Shown: piece by piece, positions 1 to 64,000 of the stretch
Layout: each line of letters opens with the position of its first letter
Position numbering within the stretch: position 1 is the stretch's first letter
NCBI GenBank assembly: GCA_025024175.1
Contig: QCXZ01000064.1
Span: 53,403,325 to 53,467,324 of the forward strand
Direction of reading: 5' to 3'
Source: Rhyzopertha dominica
Taxonomy: Eukaryota; Arthropoda; Insecta; Coleoptera; Bostrichidae
Length of the DNA stretch: 64,000 bases
Made by a program: the position numbers and the translations under genes
The notes under the pieces: model-generated
The model's database searches: none
What the model was told of the DNA's origin: nothing
Seen by the model: the letters and a program-made list of their open reading frames with translations, nothing else

Positions 1-72
1 GTTTGCACCACAACGGTCGCCATTTTGAACATTTGTTGTAGGTTGCCATTACATTCTTCGTCTTGGTGTTTT

Positions 73-310
73 CACATACTATTGTTACTTTGTGTTATTT
101 TGTTACTTGTTACGTTCCTTGTATTTGCATACTATTGTTACTTTTGAGTTATTTAGTTGTGTCACGTTCCTTGCATTTTGTTGCTTTGTTGTGTTCAGAT
201 ACTTTTGTTACTTTTGTGTTGTTTTGTTGTATGTTATGTTTCCTGTATTTTTTTTGTTTCGTTTTCACCTACTTTTGTTATGGGTTACGTTTGTTGCTCT
301 TGCTTTTTAA
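73..310. repeat. Degenerate pyrimidine-rich tandem repeat
   Basis: About three and a half diverged copies of a 60-72 bp unit, each built round the words 'atactNttgttacttttg' and 'gttNcttgtattt'. Long open frames here arise only because the T-rich repeat lacks stop codons; the predicted peptides are hydrophobic low-complexity strings with no domain. I regard it as non-coding. Confidence 0.6.
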
Positions 311-990
311 CGATTTCTTTGAATTTTCAGTTAAACATAATACTCATATGTGGTCTACATTTATTTGTTTTTTTTTTTTAATTTTAAATATTATATTAAT
401 GTTAATATGACTAAAGCAGTACAAACATCATTTTCTCAAAAATGATTGAAGATAGACACATACATATGTAGTATAACTACTGACATCAAGCAGACATTGA
501 CAGTTTCAAGCTAACAAAAGCGCATTCATTGTTTTTCCCATAGCCTACTATAAGAATGACTAAAATATAACTAAACCTAAAAATATGCAATTTTCTTAAA
601 AAACTATTGGAGATAAATAGATACTTCTCTATATCATATAAGAGGAAATTAATTTGCGCATTGAACTACGGTAAAAGTAGAATAGGGTGTTATTTAAAAA
701 AATCGAGTTGGCTGGGATTGAATATGATCACTTTTCTAGAGTAAATTTTTGTACTACTAACTATTCTTATATTAATCCTTTATATCTACATGTGATGTGT
801 GCATTTTATTAGTAACATCCCTGCGAAAACTGCATTCCTCTAGCTATAAAGGTTTTGAAAACCTAATACTTTTCCAAAATGTCAAAATTTTAGAAAAAAA
901 TGAAACAAATTTACAACAGTGTATTTTAGACCCCATATATGTTATATTGAGTCCCATTANAATTAAAGGAGGAATCCAAAAATGTAATAA
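311..990. other. AT-rich non-coding DNA
   Basis: No open frame with a recognisable domain and no clear repeat structure. It is presumably intron of the P450 whose last exon lies at 7803-7969 (inference). One undetermined base is present near 960. Confidence 0.4.
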
Positions 991-1025
991 TATACAGGGT
1001 ATTCCATTTAAAAAAATATAATAAT

Positions 1026-1872
1026 TGAAAAACATAGAAAAACTAATGCGGGAATAATCAAGAAAAACTTACATTATCGCCGCCTTCATCCGTGGGTCAT
1101 AACAATGCGGTCACTCCGGTGGACAGACAAGGCGGTTTCACATACGCGCGGGAGATGCAAAAACAAAACATAAGTTACTCATCCGTTAAACTCAAACAGA
1201 TACAGTTAAGACTCACAGAGGGGTTTTCACCCCAGGGCATCATCCTTATCCTGTCGATGGTATATCCCTTAGATTACATCATGAGTCAATGGTGGTTATG
1301 AATACCTTGTTAGTTTTCTCTCTTCAACAACTAGCTAGTGTCAACCTGAAATAGTAGAGGCTTCCCCGAACGCTCACCCTAAGGCCTATAGGGTCGCATT
1401 CCAATAGCCCGGATCGGGGGCACCTAATAAGGCTACCCTCTCCACCAGAACTATGTCATTCGAGATATCCTGCATTACCCCCCGGAATGCAAGTCCTCCA
1501 CTCGAAGGAACCACAGCTGTTAACCGGGCACTCTGCTCTAGGGGTTTCAAACTGCCTGAGGCACATCATGGCCAAAGACCTTACTCTCTCTGCCTGAGGC
1601 ACAACATGGCCAAAGACCTCGCTCTCTCAGAGCCAAAATCAAGAACATTTCTTTCTGTCAAAAATGACACATCCATACTCATTGCCTACTTTTGCATCTC
1701 CTCGCGACTCTGATATTTCTCGCCAAAACAATTAATCGCATGCATACGCATTCGCTTAGATTTTAGTATTTATCTTATTAACAGCGATTCTAAACATAGC
1801 AAGAAATTAATAAACGCACAAAAACACCTTTTATTTTAATAATAACGTAGATACAAAAATTGACATTTAACA
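1026..1872. repeat. Left LTR (847 bp)
   Basis: TG...CA termini, with the TAAT duplication just outside. It contains a short internal duplication (about 42 bp, two copies round 1550-1635, each with the word 'ctgcctgaggcaca') and an AATAAA near the + strand right end (about 1808). The 69- and 86-codon open frames inside recur unchanged in the other LTR and are not taken as genes. Confidence 0.82.
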
Positions 1873-2370
1873 TTCGGCCAACCTAACAGGGTCGTGTCCT
1901 CGCGACATAATTATTCGATATCCCTACTTGATTAGGATAAATTAGACAATGATACTTCATCTAAGCCACTGTCCTCATCGATGTATCTGATCTAATAAAT
2001 GGATTTGATAATAATAAATAGATTTTATTAAAACAAGAGCAGATACTGAGAGTAATACATGATCAATAAAGGCAAAGTCTAGCAGAAGCTATTCTACTTA
2101 ACCTTCGAAAAGAAACTTAAACTATGTTTATTATGGTATAATTTATGAATACCCCTATTGTTAATTGATTATACGTCTTACGCTTCAGTTATTATTATCA
2201 ACAGGTGTCTTATCTCCTTAGGTTAGCCTTCATGTGTGGTCTTTGGGGATAGTAAGCTATTGCTTGAAACCTCATCGAGTCCGAACGAACGAAGTAAGTC
2301 ATGGTCATCATGAAATCTGACGATCGAAAAATAACTGTCTTGGTTTAAATTTAAATTTGTTAATATTTAG

Positions 2371-5300
2371 TTTTTTTTTTTTTTTAACTCGCTCCGAAGG
2401 GTGAGCCTTACAGCTTTACAGCCTTACCGCCTTACAGCGTTGTATGTGAATACTTAGCTTTATTTCGTGTATCACGTGAGTGCGTAGATGAATGAGGGGC
2501 AAACTTACACCTCAACTTTTCACATGCATCAGGAGAATTTAGTAAAGCATGGACGAAACAACTCAAATAAAAATTTCAGCGGAAATCCATGCGTAGCCAG
2601 TTCAGAGTTAATTCTGTAAGATACATGGTCCCTAAGCCAAAAATCAAGCGACAGCATACATTGTGAACCGTCTAAACCCTGCTTCTATCAACAGAATTCA
2701 AACAGGGGTAATATAAAAATTGCAACAATTAAAGAGGACGAGAACGAGTGAATCACATAATTGCCTTTTCAAATTAACGGTTAAAAATGTCTATAAGCAT
2801 AAAATAACTTAAGGTTAAAAATGATCTTTGTATTAACTTAGTTACATGCAGCTTAAACCGGATCTGACTGTCCATAATGAGATCAAAGTATGATCAACAA
2901 CATTTAATCTTATGCCATCTATAAAAATATTGAAATATTATTTAAGAAATTTCGGACTACTTTTATTACCAAAGACCATCAGCTACGACTTAGACAAATT
3001 CAATTGAAGGCCATGTTCAGCAGACAATTTTCTTAATTTTTCAAGTTCTTTGTTCAGAATTTTGTCAGCCCTTGCGAAATCATGCTTATCGAAACTAAAA
3101 TACAACTGTGTATAGTCGGCGTAAGTCATTACTTTACAATGAAGAACTGAGTTCGCTATATCAGACGTACATATTATGAAAAGCAGAGATCCTAATGTGG
3201 AGCCTTGCAGAACACCAGATCTAACTGACAATTCAAAGGAGACACTATATTTATTTTACCACTTGGATTCTATCGCTCAAATAAGATCTAATAAACTGTA
3301 CCGACAAAGTGCTGAAACAGTAGGACTTTAGTTTGGGACATAACAGACCATGATTAATAGTATCGAACGCTTTTGAAAAATCTAGCAAAATCAAAGCAAT
3401 GACTAAACCCTTATCATAAGCTGAAATGAGATCATCCACGACTGAAGCTGGTGCAGTAGGAGCGCTTCGACCGCGTCTGAATCCACACTGAGCATCGAAA
3501 TGATTTTCCTAGACAAGATAAAGTCATATATTTGTTCGTAGACTAGAGATTCAAACAAATTTAAAGCTGCAGGTAAGATACTAATCAAACATAAATTCGA
3601 CAAGTTTTCAGGGTTAGACTTTTTAGGTAGAGGTATTGCGATGACTTTCTTCCACATTGTAGAGAAATAAGCTTTTTCCATATAACAATAATTGAAGACG
3701 TGTAATAGGTATAAATCAATAATGGAACTATATAAGCGCAACATTTTCAACGATATGTTGTTTGTGACACAATTATTTTTTTTTGCGTTAAAGAGTGCGG
3801 AGTGTACCTCTTCTAAAGTAACCATTCTCAAGGAAAATTCTTGTAGGGATGGGAATCAAGCATTCTCATAATATTGCATTCTATGATTAGAGACGATATC
3901 ATTTTTTTTAACTGGAAAATATGTGCATTAATAGAATTGCTATTAGACAGATTAGAAGGCAGTTTAGAACTGACTTTGATAGTACCAATTTTTAAATTGG
4001 GCAGAGCCGACCAAATACTGTGTATATCTCCACTAGAAGCAACTGAACCTATGTAATGACTTTTTTCCATCCTAACAGAGTTCACAGTCAAGTTCCTCAA
4101 CATCTTGTATACAGCAAAATTTTCAGGAAGTTTACTTCGTTTGTGTTTACGGAAGGATGCATCACGTTCTTTCATGAGACATTTCAGTTCAGGGCAACAC
4201 CACATTGCATTGGGCTTTGTTACTCTAGACGTTACCACTGGAGCATACCGATCAAAGAGAGAAATACTTAGGGTGTTGAAATTTTCAACTTTCTTATCAA
4301 TAGTGGTTTCACGTATCACATCTGTCCATTCAATAGATTCCAAATTTTTTGAAACTCACTGACATCAAAGCGTCTGAAAGATTTACACATAAGTAACATA
4401 TTTGGGCTCACATTTAATCTTAGGTGCACTAAATTCACAAGAAACCAGTCTGTGGTCAGAGATATCGTCACAGTTCTTCGAACCGTATCTTGTAACATTC
4501 AGAAAATGGAATACGAATAAAGAATCAATCAGTAAGCTTGAGTTACCAGTCACTATAGTCCATTCATCCAAGCCTTGCACCAAGTTTTACGTCTCTAAAT
4601 GTGCACTCATATGGTTAGAAATATTTAAGAAATTAATGTTGAAATCACCCAGACAGACAAATTAATCATACATACCGCAAACAAAACCAAATATATTATC
4701 AAGGGTTTCAACAAAATTGCCCAAGTTGGAGTTAGGCGGACGATAGCATACGCCGAATGCATAATTTACAGTCCCTACGCGGATGCTAAAAAAACAAACA
4801 ATCAATAAAAGTATTAATCTCGAAATCGAACTCTATTAACGAGTTACAAAAAGTCGACTTGATATATGCCGCCACTTCGACCCTCAGCACGATGCGTATA
4901 ACGAAGTTTGTAACCAGGTATTGCTCAAATAGATAGATCTACATTATTAGACAACCATGTCTCGCGCCAACCATAACAACATCATGGTTTGCCCTTTGAA
5001 CTAAATTGATACAGTCTTGAAAATGTGCTAAGAGCGATCCTACATTAAGATGCACAACCTTCATAAAAAATATAAGCTAAAGTAATACACAATACAGGAT
5101 ATCTATTACCTCTAAATAACAACAAATACAACCTGACTTAATTAAATTAAATTGTATTGAAGTATATTTAATTGCTAAATTAAAGAAAAGCAAAATTAAT
5201 ACTTAACCACCGGTGGTAGCTTCCGGAAAAGCATTACATTTTACGGTAGCAACAAATCCGCGACATACATAATAAAAAGATAACGTTGCCAATTAACTGC

Positions 5301-5770
5301 TACCAATACTGTTCTGTATATTGACTATATCGTCAACAGAATTTACAGAGTATTTACGACCATTTACTATTACTTTGACTTAACCTTGTTAAGTCCATAC
5401 GTTACAAGTGTTAAAGTAATGTTTGAATGTCACGTCAACAGATAAACTGTAGATAATTTACTTGTATGATTAATAAAATAGTAAATTAAGCATCAAAGAA
5501 AAGCTTTTCTTACGTGAAAAACCTTAATAACAAGCACCAAATTCAGAGCTGCAGAGTTGTGGTAATTCTAGACGCTTCCTGGCGAGATCTTCTTTTATGG
5601 AAATATTGGTTCCTCTCAACAACTTCTTGTAGCGGAATATGAGCTGCCTATCCTTCCTTGAGCAGAATCTGACGATTCTAGATCGATCTCTTCCATTATT
5701 CACACTTACCATCCGATGAAAGTCATCTATGGCTTCCAAATAAAAATTTAAATCACATAAACTGGGCACT
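2371..5770 (-). pseudogene. Decayed non-LTR retrotransposon (LINE) with ORF1, endonuclease and RT remnants
   Basis: Read on the - strand, this holds in order: an ORF1-like fragment (5769-5524, with RIVRFCSRKDRQLIFRYKK, typical of the LINE ORF1 'RxVVxF..kxxRexIxxxxK' block); the start of an apurinic endonuclease domain (about 5070, 'LNVGSLLAHF'); its C-terminal SDHRLV motif (about 4445); and reverse transcriptase blocks (3439-3251 with LLDFSKAFDTINHGLL and SYLSDR; 3231-2983 with GVLQGSTLGSLLFI and a YADYTQLYF active site that reads YADY instead of YADD). A 15-base T run at 2371-2385 would be the poly(A) tail. At least four frame breaks separate the pieces. It resembles the jockey/CR1 group (inference). 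Confidence 0.75.
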
Positions 5771-5983
5771 TAAAACACAAATAACCGGAGAATCGCTGGA
5801 TCACGTCTACTCGCTGTGCATTACCTTATCTTTAAATAAGAAATAGGAAATGTACTTCGTTGATTCTCATCGCAAGATTTCAGAAAGGTCAACAGCGCTT
5901 CGGGGCTTGATAATTACACGATTGGGCAACTGCCTGTATAATGTTATCATAGGATGTTATTAAACATCAAGAAATGAAAGAAA

Positions 5984-6016
5984 ATGATGGTGATGATGAT
6001 GATGATGATGTTGATG
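5984..6016. repeat. Short (GAT)n microsatellite
   Basis: A run of GAT/ATG triplets with a few interruptions in the interior of the LTR element. The methionine-rich open frame here is an artefact of it. Confidence 0.7.
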
Positions 6017-6182
6017 ATGGGTACCCATATTTGTATGAACATGAAGAATATGCAAAACATGTATGATAGAGGTATTAGATCTACCAATAATCACGCCGAA
6101 ACAAAAGAGATCCTGTTAAGGCCAAGAACTTTGCTGAATAAACGTATTTTGCACAAAAACTGTCAGCCGCCGCTTAACCACT

Positions 6183-6402
6183 AATTATAATTACGACAAA
6201 CGATAATTTGTCAAACCACTGCGCTGCGATAAAACGTGCTTAAACTTTTTGAATTCATCTCACCGAATCTGTGAACCGATTGTTTGACCACCAATTATAA
6301 TTACGACAAACTATAATTTGTCAAACCACTGCGCTGCGATAAAACGTGCTTAAACTTTTTGAATTCATCTCACCGAATCTGTGAACCGATTGTTTGACCC
6401 CA
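6183..6402. repeat. 110-bp tandem duplication
   Basis: Two head-to-tail copies with period 110 (6183-6292, 6293-6402) differ at only a few bases (for example 'cgataattt' versus 'ctataattt'). They lie directly against the right LTR and are probably internal sequence of the LTR element. Confidence 0.8.
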
Positions 6403-6410
6403 CACCTGAA

Positions 6411-7257
6411 TGAAAAACATAGAAAAACTAATGCGGGAATAATCAAGAAAAACTTACATTATCGCCGCCTTCATCCGTGGGTCATAACAATGCGGTCACT
6501 CCGGTGGACAGACAAGGCGGTTTCACATACGCGCGGGAGATGCAAAAACAAAACATAAGTTACTCATCCGTTAAACTCAAACAGATACAGTTAAGACTCA
6601 CAGAGGGGTTTTCACCCCAGGGCATCATCCTTATCCTGTCCATGGTATATCCCTTAGATTACATCATGAGTCAATGGTGGTTATGAATACCTTGTTAGTT
6701 TTCTCTCTTCAACAACTAGCTAGTGTCAACCTGAAATAGTAGAGGCTTCCCCGAACGCTCACCCTAAGGCCTATAGGGTCGCATTCCAATAGCCCGGATC
6801 GGGGGCACCTAATAAGGCTACCCTCTCCACCAGAACTATGTCATTCGAGATATCCTGCATTACCCCCCGGAATGCAAGTCCTCCACTCGAAGGAACCACA
6901 GCTGTTAACCGGGCACTCTGCTCTAGGGGTTTCAAACTGCCTGAGGCACATCATGGCCAAAGACCTTACTCTCTCTGCCTGAGGCACAACATGGCCAAAG
7001 ACCTCGCTCTCTCAGAGCCAAAATCAAGAACATTTCTTTCTGTCAAAAATGACACATCCATACTCATTGCCTACTTTTGCATCTCCTCGCGACTCTGATA
7101 TTTCTCGCCAAAACAATTAATCGCATGCATACGCATTCGCTTAGATTTTAGTATTTATCTTATTAACAGCGATTCTAAACATAGCAAGAAATTAATAAAC
7201 GCACAAAAACACCTTTTATTTTAATAATAACGTAGATACAAAAATTGACATTTAACA
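6411..7257. repeat. Right LTR (847 bp)
   Basis: Same length as the left copy, with one visible mismatch. It is followed directly by TAAT, the second copy of the target duplication. The near identity implies recent insertion or recent gene conversion (family knowledge: LTRs are identical at insertion). Confidence 0.82.
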
Positions 7258-7802
7258 TAATGTATTGAACCACCCCCGTATATGTTGAGGGAAGAGTAAA
7301 AATATTTTTATTTTGTAGACTTAATCCCTCCCTACCACGCTGCACTCGCAGAATTTTAAAATATGTAATAAAAATTGCGTAATATTCCGTCCACGCACTA
7401 ATGGGCCACCCTGTATATTATGTGCAGTAATGCCTGCAGATACTGTAACGAACTGGATTTCTTCAGTGATAATAGCATAGTGTTTTTAAGAAACATCTAC
7501 TGAATATTGTAAGCTCAGTACTTTATGATATACTCTGTGTACTTTACATTTCCTGTATTTGGGTCTTCTATTCGTTGTAAAAAAACTATTTATATTTATT
7601 TACGATACAAGTGTGACTCAAAACATACGAACATATAAATCATAATTTTACAAAATGCAAATTTGACCTTTAAAACAAAATAAAATATTGACAAGGATTG
7701 AAGAGCATGTCTCAGCTATATAGTTCTAGAACGGAATCATCTCGTTTTAAAATTGTATTAACGTTACACAAGCAAATTGCTAACGTAAATAATCTGTTGC
7801 AG

Positions 7803-7969
7803 GTCTACGATTTGGAATAATACAGTCTAAGGTGGCAATGGCAATTATTTTGAAGAACCATAGAGTGACTTTAAATCCCAAGACGAAGATTCCTCTTGTG
7901 ATGGACGCTAGTTCCTTTGTTTTGCAACCAGACACCGGTATTTGGATTGATGTAGCGAAAATAGATTAG
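7803..7969 (+). CDS. Terminal exon of a CYP6-type cytochrome P450 (5' part outside window)
   Basis: Acceptor 'tgttgcag' ends at 7802. The exon encodes (G)LRFGIIQSK, then a stretch ending DTGIWIDVAKID and TAG at 7967-7969. It follows directly on the heme-binding CxG motif in CYP6 proteins and aligns residue for residue with the last exon of the complete P450 at 21837-22018 (LRFGILQSK ... [11 protein letters not shown]). The phase (one base of the Gly codon upstream) is the same. An AATAAA at 8190-8195 could be its polyadenylation signal. No exon with ExxR or the heme motif is visible between 1 and 7800. The rest of the gene must lie before base 1, or the exon is an orphan. It is in frame without damage. 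Confidence 0.85.
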
Positions 7970-8199
7970 TGTTTACGGAATACATAAATTTGTACGATAT
8001 TAAGTCAGTACCTATTTTAGCTTATAATAAGCTTTATTTTATATGTGTCTATATTACCACAAATGATGCATATCTACTATGTATTTTCTAGCACAGTTTT
8101 ATTACTATAAGTTATTTTTGTACTGAAAAATTAAGTTAATTGTCTTCATAAAGAAGAAGAAACCAAACTAAATAATTGTTACGTACTTAAATAAATCCT

Positions 8200-9210
8200 T
8201 TATCATAGTCTTATTTTTGGTTTACTATAAGGTGATATTAGTAATGCGCTTTGATTTTACGTGACGTCCAAGTGCCAAGTTCTAATTGTTGAATTAAACG
8301 TGGAAGCGATAAAATCACAAATGTTAAACAACAAAAGGTTTAAAATCCTTACATTATAAAATCAAAAGTTTTCATTAACATTTATACAACTCATTGTGAT
8401 TATATGCTATTAAAATTTTTGACGTTAACAACAAAAATGTTGTAGACCTACGTCTCTTAAAAGGAATTTTAGGTCAGAGGGAGTAAATTACATCAAACAC
8501 ACTCCTCCTTAGTGTATTAGTTTACTCCACTAAGTGGTAGTAATTTTAAATTTCGTATATCACATTCATCATTTAATTGTCAACTTGTATTCTTCTTTGC
8601 AATTGAACTTTATTTGACAGTTTGTTTTCAATATGATGATTTAGTTTGGATGCTGTTGGAGAAATTTCGCAGTTTCCGTTTTAGTTGACATGTACAAGGT
8701 ATGATAAAATTAAAGTATTTGGGTTAAAAACGTAAAACGTAAAAAAGTAACAGACGATATCATTATAATTAATCAAATTGGCTGTCGACTGTTAATTATA
8801 TTCCAATATATTGACCACCGCTAAAAGCGGTCTATCCTTATTTAGATGAAACACAGTTCATTGAACAATGGCTTCANTAGTATAAAAAATTTGCACGACA
8901 AACAGCTTCAGTAAATTTACTAGTTGTTCCNTTACAAGGAACGACGTGTTACAAGAACTTCCTATTATTACTGCTGCGGTTATACAAACATATTTGTCGC
9001 ATATCTAATCGTTACTGATCAGGACTTAATCTGTAAACGCACTTGTGTCGCAGTATTTATGTTATGTCAACGCTCCTCTTATCGTTAATATAGTAATTGT
9101 TTACTTGTACTAATAACACATTACTAACTAAGGCGTCTTTGAATGAGATACTTTTATCGTCTACATTCACAAACCCTAACGCCGAAGGATATTACTGAAT
9201 TTCTCTATAT
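8200..9210. other. Intergenic DNA, nothing recognised
   Basis: AT-rich, with two undetermined bases near 8876 and 8931. I see no coding potential, long repeat or RNA gene. Confidence 0.4.
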
Positions 9211-9214
9211 TTTT

Positions 9215-11245
9215 GATTGTCCAGATGCGTGACTCTGCGGTCTCTGGGAGATCAGATGTCCAGAATCGCAATCAAAGGATGCCCTAGGGATCTGTCTGCG
9301 GACCGGTATTCTGGGACATCATAATGGATAAATTACTAAGGAGGTTGCAAGAAGGAAATAACATCAAATCGACTATAGCTGACGCAGATGACTTGGCGCT
9401 TGTTGTAATAAGAATAATAATAATGATAAAAAATAATAATACAGGTATTCAGATGTTACTAAGGGTATTAAACTACACATAATTGACACAAGTTAACCAA
9501 CTATTGCATGTGTTCTTCTAAACGGGCATCAGAAAGTAACGTGCTGCCAAGAGGAACAAGGATTTGAATTTTGGTTAATAGCGCTTCGCAATTAACTGCG
9601 TTATTTAAGATCTTATAGAATAATGCAGTCGATGCGTATGCGACGCTCTTCCAGCAATGAAAGATGATGTCTGATTAGTAATTCTTTGTGGTCAAAACCT
9701 TGGGAAGGATAAGTACCATCGAGTAGGTACGATAAAAATGAATAAATATGAATAGAATACCATATCAATGAACAGTATTCAAGTTTGATGGATCTCACGA
9801 GGTATAAATAGAGGTTAATTATACTGTTATTTGCATTCGAAAATTCTCTATAGTTCCTGTAGGTGAACCCCAAAGCCTTGTACGCTGATGAAACAATTCT
9901 ATTAATGTGTTCACTAAAAGTAACTGATGAAACGAAAAAAAAAGTTACCCCAAAACACATATCAGCATTGGGGCCTAAACGGTTTTTACAACACCAGGTA
10001 CTAAGATTTTCGATGTAGCTCAAGGGTTTGTTCAAAGACAATGATATATCTATAAAGCTTAAGGTCGTCGCAAACAGAAGTTTTTCGCAATCTAAAGTGT
10101 CAGTTACATCATAAAAATGAAGAATGGCAGCGGGCCCAAATTCGAACCTTGCGGTACCCCTGATCTCGGGAGTAAACTGTATTATAGTTATAAAGTACAA
10201 ATTGCTTTCGTTCATGCAAGTAGGACCGAACTAGAGTTTCTGACAAATAATAGGCAGCAAGTTTATGAACATAAATATTTTGATCAGTAGGTACTGTCAA
10301 AAGTTTGATAGAACTGGATGCATGGTGTAAGGAAACAAGATGAGAATGGCTTTAAAAAAGACCCATTATGCGTTGATGAAGGGAAATCTCTCGAGAGGTC
10401 CAGTCTTTAAAATGCTAGGCGAATCCATAAGAAGTCTCACAACGGTCTACGTGGGTATAGAAGAGAACCTTCCTCAGCCTCTTGCAAAAAGCAGTCGGAA
10501 AAGAGTTCCGGCTGATGCACAAAATCACGAGCACGGCCACTACAGTACATAGCATGCCGCTGAGTGCTATGAAGATCTATATGAACGCAGTATTGGCATG
10601 AATAATTGGGTACGGGGCAAGTATCTGGGTATCATCGCACACCGAGGGGTAATAACGGTTGTGCTGCTCTTAGACCTGGAAATAAGAAAGAGAACGGAGA
10701 AGGTGTGAAGTGTCCTGGGAGGTGTTCAGGCACACTCCAAAGCTGAAATCTTGGAAGCGATATGGGCAGAATGGGATAGAGATAGAGATCTGGACCACAT
10801 AGATCAGAGTCCGGGATTATACTTGTACAGATTTAAGAGAAGAAAGAATGAGCGCGTGTGTGCAGCGAAAGAGGCACGCCTAAGCATATGTTTCATCAGT
10901 GTGCGATGGCAGATTCTAAATTAGAGAAGCGTAAGAAGAAGGTTCGGAGACGTCGACACTGCTGGGATACTTCACGACCCAGAAACTGCAAAAATCCTGG
11001 CTAAATTGGCAGAGAAAATATCAATCATAGAGAAAGAAAAGTTTGAGCAAGGAAAATAATATGGTGCTGGGCCGTGGATGGTTCCGGGGAACCACCTCTG
11101 GAAATGGTACCAGGAAGCACGGCGACTGGGGACTGCTAGTAGCCAGTAGTGCCCACGGATGGCCCGATTACCACCGGGAAAGACAATAGCTTTAAGGCCT
11201 AGTTTAGGGCAAATAACCACTAACCACTAGCTAAAAAGTATTGTC
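9215..11245 (+). pseudogene. R1-like LINE reverse transcriptase, split by a second LINE
   Basis: The left piece (about 9270-9412) reads GSVCGPVFWDIIMDKLL and ADADDLALVV: the RT 'QGSVCGPVFW' block and the catalytic YADDLALVV block with Y changed to D. The right piece (about 10338-10930) continues with MALKKTHYALMKGNLSRGP, a GESIR segment and IIGYGASIWV, which in R1-clade elements lie immediately C-terminal to the active site. Between them lies a - strand LINE (9413-10330). The right piece is followed by a C-rich 3' region (about 10930-11245). Several stops and frame changes make it a pseudogene. The clade call rests on recall of R1/TRAS/Waldo-type proteins, not a search. Confidence 0.7.
9413..10330 (-). 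mobile_element. 5'-truncated LINE inserted in the R1-like element
   Basis: On the - strand the 63-aa frame at 10300-10109 has ETLVRSYLHERKQFV (RT block before the active site). The 200-aa frame at 10215-9613 carries a decayed 'GVPQGSNLGPLLF..NDVTD' block, then INRIVSSAYKALGF and LVRSIKLEYCSLIW, typical of the jockey-like RT C-terminal region. The element ends at 9413-9450 in an imperfect (ATT)n tail on its own strand. The two frames are offset, so it is not functional. Confidence 0.7.
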
Positions 11246-11615
11246 ATAAATAAAAGCTAATGAAAAGAGAATTGAGGATGTACTAACAGGGATGGTTAAA
11301 TTGGTAGAAAAAAACAAAAGGGAAAAGATTGAGCCACCAGGTTTCCTGCAAATATCAACTGCTCCACCTCCCCGAGGTTATGGATGGAAACGAAGCCTAA
11401 GTCCCGTTCTTGGGACGAAATAAAAATCCTAGGCACGGCTAATAGCGCGCGAGGCACCACTTCAAAATTAGGGGATTACGGCTTGTTTTAAATTATTTAG
11501 GTAACAGATCAGGCTAAGGGTTATTAAAACGCAAAAAATGTCCAGATCTCTAAATGATAGCGACAAATTACAAAAAAATATAGACTGCCCGAGAATATTT
11601 TACTGTGGTATGAGT

Positions 11616-12650
11616 AATAATAACAATAATAATAATTCTTTATTCCAAATGTACATAAACACATGTATTGGATGCGTCAAACTAGAACAGAACACGGAAT
11701 AGGGAATGTAAAAGACACACAAGTAATACAAACATTAACAAATAGTTGAATGTCAATTACACATTGAAGAATTCTTCTAAAGTGTAGAAATATCTTTCAA
11801 CCAGAAATTTTTTAAGTTTTAGTTTGAAAACATTTAAATTAACTGAACTGGTATTGTCCAAGGAAAGTCGATTAAAGAATTTAGGGCTCATACAACGTAA
11901 CGAGTCCTTTATAATGTTATATTTACTGAATGGGATGAATAGGTTTTGACGGTTTCTGGTATGAAGTGAAGCCGATTGTGAGCCGATTGTTGGGAAGGAA
12001 CTCCTGTTTGAGTATACGAAAATGGACATCTCAAATATAATCAATGACATAAGCGTTAAAATGCAGGTTGACAGATAAAAACATTTTTTGTTCCGGATGA
12101 ATGTCCCCACATGCAAAACCCCATAGCGCAATCTGCTGTCTACCTGTCCAAAATATACATTAATAAGATTATCTTTACTTAATGTGTCTCTTAAAACGCG
12201 AAACATATAGACAAAAAAGTGCAGTCTGGCAACAAGAGCGTCGCAGTGCTATTTCCAGTTTAAGTGACTGTCGAAAATTATTCTCAGGAATTTAACTGAC
12301 CTTTTGTACTCAATAGTGCTATTGTCGATAACAATACTTATATCCTTGCAAGATTTTTGAGGTGGATGGAAGCGGATTGATAAGGTTTTAGATACATTGA
12401 AAAACATTTACAGCGGAATTTTGACAATTAGTTTGAACTGATAAATCAGATTTAGCGGAACTCACCAGTGACGCATCATCTACATACAACGTTATAGATG
12501 TATTGCCTAGTGAATGATCAAGATCGTTGATATACAGGATAAATAATACAGGTCCAATTATGGATCCTTGGGGTACGCCTAGCGACATATCATTTATATC
12601 GGATTTGATGTCGGACATCGTTGCACCAAATCTATGTATGTGAGTATGAC
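11616..12650 (-). mobile_element. 5'-truncated LINE, RT C-terminal half
   Basis: The - strand frame 12618-12388 holds GVPQGSIIGPVLFILYINDL and a YVDDASLV active site (catalytic DD kept). The 149-aa frame 12206-11757 holds the RT 'thumb' region, with NVYFGQVDSRLRYGVLHVG and ILTLMSLIIFEMSIFVY. The 3' end near 11617 has AATAAAG and an (ATT)n-type tail on the element strand. An internal gap and frame changes show decay. It differs in sequence from the neighbouring LINE at 9413-10330 but has the same kind of tail. Confidence 0.72.
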
Positions 12651-14450
12651 CTCCAAAACAAGGCTTGTGTCTTTAAATAAACCATAATGCGTTATTATCA
12701 AAGGTATAGGAAACATCCCGATGCGATGTAGTACCGAATTAATAAATCGGTTCCCTATTTTTTATGAAAAAAAAATGTTTTATAATATAACGTGTCAGAA
12801 AACCTTTAAAACAGTGAGTTTTGGAACACTACGTGAAGTAGATTGTTTGTAATCGTACATTTGCTTTAATGAAAATGGTTTAACTTTCCAATTAGATATT
12901 ATGACACGTGTTAATTAAAGTAAACATTTTGGTGGACTGCACACACCGCCGTTTCTTCAATTTTGTTATGTAAATTGTGTATTTCTGTTATGCTCTTCTG
13001 TATTGTGGTTCTCAAGGTTTACAGGTTAATTTGTTATCTAGTCAACTTTATTAAAAAAGCCTGTTTGAAAGACGCTTTTTTGCAATCCTCATAAAATGTG
13101 TAGTACAAGGATTAAACTCAAACAGAGCTAGAAGCTACGCAATATTTATTCAGCAAACAAACCTTCAGGTAGCGTATTCTGCCAAAAAAAATAATAAAAG
13201 AGCTTAATTCGTGTAAGTGTATTATGCACAACAGTATTGTATAAGAGTAAAATAAGCTACACACAACTCACTGCAAACGCGAAGNTCNTGTTTTAGCATA
13301 TTTTGATTAATAGATAAAATTTATACATTATGTCCTAAAACTAGCATGAGTTGGTTTCTATTGCTTTATGATTTCATATTTACGTTAAATCTTAATAGAC
13401 ATTGAAGACGGCACTCTTATCTAAAACTACGAGTATGAATAACTAAAAGCTAGGGGTCACCGAATAGACTTCAAAATGTAGTGATATACAATAATTCTAG
13501 GGAGAATAGGAGGACAGATGCCCTCAGTGCCATTTACATCTTACAATAATTCTATTCAAAACCTTGTTACAAATTAGTTTTGGCGTAACTCTAAGTTTTA
13601 AATGTTTGAAATTAGGTCTAACTATTCGATTCTAGGTATCTTTTACTAGCAAATTTTGGTGATTTTAGAAAGAATAAACGCTACATTAGTTACGACGATA
13701 AAACGATTCATGTGTTTTCGTAGAACGTCGTCACAAGAACAGCGAACAACAGTTACTTTGGAGTTTATACATTAGGAATAAGTTACAGCATTTACTGTAA
13801 TTCCGCAATAGTTTTTAAAATTCATTTTCAGGTAATTATTACTCCAACTTCTCCACCTTATACGCACAACTGGAGGTTTGAGCGAGGGTTATTATAAAAG
13901 CTTATTGAATCGTTAAAATTGGACCATTCACAAAAGAAACAAAAATTTAATGCCAGCAGCTGATATGACGTAACTAGCCTTTATCTACCAAGTCAATTTT
14001 AAAGAACACTGTAATGTAATGTATAGCGGATTTAACTTGGTGAAGTTATTTTAAGAATTAATTCAAGATTCAATCCACGTTAAGCATTATGGATCAGTTT
14101 TCAACGTGTAATGTAATCTGTTATCAGATGTCTAAAATTATCGCTTTATCATTGTGAAGTTGCAATTCATACCTACGCTTACATCAAATAAATACCACAA
14201 CTCTATCAGGATAATTTTAAGCCACTAAACATTGAAAACAGTAAATGCGCAAGGCAATATATATACACTACAAGCAGTGAATTAAAATTTTAAGAAATAG
14301 AAAACCCATTGGTATCACAATACAGAACCTGGAGGGTGACACATTAATTGCTTATCATTTATTACCGTTTAAACGCAAAACGATTGAAAAGCACTTTGTG
14401 TACTGACGTACGACGTTTAAGATACCATATTACTAGGCATTACTAAACAG
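12651..14450. other. Intergenic / upstream region of the complete P450
   Basis: AT-rich, no open frame with a domain, two undetermined bases near 13285. It must contain the promoter and probably the xenobiotic-response elements of the P450 that starts at 14551, but I recognise no specific site beyond the core promoter. Confidence 0.35.
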
Positions 14451-14456
14451 TTTTTG

Positions 14457-14485
14457 TATATTTATATAAATACGCAACTCAGTGG
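14457..14485 (+). promoter_or_regulatory. Candidate core promoter of the complete P450
   Basis: A TATA-like run TATATTTATATAAATA (14457-14472) is followed by TCAGT (14479-14483), which matches the arthropod initiator. The start codon lies 70 bases further on. Spacing from the first TATA to the initiator A (about 24 bases) is shorter than the usual ~30, so the exact start site is uncertain. Confidence 0.4.
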
Positions 14486-14550
14486 CGAACCAGAGTTTCG
14501 TTTGAATTCGGTACTGCTGGGTAAATGAAACCACGCTTTCGCTTCATAAA

Positions 14551-17500
14551 ATGAACCTCGTTGGAGCGTATTACATGTGGTGGTTGAGTGTATTAGTGTC
14601 AGTACCAGCTGTCTTTATCGCTTATTTTAAACATTCACTGAAATACTGGGAGAAAAAGGGTGTTCCAAATGTTGAGGGCAGTATCCCTTTTGGAAGCGTA
14701 AGCAAGATGATCCTTCAAAAGTGTGCAATTGGGGAGCAACTGCGTCAATTCTACAACGAAGCAAAATCCAGAAATTTGCCACATATTGGTTACTATTTCA
14801 TTACTAAACCTACTTACGTTGCAGTAGATCCCTTGATAATAAAACACGTCCTGCAAACCGATTTTGACGCATTTACGAACAGAGGATTCTACCACAACGA
14901 AAAGGATGATCCACTATCTGCAAATCTGTTTACACTCAACGACGGAAAATGGAGAACACTCAGGCAACACTTCACACAGACCTTCACCTCTGGACAAATG
15001 AAGAATATGTTTCAGACCTTGGCCGATACCAGCGTGGGTCTAGAAGACGTTATGGTAGAGCATTCTGGCGGCAAGACGATGAATGTAAGAGATGTTGTCG
15101 CCAGGTTTACAACTGATGTCATTGCATCATGTGCCTTTGGCATTGAGTGCAACACCCTAAAAGAGCCTGACTCAGACTTTCGCAAATATGGAAGAAGAAT
15201 CTTCGAAAGAAGTATAATTACAACCATGAAATTTTTCATGAGGCTGGTGGTTCCCGACTCGGTTATGAGGTTTTTCAAGTTCAAGTCCACGAAAACAGAC
15301 GTGGAGAAATTTTTCATGGAAGCCATAAGAGAGACAGCCCTTTACAGAGAAACCAACGACGTCTACAGGAAGGACTTCATGCACCTCCTTCTGCAGCTAA
15401 AGAACAGAGGTAAACTGGTGAACGATGGAAAGGTGACCGGTAAAAAGGAAGGTGGGGTCGACTTGAATCTCAATCAAGTGGCAGCGCAGGCATTTCTTTT
15501 CTACGTAGCGGGCTTTGAAACCTCCTCAACAGCTTCGTCGTTCACGCTTTACGAACTGGCATTAAACCAACACTTACAGGACAAGGTTAGACGGGAAATT
15601 CGAGAGGTTTTGGAAAGATATGGTGGAAAAATAACATACGATGCCATTATGGACATGAAGCTTATGCAGCGTGTTCTAGAAGGTAAGCTTAACCTAACTA
15701 GTTGCACTTTTATGGCCTACTTCTGATAATAAGCGTCAGCAATGTGTGCAAATACAGAGCATTTGCAAAGTTAGTCTACAGTTTAGCACTGAGCGCAATT
15801 TTTCTTAATTCTCGGCACTTAGCTCAGCTTTTATTCACTCTTTAGGGTTATAAACCGGGGCTCCCCTTGTTCATTATCTGAAACAACAAATATGTGTTTG
15901 TCTAAAGCATTAAAACCTTTACAACACTACATATAACAGAAGGCTTCACGAGAGTAACCTTTTGTGTAAAAGATATATATTTTTTTGTGTCAAAGTAGCG
16001 CCATGCTCGTGGTTATTTTGTCGTGGTACTATTTTGTGTTCAGTGCCACATAAGTATTATTTGGGGGTTAATTTAACACCAAACTCTTCATATTTGCTTA
16101 TATCTTTATTTTAAAATACTTAGAGGTCAAATGTTAGAAAAAGACATATGTTTACCTAACTTCGATTTATTTATTAAGGTTTACACTGTAGGAAAAAAGA
16201 CTGAACGGAAATGTCATTAAAAATAATGGGTATTTAAAAACAAGATGTTCGTTTTTGTATATCTTCATCACCCTCACACCTTGGATATTAATACCGTGGA
16301 TTCGTGGTGTCATTGTTATAAAGTTCGCAAACCCTATTCCTGCAAATGACGTAGCGAATCCAGTACTTTCCGATATAATGTGCTGTTTTCTTTTTGCTCC
16401 TTACCTACTCTTCTTGGAGAACAAATTTAAAACTCAGTTTGTGAGGGAAAGGTCATCGACTGAAGAGTGTAATGGATGAACTGTGTTAGAGGCAATTTGA
16501 TGCAGAATTTCCACTTGAGTCTGATCTTTGCAATTTTCTAGTGAAATGCGATTGTCTGGTTTTGAGATCAATTCCTTACATGGCGCACTCTCATTAATGC
16601 CACTAGATTCTGAAATATTTAAGTAAACTATCGGCTAAAATTCTACCAGTACAGGTTTCTTGGGAAGAAAATCTATTTAGAAACATATTAGGGTAAAATG
16701 GATGCCACCTAGTTTCTCTAAAAACCTCTTGCAGATTTGACTTTATATCGGGTGTTATAGATTCCATAGTATTAAAGGGAGCATGAGTAAGTGTTCCTTA
16801 CGAATCATTGCTCGACGCCTGGGTTCTTGTCTCCATCTATTCAAAATTTTTTACCATGTTTTTTAACGGGACCAAAAACTTCAATGTCCAATGGTTGGAT
16901 CAGGTATGTGGTGTTAGGAGGAAATGCATTGAAATGTTGATGACCTCACAACTTTGGCTGAAAAGTGTGATGCCAAATTGTTACACAAAGCAAAGACCGT
17001 TTAATATTCTCCCCTCATTTGCTCCAATTTTTATATAAATTTTTTTACTTATAAACAACCATAGGCGCCAATAAAACTCCAGCATCCGTTCCACAAAACA
17101 TTACACTGATTAATGTTCTTGAATACTCCTTTTACTCGCTACACTCGTTTCTTTGCTCGTGTTGTAACAAGTTCTAGTGACATCGGATCATCTCTAATGT
17201 TTATTTCGTTGTAATTATATAGATGATAAGATTTAATAGTTACTAGAACATTACGAATGTTTTCATAAAACTCAGTAAGTTCAGTAGGACCTACAAATGC
17301 TCTCTGTTACTTAATATTTGTGGCTAGACAAGCAGAAGGTCCAAAGCACTTACAATATCAACACCCCACACATTATTTTCCTACTCTGATACAACCCTGT
17401 CTTGTGGTCATATATTGTATATCTACTTTAGTCATCGGAAATTCTCAATCACTACTGTTCTCAAAGTTTGTGCTATCAATTCTTCTTCGACTTTCTGTGC

Positions 17501-20500
17501 TCACCAACCGCTTTTAACTTCGTATATAACTTTTTTATATATTCATCATTGTGTCCCACGGCTTCTTATTTTTATAGATTCCAACCATTTCTAGAAATAT
17601 TTTTAGATATTAGAAACGCAGTAATATACTCGAACTACTAGCTTGCTCTAATACCAATATAGACGTAATCTGAAATTTTCATCTATTTCTGCTTTTGCGA
17701 AGTACGTTGGCAAAGTAGCTCTAAAATAATCTTATGTCATTCTGTATAAATTAATTTACTTAGGTTACTTAGGTTTTATTGACAATGTTTCACTTTTTAT
17801 TTTCGAGATCTTTACAAATAGTTGTGGCTTGTTTTACGGCTCTTTTCACAACTTAAAACGTGTTTTAGGCTTCACAATGTTGCGTTACTACTACTAGCTG
17901 TAACAATTAATTCCAAAAGACTTATACACTTATGGCCGTCGTGAGTACCGTATACTCAAATTAATATTTTAGCATTAATATCCTAGTGCAATGAGTTAGC
18001 TGAATATTTGGTCGAAAACTCTGCCAATTAATTACACATAAATTTTAATAAAGCAGAACAATGACGAAACGGTATTTTGCAGTTTATTTATTTAGCATCA
18101 AATTAATTAACACGGTAAATATTTTATACTGAAAATTTTAATATGCTTGAATATATAATAATTTTTAGCGAATATCATTTGTTTGTCAAGGGCTGTGCAG
18201 AATTTGAAAGGGGGTTAATGTTCGTATGGTTACACTTTTTATCTATTGAATAGTGTTAAATTAAGGAATATACATAGCATTATAGTAGCTAAACTATTGC
18301 ATTTTCCATCGTTTTTCTTCTGAATCTGTTAAGTGCAGAATTTTTTTGCACTTTGCAATTTTATGCTGATCAGTACAGTACTGCAGTAACAGAGTGGAGT
18401 TTAGTAGAAACTTGAACGTTTTATTGCATAAACTTTATCTTACTACTCAGATAACAACGAAATGTAATTTCAAGCAAGAATTAAAATCAACACTGCTTGT
18501 TCAAAAAGATTATATTTTCTGTGAATTAACCTCTTTAAGGGGTTATGCCTTCTTCGTAAAAGCTAAGCTAATTGCATAGGTATGCAAGACCTCTAATGAA
18601 GTCAACTTTTGTTTTCAGTATATTGCTTGTTTCGATTTGTGAATACAACAAATTACGAGCATCAGACTGATACACTGTTGTGATACGTTAGATGTCGCTA
18701 AATTAATTACTTCTGCTGCCGTTTATACTGGCTTCACGGAACTGAGAAATATTGACTATAACTCCCCGCCTGCAAGTGCAATAAGGGTTCACAGGAAGAG
18801 ATATTTAAAAAAATTTATTTCTGTACCTTTTTCAGTGGTTATACACAGATTTATTTGCATAGCCATATTGCACTTTCCGACAGGAAGTTATAGTCAATAT
18901 TTCTTAGTTCCTTGAAGCTATTGTACTATATTAATCCTCTTTAACTTTATAGAGGCGCTAAGAAAGTACCCACCAGTGCCCATGCTTGACCGTGACTGCA
19001 ATAAAGACTACAAAATTCCCGGAACAGATGTGATCCTAGAAAAAGGTACACATGTGCAAATTCCTGTACTGGGTCTACACAGAGACCCGGAATACTATCC
19101 AGATCCTGACAAATTTGATCCCGAACGCTTCACAGACGAAAATGTGAACTCTCGTCCACAATACACATATTTGCCATTTGGTGATGGTCCAAGACATTGT
19201 ATCGGTAAGTTAGTATAACGGATGTTGTGCTTTGCACTAAATTCTAAAGGAACTATTTTCATCCCCTTTAAACTGAAAGCAGTACGTTACGTATTATTTA
19301 AATACATTACGTTGCACTATGCTAGATAAATTACTCACTTATTTCATGATACTTCGTTACCCTAACAAATTGTTTTTGTGTTCAGAAATATTTAAGAGCA
19401 TACTACACCCGAAAAAATATAAACGGAAATCAAATTTCTTTATATAATAGGACACCTTCATGTCACTCTATGGAGGGTTATATTTGACGGTGGACAAATA
19501 CTATTAAAAGAAATGCTTAGATGTCTTTGCCTGTATTTTTACAAATTAAAATGTGCATTTCGTGGGCACACAGGCAAATCGCTACGAAGAAAAATTTAGT
19601 AGCTTCCGCCGGGGGTTGAATCCGATCCTCCAGATTTAGCCTCTGTTGCCTTGGTACTGGGTTATGAGAACTGTGTCGAAAAATCGGCGGGTGCATATTC
19701 TTACTTAATATTTACTTAGTAAAGGAGAAAACCACTGCCATGTCATGTATGGCCAATGGTATAAAAACCATTACATTTGATTCTGAATCTCAGTAACATT
19801 GTTTTTAACCCAAATGTAATTTCATTAGAAATGTGTAAATGTGTAGCTTCATTTATTCACCAAATTAATATCAATAATGCGATTCTGCCGAGATTTCGAC
19901 ACGGCCCTCATAGCTTATTGGCAGCGTAACAGCGGCTAAATATGGAGGCCCGGGTTCGTTTCCCAGGGCACGAAATTCACATTTTAGCTATTAAAAAATA
20001 TTAGCAGAGAGAATAGAAGTTTTCTATGTATATAAGTTAAGCCTGAGAAACAAGGAGTGCCAGTTCTGAACCTCTATATTCAACATTTTTGTTCTGTTTA
20101 ATCGACACTGAAATATAGCACCGATGTAATACGAGCAGCAAAGATTGAATTAACTGCTAAATCTAGTTCGAACGGCGATAGCCTCGACTAATATACAATT
20201 ACAGCGCATCCAACGAATTCTTCAGACAAAAAAATCTTTGCTTATTTTGAGCACTTCTTCGTTTTGACCGGAATGGCGCTATGGTACCTGGGTGTAGCTA
20301 GAAGAACTACTGTAATTTATATAATCACGACAGGTACCATAAAATACGGCACGTTAGTACATCGCTATATACCAGAAAGCATCGAGCAATAGCAACACGA
20401 GAACAAGTACTATGGTAAGTGCTCGAGTAGGAAGAAATTGGTGACTGCACGCCATCACACTTTGATCTAACCCCTTGTATATTTTTAATTGTTTGGATCT

Positions 20501-22018
20501 ATGTTTACAGCAAACAATTTACTATATCCGTCACAATTATTTGTTGGAAGGATGTAATAATTCTCTCGAAAATAAATTTCTCTCTATGGTGTGACTCCAT
20601 CAATTGCTTAAAGTTCCTACCCTTGCCGAATATTTCCACACATCTCAATTTTATAAAATCTGAATTGATAAACGCATAACTCAAGCTTTTAGTTGCTTTT
20701 AGTTCTGGTGACCATAGTTTATCATGCTAATAATGCGCCTTAGACGTTGTTCTTTAGGCAAAATGACAGAACCATCAGTCACAAGTTAAATTATATTATA
20801 AATTTATATTATATATAAATACAAAGTGTAAGTACAAAAGTTTCCAATTAATAATGTCCACTATTAGCCACTGGTAACTTTACTAAACATTTTGGGTAGA
20901 TGAGCTGTGAGTACGTCGTCCCCTCTTCCCCTGGTGGATATTTTTAAAATAAACGTGCGACGGTTTTTCACATTTTTTATATTTACCAAGACAAAAAGGT
21001 TATGCCAAATTTAACGCATTAGTGCTTTCGCCCTATATGTTCTGGCGCTAAAACGTCTATGTATAAATATTTATTTAAGCAGTTTTCAAGAAGCAGTTAA
21101 TGGAAAAAAACATTGCTGCCCTGCAGTTTAATAAAAGGAAACAATACATGAATAATTAATACGGTGCTCAGTCGTCTTCTCTTGGTCTGGGATGTCACTT
21201 GATAAGAAATATATTAAATCAAAATTACTAACATGACACCCTTTATGAATCTGTAAAATACCTAATGCTAATTAAAAACTAGCCAGTGAAACCAGTTGCA
21301 AGAAGATATCCTCAAAGTTTTGAAGCTTATTTATTATTTAATAAAAGTTTTTGATAATATCATACTATACAATTTGAAAACACTGTGCCTAGTTCACATA
21401 AATAACAAAGTAGGCAGTATTAACATTCGACATATCTAACTTATTTTCTGACAAATCTTTATTTCTAAGTGTATACAACACTACTTTCTATATTTTACTT
21501 ACAGATTAATGAGTGATATACAAAATTACAATTTATGTAATATGTAAGGTTAGGCTACAATAAAAAGCACATTTCCTTTCAATACAGTTTTCTATAAAAC
21601 ACAAGAAAGGTATGATACTTTAAAAAAAGAAATTAGCTTTCTTCGATGTTTTTGGGATATGAACGTCTTATGAAACCTAAAAGACGACAATACTGCTTTT
21701 AATGCAACCTAAAATTAATACTTTTACTCAAGAAATCTGTGGAAATGAAATGCAATTTAGTTGCATGCATATTTAATTATAAAATCTTTATTTTAGGTAC
21801 CAAAAATCTGTGTAATTACGTATGTATTATTTTCAGGTTTACGATTTGGAATCCTACAGTCGAAGGTAGGACTGGCAGCAATCCTCAAAAATCATAGAGT
21901 GACCATAAACCGTAGGACAAAAGTACCGCTTGTGATGCAACCTAGCGGTGTAATCATGACTCCCGAAACAGGAATATGGTTGGACGTATCGCGAGTGCAT
22001 GCAGACGAACTTTGCTAA
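14551..22018 (+). CDS. Complete CYP6-type cytochrome P450 (3 exons, 521 aa)
   Basis: A microsomal heme monooxygenase, in insects typically used for detoxifying plant toxins and insecticides together with NADPH-P450 reductase. Exons are 14551-15682, 18953-19204 and 21837-22018, with donors g|gtaagc and g|gtaagt, acceptors tatag and ttcag, both introns in phase 1, stop TAA. The total is 521 codons, usual for the family. Visible features: N-terminal membrane anchor ([17 protein letters not shown], residues ~10-26), helix C WRTLR (134-138), helix I AGFETSS (320-326), helix K EALR (378-381) created by the first splice, PERF, and the heme motif [10 protein letters not shown] with Cys460 as iron ligand, ending exon 2. 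No frame damage is seen. It lies downstream of and parallel to a related P450 exon, consistent with tandem duplication. Substrate and subfamily cannot be told from sequence alone. Confidence 0.93.
16480..17560 (-). pseudogene. Pogo/Tigger-like DDE transposase relic in P450 intron 1
   Basis: On the - strand, broken frames give [29 protein letters not shown], a degenerate '[11 protein letters not shown]' (family: NVDETN), a '[14 protein letters not shown]' stretch, [17 protein letters not shown] and [12 protein letters not shown]. The PPNTTxLxQPLDxxxFxPxK block is diagnostic of DDE_1 (pogo/CENP-B-type) transposases. Many stops and shifts are present, so it is an old, dead copy. I did not find its terminal repeats. 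Confidence 0.65.
18732..18917. mobile_element. Hairpin MITE beside the exon-2 acceptor
   Basis: Two inverted arms of about 55 bases (18732-18787 and 18863-18917) match over roughly 85-90%, both carrying GAAATATTGACTATAACT or its inverse, with a 75-base loop. The right arm ends only 35 bases before exon 2. No clear target duplication was seen. Confidence 0.7.
19590..19700 (-). repeat. tRNA-derived SINE-like repeat, copy 1
   Basis: Read on the - strand it contains TTTCGACACAG, GGCTAAATCTGGAGG and a B-box-like GGATTCAACCC. It aligns over about 100 bases with the + strand copy at 19880-19985. Diverged and probably inactive. Confidence 0.5.
19880..19985 (+). repeat. tRNA-derived SINE-like repeat, copy 2
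   Basis: Contains an A-box-like TAGCTTATTGGCAGC (19911) and a B-box GGGTTCGTTTCCC (19952-19964), spaced as in a tRNA, with a flanking GGCCCT/AGGGCA pair. It is a homologue of copy 1 in the opposite direction, about 180 bases away. No intact cloverleaf with an anticodon could be drawn, so it is not called a tRNA gene. Confidence 0.55.
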
Positions 22019-22639
22019 ACATAATACATAACATAGGAGAAGAAGAACTGTAACTGTATTCTTAATTTATGTTGTAATATTGACTGTAATTGCGGGCATA
22101 TTATTTTTTGTTACATAATGTGCTCTGTTTGTGATATATGTGTGTTGTTCTAGTATAACCACTTTTTGAAAAGCTACAATTTTCTTTTCTTCATAAGCGA
22201 TTTTAGGTAAGTTTTAATGCACGTATAAAATATGTTGTTGTAAAGGCTATCCATAAATAACCAAGGCACATACCTAACATATTTATATCATCTCGATTGA
22301 CAAAAACTTGGAGCTGAGATTCACGCAAGATGCAAAAATCGGAGAATATTTGGGTGAAGAGAGATGGAAGTGCACACGGCACTGAGAGGGTGATAACTCG
22401 ACAACACGTTATCCAGAGCCGCCTTAGCCCATCAAAAAGATCTTCAGCGTAATTATGCAAACGTTTGAATAACGAGCTTGAAATTACCAAAATTTTAAAC
22501 GAGGAACGGTTTTGATAAAAGACCCGGCAAAAATATTTTGAATGCGTGCCATATAAAATAATTTGAATAATAATAAAAATACAAAAATAATTACGCAACA
22601 CATAAAAAATACATTTTTATAACTTACTCTCTGACATAT

Positions 22640-23180
22640 AATTATCATCACTATGACTTTCACTTACCACTCTCAACATTTTGTGAACTAATTATGAAGC
22701 TACGATGACGGCGTCCTTGTTCCATGAATAATTTTTCCGCATTCTGGGAATGCTAACATCTGTTTGTGGAATGAAGAATTTATCTCAGTTTCTCGACTGT
22801 AGATTGGGTGATATGGGGGCAGCCTCAAAACATCGTGGTCACGAGAATAGATCGTTTCATCAATGGCGTAAAATTTGAATCTATGCGGGCACGATTGTAC
22901 TAAATTGTGTAAATCCACTTTCATCATATCGAGTGTAAACGGCACATTATGTTTAATCAACCATTGCTACATTGCGTCCTTCTTGGCTCAAAATTATGGT
23001 TAAGCTTTTCCTTAATCCACTTCATGCCATTTGCAAAGTTCATCTCATGGTGGTAACTGGCGATAGTCAAATTTTATTTGAAACGCAAGTAAGAGTTTGG
23101 TCGGAAAACTTCATTTCCAGCGTCTAAATTTGTGAGTCGCTGTTCTATTGAAACTAGTCGAAGCATACCATCTAACTCTG
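22640..23180 (-). pseudogene. Tc1/mariner-type (DDE_3-like) transposase relic
   Basis: The - strand gives ASYHHEMNFANGMKWIKEKL, then TQCSNG, then the 86-aa frame with KHNVPFTLDMMKVDLHNLV, YAIDE and VLRLPPYHPIY. Insect DDE_3-like proteins of the type 'DYHxxMNxxxFxxWxxxxLLP ... VLRLPPYHPxxNPIE' show the same order. The block holding the second catalytic Asp (normally 'VIVMDNASYH') is missing, and stops interrupt the frame. A second - strand open frame (22601-22203) follows but I do not recognise it. Confidence 0.6.
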
Positions 23181-25047
23181 GGCCCTTCCCACATACATAC
23201 ATTTAGCTGATTAAATAAGTACGTACTTACGAAATTGTTAATGAAGTAAAATTTATAGACAAGCGTATTTCACAATTTTCATCCAGAACTCATATTTGAC
23301 CTATGCAAATAACATTCAATAAGTCGTTGTCAAACGGTTTTCAAGTTTATTTTGGTCAGGAGTCATAATACGATTTCTAATATGTTCAGCTCTTCTAATG
23401 CATGATTCTGAGTGTTGGGTTAATTTTTGGAAGCAATGCACTGGCGGGCTACGGATGTTGGCTTAAATTTAAAAAAAAATTGCTAAATGAAAAATGTGAT
23501 AATCAAATAAACCCAAAGGCTCAGTCTAAATAAAAGTTGGTATATTCTGTAATGTGTACATAACAAAGCATGTCTTGCATAATTTTATGCAACTATCTAA
23601 TTCTGATTTTACACAGCACTTACTCATAATGTGTACAAAATCGTCGTCGAACATTGAAATGTAATACGCTGTCATTTTAGAGACGTGTTGCGGTGTCTGG
23701 TTATTATCTAGCATTTATATAATCGACTTAAAAGCACTATTTGCGATTTATGACCATGTCATTATTTTAGCCAAAGAGCAAGAAGAAGTACTCAAATTTG
23801 AGGTATTTAAAATATCAGATCGCGATCACGGTTTTTGATCCTAATTTGATGCTAATAACCGTAATGGAGTATTATCGATGTGCTCATATTCAGTTTTAGA
23901 TGACGATATTAGGCACTTTAAGCACATAAACTATGCATTTATGATTAAAGTTAAAAACATAAATTACTTTTATGTCACATAAAAACTGCCGCAGAACTAT
24001 CAATCGTAGTATAACTTACATTGCATTCATAAGACTAATTGATCATAAGGGAATACCTACATTTGTAATAATTTATACTGTGCGTTTAATTGTTAATCCC
24101 TGCAGATTTCAATACAGTTAAGTAAATTCCGCAAAAAAAATTTTAACATACGTTTTTGGCGACATTGAGCCATATTTTGCAAATCAATGACAGCCAGCAA
24201 GATGAATATAATACATGAAAGGATTTCTGCAGCTTGAGAACAATAACAGATAGTGATTTTAAAATTATGTAGAACTTTGTGTAGAATTAGATGTATGAAT
24301 AAAAATTGTTAGAGATAAAACGACCATCAATTTAATGCTGATTGGTGTTTGGAGTTTGGCCAGCTGACGCATAATGCTGGGGTTTATAACTTGTATATTT
24401 AAGTTCAACTAAGATTAGCTAAACCAGTAGCTTAAATCCTTATAGTCTTAGGTACTGTTTCACGACCAGGTTGTTTCCTCATTCTCAGTTTCGACAATTT
24501 TTTTATCTATACTAGCTACGTATTCACTTCTAACTTAAATTTCTGAAGCTTCTAATGCAAAAAGTTGAAACTAAAAAGCGCATTGGTTAATTAATTAATA
24601 TTTGATATGTGCGAATTCCAAATAATAAAATGTTGTTCTATTCTGCTTAAGGCGAAATTGATATTTCTTTAGTAGGTACTTCGTTTGACATTACTATACA
24701 TTATGTGGATCACTGATCTTTATTCTTCCAAATAAAATGTATCTACTCATCTTTTGTTAATCGTGATAAGACATGCAACTAAATGCACTAGATATCGCCT
24801 AAGTGAGATCATCAATAATTGAATTAGGAATAAACGAGCTTTTGAAGATCAGTATATATTAAAAAAACCATAAAAAAACTTGGGTCTTCATAGGAGATTT
24901 TTTAAGTCACTTTGCAGAAAATCAACGGAGATTACTTACTTAGGTACGTGATCCGATAAAGGCATATTTTTATTTATGTTGAATTATTCAGTAAGGGAAA
25001 TTTCTGCTTTGCCCCATCTTAGAAGAAAAGCTGGGTACGCCCTTGCA
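23172..25047. mobile_element. hAT-like non-autonomous element, longer copy
   Basis: Collinear with the element at 27625-29010 from 'ctctgggc..ttcccac' through 'cagtaag' to 'agctgggtacgccc'. It has about 510 extra bases (roughly 23230-23738) absent from the other copy, and it lacks the G-rich left terminus. Identity in shared parts looks about 85-90%. A 62-codon - strand frame lies in the extra segment (23714-23526), with no recognised domain. Confidence 0.7.
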
Positions 25048-27440
25048 GGCAGTGAGTTAACCATCTGCTGGGAACCGTTTAATTTATCGAAGATAATTTT
25101 ACTTTAGCGCTTGGACATCGGACTTATTCAGTAAGAGGTTGCGGATCGTCTTCGTAAACTACTCTTCTTCCCTAGAAATGTCCTGAACGAAATTATCCAA
25201 ACTGGTTTTGGTGAAGATTTCATCTGCTTCTTGCTCTAAGTTCTTTTGCGATGTTTTGAATTATTCGTAGACTTACATACTCCATTTCAGTTACACTTTA
25301 GCATTTGCTGGAATTCCTTAATTTCCTTATTCTTGGAAGCAAGGACTTTCAAGTAATGAAACTTCGAAAAACTTTAATGTCCGTTATCGTTTGCAAACTG
25401 TCAAAAGCAGGCCATTTTTTGGGAATTAAATCAAATACCTTCACCTTTTTACTGGATTAATAAATAGTTGTTTATAGCATCTGAAGTTGTTGTTTTGCAG
25501 CGACACAGGTACATCAAAGTTACAAAATGTAACTCTACTAAACGCCATCTATCGCTTTTGTAGCTGCCGCTTTCACCAGAAATTTGAATAGGGCCCTGAT
25601 GTGGCAGTGATAGCAGATTTGCCTAGTAGTTAAAAGATCCCGGGTTCAAACCTTGGTCAGAACTGGCAATATTCTTTCATTAATACATCTCTTATAATCA
25701 TTGCATATGTTCCAGGTAAAAATAGTTCTGTATAATGCTGCAGTGGTTGTGGAAATTCTGAATATTATCGTATTTAACTGCTTTAATTTTTTCGCAGTGC
25801 ACGCGTATAAACATTGAAATCAAAATCCCTACCGCTTAGTTTTTAGTAGCTATAAATGCGTGTACAAACTGTAACCCTTTCATAATTGCAAATGTTAGCG
25901 CCTTCCATCCTCAGTTTATTAAAGGCACAAAGAGCCTGGTGGGGTCCCCTTGAACCTTGAACAAACCGTAACCCCTCGTTGTTTGTTGTTTAACATTATG
26001 TTCGTACACATCACTTTTAATTACGGTCCACCTCCTTCCATTGGCGGGTTTAAAGTCGGTCACGATAATGTACTAGACCATAAAGGACGTCAATCTATTA
26101 ATATCAAAGCAAATTCCTGGCTGATTTATTTCGGTGCTAAATTATTATAACTTACATTCAATATTTCCTATAAGCGCTGAATCACAAAAGAATTCCATTT
26201 ACCGAAATAAATTATAAGTTTCAAACGTTATGAGTCCGGTTCCGCCTCTATCAATTTCACCAACAAAGGATGGGCCATCGACATGCACTTTCCTCCAAAT
26301 ATCAATTCTCGTACAGTTGTTCTTTATGTATTCCGTCTTGGCAACGTACTGCCAATAATGACATCAGCAATAACGCCCCCATTTTATTGTTCCTTTATAC
26401 GGACGAAAACTTTTAGCCATAAAAAATCGCGCCCAACTGGAACATTCGAGTAAATAGATTCCAAGTTTTAAATGTCGCCTTTGTGTACGTGCCAAGACGA
26501 GGACCGCGGATTTGAGACATCAGGACGGTCTTTGGCATGCTAAGAAAGGCAACTCAAATATTTATCGTACGATTTAAGTTGGCGAATCATTCTTAACACA
26601 GTTTCCAGTTCGAATGTAACCCACATTGTACCCAAATAAAGGAGGCAAGTGAACGGCAACTTGCATGCTTCGCTTAACCGAGAGCTTGCATTGCACAAGA
26701 CGTAATCGGTCTGTAATAGCTGAATATTTAGAGATTGTGAAAAGTGTTTCGAGTAAAGATAGTGTAAAATATGTGTAATACGACAAGATATTTTTAAGGT
26801 TAACGAAATAAAGTACATGTACCTGTAATTGACAAAGTGAACTTTGGAGGTTCGCGGTATATTTATTACTTATTGAAAGCTAATGAGAAAGGCGTTACAG
26901 GAATCTGGTGATATTACTTGCCTAGTGTTTGTTTTAGATCAACATTAGATGCAATATATTAATAACAATAAATATTTCTTCGGCTTCTACATTCGAAAGT
27001 ACAACTACTATTCTGCTCATCCAGCACGAGAAAGTGGCTCTTTACCTGCCTAGGCAGTAAAATACTTTACCTGACTGATGGTAACTTAAGTTACAAAACA
27101 AAGTTACAAACTCAACTGTTTTGTTTCTATTCCTAACCTATTGAGCCTATTTTAAAGGCAAACACTAACACCTTTGACATGATTTACTGTGGTGAAGAAA
27201 TGTTCTTGTTATTCTTAGTATTATTTGTATTCTAGCTTTAATTGCTTTTTAAGAATTTGGTCCACAACCTTTGTGTCATATCCATTGTTAAATACTAAAT
27301 GTTAATTTTTGTCAATTTTTTTTATTTTTCTTTTCAAATTGTGTATTTACTAAACTATAGAACATTAAATGCTTAATTTGTAATGTATGATTTCAGCAAG
27401 CCGGGATTATAAGATCAATTTTACAAGATATTTCAACTTT
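25048..27440. other. Mixed non-coding DNA with no recognised gene
   Basis: Apart from the tRNA-like repeat at 25590-25663 I see only short unconnected open frames. The segment 26217-26540 is somewhat richer in G+C than its surroundings. The 92- and 70-aa frames on the - strand near 26540-26818 overlap each other and show no known motif. Confidence 0.4.
25590..25663 (+). repeat. tRNA-like repeat (SINE head or tRNA pseudogene)
   Basis: GGGCCCT...GGCAGTGATAGCAG is followed by CCCGGGTTCAAACC (B-box GGTTCAAACC at 25643-25652). Spacing of the two boxes fits a pol III promoter. It shares the GGCCCT start and CCCGGGTTC core with the repeat at 19880-19985, suggesting one family. Confidence 0.5.
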
Positions 27441-27624
27441 ATCTATGGGGTGTTTCAAAGTAATAGTCCAAACTGAAGCATGTGGTAGAGTTATTTCCAT
27501 TCGAAATAACTGCATATGCCATTATCCAATTTGCTGAAAATTATTATCCTGACACACTAAATCAAATCTGCCATGAAAACTCAGGATAATCTTTGTAATA
27601 TGTTTCGTGATTAGTAGCACAGGG

Positions 27625-28791
27625 CATGGGCGTACCGAAGGGGGGCGGAGGGCAAGGGGGGCAGCTGCCCCCCCCCCTGGACCTGGACTGTCAACTCTGG
27701 GCATTTCCCACCTTCCATAAATTTAGCTGATTAATTAAATTACTTATGTGTTGCGATTTATGCCCTGGTCATTATTTTAGCTAAAGAGCAAAAAGAAGTA
27801 CTCAAATTTGATCTATTTAAAATATCAGATCAATGCGATCACGGTTTTTAATTCAAAATTTGCTAATGTCCAAGTTTAATGGAGTATTACCGATGTGCTC
27901 ATATTCAGTTTCAGATGACGATATTAGGCGCTTTAAGCACCTACACTATGCATATATGATTAAAGTTAAAAACATAAATTACTTTTGTGTCACGCAAAAA
28001 TTGCCGCAGAAGTAACAATCGGAGTATAACTTACATTGCCATAATAAGATTAATTGATCATTACATTTGTAATAATTTATGATCTGCGTTTAGTTGCTAA
28101 TCCCTGCAGATTTCAGTATAGTCAAGTAAATTCCGTAAAAATTTTAACAAACATTTTTTGCGATATTGAGCCATATGTATTTTGCAAATCAATGACAGAC
28201 AGCAAGATGAACATAATACATGAAAGGATTTTTGCAGCTTGAGAACAATAACAAATGTTAGTTTTAAAATTATGCAGAAATTTGAGAAAAATTAGATATA
28301 TGAGTACAAATTGTTAGAGATAAAGCTACCATCAATTTAATGCTGATTGGTGGTGTTTGGTCAGCTGACTCGTAATGCTCAGGCTCATAACTTGTATTTT
28401 TAAGTTTAACTAAGATTAATTAACCAGCAGCTTAAATCATTACAGTCTTAGGTACTTCTTCACGACCAGGTTGTTTCCTCATTTTCAGTTTTGATCATTT
28501 TTTTATCTATACTAGCTACCTATTCACTTCTAACTTAAATTTCTAACGCTTCTATAATGCGAAAAGTTGAAACTAAAAAGCGCATCGATTAATTGATTAA
28601 TATTTGATATGTGCGAATTCCAAATCATAAAACTTGGTTCTATTAGTAGAAGTTTAATTTATATATTTATATTATTCTTCCAAATAAAATGTATCTACTC
28701 ATCTTTTGTTAAACGTGATAGACATGTAACTGAATGCGCTAGATATCGCCTAAGTAGTATCATCAATAATTGAATTAGCTTTTGAAGATCA

Positions 28792-28826
<35 letters not shown>

Positions 28827-29010
28827 CATAAAAAACAGAAGAAGTCACGTTGCAGAAAATCAACGAAGATTATTAATTAAATAAATACTTCGTTAGTTAT
28901 TTAAGTACATAATCCGATAAAGGCACATTTTTATTAATGTTGAATTATTCAGTAAGAGTAATTCCTGCTTTGCCCCCCCCCCCTTAGACCAAAAGCTGGG
29001 TACGCCCATG
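27625..29010. mobile_element. Non-autonomous hAT-like element with 8-bp target duplication
   Basis: Starts CATGGGCGTACC and ends GGTACGCCCATG, a 12-base perfect inverted terminus. It is flanked by the 8-base direct repeat GCACAGGG (27617-27624, 29011-29018). 8-bp duplications are typical of hAT elements (P and others also give 8). Poly-G/poly-C tracts adjoin the termini, and an (AT)n run lies near 28795-28822. No transposase frame is visible. A longer relative lies at 23172-25047. Confidence 0.85.
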
Positions 29011-30365
29011 GCACAGGGTATAGTAAGTGTTGCAACTATAACAATTTTGGGGTCCAATTCTCTTGCAACAAAATATAGGCCTAGTTTTTTGCTCACTTTT
29101 GTCCAATATATAAACAATTTATGTTTAAGTGCATTTATCTTGTTAAAAAATACATGAACCGTAATACTTGCATAAGAGGGCAAAATGTTGCATTATGTGG
29201 TGTACACAATGTCTCGGCCATTGGAAAAGCTAGCTATGGATGTTTTGGCGTCCATTTCCTTGACTTGTCAAAGTTTCTACTGTTTTTCGTTTGATTTTGA
29301 TTATCGAGATTATTGTTGTACTTTTCACTCTTTTGTTCTTATTTTTGTTTCTGTTCATTGTTCCTGTGTGTTTATTCTTACTGTTTGATGTTCCTGTTTA
29401 TTGATCCTGATTATCGTTCCTGTTCATTATTTCTGTTTATTTGTTTATTGTTGTTATTTATTGCTCCTGTTTATGGTTCTTTATTGTCGCTGCTGATTAC
29501 AAAAATGTCGTATACTTCACGTGAGTATGCAGAAATGCATTTCATTTAAGGAATGTGTACTGGAAACTCTCGACGTCTGCGGATGTTTACCGTCATCGCC
29601 ATCAGGACCGAGACCGATTTCCCGATCACCGAGTATTCATCCGCGTGCACAACGCATATACGGAAGGCAGAAATCCTGGTGCACCAGCTCGTAGTACAAG
29701 TAGACCTACAATTGATGTCGCGAGCCAAGACGAAATACTGTACGAAGTTGAAATGGATCCGTCAACAAGTATACGCCAAATATCATCAAACACTGGTGTA
29801 AAAGAGTCGACTATACAGCGATCCCTTAACAGAGAGCTGTATTATCCATTCCAGATTACAGATTACCCTTACGAGTGCAGTTCTGCATGCGAATGTTGAT
29901 AAGGTGCCGAAGAGACGAGAGCTTCTTTAACAAGATATTATGGACTAATTAATGCCATTTCACGAGGGTGGGGATATTTAATACCCACAATCTCCGTAGC
30001 TGATCTAGCGAAAATCCCCACGAAATACATAATAGTCGCTTTCAGCATCAGTTCGGGAGCAATTTATGTACAGGAATTGTAAGTGGAGCTCTGATCGGAC
30101 CACATGAGCACCCTTGAAAGACTAGATGCCGCCCGATACCTACAATTTTTATAAAATTAACTAGGACCCTTACTGGAGAAAGTTCTTTGAATGTTAAGCA
30201 GAGAATGTGACTTCAATTAGATGAAGCTCCAGTGCTCCGGCGCACTACGCGCAAATAGAGAGTTTGTAGCATTAACTTTATTAAACAGACTGCTCAACCC
30301 CATGTATTTTAAAGCAGCGCCTGCCCGTCTTCTAAATCCAGATGGCTGTAGCATCGCTGTCTTCA

Positions 30366-30381
30366 GCTACTAGGTGGCGCT
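30366..30381 (+). promoter_or_regulatory. CTCF-consensus-like motif near the left P-element end
   Basis: GCTACTAGGTGGCGCT fits the CTCF core CCxxYAGRKGGCGCY closely. It lies 96 bases inside the left terminus. A weaker related word (CCAGATGGCTGTAGC) lies at about 30338. Whether CTCF or the element's own THAP domain binds is unknown. Confidence 0.4.
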
Positions 30382-30559
30382 TTTCAGTAGATAAAATTAT
30401 AGGAACTAGGAAACGGAAAGCAGATCATATTAGTACTGTTAAACATTTCATAGATGTCGACCAAACAGCATATTGGGCAATGTTGCCAGATTCACCAGAT
30501 ACTGCTATTGAATTTATTCTTAGGGATCCTTTTTTTACTATTAAATATTGAATGTATCA

Positions 30560-31456
30560 TTCTTTAATAGTTTTAAACAGGATGTCGAAAATATTTACGA
30601 AAAACAGTGTATAGTTAAAGCTACGTTAAAAACACTTTTCTAAATGGCACCTATAGGAAGTACGAATTGATATATATTATTGACGTCCCTTCTGTTTTTA
30701 TTTCTATGCAATCTCCAAAATTAAATTTAATAATCTATATTTGTCAAAGCTTGCAGTAAAAATTCCAAGTTGAATTCCTAAAATTTAATTTTACAGCTGT
30801 TTCAAGTGTCATAATTGATAGGTGTTATTTATTTTGTATTTATAAATCTTCAAATGCAAAAATCCGCCGTATCTACCCAAAATATAATTGGAAAATTAAT
30901 AAGATTTTAAAGAATTCAATAAAAATAATACTTGAAAATATTACGTTGAAATGGTCAAAAATGTATAATTTTAAAATAAAACTAGCATCGCAATATTTGT
31001 TTTGTTAAGCTGCAATACATCAAAAACTGTTTTGCATGCCTACTACTACTGCGCTTTATAAATCTATCGGCACTGGGACACTCGTATAAATTACTTATTA
31101 CGTCACTATTTCTGCATAGAAACTAGCAGAAACTAGTAAGTACAATGCAGTAAAGAGTGAAGGGCGGGGATAGGGAAAGAAAGCTAAACGCTCAGCGGTC
31201 CCGGTCCTGCATCCTGCATCCTGCATGGCCTGCATGGTATACGCTCAACACAACGCAATATAGCTAAACACTCAAGAGAAGAGTTTGTGAAATTCGAGTT
31301 TAGCGGTATTTTCGTACATTCAAGCTCTTCTGTAACGCACGTATTTGTAGAGTGTTCAAGCTCGGTAATTAGCTACAACAAACTGCTCTGAAAATTTTTC
31401 ATGTTTACACCCGCTATTGGTTGGTGGATCAGTGGTTTGTGCACGTTATTTTAAAA
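30560..31456 (+). other. P-element left non-coding region / transposase 5' flank
   Basis: Non-coding between the subterminal region and the transposase ATG. It includes a small 'cctgcat' repeat cluster at 31206-31237. A 69-aa open frame at 30342-30551 lies wholly in the subterminal part and shows no domain. Confidence 0.4.
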
Positions 31457-34400
31457 ATGCCTAATATTTGTCAATACGCTGGCTGTGGTGCAACAAAAAG
31501 AAAAAATCCTGAAGTGAAAATGTATCGTTTTCCTGTAAAGTCGTATAGCCAAGTTCAGGATTGGATAATACATTCAGGTAAGTTTTTTTGTCAATTATTG
31601 CATTATTTATGTAGGTATCAAGTACAGCAGATTACTGTTGGGCAATACGTAATAGGGTACCCCCACAAATTTCTTTACATTTGACTTTTTTGAAGCAAGT
31701 GCAAGTCTAAACTACTAAATATTTATATACGGACCTACATCAGTGTAAAAATAAGTAAATAGGCCATAGTTCATCACATGCTGTGATTTCTTCTTTTATT
31801 AATGTGAATTAGTAGCTCACTTATTTTGGTCTCCTAGGTATCCTACCTGTTATAAATAACTAATTTTCATGCTATTAAACAAAAAAGTTTCAGTCTTGTA
31901 GAGAATACGGCTGTATTAAGTAGCAAATAGCAATGTCAGTATAGTAATTTAGACAGTGTTTACGTGAAAGTAAATATTTTGTGATATATGTTACAAACCA
32001 AGTAAAAATTTACAAATTTATGTTGCCTTTTGCATCTGTATCTAATTAAAACTATTACTTTTATGCTTATGTATGTTAGTGGCAATGGACTGAACAAGTC
32101 TTAAACTGCATCATATAGAACACTAGTTTATTCGTATCAGTTTAAATAAGAAAATACGAGTATACTTACACAATAGGTGTCCAGTAAAGAATGGGCCATA
32201 TGTTAACAGTAGCTTTTTTGGGTCTAAATGAGCCAAAGAAACTAGCTTACCTTAGTACAGTTTGTTACAGTTTGACAGTTATTATTTTGTTTTTCAAAAT
32301 ATTTTATTCAAATTTGGTGCATTTACTTAGTCTAGATAAAACAGTATATTTTACAATATGAATAAATTACAGAGGGTACTCAGGACATTTCTTTATTATT
32401 TTGTTTTTGCTATCTCTTACTTTACTTTGAAAAAGGTATACTTGTCACATATCGGTAAAATTAACTGCTTGAGAGAAATAAATCTATTTTAATGTATCCC
32501 TATGTGCTGAACAAAATAAAGATCATAAAATAATTCAAATCTAAGAAGTATATATCATTAATTTGACAGTCTATTTTATATCAATTAGATAAAACCCAAC
32601 ATAAAAAGGTAAAGAACTTAGTAAGTAACAGCAGAAAATATTACATGAAAAGCAAATGTGGCTGAAGACAGCTTCAGATTCAGATTCGAGAAACGAATTT
32701 TTACAGCGGACCAAACAAATCATCAACTATAAACGGTAAACACGCAAAATTACTAATTACGTGGTAATGCTACAACGCAAATTGTGTTAAATCATATCTC
32801 CTATCACAAAAATTCAAGTCTCTGTCATCCAACCTTCCCCTAAAATAATTAATCCCTTAGGACTTAAAACTTTCTCATGAGGAGAAATTAAGAGCCGGTC
32901 ACCATGAAATTACTCCATGAACGATTCAAAAATTCGCAGAGACCAGAGGAATAGTTGATACAGGTTAAAAATAACATATCAATTAGACACGAAAAAATTC
33001 AGAGCGACCACCCCGAAATCACCCCCGCAAACATTAAAAAATTCACAGAGACTAGCGGAATAGTTGATACAGGTTAAAAATTTGCANGTGGGTCTCTAAT
33101 ATAAGTATATATAACATATCAATCAGACACGAAAAAANTCAGAGTCGACCACACCGAAATCACCCCTGCAAACATTCAAAAATTCACTGAGACTAGCGGA
33201 ATAGTTGATACAGGTTGAAAATTTGCATGTGGGTCTCTAATATAACTATAAATAACATATCAATCAGACACGAAAAAATTCAGAGTCGACCACACCGAAA
33301 TCACCCCCGCAAACATTCAAAAATTCACTGAGACTAGCGGAATAGTTGATACAGGTTGAAAATTTGCATGTGGGTCTCTAATATAAGTAAAAATAACATA
33401 TCAATCAGACACGAGAATATTCAGAGTGGACCACCCCGAAATCACCCCCGCAAAAATAGATTTAAAGTTTTGCTTAATTCAAAAATGGGACCATATAGAC
33501 TCATCAAAGGATGCCGAGTCAAGGCAAATATTCTGGAGAAACGACTTACCATCTCGAGGTTAAAGTGTCCATTGGTTTTATAAAGGGTTTCGAATAAACA
33601 ACAGAATCTTACTTTGTTACTCCAGATTTGTAGATTGTAGTAAACGTACTGATCCCGACTGTAGAATATTTAAACTTTCATTTGAAAGTCATATGGAATT
33701 TACCTCATATTACAAGAGAACAAATATGTTAACCACAATCAAGAATACTCGTATTTGCCCACATGAGAGGGTGCCGTAAAGTAAAAATTATCACCCCAAA
33801 CACACATAAAAGTAAAAATATCGCTGCGGTGGACATAGATACATTTTTAAATGGAAGCTGACAATCCTTGCGTCTACTGACCATGTACGAAAAAGCAAAT
33901 TCAGAAGTTCCAGCAGAAAATGATTTTCATAGTGATTCATTTTTAGATATGTATTCTCTGCAAATTTCTGAATCCTTGAGCGACGTTGATTTTTTTCGTG
34001 ACTGATTGATATTTTATTTGTGCTTCTATTAAACGCCCACGTGTAAATGTGTAATCTGTATCAAATATTTCTCTAGTCTCTGCAAATTTTTTAATATTTG
34101 AGTAGTTTATTTCGGCGTGGTCGACTCTGAATTTGTTCGTGTCTGATTGATATGTTATTTATACTTATATTCGAGACCCACATGCAAATTTTCAACCTGT
34201 ATCAACTATTCCGCTAGTCTCTGTGAATTTTTGAATGTTTGCGGGGGTGAATTCGGGGTGGTCGACTCTGAATTTTTCGTGTCTGATTGATATGTTATTT
34301 ATACTTATATTCGAGACCCACATGCCAATTTTTAACCTGTATCAACTATTCCGCTAGTCTCTGTGAATTTTTTAATGTTTGCGGGGGTGATTTCGGGGTG

Positions 34401-37400
34401 GTCGCTCTGAATTTTTTCGTGTCTAATTGATATGTTATTTTTAACTTGTATCAACTATTCCTCTAATCTCTGCGAATTTTTGAATCGTTCATGGAGTAAT
34501 TTCATGGTGACCGGCTCTTAATTTCTCCTCATGAGAAAGTTTTAAGTCCTAAGGGATTAATTATTTTTAGGGGAAGGTTGGATAGCAGAGACTAGAATTT
34601 TTGTGATAGGAGATATGATTTAACACAATTTGCGTTGTAGCATTAGCACGTAATTAGTAATTCTGCGTGTTTACCGTTTATGGTTGATGATTTGTTTGGT
34701 CCGCTGTAAAAATTCGTTTCTCGAATCTGAATCTGAAGCTGTCTTCAGCCACATGAAAAGCAATACCTATGAATAATAATAATAATAATAGCATTAACTA
34801 TAACCATATTAAGGCATAAATAAATATCTACCTATTTATTTAAAAGAAATCAAAAATGTGTAGAACTTAACAGAGGGCATTTCTAACACATTTTAAATAA
34901 ATAGGTAGATATTCATTTGTGCATTAATATGGTTATTGTTTGTTATTATTATTATTATATTGCTCTTCATATTGTATTTTCTGCTGTTACTTAATAAGAT
35001 TTCTATCTTTTTATATTGGTTTTATTTAATTCACATAAATTAAATTAATGGTATACACTTATAAGATTAGAAATATATTTTATGATCATTATTTTGTTCA
35101 GTACACAGGGATATTTTTTTTAAGTAAAAAGACCAATCTTTAAGTAAATGTCAAAATATTTTAGAATTATTTATTCTACAAAAAGTTATTGCAAAAACAA
35201 AATAATAAGGGAGTGTCAAGCGTGCCTTTTATGATTTATTCAGGTTGTAAATATCGTGCCTTATACGGAATGATAGATGTACCATATTTGAATACAATAT
35301 CTTGAAAAGCAAAGGGCAGTGGAAAGTAAGAAAATGATCTACATACTTAATGATGTGTTGGACAAGCACGGTTTTAATTGAAAAAATATGCCTATTTAAC
35401 TTACACATATAGAAAGTAGTAGTGTAAAATTCTACATAAAATTGTTATGGTTCAGAACAGCAACTAAATGATTAGAAGTCATGCGTACCTAGCACAAAAA
35501 GCAGAATTTCTAAAGTTTTGGATACGCGTTTATGTAGACTTTGTTTCAAATTTGTTTTAAGGTTCATCTTCTGAAGTTTCGACATTCAAAATTAAAATTA
35601 ACACTGTACATATTTATTTAGTGGTAATAACGTAACTTAACATAATTGTGTAAATAACTCTATCCTAAGGTTCTCTAAACTCAGGTTGAGCTTAGTGTCA
35701 CCTCTGTCATTACTTGTTTTATATTTACAATCTTTTTACTTTGATCTAAATTTAAATGTATCTTTTAGGAAATCCATCTTTACTACAACTTGAAATAGAT
35801 CAACTAAAGGACAGGTACATTTGTGAGAAGCATTTTCAAGATGATGCCTATGTAAATCCAGTGACTAAGAATCGTCTAAGGCCTTCAGCAATCCCCATCA
35901 AGCACATAGAAGTTCCTTCTACATCTGGAACGTCCCCCCTTCAAAAAGTAAAAGAATCAAAAATTATTTACACTAAGAAGACCCAACAGGTAAAACCTTC
36001 CCCTTCTAAAAGTGAGTCGCCGGTTACACCAGATAAATCATACATAGAAAAAATTATAAACATGCCATCAAAATCGAAGCGTAAGTTACATTTTGAAGAC
36101 ACCCCGGAAAAGAAAAAATTGCGATTGCAGGTAAAAGCTCAGAAAAAATTAATAAGCACAAAACGTTCACATATAACAAGGCTGAAACAAAGAATTCGGA
36201 CACCAAAGTACACTTACACAGACATTGAAAATATATTAGAAAGCTTTCCTTTTAAGTCAGAAAGTTCTAAAGCTTTTGCAGCAATGCAGTTCAAAACAAA
36301 AATTTCCCCATGGAAACCCAGTGAGAAAAAAATTTCAATGACTTTGTTTTACAAGTCTCCTGCTACATTTAAGGCACTTCGACGGGATGGTGTAGTGTTA
36401 CCAGGTACTTCTACCATCAGAAAGTGGATTGGGAACTCGAAATTTATGCCTGGCTTCAATACATATCTGATGTGGCAGATTAAACTAAAATTCAGTGGCA
36501 AAAATGAAAAAGACAGAATATGTTCAATTTGTTTTGATGAAATGAGTCTAATGGCAAACATAGAGTATACAAAGGAACTAGACATAATTGAAGGATTAGA
36601 AGATCTGGGGCATTTGGGGCGCTTCCCTAAAAATGCGAATTATGCACTTGTATTCATGGCTCGAGGAATTTACACCGCTTGGAAGTTACCACTGGCCTAC
36701 TTTTTATCAAATAGCGGTGTTAAATGTGCAGATTTATGCCTTCTGATAAAAGAAGTTCTAATAAAAGTAATACATGCAGGCTTGCTCCCCAAAATTATAG
36801 TTTGCGATCAAGGAACAAGTAACCAGAGCGCTCTCAAAAATTTAGGTGTGAGTTGTGAAAAACCATATTTTTATCAACGAACATAAAATTTTTGCCATTT
36901 ACGATACACCACACTTAATGAAGAGTATTCGCAATAATCTTTTAACTGGAGATTTTTTACTGGACAACAAAACAATATCTTTCTCTGATATCAAACATGT
37001 ATACCAAATAGATAAGAAAAATGACAAATGCAGAGCTTTATTGAAGATCACAGACAAACATATTTACCCAAATTCTTTTCAAAAAATGAGCGTCAAATTA
37101 GCTACTCAATTGCTAAGCCACAGTGTTGCAGCTACAATCAGAACATGTGTAGAAACTGGTGAACTCCAAAGTCAGTCTGCATCCCATACTGCTGACTTCA
37201 TTGATTTAGTCGACAAAATATTTGACTGCCTAAACAGCAAAAATTTGTTTTCTAAAAATCCTTATTCATGTGCTCTTTCCTTATCCAATAAAACTGCTTT
37301 GCACATATTTCAGGAGGGGAAAGAGCTTTTCTGTAAGCTAAGTAAGGTAAGCCATAAGAACAGGAAAACAAGCAGACCTTCTTGTTTCAACGGCATCATT

Positions 37401-38285
37401 CAAACCATACAGGCAGTTCTGGAATTAACAAAACAGGAAGCTGAAATTCAACCAACCAACTATATTTTAACTAATAGGCTCAATCAGGATGTCCTCGAGA
37501 ATTTATTTTCAATATACAGGCAGAAAGGAGGCTATAATCGAAATCCCACCTCAAAATTGTTCCGAGCAACTTTTCGAAGTAACGCTGTGAACTGCCTGAT
37601 GAAACCATCGGGTTCTGCTAACTGCGAACCGGATGCGGACGAAATGATTAATATCGATGAAAGTTTTTTGGAATCCTCTATAACAAAATCGCAGTTAACA
37701 GATGCATACTCGCAAGATTCAGATGAAAGTGCAAATCCATCATCATCATCTTCCAACAATGGCTCAGACTATGGCGACAATAATGGTGCTAGTGTTTCGT
37801 TAGAAGATTGTGCCATTAACTATTTTGCGGGATACTTGGCAAAAAAATGTATTGAACATTTTAAATGCAAAGAATGTGAAAACTTATTAACATGTGATTC
37901 ACTTTTAATCGACAAAAACCAGTTATTAATATTATACAAGACTTATGATAACATTAATAATTACAATAATACAATGGAAGGCCTGAAAGCACCAAGTAAA
38001 CAGTTTTGCAGTATTATTACAAAATGTTTGAGAATATTTGAAAATAATTTTATTAAGATCTACCACAAGAAAAGTATAAGAAAGAGACTGTTGCTTAAAT
38101 TAAAAAAGAATCATGTTATCATGGCCTGGCTGCAGGATTCGTGCACAGAGCATAAATTATTTACTTTGGAAAACATGATTGTTGTTAAATTGTATAAAAA
38201 CTGTAAGATATTGAATCAAAAATCAGTAGCAGTGAGCGCCAGTACCAGCAGTAAACAAAAAATACGGATTTTGAAGCATATGTAG
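31457..38285 (+). CDS. P-element (THAP9-like) transposase with one frameshift
   Basis: Exon 1 is 31457-31577 (donor g|gtaagt) and exon 2 is 35769-38285 (acceptor ttttag), joined in phase 1. The 2638 coding bases make 878 codons if one surplus base is allowed for; the frame change falls at the T5 run 36868-36872. Domains: an N-terminal THAP zinc finger (CQYAGC in exon 1, then ICEKH after the splice: C-x4-C ... C-x2-H); a basic linker and KR-rich, likely coiled region (about residues 120-200); an RNase H-like catalytic core with FDEMS (Asp ~297) and VCDQG (Asp ~387); YDTPHLMKSIRNN; and the C-terminal LNQDVLENLFS with the catalytic Glu (37497-37499) and INYFAGYLAKK. All three acidic residues are present. 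Length is close to human THAP9 (~900) and above Drosophila P (~750). The frameshift may be real or an assembly error. Confidence 0.88.
32931..33462. repeat. 141-bp tandem array, left arm
   Basis: Units start at 32931 (109 bp, lacking a ~32-base internal block), 33040, 33181 and 33322, with period 141. Each contains ACTAGCGGAATAGTTGATAC and CAGACACGA..ATTCAGAG. Internal units are about 95% alike. Confidence 0.85.
33995..34500. repeat. 141-bp tandem array, right arm (inverted)
   Basis: About four units of the same repeat in reverse orientation. The order is mirrored, with the shortened unit again outermost (about 34395-34500) and a more diverged unit innermost (33995-34110). The array is therefore part of the palindrome, not an independent satellite. 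Confidence 0.82.
34766..34975. mobile_element. Small palindromic MITE within the right fold-back arm
   Basis: Inverted halves (ATAACCATATTAAGGCATAA... and its inverse) meet round 34870, with (AAT)n at both outer ends. It has no counterpart at the mirrored place in the left arm (about 32645), so it inserted after the palindrome formed. Confidence 0.7.
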
Positions 38286-38321
38286 TTTTGTTTAGTTAAC
38301 GTTTGTCATGTCATACTAGCG

Positions 38322-39035
38322 CAGGCATTAGAAAACAAAAATTATGTAGATGAAATAATTGCATACAAGCTGAAATATGGCTTAAATGCTTTCTAGTGTG
38401 GTTATTAAAGATTATTATATAAAATCGAAGCATCCAGATATCTGGCAACATATTGTTTAAAAAATTTGTTTTAAAGAAAGTTTCAATTTTTTTGAATATC
38501 TCAGTCTAATCGTAAAAATTTTAATTGTTATTACATTTGGAATAAGGTCTTCATAGTTTTTATGAGTTATAAACAGATAAGGCAACCCCTCTATTCTATT
38601 CAATATTCCAAGATCAGGATAACTGCGCACTATGCCATGCAATCATTTACAAATATTAAGATTTTGTATTTATTTAAAAATGTTAAATTTTGATTTATAC
38701 ATACACCAAACATATTCTACAGCATACTGCAGTTTTTGTAACAGTGCGGACACAAGGGTTACGTTTTTTCACTTATAACTTGTAAATAATGTCCTGGGGG
38801 TAAAAACTATACAGATCTTTTTTATTCCATAATTAACAATTAAGATTGCCTCCGCCATTTTTGCAATTAGACTTGTAGGTCCTGAGACATTCACAAAATA
38901 TTAACATTTGTTAAGTATTTTGCTGGACCTCTTCATTATACTTCTTATTGTTATGTTTCTCATCACACTAGAAATAATCGAAGCCATATTTCAGCTAGCA
39001 TGCAATTATTTAATTCATTAAGTTTTTGATGCCTG
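38322..39035. mobile_element. Fold-back repeat in the P-element 3' region
   Basis: Arms 38322-38402 and 38958-39035 are inverted copies of about 80 bases, beginning GCAGGCAT and including GCTGAAATATGGCTT, separated by ~555 bases. The left arm starts about 37 bases after the transposase stop codon. It may be a MITE inserted in the element or part of its own architecture. Confidence 0.6.
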
Positions 39036-40320
39036 AACTATATCACTATTATATTTAATGTAACATTTGATTTGTAATAGTAGTAGTTTATGATACTGTT
39101 TTATCACAATATATGTAGTTCTGTTTTTATATTAAATTTGTTTTTGTTCTTACTTTATTTATGTCATTATTACCTTCATAAAGACAAAACAAAAAGAATG
39201 TGGGCCATACTAAAAAAATGGGGTATTTCCATTTAAGCATTAATTTAAAAATAATAAGTTCTGAGTGGGCGTAAGCTAAAGGTAAGTATTCTTTAGGGTT
39301 TATATTTATTGAGTATATTTAACACTAAAATGCATGTCTATGCTGTGCTGTCTACACCTCAACCAACACTGTTACATAAATATCAGCATTATGATCAATG
39401 TAGAAATTTGAATGTCTCATTCTTTTGGGGATTTCAGCAATTAAAGAACTTATTTACATTATTATCTATGCAACAGTGCTGATACTTTTTATAATTATCC
39501 TCCCCCCGTTTGTTGTGAATATATTTTGATAAANGCTTTAGAACTTTCACAGTTTCGTTTTGCATCCTAGTTCTTACATTTATTATAATTTTTGTACAGT
39601 TTTGAATCAAAAAGTTTAACCATTTTTCTCAAAATCAAATAATCCAACATCTTAGAATCCAATAAGAAATGCATTGCAGATTTTACAACCCTCCTATAGC
39701 TACCAAACTGCTTTCCGTTAATAAAGCAAATAATTAATATAATCTTACGTAAATTAAATGTAAAGTAACTTCAGATATGGCTACCGCTATTAGGGTGAAC
39801 ACCAATTTTTTCTTTTACGTGCTACTTTCATCTGTTTTTAATACTATTTAATATCAATACTTAATGTAATTTTTAATTAAACACCTTTGGTTAAATAGAT
39901 TAATAACTCACCATTAGAATTTTACATTACCACATTCCCCTATAGTAATACAAATATACCTATGATACAGCATAACCAGGGTTTACATAACATAAAGGCT
40001 TAAACAGTTATAAAAATTCCATTCAATCCATTCCTTAAGGGATTATGAACACTTGTGTTTTGTTCGTCCTATAGCCATTGTTTTTCATGGAATTTGAGGA
40101 AACCTGAGCAGAAAACGATCTCTTCAGTAATGTCACAGGTTCATAATTTGTATTATTTCAATACAATTAAATAATTTACGAAAATTCATTCAACTGGCAT
40201 CACTGCAGTGGTCGTCGGTATCAGTACCATCTATACGCTAGTAGCTTTACTACTCTCAGAAGATTCCTACCCAATGTTTGATTTAGTTGTCAGTTAATAT
40301 ACTATAAATGCTCACATTTG
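39036..40320. other. P-element 3' non-coding region
   Basis: AT-rich, no further frame of note, one undetermined base near 39534. It presumably holds the transposase 3' end and subterminal binding sites. Confidence 0.4.
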
Positions 40321-40326
40321 AATGGC

Positions 40327-40342
40327 TAGCGCCATCTGGTGA
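40327..40342 (-). promoter_or_regulatory. CTCF-consensus-like motif near the right P-element end
   Basis: The - strand reads TCACCAGATGGCGCTA, again a close match to the CTCF core, 62 bases inside the right terminus. It is inverted relative to the left motif. Confidence 0.4.
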
Positions 40343-41301
40343 GTTGCTAATCACGGTTTCCAATAAACCCATATGGTTGAGCAGTCTGTTTAATAAAGTT
40401 AATGTTTGTAGCAAATGCCTATAACGGCAGATGAATTGGGAGAGGGGGACTTATACCATGCCCTACGCATTCCGCCGACCTCAACTCTTTAGGCTGTTTA
40501 TTGTGGGGTTAATAAAAAGAATTTGTGTACCGGGAAAAGTCTTTAAACGAGCAGCATTTACGAAAATCAGAAATCATGCTGAGACTCTACAGAACCTCAG
40601 AAGAAGTTTCATGAGACGATGCAGGCTGTGCATTGGAACTGGTGAACAACGATTTGAACATTCATTCTAGGCGGGTTACCCGTTACTTCTTTGTTAAAGT
40701 TGTTTTAGTTGATCTTTTATGCTTTGCTATGTTTAGGCGTTTTGCTTTTCTTTGTACGTATTTTATTAGAGTGAAAATAAAACTTTTGTATAGTAATGTG
40801 ACGTACTGTATTGGTGCTTTTGTTTTCTTTATGTTGGGGCTTTTGTTAATTGCGTTTTAATTTATTAAATATGAATGACACAAAGTGGGTTTATCTTTAC
40901 AAAAAATAATGATTTATGAAAATATGTACTAGCTGAGTACTTACTTACAGCAACTTACATCCAAAGCTTGCTTTTCGAAGCCTGCCTTATGAGCCGAATC
41001 ATTGTGTATAACTGCATCACCTAACATTTCATCATATTATGCAAATACTATAGCAGATACAGAACAACTAATGAGGCACATTTGGTACATGTACTTTTTT
41101 ATAAGTTAAATTCGCTTAAACATTCTTCATGGCAGACTTGATTTAGTGCATCAGACAGTGATTTTCATAAAATCTACCAAAATATCCGTACCTTTCAAAC
41201 CGTAAACAATTGGATAATAGCATATGTGGTTATTTCGACTAGAAATGACCCACTCTATCACTTGCTTCCGTTTGGACCATCACTTTGGGAACACCCTGTA
41301 T

Positions 41302-42590
41302 AGGTACACTAAGGAATAATGATGTTACATCAAATTTCTTCTCAAATTTAATCTCCTTAATTTTGTCAACAAATTATAACGGAACAGTCCTTTTCCTTTT
41401 TTGGCAAATATATTTATAGACCGATTTGAAACTTTTATTTATTATATTTCATTATTTTAAAAAAGAAAACCAGTATTCGTATGGCTGCGTTACGTCTATG
41501 TTTTCGCTATTGTTGACGCCAGAATATACAATATCGGTAACCTTTTGGAAAGAGTGAAATTTTCATTTCACAAGGACGTTTTCCGGTCTTAGCTATATTG
41601 GTGCCAAGAAAAAGCAACTATGAAGTAGGGTTAACGTGTACAGAAAAATTTAAGTACAAATAGTTTTACAATCGATCGCGGCATTCTTAGCGACATAAAC
41701 TTTCGTCCCTGAACTTCTTAGTTAATAGATAATAAAATAGTTATTCTTTATCAAAAAAGAACTCAATATATTAATACTGTTGCAGTTCATAAGAGGTGCT
41801 CTAGCAAAAAGGTGAAAAACGATATGCACAAAAAACGGACTTTTGGTTGCCATCACGTTGTCTTTACCAACTTACCAATATTAACAAGCCTTTTAATTAT
41901 TTTAAGCTTACCCATGTACCACAAAGCCTCTTAAAACTATTTCACTTAAAACTGACTGTTATCACCAATAATACTATCAAAAATCTTTTAGAAAAGTCGA
42001 TGGAAAAAATAAATCAGGCAGTTATGAAATACAACGTAGTAGCTGTATACCTAAATATACTAGGGAAGCCAGGCGCTCTATAGGAGTTAGATTTAAGAAG
42101 CATACAGTTCATTTCAGGTTTGAGATAAAACAAGTGTTCCTTAACGTATTAAAGACTCTGCTCGCCTTATAACAATAAACAAAACTAGTAAAACAAGTTA
42201 ATAACAACTCAACATGCTTGAAAGCACCTTTATTCAAAAATAATTTAATGAATTCTGATTAAGGTCCACTTGCGAGTTCGGCATTGTTTGAACTAGTCAG
42301 ATAAGGAATACACTCAAGCGTGAAATCCACATAGTATATAAAAAATGGATTATGTTGACATGAATACCATTTCCACTGAAAATTTGGCGATGATAGTATC
42401 TGTAAAATCCAGCCAGTCACCTAACTTCTCCCGAAGACGAGAGCTTAGTTGCCGAAATACAAATTTAGAAAATTATTATGCTATCTAAGTGTTTTTATAA
42501 TGTATAGATTAAATAGAATCAAACCACACTAAGCTCTTATTTAGAGCAAGTTATTTAAGCAAGTTCAATACATCATTAAATATATCTATA
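41302..42590. repeat. Intergenic DNA containing a dispersed repeat
   Basis: The segment about 41930-42420 is recognisably related to 61318-61790: shared words include 'actatcaaaa', 'ggagttagattta/ggagctggattta', 'catttcag.ttt' and 'gcacctttattcaaa/gcatctttattcaaa'. Identity is low and no ends were defined. The rest is AT-rich with nothing recognised. Confidence 0.4.
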
Positions 42591-42594
42591 TTTA

Positions 42595-42790
42595 AGTAGA
42601 AATTTAGGTGGCACTGCCATCTGTCAGCATTACGCTGACACGATGACAAAGCCACCTAGCTGCCATTATGGAAACTACTTCCTAAATGAAAAAACTGCAT
42701 TGATGAGCTATAATGATAACGAAATATATCTGTCTGCAGTTGGTTGCGGTGCAGACAACACAGAATAGACATAGACAAATAAACTTATTC
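42595..42790. repeat. Dispersed repeat, copy without MITE
   Basis: Matches 57350-57910 in order: 'gtcagcattac.ctgac', 'acaaagccacctag.tgcc', 'aactacttcctaaa' and 'gttggttgcggtg.agac'. This copy is shorter internally and lacks the MITE present in the other, giving an empty insertion site near 42625-42640. Confidence 0.65.
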
Positions 42791-42949
42791 AAAATGCTCA
42801 TTGCACATTTCTCCGCAGTTATTTATTAACAATATTCCGAGTTTCACCTTTAGCACTTGCGATCAAGCGAAAATTCCGTAAAGGTGTGCCGCATAAGGCG
42901 TACATGCAACCAGCAGAAGGTTTTCTTTCATGATTCCTTATCAAATTAC

Positions 42950-43320
42950 GACCACCTCTCGTGCAAATAAAATTGCGTGCCCCTAACAAAACCGCATATT
43001 ATTTATTGCGCAGATTCCAGGGCTTTTTGTTGCGCCTAACCTTTGTGCGTTCCCGGCGCGGATCGAAAAGGGTCGGTCAAATCGCGTATGGGATGTTGAC
43101 GTGAAAACGAATGTGAAATGTCATTAAACTGGATATTTTGGTTTGCAAACGAAATTGCAATCAAATGAGGAGACGGAACGTCAGGGGATGTTTTTCAAAG
43201 CCTGTTCGGGAGATGCGATAACCAATGGGAATTTTTCGACCTTGCCCTGAAATTATTCACCATTCGGATGAACGTTCCAGTTCGATGGCTAAAACTCTTT
43301 GTATACGAAAGCGAGCACAT
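42950..43320. other. GC-richer non-coding island
   Basis: A stretch of complex, non-repetitive sequence near 45% G+C within 35% surroundings, lacking frames or repeats. It includes 'cccggcgcggatcg' and 'tcattaaactgg'. Such islands in insect genomes are often conserved regulatory DNA (inference only). Confidence 0.3.
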
Positions 43321-43905
43321 GTTATACGCACAGTAAAATGAAAATATAGTTCTTAAATGTTGTTGAAAAATAAGGTGTGCAAAATAATTAGAAAAGACCT
43401 TTGTTTAAGAAAACAAGAGAACAGGAAAGATAGATGTAATTAATTACAAATTAAGCATTCCGCTTCCTGTAGTTTAATACACGTAATGATAAATACCTAC
43501 ACCAGGTAAAAAAAAGCTTTTAAAAGAATTGACGACCACAGTTTGCTGTAGTAATGGACACGACACAAAAAATTATGGGCCGAAAGCAACATAAAGCCAG
43601 AATACTAAAGGTGCTTGTACATTGATAAAGGATATATTGGTACTGCAGTAAATTATATGAAAGGAAAGTTCGTTATACTCAGCATAAAAGCAACAGAGAT
43701 GTATTTTCGTCGTGCTTACATTTTATTGTTGTTGTTCCTTTTATTTTTAAACTTTTTGTTTAATTTGTTTGTTAATGTTTTTGATTCAAAATGTTTATAC
43801 TTTATTGGCTGAAGGTGAGGGTGGATTCCCTTAAAACATGTACTAACTAACATAATTAAAGGATGTGCAGTAAGACATTGACTCATTTGTTTTGATTTAT
43901 TAAAA

Positions 43906-44109
43906 ATGGAAATGTTTACAGACTATTTAATTGACAATTATATGGCAAATTGCGTTATATATCTGCCAGATTTGTGGGCAACTAAAACGTCAAGCGCAGA
44001 TATAAGCACTAATTCCTGCGAATCATTCCATTCGCATTTAAAAAAAATATATTTTTACGCACCTAATCCATCAACATTGTATCTAGTATCTAGAAAAAGC
44101 ATTATTTAA
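43906..44109 (+). pseudogene. MULE-type transposase fragment
   Basis: 67 codons reading DYLIDNYMANCVIYLPDLWA and NSCESFHSHLKKIYFYAPNPS. The 'FxxYLxxNYI ... PPxLWA ... TNxCESFHSxLNxxFYxxHP' pattern is that of the C-terminal part of MULE-type transposases found in many insects. No DDE residues or zinc finger are nearby, so it is a scrap of a dead element. Confidence 0.6.
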
Positions 44110-46260
44110 TGACTATAACACTACCAAATTTTCTAAGTTATACTCTTAGAACTTACTTCGCACTATTACAACAAATAACTTTAGCATATATGTAGGTATA
44201 TAATGACAAATGTGTCTTTATATCTACAAAGTGTGACATTATAATGTACAAAAGCTTAATAGTGCAAAACTACATACATAGGTTACCTGTAGGGTAGTTA
44301 GAATTCTTGGAACTAAGGTTTGGGATCATAAATTTTACGACCGGTCGAGATTACATACGGTATTTTGGACCGTCTTTCGGAGATTATAATTTCTTAAGCG
44401 GCTATATTGACCATCCCATCAAAAACCACTGCTTATATTTCAAAAGAAAAGGTAAAACAGTAAACCCTTTGAAACATTTGGAAATTAAAAAGCACACTAT
44501 TGGAAAAGACATTTAGGAAATACGCAATTTCATGTGTCCAGTACGCCTTTACCAAAATCAGAGATTTTACAACTAAAAATTATACAACGCCTGTAAAAAT
44601 AAGGGAAGTGAGCAACATCTGGGCTGAGTATTGTTTCGATTCTCTTCGAAAATGAGCACTATCGTCACAGCTATCGGAGAAAAACTGTACTGCATTATTG
44701 AATGTGTGCAAGACACCTACTGCTTCAAGATAACCTTATTATATAGNAGCGAACGGGTAAATAGCCAGGACTACTGCGTTAAAGTACTGCTTGTGATCTG
44801 AGTAAGCCTTTAGTCGGGATTAATTTATTTATTTAGAAAGATGTATCTTCTTACCGAGCGCTCAAATCAATCACGAGCAGGTACGCTAAAACTTCCACGT
44901 TATGCCTTTGACTTATGAGAACGAATTACGGCCATGATATGGAATTCTTTGTTCACTGTTCGCTCTGTTAGACGCTTTAAGAAGAAAACTTAAAATACAT
45001 GTGGTATAAAACTTATGCCGTATATCCACATATACGTAAGTAACAAAACTACGGAGCAAATTGTTCTGGCGGTTATAACATCAGCATAGCATAACTAACT
45101 GATAAAATTAACGTCCTGTTTGTTTGTTATTGCAAAAGTGTTTTGTTGCATTTTATAAAAGAAGGCTATGTATAGTCAGTAACAATGTAACTTCGCCTGT
45201 CCTGTTGTTGAGTTGTAAATATCTCACTCTTAATATTTATAAGTATTTTCAAAAGCAAATTGCTATTCCATACATTTGTGTGACAACTTGTTTATTTATT
45301 CCTTCAAAGGTCTATGTGGGCCTAAGTGCAAATTTATATTCATGATCAGAACTATAATACGTTTAAATTTTTAACTGATTTTTGGTTACCTACTTGATGC
45401 GATTTCAGGTAGGGACGTATCAATAGTTCTAACCAAATAATTGAGCTAATCCTCTACAACTTGTGGTTTAAAGCGACAAACAGCTATAAAGTTGCCATGG
45501 ACATCCATATAGAAAACGCCACTCCATTAGAAATGCACGTTCGCCCAAAGCTAATACGATATCTGAGAAAATGAATGCTTTTAAGGATTTGAATACAAAT
45601 GGGTCCATTACAGTTACTACAACAGATAAAGGTTCAGCCACAGTACCTAATTTTATATAGATTTTATATATAAACACACAACAAAACATGTAAAAATTCC
45701 ATTTACGATTTAGTCCTTAATTCTATACTCTTCAGTCATCACTCCCATATATTGCAAGGCCTATATAGGAGGTTTTCAAAATATTCTTTTTAATACGTAC
45801 TCGTATATTAAAAAACGAAAGAAATTACCAATATATGTTTACCTGTATAAAATATGTAAATAATAAAATATTTTATTAAATTAAAACGAAAATGGTAAAA
45901 TCGCTTTTGTGTAGCTTGTATCTTACAAATTTCTTCCAAAATGTGTAGAGTACCTGTACAAAAGACTGGTATACTCAATGATTTTTTCGCACACACACCT
46001 AAACTAAATGCGTGCTTGGACGTCGCTTTTACAACTCTATTTACATATGCTTACCAACAACTTAATCAGGACTACCTGACCGCACTTATCACAGGTCACC
46101 TGGGCGGCCTACCTGCTACTGGAAGGCTTAAAAATCATTAATGCCTTTATCTGGCGTCCCATAGACAGAATTATTTCAAGGAAGGTTGTAGTATTCTTTT
46201 CTTGGAGGGTTATATCTATTTAATGATGTACAATCAGCTAATGTACTTTGGTGGGGCTAA
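44110..46260. other. Intergenic DNA, nothing firmly recognised
   Basis: Several 60-75 codon frames occur but none shows a known domain or overlaps a repeat I recognise. One undetermined base lies near 44746. Confidence 0.4.
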
Positions 46261-46266
46261 AAATTT

Positions 46267-46402
46267 CATAAAAGGGGGTTCCATTCCATTGACGTCTTCA
46301 GTTAGTCGACAATTCGCTTTGGGCGTGATAGTACAATAATTGACGACAGCTGTTTCTCCAAGATTTTGTGACTTCTCGGCGACTTGGAAGAATAAAGAAC
46401 AG
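46267..46402 (+). promoter_or_regulatory. Candidate promoter and untranslated first exon of the SINA-like gene
   Basis: A TATA-like CATAAAAG (46267-46274) precedes an arthropod initiator TTCAGTT (A at 46300) by about 33 bases. A strong donor AACAG|GTAAGT follows at 46402/46403. The SINA-like coding exon begins one base after an acceptor (48538), so its transcript needs an upstream non-coding exon. This is the best candidate I can see, but the link is inferred. Confidence 0.4.
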
Positions 46403-47348
46403 GTAAGTCAATTTTTAATTTCTACGGTTTCTTTAAAGTGTTGTGTTTAATGGTACTTTCTAGTTTTCTTCCCATCTGATTTCATTACCACATTTTGCTT
46501 CTAGTTTATTTCACTTAGGTATGAAGATTCTCAAATAAAACAAATACATATTTTTTTATTAAGTGCCTATCAAGCAACACTGTATTATAATAAATAACTT
46601 GATTGGATGTCAAGAAAACTTTAACATTAACCAACTAGAACTGTTTTAAAAAACATTGTTTAACAAAGAAAAAGCGATGCACTTTTTAAATTGCCCGCCC
46701 GCATATTTGTATTTTCACCATTACCTAACAATTGTGGACTGCGCGTTGCCTATGGTAGGATTAAAAAAAGCACCAAAAGTTTGGCCAATAAGCAATAAAA
46801 AATTTTGAACACCCTAATAGAGCGATTAAGGAAAATTTCTTAATATATCTTTACACGTAGGACCTGAGCTTCGTGAAAATCCATAATAATCAATTTTGAA
46901 TCATTCAGTTTTCAATTTGTTTGAGCAAGAGGGATGATATCCCTTAATTAAAGTTAATAATCATCTAAATGATTTAAAAACTTGTATTTTTTTTAGCTAA
47001 TCATTTATTATTATATAAACACAATGCCGCGTAAATTTAATACCGGGGTTGCCATTTTGTAATAATTTTATGGAAATTATATTTGCTTGCAACTTTTTAA
47101 ATATGCAAATTGTAGATGACCATAACTTTATTATTTTAAATTAACTATTTTAATTTGTGTTGTCTTCGTTTATTTCGGCATGGAGGCTGCGTATTGTTTG
47201 ATGTAAAATTTGCCTACCCTGTTAACTATAATGACTTTAAACCTCGTAAGAGTTCTTGCCACTATCAAACAATCATTATTTTTAAATAAAGTGAATGTGT
47301 TTAAACATTTACAATAATGTACTACATAATAAAATATTAGCATATATA

Positions 47349-48379
47349 CGGTGATTTAGGAGAAAGTGCCAATATTTTCGAAAATGGTAGTAAACAAAAA
47401 AACTCATGTCGACTTTTACCCTAAAGCGCTCCATTTCAGAGATACCTTCCTTAGAACTTAGAAGTTGTAATTAAACAACCACTTCGACTGAAATATCTAA
47501 GTAATCTAGAAATATTCAAATTTGACATCTTAATTTCAGAAACATTTTCATTTTCCTAGATTCACTGAGGGGTAGCTACCCTTCTTTCCTCATTAATTTT
47601 TCATGCTTTAGGGGTTTCATAGTTCAGACCCAATTTTTGAAATCTTGCACAAAAAAGTTACTCTTTTTCAATGTCGATAGTATTAATCGTTTTCGAGAAT
47701 AGCGATATTTTATTCAAACATGCTTAAACAGATATTGCATATTCCAATCATATCAGCAAGGCTATGACAAATGAAACAAACGATAAAGGAGTCGACATAA
47801 GTTTTCTTGCTTAGAATGGGGAACTTGCACAATTTTCAGAAACGTGCTAGTCCGTAAGATAATCAAATTTGGGGATATATGTCGGCAGAAGGAATTAAAT
47901 CTGTCGTCAAGCAAGCTCAAAATATGAATAATTAATTTGTAACTGAAGCCACGCCTCTAAAACGGACTCTGACATCACTTGCCGTACGGTGCAGATCTTA
48001 GGTGCGGATCAAAAGTGCGAATAGTCTCGAAGCTAGGCATTGAGTTTTGCGTTTCTCCATTCTAGTCATTAGTTGAATGGACGGCGTTGTTTTTGCTAGC
48101 AACGAGATTATATGCACTGGAAGCCGTTCCTAAGATACGCACCGTGCGCAGACCCGTCCGGCACGTGACGTCAGAGTCCGTTTTAGAACGGTGGCTTTAC
48201 TTCAGATTTCTAACTCATATTGTGAGCTTATTTGAGGACTGATTTAATTATATTATATCCTAAAATTTAATTCTCTTTCGGCCTAACAACTATATAATGC
48301 GATTTAAGATTCATGCAACTTCCCCATTGTGAATACTACCATTTTCTAGAATATTGTCACTTCCTCATGAATCACCCTG
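47349..48379. mobile_element. Fold-back MITE with mariner-like ends in the SINA-like 5' intron
   Basis: The left terminus CGGTGATTTAGGAG and right terminus (inverse) CAGGGTGATTCATGAGG are flanked by TA. Inverted arms continue: 47349-47400 and 47810-47985 on the left correspond to 48155-48379 on the right, with ACGGACTCTGAC..CAC near the centre in both. A 410-base block (47400-47810) is present only in the left arm. No transposase frame. Confidence 0.75.
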
Positions 48380-48539
48380 TATATTTGTAACAAAACATGC
48401 ATTCGTACGTAGCCAATTTTTCGAAGATTGACCGCTATAAACATTCAGTGTGGTAGTCGAAAACATCTTGGTTAATATAATAGCAAACGCCCAGCCCAAT
48501 TTACTGATTTGATGTACCTGTTTTTTTTTTTTTGGCAGA

Positions 48540-49560
48540 ATGGATACCCTGAATGAAGAATTCCGATCCTTATTCAAGTGTAAAGTCTGCGACCAATACA
48601 TGCACCCTCCAATTAGGCAGTGCTGCGGGGGTCATTCCTTATGCGACACTTGTTCCTGCCAGCTTGTGAAATGTCCAGCGTGTTGGAAGTCACTGTCTCG
48701 TACACGTTGTTTTACATTAGAAAGCATCCACGAGAAGATACAGTTCCCGTGTATAAATGCAAACAAGGGATGCGAAGAAAGGATATTTGGCACTGCTATC
48801 GTGGACCACCAAAAGCGATGTTCATTTTCGTGGATACCATGTTTAGTGAAGAGGTCAGAGGGTTGCAAGTGGATGGGAGCCCAAATCGATTTCCTTGAAC
48901 ACTGCAGGTAAGTACATACCTCGAAGAACTAAATCTATTGAAATAAGTTAACAAAAAGTTCTTTCCCAGATGAAGATTTTTAATCCTTAAAGTTACACTA
49001 AGATTTCTACCTAATTTAACGCAATAATTAAATTATGTTATATTATTAATATTATTATGCCATTCCCAAATTATAATACTCGTAGACTTCGTACATGGAG
49101 AAGGAATTTTTGCTTATCTTAAAAAACAATTTACAAATTTTCTATATCTTTTTAAATATTGATTGCTTCTTTTTGTTTCAGAGCAGCTCACAAAGAGAAC
49201 GTTAGGTCTCGGGAAGATAATTGGACAACAGATCTCATCCAGAATAAGCAAATTCTTCACGGAAGCGTTATCAATAATGTAGTAGAATTCAACGGAGAGA
49301 TCTTTATTTCTTCATGGGAAGTCGACCGTGTTATGGGACTATTATCACACGTATTGTTTCATGTTAATCCAAGGGGGCAAACACAGCGTTATTATTATAA
49401 ATTGAGCCAGTGGAAAAGCAGAGATCCCAGCGGTGTACCTCTGGAGGCGAATTGTGCCTGCCAACCACTGCGGGATAACAATTTAATGACACCAAAACTT
49501 GAAAAATGCATCCCGTTCCGGTATGACCAGTTGAAAATAACTATATGCGAAATGAATTAG
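48540..49560 (+). CDS. SINA-like RING E3 ubiquitin ligase (2 coding exons, 248 aa)
   Basis: Likely a RING-type E3 that transfers ubiquitin from an E2 to bound substrates, as in Seven-in-absentia/SIAH. Coding exons are 48540-48907 (donor CAG|GTAAGT) and 49182-49560 (acceptor GTTTCAG), total 248 codons. The RING finger spans residues 14-48 (C14, C17, C28, H32, C35, C38, C45, C48; CKVC...CCGGHSLC...CPAC). The SIAH-type double zinc finger follows (about 74-127: FPCINANKGCEERI, DHQKRC, WIPCLVKRSEGCKW, FLEHC..AH), completed by the splice. The C-terminal substrate-binding part is about 120 residues, short against ~190 in Sina, so this is a divergent family member. ATG lies one base after a polypyrimidine acceptor, implying an untranslated 5' exon. 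AATAAA lies at 49575-49580. The frame is undamaged. Confidence 0.87.
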
Positions 49561-49580
49561 AATATCTAATTAAAAATAAA

Positions 49581-51120
49581 CATACATGATAAAACGTCAA
49601 AACTGTGTTCTACTTTACAGATCTTTATATCCATTATTGATGTACTGTGGAATCTTTGGAAAATATTGAATACCAGTAATAAAACATTTGACAATAATTC
49701 CACCACGGCTTATTTTTGACAGCCAAATGCTACCAATTCATCCACTCCAAAACCACATTCAGTGGCTTACCAAGTGTAGCTAAACTAACATTAACGAAAA
49801 CCACTAAAACATAACGCAAGTACCTGTATAAAGCGATGTAGAAAATATTTTTTTGGCTTCACTGTTGCCATAACACGGCTCTTTAAAAGGGTGAGATCTA
49901 TGTTAAAAAGTTGGTCTGAAATTCGTTTTTGTTAACAGCCTCTAACGGGTAAGCAATGACGTCAATATCTATCAAAGTATAAAATTTCTTGGACTAATAA
50001 TTGGATAAGTGAGCAAATGTTTAACTTGTGCAAGAAATTAAGTAAATCAGTTTATGCAATTAGGACAATATCTTCAACTTATCAATTGATTATTAAGTAT
50101 TACTAATTATGGACGACCCAAATGATCATGGAAAAGCATAATTTTTAATTGAATCTGGGACCACGCATTATCTGCACTAAATACTAACTAAACTAAGTTT
50201 GCATTGTTAACACTTCAGAAAAAGATCGAAACACTGTCAAGACTGAGATCTAAACTCAGAGATGCTTCTTAAACAACAAAGATATTGAATGGGATTTACT
50301 GAGCTCATTCTTTGAAGTTACATTTATTACTGCAGTTATTTACAGTACATTTTGATGCAAGTATTCGAATACGATTGACACATAACTGACAATTAACTAT
50401 CTAACATTGAAAATCGTTCAAAGTCGATAAGTTGTTCTTAAGTAGTTCTTCTTCACGCACTTGTATCAGGATTCTGCATCGTTTTATTTAAACCATTGAT
50501 TTTATTTAGAATATCAGGCTTAACTATTGCAGAGCAGAGAGTTGGTAGGCAGTTTTATATAATAAGAGCTAATGACTGAAGCACTATTTTGGGAACCCCC
50601 CTCATTGGTGTTACCTCAAGTAGTAGTATATATTCTTCGTTGTTACGAGCAAAGCATAGAGAATGGTACCCCAGTTGTTTCACTGCATTTGTTCCTTTTC
50701 TACTCGACCATCGCATTTCACTAAAGCTTTTGAATTTCGGTTTGCTATAGCATACTTGTTAATAATGGGCCACTGCGCTATTAGTGAAGCACGGGACAAA
50801 AAAAGCACGGCTATTAATTTCTCAAAGCCCCTTTGTTTTTCTTTATTTTTGTCATCTATTCCGTACATATGGGCTGAAAATAGATTGGTTGCAAACTAGT
50901 AGATTTGTGAATGCACATAAGTCAATAAAGTGTTCAATTTATTGATATCATTTAACGAAAAAAAATAGTGCTTTATCCCTTCTTGCTAACTTCAGGTGTG
51001 CAGCTTAATACATGAGAAGTATACTGTGGTTATTCATAGGTGTTTCATATAATATTTTTAATTAAAAGAATTTTAAGTCCTGTGTAAAGTAATATTAGTA
51101 AATTTGAAATGGTGAGCAAG
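49581..51120. other. Intergenic DNA, nothing recognised
   Basis: AT-rich. Two fully overlapping frames on opposite strands (50663-50899) have no domain and cancel each other as evidence. Confidence 0.4.
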
Positions 51121-51129
51121 CTAAATGAA

Positions 51130-51215
51130 TGAAAAAGCTCTGGCATCGGCCTCGAACTCGGGCCTCTAGAATGGCGCTCCAACGTGCGTACCACTACACT
51201 ACCAAGGCACAAGTG
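51130..51215 (-). repeat. tRNA-Gly(GCC)-like pseudogene or SINE head
   Basis: On the - strand, GCCTTGGTAGTGTAGTGGTA, then an anticodon-arm-like segment with GCC in the loop, then CGAGTTCGAGGCCGATGCC. D-stem (GTGT/GCAC) and anticodon stem pair; the acceptor pairs 5-6 of 7. The T-stem does not pair, so a functional tRNA is unlikely. The 'GGCCGATGC' end recalls tRNA-Gly. Confidence 0.5.
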
Positions 51216-51585
51216 ACAATTGGCCAAAGCTTGTATTTCTAATGATCTAAATTAATAATGAGTCTACTAGCGCGCCATCTTTGTTAAAAAGGACATCACA
51301 CACCACGTGAATACGATTAAATTCCAGAGGCCNGAGTTTGATTCTCAGCCAAAGCTAAATCTCTTTTATTCATATAACCTGCTTCACNATTTAAAATTAA
51401 ACTGTAATATTTTTTTAATATTTTACCAAGTAAGCCGATTATTTAGGTTTAAAATGTTCTGCTACATACTACTCGCTTTTATATTTTGACTGTTTAATTC
51501 TGCAAATATGATTTTTCATAGCAGAAGGAAAGGGTAGCATCATTAGTGTGTATCACTGCCTTTGAAAAGTATTTCAATATGAATT

Positions 51586-51660
51586 AGCAGGCCAATATAA
51601 TTATGTTATTGAAAGGTATTACCATCGTAGAACAACAACATAATTGTATCGGCTTGCTAA
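51586..51660. repeat. Short hairpin
   Basis: TAGCAGGCCAATATAATTATG at the left and its imperfect inverse ending CGGCTTGCTA at the right, arms of about 28 bases with a ~20 base loop. Could be a small MITE remnant. Confidence 0.5.
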
Positions 51661-54055
51661 CCCGATAACTTTAACACACATTATAATGGAGTCTTCCATT
51701 ATGTTTTGAAACACTGCTACTCTTTCGAAGCAAACACCTTCATGTTTTAGCCTTCTAGATATAACATACAATTTTGTGAAAAAGTTTAGATAACTGATGT
51801 GTTAAGCGAACCCGTAAAATCACACCAGTACCTTTTTTGGAAAATAGCAAGCAAATATGACATAAGACTATAAAAGAAACAGCTGTTTTGGTTTTTATAA
51901 ACATAAAAAGAAAGATAAGAAGTAACTCCGTAATAATTGCAGCATTCCTAACCGTATAAATATTTTTGTGAAATATTTGAACCCTAGTTGCGCCAAAACA
52001 TTCTCTGCACAATATAGACTCGTTTGATCAATCAGTAACGCACCCTGCTTGTTGAAATATACTGTAAAAACAAATACCTACAAATCCATATTGGCCACTA
52101 CGTGTAAAACACCAGCGCGATATTGAAAATAAACAATATGAACCGCTTCGTTGTTTTGTTTATAAGCTCTTCATAATTGTAACAAATTTAGCGTGGATGC
52201 TTGTGTATACTCAATTAAGCGCGAGTACTTTCGTACGCTGCTGGTCATTGCCAAATTAATACAGTAATCTAACAGTTAATCAGTTTATTAGCAGCATAGT
52301 TTATTAGAACATTCACAACGGTAAAGACAATTAAGTACCCTACAGACCTTTGTATGATAGTTATACAAGATATACATTTCAAACGGAAGGAATTTATTAT
52401 TCATCTGAGAAAACTGGAAGCAAGCTAGTTGTATCAGAATTCTTCCAAGATTAGGAAGTGCGGTCAGCTGTAGTTCAATAAAAGGAAATTCATTTGAATA
52501 CTACGTTGACAATTTCAGTAAAAATAATTCGAGATGGATACACATTTACCTAAAATAGGTTCCAAAACGTAGTAGTGCAACTTGAACGAGAAGCTAACAT
52601 ATAATCAAAATAAAGCTAAAAACTATACTTCCTTCCTAATATTACAAGTCACTCTACCTGCTGCAGTGACAGCAGGTTTGCTTGTATGATGATCATATCC
52701 CAAGAAAATACAGTGTTGCGGCAATGGAGTTGCAATTTGTATTTTACGAAACGAACAACTCAAATTTATTATTAATAACCAGATGTAGAACAGATTAATT
52801 AAATTCCTCAAGTCATATTTTATCATGAATCTGAAGCGAAATATATAAGAATTAATTTTAATGGGACCCGAAATGTACTTAGCTATTTGAGGACATTAAT
52901 TTTAGACTACCCTTTTGTTGCAAAGAGGGTTCTTTTAAATAAGTACAGCAAGACTGATGGTGTTTCGCAAGCTTTTTGCAGGTGACCTGCGAAAACGTAT
53001 TAAATAAAATATGTTAAAACCTTTTTTTACTCGCGGCATGCAACCGAAAATCTAGAACCGTGCAGGGTATCTATTTCATCAGACCGCATTATTTAAAACC
53101 CCTGCCTGTCTTTTCATTTATATTTACGCATTATAAATGACACTGATGTCCTTCTAGAGCCTAATGGAATGATCTAGGATGACGTTAACGGTTGTGTATC
53201 TTAGGACATAAAACGACCAGTCCGCATCTTTAGGTTTATATTTCACGTTCAATTATGACAGATAACTCTCCGGTGGAATGGTTTCTAATAAAAGCAAAAA
53301 GTAGAAAAACATCACGGTCGTCAAGCATGAGTTGGGGATGAAAAAATAAAGGGAGTGAAAAGCATAATGGAGTGTCTTTCAAAATCGCAAATAAACAGTA
53401 ATGTTATTGACATGGAAAAGTTGTGCTGATGTACTGTCCCTTAGCATGATCGAGTTATGTCACACACTGACATGGGATTTGAAAGTATTAGGATATGTTA
53501 AATATTTAAATAAATAAAACAAAAGTGCTTGTTTTTTTAAGTTTTGCATGCATTAGTATGATATAAGACCCTCGTTACCAGTTTTGCCGTTTAAAGCAGT
53601 GTTTTTTCATGTTATGAGACTTCGATACTGATTTTCTGCTTTCGATAGTATATTCTAATTATTACTGATTATCCTTCTCAATCAGGGAGATATATCAACT
53701 ATACTGCATCCAGCGTTCTTCCACCTTTTCGTATTGTATAGTCTCTTGATAAATGGACCGCAGGAAACAGCCCGGTAATGGTTTCGTGATATTATTGATA
53801 ACTTTGATTTCTAGGTAAACGCCCAAATAATAACATTTCTCTGCCTTGAATGGATTCAAATCTGTATTATAATTCAGAAATCACAACTATTACAAAGGTT
53901 GAATCTTCATTTAGGGACTTTGTTCATCATATACTTGTTCACGTAAAACCTAACTTTCGAAATTCGAATTGTCGTTAAAATAAAGACAGTGACGAAATTT
54001 TTAGAACTTGTTAAGTGACATCATGCTATTTACTTGAGTAAATCCCAGATTATTA
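51661..54055. other. Intergenic DNA, nothing firmly recognised
   Basis: Small open frames without domains. The part 53040-53420 is less AT-rich and free of repeats; it may be conserved non-coding DNA (inference). Confidence 0.35.
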
Positions 54056-54060
54056 ATCCA

Positions 54061-55287
54061 GCACACCGTAAAAAATTTTCGTGGTTAGCACTTTCTGTGT
54101 TAATTTTCACAGTAAAACTGGTGAAAGCTTGCGCAATTAACCAAAACTGTTACTCGTAACTTTACACCGTGCTGAATGAGTAAATATTTTACACGAATAA
54201 AACGTAGAATTATCCCCATCTTATTATTCTTTTACTTTTTACTAACTTTGGTGTAAATTTACCAAAAACCGTGAAAAGTTTACACGCACGTGCACGTGCA
54301 GTGTTAACTCCACACGCTTGTGAGTTCTTGTAGGCAATAAAAGACAAGTCGGTTGCTTTTTGCGAAATTTGTTCATTTCTTTGCGGGTTACCAGATTAGT
54401 CGATCCACAGTTTACGTTCACGCATCATTATGGTAGTGAAAACCATAGTGCCAATAAAATTCACAACAAATGATATCACAAAATAGATTTTAGTGGACAC
54501 CACTTGCAGTTATATAGACAGCATAATATAAGGTAAGTAAGAACTTATGGATCATATTTATGCGACCTTCGATTACACCATAAAAGTATTGCGCCATCTT
54601 TCTCGTTCATGCTAGGACCGTTTGAATTTGCACTGTTTATATAAATATAGTTAGGACATAATCACAATGTATTAGTATTAATTGTTCGTTACCTTTCTGA
54701 TGTGCGTAAATGATATATAGTAGCTTGTATGGTAAACCATAAAAAATACACTTGTTTAACAAATTATATTTACGTTTTATTGTATTCCATTTCTTACTTG
54801 GATCATATTAGAAAAACATCACCAGTTCACGAAAATTGAAGTGCAATTTTCATAGTAGCGACTATTTCGTATACGGTATGCTAAATAAATAAAACTTTCG
54901 TGTGCTCTTTTATAACTAATTTATAACTTTTAATAGAGAAAAAATGTGTTTTATTTATTTAGCGTACTGTAATTATGATAGTTATTGCTAGGAAAACTGC
55001 CTCGCGAATTGTGATAGATATATTTACTAAGCGTTTTTTAAATATTAAATTTCACACAATACCGTGAAAACTTTAACCAATTTTGGGGTAGAAGTTTACA
55101 CCTAGCTTATTCGTAAAAAAGTACACCTTTCAGTCTAAAAATATGTACACCGTAACCGTGTAACAATATTTACACTCATATTTCGTGAAAATCACCAAAT
55201 TAGAAGTGGTTAATTTAACCATTTTCAGTGTGGACTTATATAAGCCACCTTTGGTGCTAAATTTAGCACATAATTTTTTACTGTGCA
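54061..55287. mobile_element. Diverged fold-back element
   Basis: The left end GCACACCGTAAAAAATT and right end (inverse) GCACAGTAAAAAATT face inward. Both flanks are rich in shared words such as GTGTAAA, GTTAA..AACCA and ACCGTGAAAA in opposite orientation. Identity between arms is modest and no target duplication was found. Confidence 0.45.
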
Positions 55288-57340
55288 AGACAGCCTGTTG
55301 CAAATTTGTTACAAAACAGTAATTGGTATATAATAAATATTTGCCAAATGCACTAAATGCAAATACAATCTGTTTGTTTTTGTACAAATCACTTAGCAGA
55401 CAATCAGAGAAAACTAAATGTTCCAACGATACAGAATATCTAAACTTAGTACATCATGAAAACGTAACTGGTCTTCGTTTAGTTATAAATGACTTTGCTT
55501 TCATAGAATTTTGTTAACTTTCGCTTTCTGTGTAATCAAAGGCGTGGTTTGAGCAAATGACGATAGTGCTAGCTCATTACAATATGGTAAATAAAACTCC
55601 CTATCTGCGAGTATGCTGAATAAAGAAATACATTTGTTTTTTAGTAATAAACGCTCAAAAGTCGCTATCTGTTCACATATCACGAAATTAGCGAGCACAG
55701 TTCTTCATTTGGAGGGGAAGGGTTTCAAAGATGTAACTGTGCCAAAAAATGCACCACTTATACTGTGGTAAATGTAAAAGTTTAAAATTCTTATGCAAAA
55801 ATCACCATTTAACAGCTTGTAATAATAAGTGACATAATTAACACTAAAGGTACTGTATAGGGGTCCCTGTATAATATGTACTTACTCTGTTAAAAGTGTA
55901 TCATGCACAAGCCCTAATTTTACCTAAACAGGCCTCTCTCTGATTCTACCTCAATATCTCTTCAGTTGGTTTTTTTGAATGTTTTTTTGCGAATACCTAT
56001 TTCTTTTCAAACAAGTGGCATGATAAAAGATACCAAGTGTATTCTATAAGGGTTCACTCTGATTTTAAGGTTGTCTCTGATTATACGGCAATATGTTTTC
56101 AGTTGTTTTTCTTTTAATATAAAGTTTATTTTATTTGTGATTGTTCTTTAAGAGGCAATAAATTATTAATACAAATTAATATGTTTTTCTTATATCGCAG
56201 ACTGTGCCTCGTACTCGTACATAGAATATATTGACAGTATGATAGTAAGTAATGCAGCAGGTTATTTTGGAGTTTGCCTTCATTGTATTGGCAAACCTAA
56301 GATTACCGTACTAGAACACACTTTGCCTAGGCAAATCTAGGTATTACTGCATAACGTACTTTGCCGGTAACACTTACATTTTGACGTTATGCGATTCCTG
56401 GTGGCACAGTCCACATTTTGAGAACCTCCGTTCCACATTCAACTTCGATCACTCTATGTAACATTGATAGGCGGCCTCAATACCTAGAGCCATTGGTATG
56501 TACACATTTGCTTGCAATTGTAAAATCGACAAACACAGACCGGTTTCACTGCCATTCAAAAACAAACATTTGCTCTGCATACGAAACTACGTGCTCATAC
56601 ATTGTCACCAATTGGCTTCTGTTTGGCTGTAAGCATTAATTCAAATGAACGAGATCACAAAAGCTTCAAAGCTTCCTCCGTGATAGTTTTGGAGTTCCAT
56701 GTGCCTGCGTTATTTTAAATTAAAGAGTTTCCTGATAGTAAACGTCTGCCAACTTGCAAATTCGTTTTAAATTTCCCGTTTGATGCTCACTAATGAACAC
56801 GGGAACGCAATCAAGAAGCTCGATTGAGAGTTTTTTGCTCATCATTAATGCTAGAGTTATTCTTGTCGGTATCAATCTTTCAAAATGAAGGCGTGTCCTA
56901 CATTCAGGCAGTTTTTATCCCGAGAACGCCGAAGTGCACATCAGACGCTTGGCAACTTACTTCGCCATAAAACAGTTGACAGTGTTTTCATATTTGCGTT
57001 TATCTCGCCCGAGATGCCACTTTGTCGTGTTTTCCTTAGCAGTCTCAGCATCCGAGGAACGGAATTAGCTGCCAATTAGTATTGATTCGTCTGAGTTGGT
57101 ATGCTAATAAGTTAGTGGAACTTACGTCATCTTTCTTACAGGCACAAAACTTTAGCTTTAGCAACGCATGAATTTATTACCGAAAAGAATTAACCAAGAT
57201 TAATCATTTAATACTGTTTTTTAAGTAAACAAGTACAATCCTTTTCTTCGCTTTTCGACTTATGTATACGGTAGTAATTACGCAGAGGCGGCGGCCTTAC
57301 GAGAATAAAAACAATATAATAGAAAATATTAAAGTAAATA
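55288..57340. other. Intergenic DNA, nothing recognised as a gene
   Basis: Open frames of 60-73 codons show no domain. The part 56640-57090 has higher sequence complexity and G+C than the surrounding DNA. Confidence 0.35.
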
Positions 57341-57349
57341 TTAATAGAA

Positions 57350-57910
57350 AATTAGAAGGCAATGCCATGTCAGCATTACACTGACTACAGTCACTAAATG
57401 GAATACAGTACCGCAACGTCCGCCATATTGGGAGTAAAAGTTTTTGCGAGAACATTCAAATTGTTAAGTTTACTAAGATTGAAATTGGAATAAGACCAAG
57501 ATCAATAATGAAATCCCCATTATTGGTCAAGGTAGAAAAAAAACATTGCGAAATTTGAATGTTCTCACCAAAACTTTTACTCCCAATATGGCGGACGTTG
57601 CGGTACTGTATTCCATTCAGTGACTGTAACACTGACATGATAACAAAGCCACCTAGTTGCCTTGGTGAGAACTACTTCCTAAAGGAAGTGACCTGTATTT
57701 TGCCAAATTGGCATGCTCTTGCATATGTCAACTTGACAGCTGGTCCCCACGGCACTTTCTGCAAGCGGGCAAGAACCGACATACATGCAAAACCAGTTCT
57801 ATGCCATGCTGTCTGCACTAGACCTAAACTGCAGTGTAGTTGTAGCTGTAATAACAGCGAAACAGATCTCTCTGTAGTTGGTTGCGGTGTAGACAGCATA
57901 GCGTAGATGT
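57350..57910. repeat. Dispersed repeat, copy carrying a MITE
   Basis: Related to 42595-42790 over its ends and middle. The 115- and 75-aa frames on opposite strands within it (57559-57906) are inside the repeat and are not taken as genes. Confidence 0.6.
57386..57628. mobile_element. 243-bp MITE with 8-bp target duplication
   Basis: Long inverted arms: 57386-57462 and 57552-57628, beginning TACAGTCACTAAATGGAATAC and almost perfectly complementary over ~75 bases. Flanked by ACACTGAC on both sides (57378-57385, 57629-57636). The related repeat at 42595 has a single ACGCTGAC here and no insertion. The 8-bp duplication fits hAT or P-type mobilisation. Confidence 0.85.
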
Positions 57911-60900
57911 GAATTTTAATTAAGGTAAATACATTTTCATTTCAAATATGGTATTATAGAACATGAATATCTTTCAGTGATACCGTCGTGACGCTAAATA
58001 AGGGCTGAAATAAATTGCAGAATTTATTTTTCAATTAAATTGTGGAGCTACCAAAAAAATTTCAATAAATAGAAGCAGCTTAAGTATTGAAAACAGAGGC
58101 TCTCTTAAATATTACATAGTATACATAGGTGTAGAAGTATGAAACCGGATTTTTTTGTAACAATTTCACGTCCGCCCGTCCGTTACGACCTTGTGTTGCC
58201 TTTTTCTATATTCCTATCGTTTTTCACGTAACTGTCGATTTAATCGATCATTTGCTGTTGGTAGCGATCAGTATTAAGGTTTCACCAGGTTTTGGCAGCT
58301 AATAATAGATTACACTCTTCTGATCCCAATTTTGGCAGCCTCGTTCACATACTGAATGTCTTGTTGTAACACAGCATATCTTAGTAATATGTAGATACTA
58401 TTTTTTAGATGGCCACGAACACTTATGTTGAGTTAGTGGGGAAAACCTTTATTTCTATGCAAGAATTTTTTTTAAATACTGAAAAGTTAAAAGTGTTGTA
58501 AATATATACATACAATATATTATATATACACATTATCATCTTTAATAGTAAGCGATAGTTTGTAAAAAGTGGCTTAAGAACTTACAATCCATTTTCGGTC
58601 ATATCCTTTCATATCTGAAGCTCTGCCTTCATTTAAGCGCTTTTATCTATTACACTTTACGAAATCTCCATGTAGAGAACTAATACTCTGTATTGTTTTG
58701 GCAGAAATATTTAAGATTTGAGGATAAATTGCTCTTAAAGTGTATTTGTTTTAAAAAAAAATGTAAGGTTGTCAGTTATGTTTTTACAGTAAAGCACTGC
58801 ATTTGTATATATAGGTATCCTATGTATATTATAACTGTTAAGCAGAAAACCGATTTCACTATGGTTACTTACTAAATCTATGAAGCTTGTCGAGATCCTT
58901 TTAATACTGGTATTTGACAAAAGAATCAAAAATGGAGGTTAACAAACTTAAAGTAACAGTAATATTTTGATGTGTTACCTAATTTGTGTTTAGCTTGGCT
59001 CAGTTCTTAAGTAGTTGTCTATTATTTGGTAAGTAATATCGCCTACCCCATATAGTGTGGAGGTTTTTTATAAAAAAAATCAGTTTTACGTCTTCTACAC
59101 AAGAAAATGTGAGAAATTTAATAAAAATCAATAATTTTGGGAAACTTAACCTGCCACGCTTAAGGTGGCAAGTGTCAATTTTGACAAGACCCATAACAGT
59201 TAGGACGTTCCGGGATGGAGTTTGCTGGATTTTTCTTAAGAGTTTTTTCTGATCCAACATTGAAAAATAAGAAATTCCGTTTCAAAATAGCTCTATTACG
59301 AAACGCATTTTGCTTCATTAACAACGCAAAATAGAAAACAAATGCTTTTAAATCGACTGCAGCGGCACTTGAATAAAAGATTATAGGACTGAGAAATAAG
59401 TAGTTTTTATTCTTCAATTATTTGTTCATATTAAAATTTGAAAGCGTCCTAAAGGTTTTACAAATTCGGTTTATGTGACTTGTCTAACCATGCAACTAAT
59501 AATAAATTTTCAAATTTAATCGAAAGTGCTGAAATGAAAACCTAGCATAGATATGCATTCCACTGCAGTGCCGTAAGATTCCAGCAAAATAATTAATAGT
59601 ATTATCAAAAGCTCACGGAATGGCAGAGGGCGCAACTGACCGCCTACTCTAAGCGCACCGTAAATCATTGGCCAGAACATCCGAAGAGGCCATGCAACAC
59701 ACCGCTAACCCGAGAACAAGATTTCTCTTTTTATGAAGGGTTAGGTCTGCGGTCGGGAAAACAGCGGATTTGATTTAGTTCGCTAATTAATTACGCCCAC
59801 CACGTTTCTCGACCGACCGGACGTTTTAAAACCATTTTTGGATACGTCGGGGATCACTCATTCGTGGGATACGGAATGAATATGAATTAGCCGATTGGAA
59901 CGTGTTTCACATTTGCTTGGGGTCACATTCCTGAAATATGATGGGCACTGGTATCTAGTTAGCCTGGAGGAATAGCAGAAACATTGAATAGGAGATATCG
60001 GCGTGACGTCAGCACGCTCCTAAGAGGCGGCCATCTTGTAGAAGTTTTGTTTAAATCGCTTAGCCCCGTTTTGGCATTTCACACAGTAGCTAACAGCTGT
60101 TGACATGTTGACGAAGAACTGTTCTTGCTACTGTAGTCTTGTGAAAATTGTAATTTGTAGACTGTTGGTTGTTCGCCAACATAGCGAAAGGATGGCATTT
60201 CCGTAAATTTATTTGTCGTGCCGTGTAAGTAGAAATTAGTGCGGGAAAACCAGAGATCTCTTCAGGGAAAACGGATAACGTAGCTAACGCGAATAAATCG
60301 GCCTGAATGTTTAACGTAACAAACGCAAGATACACGTGAGTCTGAAACAAACACTCTCCTGGTAAATGGTAACAGCTAATATATGACGGCTAGCTTTGAG
60401 GTTTATAAATATTTATTTATAAAATTAGTCAACAAATCTCTGAACCTCTTCTTCAACTCAACTCTACCACATAATGATACTTTAGTCTTATACTTATCCG
60501 CATCAACGCCAAATAATAATCGCGAGTATTAAGTTCAAAACATAACCATGATTATGGGTTCACAATACAAACTTTGGTTTACGTGAGGTGTGACTTCTAC
60601 GATATGGCCGCAACCAAAACTGGCTAGACGATTTTGACATTCGGGTCCTTCGTCGCAACATCTACGTATGTGGAACAAAGATATGCTTCTGTAACGTGGT
60701 ATTAAGAAATATCGATGAAGATCGCATCAATTAAAAAAAGACATATTTTGGACGGATTAATCAGAATTTACGCGTGAAGGTATTATAAATAGCAAACACT
60801 GCAATTTCTAGACCAACAATAATCCTAACGTAAAACGGGAGAAGAATTTTCAAGTGAACAAATTAAATGCTCGATATTTTATTTACAAAGCATATTGCAT

Positions 60901-60930
60901 TTTCTAGTTAATTTATCCAAGTGCATGACA
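57911..60930. other. Intergenic DNA with a GC-richer island
   Basis: Mostly AT-rich. The segment 59620-60100 is richer in G+C, without repeats or frames, and contains a homeodomain-type TAATTAATTA word (about 59790); a candidate regulatory element only. Confidence 0.3.
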
Positions 60931-60933
60931 AAG

Positions 60934-61150
60934 AACTAATAATTCGATAAATGTAGTAGACTCTCGGTAAATCTAATGAATATTTGATATAAAATTTTCA
61001 CGCAAGTTAAAACTAATAAATACTCGATAAATATCATAGACGCTCGTTAAATATAATGAATGCTCGGTATAAATTTTACATGCATGTTAAAATAATAAAT
61101 ATTAGATAAATATAATAGACACTCGATGAATGTAACGAATGTGCAGTAAC
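60934..61150. repeat. ~77-bp minisatellite, about three units
   Basis: Units begin near 60934, 61013 and 61091, each with 'taataa.t..GATAAATaT..tAGAC.CTCG.TaAAT.TAaTGAAT' and ending 'ca.gttaaa'. A short (AATAAATAAT)n tract follows at 61230-61266. Confidence 0.7.
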
Positions 61151-61317
61151 TGATTCAAATGTTTCCTGAATTATTAAAAATATTCTCAGTAGGTACCAGA
61201 TTCGAATGTTTCCTCAATAAGTAAATTTTATATAATAATAAATAATAATAAATAATAAATAATAAACCGCTAAATGTTCGATGGAAAATTGATTTTGGGC
61301 CTTAACAAAAGATTAGA

Positions 61318-61790
61318 AAGGTCCATAAAACATTTTCGTTTAAATCGGCAGTATACTATCATTATACTATCAAAATAATGCAAATGCTATAGAGAATAAA
61401 AAATAAAATGCAATGTAATAGTTGTAATCTTAAATAAGATATTGGGCTTCTATGGGAGCTGGATTTAAAGAACATTTAGATCATTTCAGATTTGGGAGGT
61501 TTGATAAATCGGATGTCGACTAACATGAAAGACACAACTCACCCCATAATAATTTTTAAAGGCTATTTGAAGAAGTTTCTAACAAAACGGAAACGCGTTT
61601 AAAAGCATCTTTATTCAAAGAAATATAGATACTTTAGTAAATTCAGATTTAGGTCCGACATTTTAATCTAGATAAGGATATCACTTAAGAGTACAAATTC
61701 AATTGGCTTGACTCCATTTTCGCTAAAGGTCTGTGGAGGAAAATATCCTCCAGTCAAATCCAAAACCAAATCGTCAGCACCCGTGGTGTT
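61318..61790. repeat. Dispersed repeat related to 41930-42420
   Basis: Shares ordered words with the copy at 41930-42420 at low identity. No termini or coding potential. Possibly part of a larger non-autonomous element that includes the minisatellite just upstream. Confidence 0.4.
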
Positions 61791-63090
61791 TACTGCGACC
61801 GAAATTTTATACAAATTTCATTAAAATCCATGTAATTGGATCAATTTTTAAACGCGTTTCAAAGATATAGCTGTATTCTAAAAGAATAAATGGTAAAAAC
61901 TCTAAGAAATTGATGTCTTACATGGATACGTAGATATTGATTTTTTTCGAAAGCACTATAGATCCGTATTCAGTTTAAAATAACCCTAACAAGATTGGCC
62001 AGTTTTTATTAGGTAGAGCTGTCTCGAAAACATATTTTGTGTTCAAAATTGCGCAGTTAAGTCGATTTATTCGTATCAAAACAGTCAATTCACTGCGAAC
62101 GACCCTATTTTATTATTATAACATACCTCCGAATGAAATTTAATGTTCGAGTTACCTTTTTTATGATATATAGATGAAGTTATATATTAATTGGCATATT
62201 AGACAAATGATTTAGTTTACTAATAACCTTTAGTAAGCAGAACAGGTAGGTACATTTAGTAAGTATCTGTTCAAAAAAATTACTATATTCATTTTCAGAA
62301 TCGTCTGTTTAATTAATCAAAAACTTATTGTCATAAGCATCCAAATGAAATTAATTTATCAGTTTTCTGAAACCGCTACTTTCAAACCTGAGTGCGCGTT
62401 ACTTTCCAATGCGAAAACACGCCGCTTGCTTCAATACATTTTAGAAGTGTTTTAATTACTCACATTTTTCGCAGTTGTTTCTTCTTCTTTCTCACCTGCC
62501 ACCCACTATAGTCATAGTTCACTACGCACACCAATCACTCCGGAAATCATCTTTTAACCACTTCCAGAAACCAAAATTAGGGAGCTACACCGCGCACGTT
62601 AAGAGCTCCTCAATACAACTAATAGGTGACAATGCGTTTATCGTGTGTGCCGTTTGACTAAAAAAAAAGCAGTATTATAAAAAGTAGTCTATTCAGACGT
62701 TTTTTGCCAGTTGTTCGGAGCGCTGCTGCGCTTGACCTTGGGAATACAAGTAAAAATCACAGCGGCGTATTTTATTGTACGTTTTTGATGCGCAGTGCTA
62801 CGGGGGCGTTCAGAATTTTCTCATGCTGAATTTGTAGTTTTAAATTTACTTTTAGTGTGAGTGCTCAAAGTAAAATGCGCTATACATTTCAAAGCACAGT
62901 GATTTTTAGAATGTCGATTTAATGCTATTATTGAACAAAGTACTGTATATTTCTTCCGTCAATCCTATCCATTCTACCTTATTGCAAGGCACTATCTATG
63001 TAATGGGTTGTATTCAATTTGTTTTACCGCTGACACTTTTTGATTGTATTCTATAATGGTCCGTGTAGAATGCCCACATTTCTTAAGTGT
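61791..63090. other. Intergenic DNA, nothing recognised
   Basis: No domain-bearing frames. A TATAAAAA at 62676 with CCAGTT 33 bases on could be a core promoter but has no gene attached in this window. Confidence 0.35.
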
Positions 63091-63096
63091 AAGTAA

Positions 63097-63335
<239 letters not shown>

Positions 63336-63749
63336 GGAATAGGCACTTGCCTTCAATGAAATGGCTTCTCCATCAACTTTTGAGCAGTAGCTGCACAGCA
63401 ACGTATTTTCATTGATAAGTGAAACAAATTAAATATTCAATTGACTAAACCAACACTTGTTTGGTAACTGTTTACATAATTGGAAAACAAAATGCCCTCG
63501 CAGCAAAGAACTTAAAATATTGTTTGGTAGGTACACTAACAATCTGAAATAAAAATGTCATATGTACAACATACATTAGGAAAATATTAACCTGTCGCTT
63601 ACCTGTTGAACTAAAAGAGCTCTTTTTGATTTGGCTGGTCACCTATGCGGTCTCTTCTTTGCAATTGGAATTGATTTTGCTTTTTGCACCGAACAGAATA
63701 AGGATTAGCGTTGGGAAATAGACGCGACATTTGATTTAACAGTGCACAT

Positions 63750-64000
63750 GACTTACCGAGCATTTATATTTTTCTAATACGTTGCTGTAAAATGCTAAAC
63801 TCAATTCATTAGTGTGCGTAAATTATCGAGCAATTATATATTTTTATAGCGCATATTTCAGTAAAATTCCGACCAGAACTTAGCGTACAAATAGGATATT
63901 TTAAATTGTGGTTTTATAAAAAAAATTATCTTGCATTTTTTATTTTTTTACCGAGCATTTAGTATTTTTTAAATCTGCGAACTGCATTAAATTACCGGGC
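63750..64000. repeat. Diverged minisatellite, inverse of the 60.9 kb family
   Basis: Repeated 'ttaccgagcattta.attttt' at 63755, 63829 (as ttatcgagcaatta) and 63950, spacing 74 and about 120. In reverse complement this matches the 'taaatgctcggtaa' words of the 60934-61150 array. The array runs off the window end. Confidence 0.5.

Follow-up and report, generated by a model that had tools for sequence, protein, structure and literature searches.

A Rehavkus-like foldback element within an older palindromic repeat in the THAP-domain intron of a P-superfamily transposon from Rhyzopertha dominica

Introduction

The stretch of Rhyzopertha dominica DNA analysed here (the window, 64,000 nucleotides) carries a P-type transposase gene with a long putative intron that contains inverted arms and, within them, mirrored arrays of a 141-bp unit. 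How did this structure come to lie there, and does it do anything for the transposon that harbours it? We put forward, with a probability of about 90%, that three transposons are nested: a Rehavkus-like foldback element in an older palindromic repeat in the intron of a P element, which moved together with both and tolerates them as cargo.

Results

The P element and its second copy

The host element and the position of the inverted arms are as follows.

30263-30269, forward strand: left 7-bp target duplication of the P element, TTTGTAG
30270-40404, forward strand: P-superfamily element, 10,135 bp, identical 30-bp terminal inverted repeats
31457-31577, forward strand: P exon 1, first half of the THAP domain
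31578-35768, forward strand: putatively spliced intron (GTAAGT...TTTTAG) splitting the THAP domain
about 32286-35313: whole inverted-arm structure, inside the intron of the P-type transposase
35769-38285, forward strand: P exon 2, with the remaining THAP domain and the TNP-like RNase H and GTP-binding domains
40405-40411, forward strand: right 7-bp target duplication of the P element, TTTGTAG

The THAP (with exons joined), TNP-like RNase H and GTP-binding domains all score above the Pfam cut-offs. The frame of exon 2 is broken near 36875 by a 2-bp difference from a second copy of the element, and the coding frame is untouched by both repeats because they sit in the intron.

The second P copy differs by 37 substitutions over 10,130 aligned bases and holds the same nest. 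Both copies are bordered by 7-bp duplications, TTTGTAG in the window and CTCTAAC at the second copy, the length being 7 bp with termini CATTAAC while shorter termini allow 8-9 bp. Since the second copy has the same nest, its own duplication and flanks without similarity to those in the window, the P element must have moved carrying the nest. An assembly artefact confined to a single site is rejected on the same ground, the nest being assembled at two separate loci. A nest-free P copy was not found: the near-identical copies found were two, both with the nest, besides a partial relative (C47, 81%) that aligns only over 36416-37270 and a 42-46 bp piece near 39322-39367.

A step in arm identity marks two elements

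The inverted arms described in the earlier note are real and lie in the transposase intron; one inverted match spans 769 columns at 93% identity, far above chance. Their similarity had been called graded, falling off towards the outside, but it is in fact stepped. Outer blocks have 64-73 identical positions per 100 columns, identity jumps to 96-100 at 32656/34754, and further inward follow blocks of 91 and 97 and then the innermost units with 79 and 43/54. Overall, the inner arms are about 96-97% identical and the outer arms 71-73%. The step is also the site of an exact 9-bp direct repeat; these are therefore two nested elements, with the following parts.

32286-32655, forward strand: outer, older palindromic repeat, left part
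32647-32655, forward strand: left 9-bp target duplication of the inner element, GAAAAGCAA
32656-34754, no strand assigned: inner foldback element, Rehavkus-like, non-autonomous, 2,099 bp
32885-33457, forward strand: left 141-bp array, with L1 shortened to 109, L2-L4 and a partial L5
33458-33951, forward strand: middle domain, decayed fragment of the foldback family's transposase gene
33940-34524, reverse strand: right array, with shortened R1, R2, R3, diverged R4 and partial R5
34755-34763, forward strand: right 9-bp target duplication of the inner element, GAAAAGCAA
34764-35313, forward strand: outer repeat, comprising the rest of the left arm, the centre and the right arm

The identical flanking stretch amounts to 13 bp when ACAT, the element's own end, is included; the 9-bp reading follows from the assumption of symmetric termini.

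When the insert is removed in silico, a single continuous outer palindrome results, with 338 of 462 columns identical. The outer repeat has at least 107 matches in the genome, the window and the second P copy counted, and all eight relatives fetched from among these align unbroken across the joined site. In four of the eight, homology begins near 32176. The fetched relatives are themselves palindromic (61-70% over 494-1396 columns, as computed without shuffled controls). The outer arms are a separate, older repeat family. As to the traits of palindromic MITEs of the Tc1/mariner type, a TA duplication and conserved termini, matching TATACAGG-type ends occur in one of the eight fetched relatives (L066). 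The right end of the window copy is eroded, and the outer repeat showed no target duplication.

The inner element belongs to a dispersed foldback family

At least 180 matching pieces of the inner element's family are scattered through the host genome. Thirteen tabulated rows, of which six have an exact 9-bp and four an exact 8-bp duplication and three have no length assigned, represent 12 distinct insertions, because the window and C86P are one and the same. Exact duplications thus border nine of the 12 (9 bp in five, 8 bp in four), so that copies with clean target duplications do exist elsewhere and the earlier suggestion of an independent foldback element is borne out.

Mirrored 141-bp arrays were present in all 12 foldback elements measured (C1c left out of the counts) and are usually much longer in the relatives than in the window, the tally of 51 units in C3a taking in another block that lies about 4.8 kb off. 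The counts rest on BLAST pieces of at least 60 bases, with which the shortened unit may be missed; under this filter the shortened outermost unit was seen on both arms in ten of the 12 elements and on one arm in the other two. In the window, the shortened unit is likewise outermost on either side, as had been noticed before: start spacings are 109, 141 and 141 in the left array and 141, 140 and 109 in the right. The mirror order of the units is clear for units 1 and 2 (L1-R1 97%, L2-R2 98%). At unit 3, L3 resembles L4 (97%) more than R3 (95%). On the right, the innermost units, R4 and R5, are diverged, with 73-82% identity to all the others.

Protein matches in the middle domain cover 33540-33725 and 33775-33963 and contain stops, and none of its frames matched Pfam above cut-off. 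The window foldback retains just a decayed piece of the family's transposase gene. Full relatives have a 786-aa frame, followed by a frame with Peptidase_C48 (E 9.4e-13) and a weak PHD match. PHD matches in three frames (E 0.0098, 0.012 and 0.028) all stay below Pfam's cut-off, and at E 1 none of five scanned frames matched a transposase family in Pfam, Mutator among them. The D, D, CxxH and E columns do not vary among the seven aligned sequences; the predicted structure of the transposase core is poor (pLDDT 46.4). Relatives of the protein carry a Ulp1-like domain. The gene of the full relatives probably specifies a DDE-like protein that includes a Ulp1-like protease domain and, by a weak match, a PHD finger.

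As a side observation, an exact-pattern scan of viral contigs returned the 17-base end in eight stretches, a count without chance baseline; a further exact-pattern scan of such contigs returned none.

Origin of the arms

A rival reading is that a single giant palindrome formed in place, with arrays that either were copied when the arms arose or have been equalised by arm-to-arm conversion, and with similarity fading outward. Two observations fit this proposal: the window's arms differ by 2.6%, while any other element's arm is at least 3.5% away (distances without C1b, C137, C3c, C1c and the right arm of C97), and the mirror units L1-R1 and L2-R2 are best matches. We nevertheless consider it highly improbable. 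The identity step carries a 9-bp repeat, the outer arms belong to a different repeat family, and both the target duplication and the copies scattered elsewhere contradict an origin in place. Furthermore, the arrays and the shortened unit are common to the whole foldback family; since the shortened outermost unit belongs to its terminal repeats, array duplication in place is not needed.

Conversion between the arms fares differently depending on its age. Inner arms of the window are 0-0.3% distant from the same arm in the second P copy and 2.3-2.6% from the opposite arm. Arm differences thus persist between both P copies, and recent arm-to-arm conversion is rejected. An older homogenisation is possible, because the window's arms are nearer to each other than to the arm of any other element.

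Discussion

The nest most probably arose in three steps. An old palindromic repeat lies in the THAP-domain intron of the P element. Later, a non-autonomous Rehavkus-like foldback entered the left arm of this repeat and left a 9-bp duplication; a full relative presumably supplied the transposase in trans. Finally, the entire 10-kb P element transposed with the nest, so that its two copies now have 7-bp duplications that differ. The sequence itself shows the nest, further copies of both repeat families, the target duplications and the second P copy, whereas splicing of the intron and the absolute timing are what we infer.

Does the palindrome regulate its host? The earlier note had raised the possibility that an intron hairpin acts on the P element, either through double-stranded RNA cut into small RNA or by limiting transposase splicing. 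When the 4,191-nt intron is folded in silico, the right arm pairs with 597 of 614 left-arm positions (no shuffled control), and the predicted hairpin sits within a coding intron. At E 0.01 the intron resembles nothing else in the window, the P exons included; small RNA would therefore target the foldback family and the outer repeat, not the P message. Control of the Drosophila P element takes place elsewhere, at intron 3, via an exonic silencer upstream of it, according to the available description (PMC7776569), and the P element studied here transposed despite the nest. We regard such regulation as decidedly unlikely. In all probability, the palindrome is of no use to the P element and is tolerated, hitch-hiking intron cargo. 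It is also unlikely, though conceivable, that the P element serves as a vehicle for the decayed foldback and that the predicted hairpin of the transcribed intron would yield small RNA against the 141-bp satellite and the genome-wide Rehavkus-like family to which it belongs; one transposon would then carry a silencing trigger directed at another.

The locus documents that a P element moved at least once with nested palindromes of about 3 kb inside its THAP intron. It adds a Rehavkus-like foldback family whose mirrored satellite arrays are very long, which makes it useful for work on transposon termini as seeds of satellite DNA.

Comparison with known systems

The inner element and its full relatives fit published trait descriptions of Rehavkus, a Mutator-related group, as far as sequence traits can tell. 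Rehavkus is described, in the text available, by 9-bp target duplications, terminal inverted repeats of 26-400 bp, a PHD finger and a minisatellite (PMC6446971), and Rehavkus-1_TC from Tribolium by a 164-bp satellite within its inverted termini (PMC10218199). The inner family resembles these elements in having long inverted termini that contain satellite arrays, in its 9-bp duplications and in its insect host; its PHD matches stay below the Pfam cut-off. It differs in a unit of 141 bp instead of the 164 bp in Tribolium (PMC10218199), in 8-bp duplications at four insertions, and in a Ulp1-like domain, which the available parts of PMC6446971 and PMC10218199 do not mention.

Tetris, a foldback transposon of Drosophila virilis with duplications of 8-10 bp, shares with the inner element long inverted repeats that are unique in their outer part and tandemly repeated further in (about 220 bp in Tetris), as well as a middle domain without apparent coding capacity (PMC4079207, as far as available). 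The Tetris transposase is not known from that account, whereas the inner family has full relatives with a transposase-like gene in the same genome.

Galileo, a member of the P superfamily, is foldback-shaped, has tandem repeats in the arms of some copies and makes 7-bp duplications, in the sections available of PMC4168063. This shape could suggest that the palindrome is a Galileo-type element mobilised by P transposase, and the 7-bp duplication does match that of the host P element. For the palindrome itself, the probability of this origin is close to nil. Galileo duplications are 7 bp, rarely 8 bp, but those of the palindrome family are 9 bp in five and 8 bp in four insertions; none of the five scanned frames of full relatives matches a P-transposase family (E 1), and relatives of their protein bear the Ulp1-like domain. 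Membership in Galileo is rejected because of the 8-9 bp duplications and the missing P-transposase frame, and the Galileo-like part of the earlier suggestion falls away.

The host element resembles the Drosophila P element in terminal inverted repeats of about 30 bp and in its THAP and TNP-like domains. It is 10.1 kb instead of 2.9 kb long, has a 7-bp instead of an 8-bp duplication, as far as the accessible text of PMC7776569 goes, and differs further by its 4.2-kb intron within the THAP domain. The components of the nest are of known kinds; their nesting is unusual.

A foldback transposon within an older palindromic repeat

The following features are needed here:
30270-40404: P-superfamily element with identical 30-bp terminal inverted repeats
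32656-34754: inner element, a foldback transposon within an older palindromic repeat (the outer repeat) in the THAP-domain intron of this P element

The inverted arms and mirrored arrays are real, as the earlier note had claimed for what it described as one giant palindrome. The graded arm similarity put forward there is instead a step: the outer arms have 64-73 identities per 100-column block, whereas the inner arms, from 32671 inward, mostly reach 91-100 (97, 96, 97, 100, 91, 97 and 79 in successive blocks, and 43 in the final 54 columns). This step arises because the insert is flanked there by a repeat, GAAAAGCAA, at 32647-32655 and again at 34755-34763, in both cases directly outside the symmetric ends of the inner element (ATGTGGCTGAAG and CTTCAGCCACAT). 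Counting ACAT, which matches the end of the element itself, would lengthen the identical stretch to 13 bases; since the ends are symmetric, a target duplication of 9 bp is the simplest reading. On the right arm, about 200 additional bases, palindromic in themselves, lie between the outer and inner parts. When the insert and one copy of the repeat were removed by script and the outer arms realigned, these arms and the additional bases formed one continuous palindrome (338 of 462 columns identical, 49 gapped).

The stretch of the outer repeat to the right of the insert (34764-35313) has at least 107 matches in the genome, which are 66-90% identical except for 100% in the two P copies. Eight relatives were fetched from these matches; each can be aligned with its reverse complement (61-70% identity across 494-1396 columns, without shuffled control), and all span the joined insertion point as a single alignment piece. 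Such an alignment of paralogues through the joined point serves as an empty-site test for the inner insertion. In four of these eight relatives homology already sets in near 32176, and the outer repeat therefore extends a little beyond the left edge of the visible palindrome. For the outer repeat, no target duplication was found.

The inner foldback family

The 479-Mb genome contains at least 180 matches to the query 32288-33700. Thirteen rows were examined for target duplications; as the window and C86P (the second copy of the P element, on contig C86) represent one insertion, these amount to 12 distinct insertions, nine of which possess a duplication.

Target duplications of the inner family (C-numbers, other contigs of the same genome; final letters, individual copies)
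Exact, 9 bp: six rows (window, C136, C1a, C3a, C86a, C86P)
Exact, 8 bp: four rows (C41, C3b, C1b, C137)
Not assigned: three rows (C97, end within Ns; C3c and C1c, ends truncated or unrefined)

All 12 elements measured have mirrored arrays. Counted units are fewest in the window, at 4 and 4, and number 6 and 4 in its sister copy C86P and 7 and 5 in C3c; in the nine remaining insertions each arm has between 9 and 51. Arm matches to the terminal repeat and its shortened outermost unit number 22 and cover all 12 elements, ten of them in both arms; 19 of these matches extend to the end of the shortened unit and three end 21 bases before it. Mirror order and the shortened unit are thus family traits that the window copy inherited, and the proposal that the arrays were duplicated in place with the arms is not needed.

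Nor has intra-palindrome conversion kept the arms alike since the two P copies parted. Divergence between the left and right terminal repeats is 2.6% for the window and 2.3% for C86P, whereas same-side arms differ between the copies by only 0.3% (left) and 0.0% (right), a pattern that conversion would have erased. The two arms of the window differ less from each other than from the arm of any other element (at least 3.5%), which speaks against denying outright that an older homogenisation may have occurred. Six other two-armed elements show an own-arm divergence of 0.3-1.5%, under their mean to other elements (1.6-2.1%); in all six the nearest foreign arm is closer than the own opposite arm.

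The element on C41 contains a 786-aa open frame followed downstream by a 484-aa frame with a Peptidase_C48 domain (E 9.4e-13); a PHD match in the latter frame (E 0.0098) falls short of the cut-off. Pfam transposase families gave no match at E 1 in any of five frames scanned. Six relatives of the protein were found, four at 43-52% identity; one of the six is named, from Ceutorhynchus assimilis. All seven aligned sequences share, without variation, FDATGSV and, further along, a D, a CxxH pair and then an E; D, D, CxxH and E follow each other in this order in P/hAT/Mutator-type DDE transposases. The predicted structure (pLDDT 46.4) was too poor for use. The inner element of the window is assigned to a non-autonomous subfamily, because its middle domain gives two decayed protein matches (60% and 54%) and shares about 95% identity with the middle remnants in five elements beyond the P copies (C136, C41, C3a, C3b, C97), against about 77-79% with the longer gene. 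That gene is present twice, with stops, in C3a, one arm of which has 51 counted units. Several divergent foldback-transposase relatives with long open frames occur on C41 and C3 (loci L018, L019, L021, L022).

The P element as carrier

The P element of the window is flanked by the 7-bp duplication TTTGTAG. Its THAP domain (E 2.5e-11 once the exons are joined) is interrupted by an intron of 4,191 nt; the element also has TNP-like RNase H and GTP-binding domains. C86P harbours the nest at the same site, GAAAAGCAA, and differs by 37 substitutions over 10,130 aligned bases, plus indels that include 245 more bases in the left array and two more in exon 2. It has its own, unlike target duplication (CTCTAAC), and no similarity at E 1e-4 was detected among the flanks compared. 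Coding defects differ: a frame break in the window copy, two in-frame stops in the C86 copy. A genome search for P copies lacking the nest returned two near-identical copies, both with it. The P element evidently transposed together with its nested cargo. Its flanks in the window, 29525-30079 and 40425-40667, resemble halves of what we take to be a decayed Tc1-like transposon; Pfam gave sub-threshold support for the left piece and none for the right.

Other features of the window

An 848-bp direct repeat (1026-1873 and 6411-7258; 99.9% identity, starts 5.4 kb apart) looks like a pair of long terminal repeats from a young retrotransposon, and a 110-bp tandem in two copies (6177-6399; 98% matches) directly precedes its second copy. 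Another direct repeat of about 1.3 kb (23741-25045 and 27751-29010) is 79% identical. A CYP6-like P450 frame (14551-15726) is apparently either truncated or continued past an intron, since it comprises 391 aa as opposed to about 520 aa in many named relatives; the closest of these are from the beetles Zophobas and Tribolium, which makes a beetle the probable host, and one unnamed protein matches at 98%.

Comparison with known systems

The intron RNA is predicted to fold so that 597 of the 614 left-arm positions pair with the right arm (without shuffled control), giving the inner hairpin, for which silencing of the P element had been suggested. The intron has no match at E 0.01 in the rest of the window; any small RNA made from it would therefore presumably be directed at the foldback family and the outer repeat rather than at the P transcript. 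In the account of the Drosophila P element, control acts on intron 3 (PMC7776569), whereas the hairpin described here lies elsewhere, in the THAP-domain intron. The nest is best read as tolerated intron cargo moving with its carrier P element. For the inner family, the published traits of Rehavkus agree, as far as these accounts describe them: a duplication of 9 bp, inverted repeats measuring 26-400 bp, a minisatellite and a PHD finger (PMC6446971), for which the match here is below the cut-off, and, in the 9.5-kb Rehavkus-1_TC, a 164-bp satellite within the inverted termini (PMC10218199).
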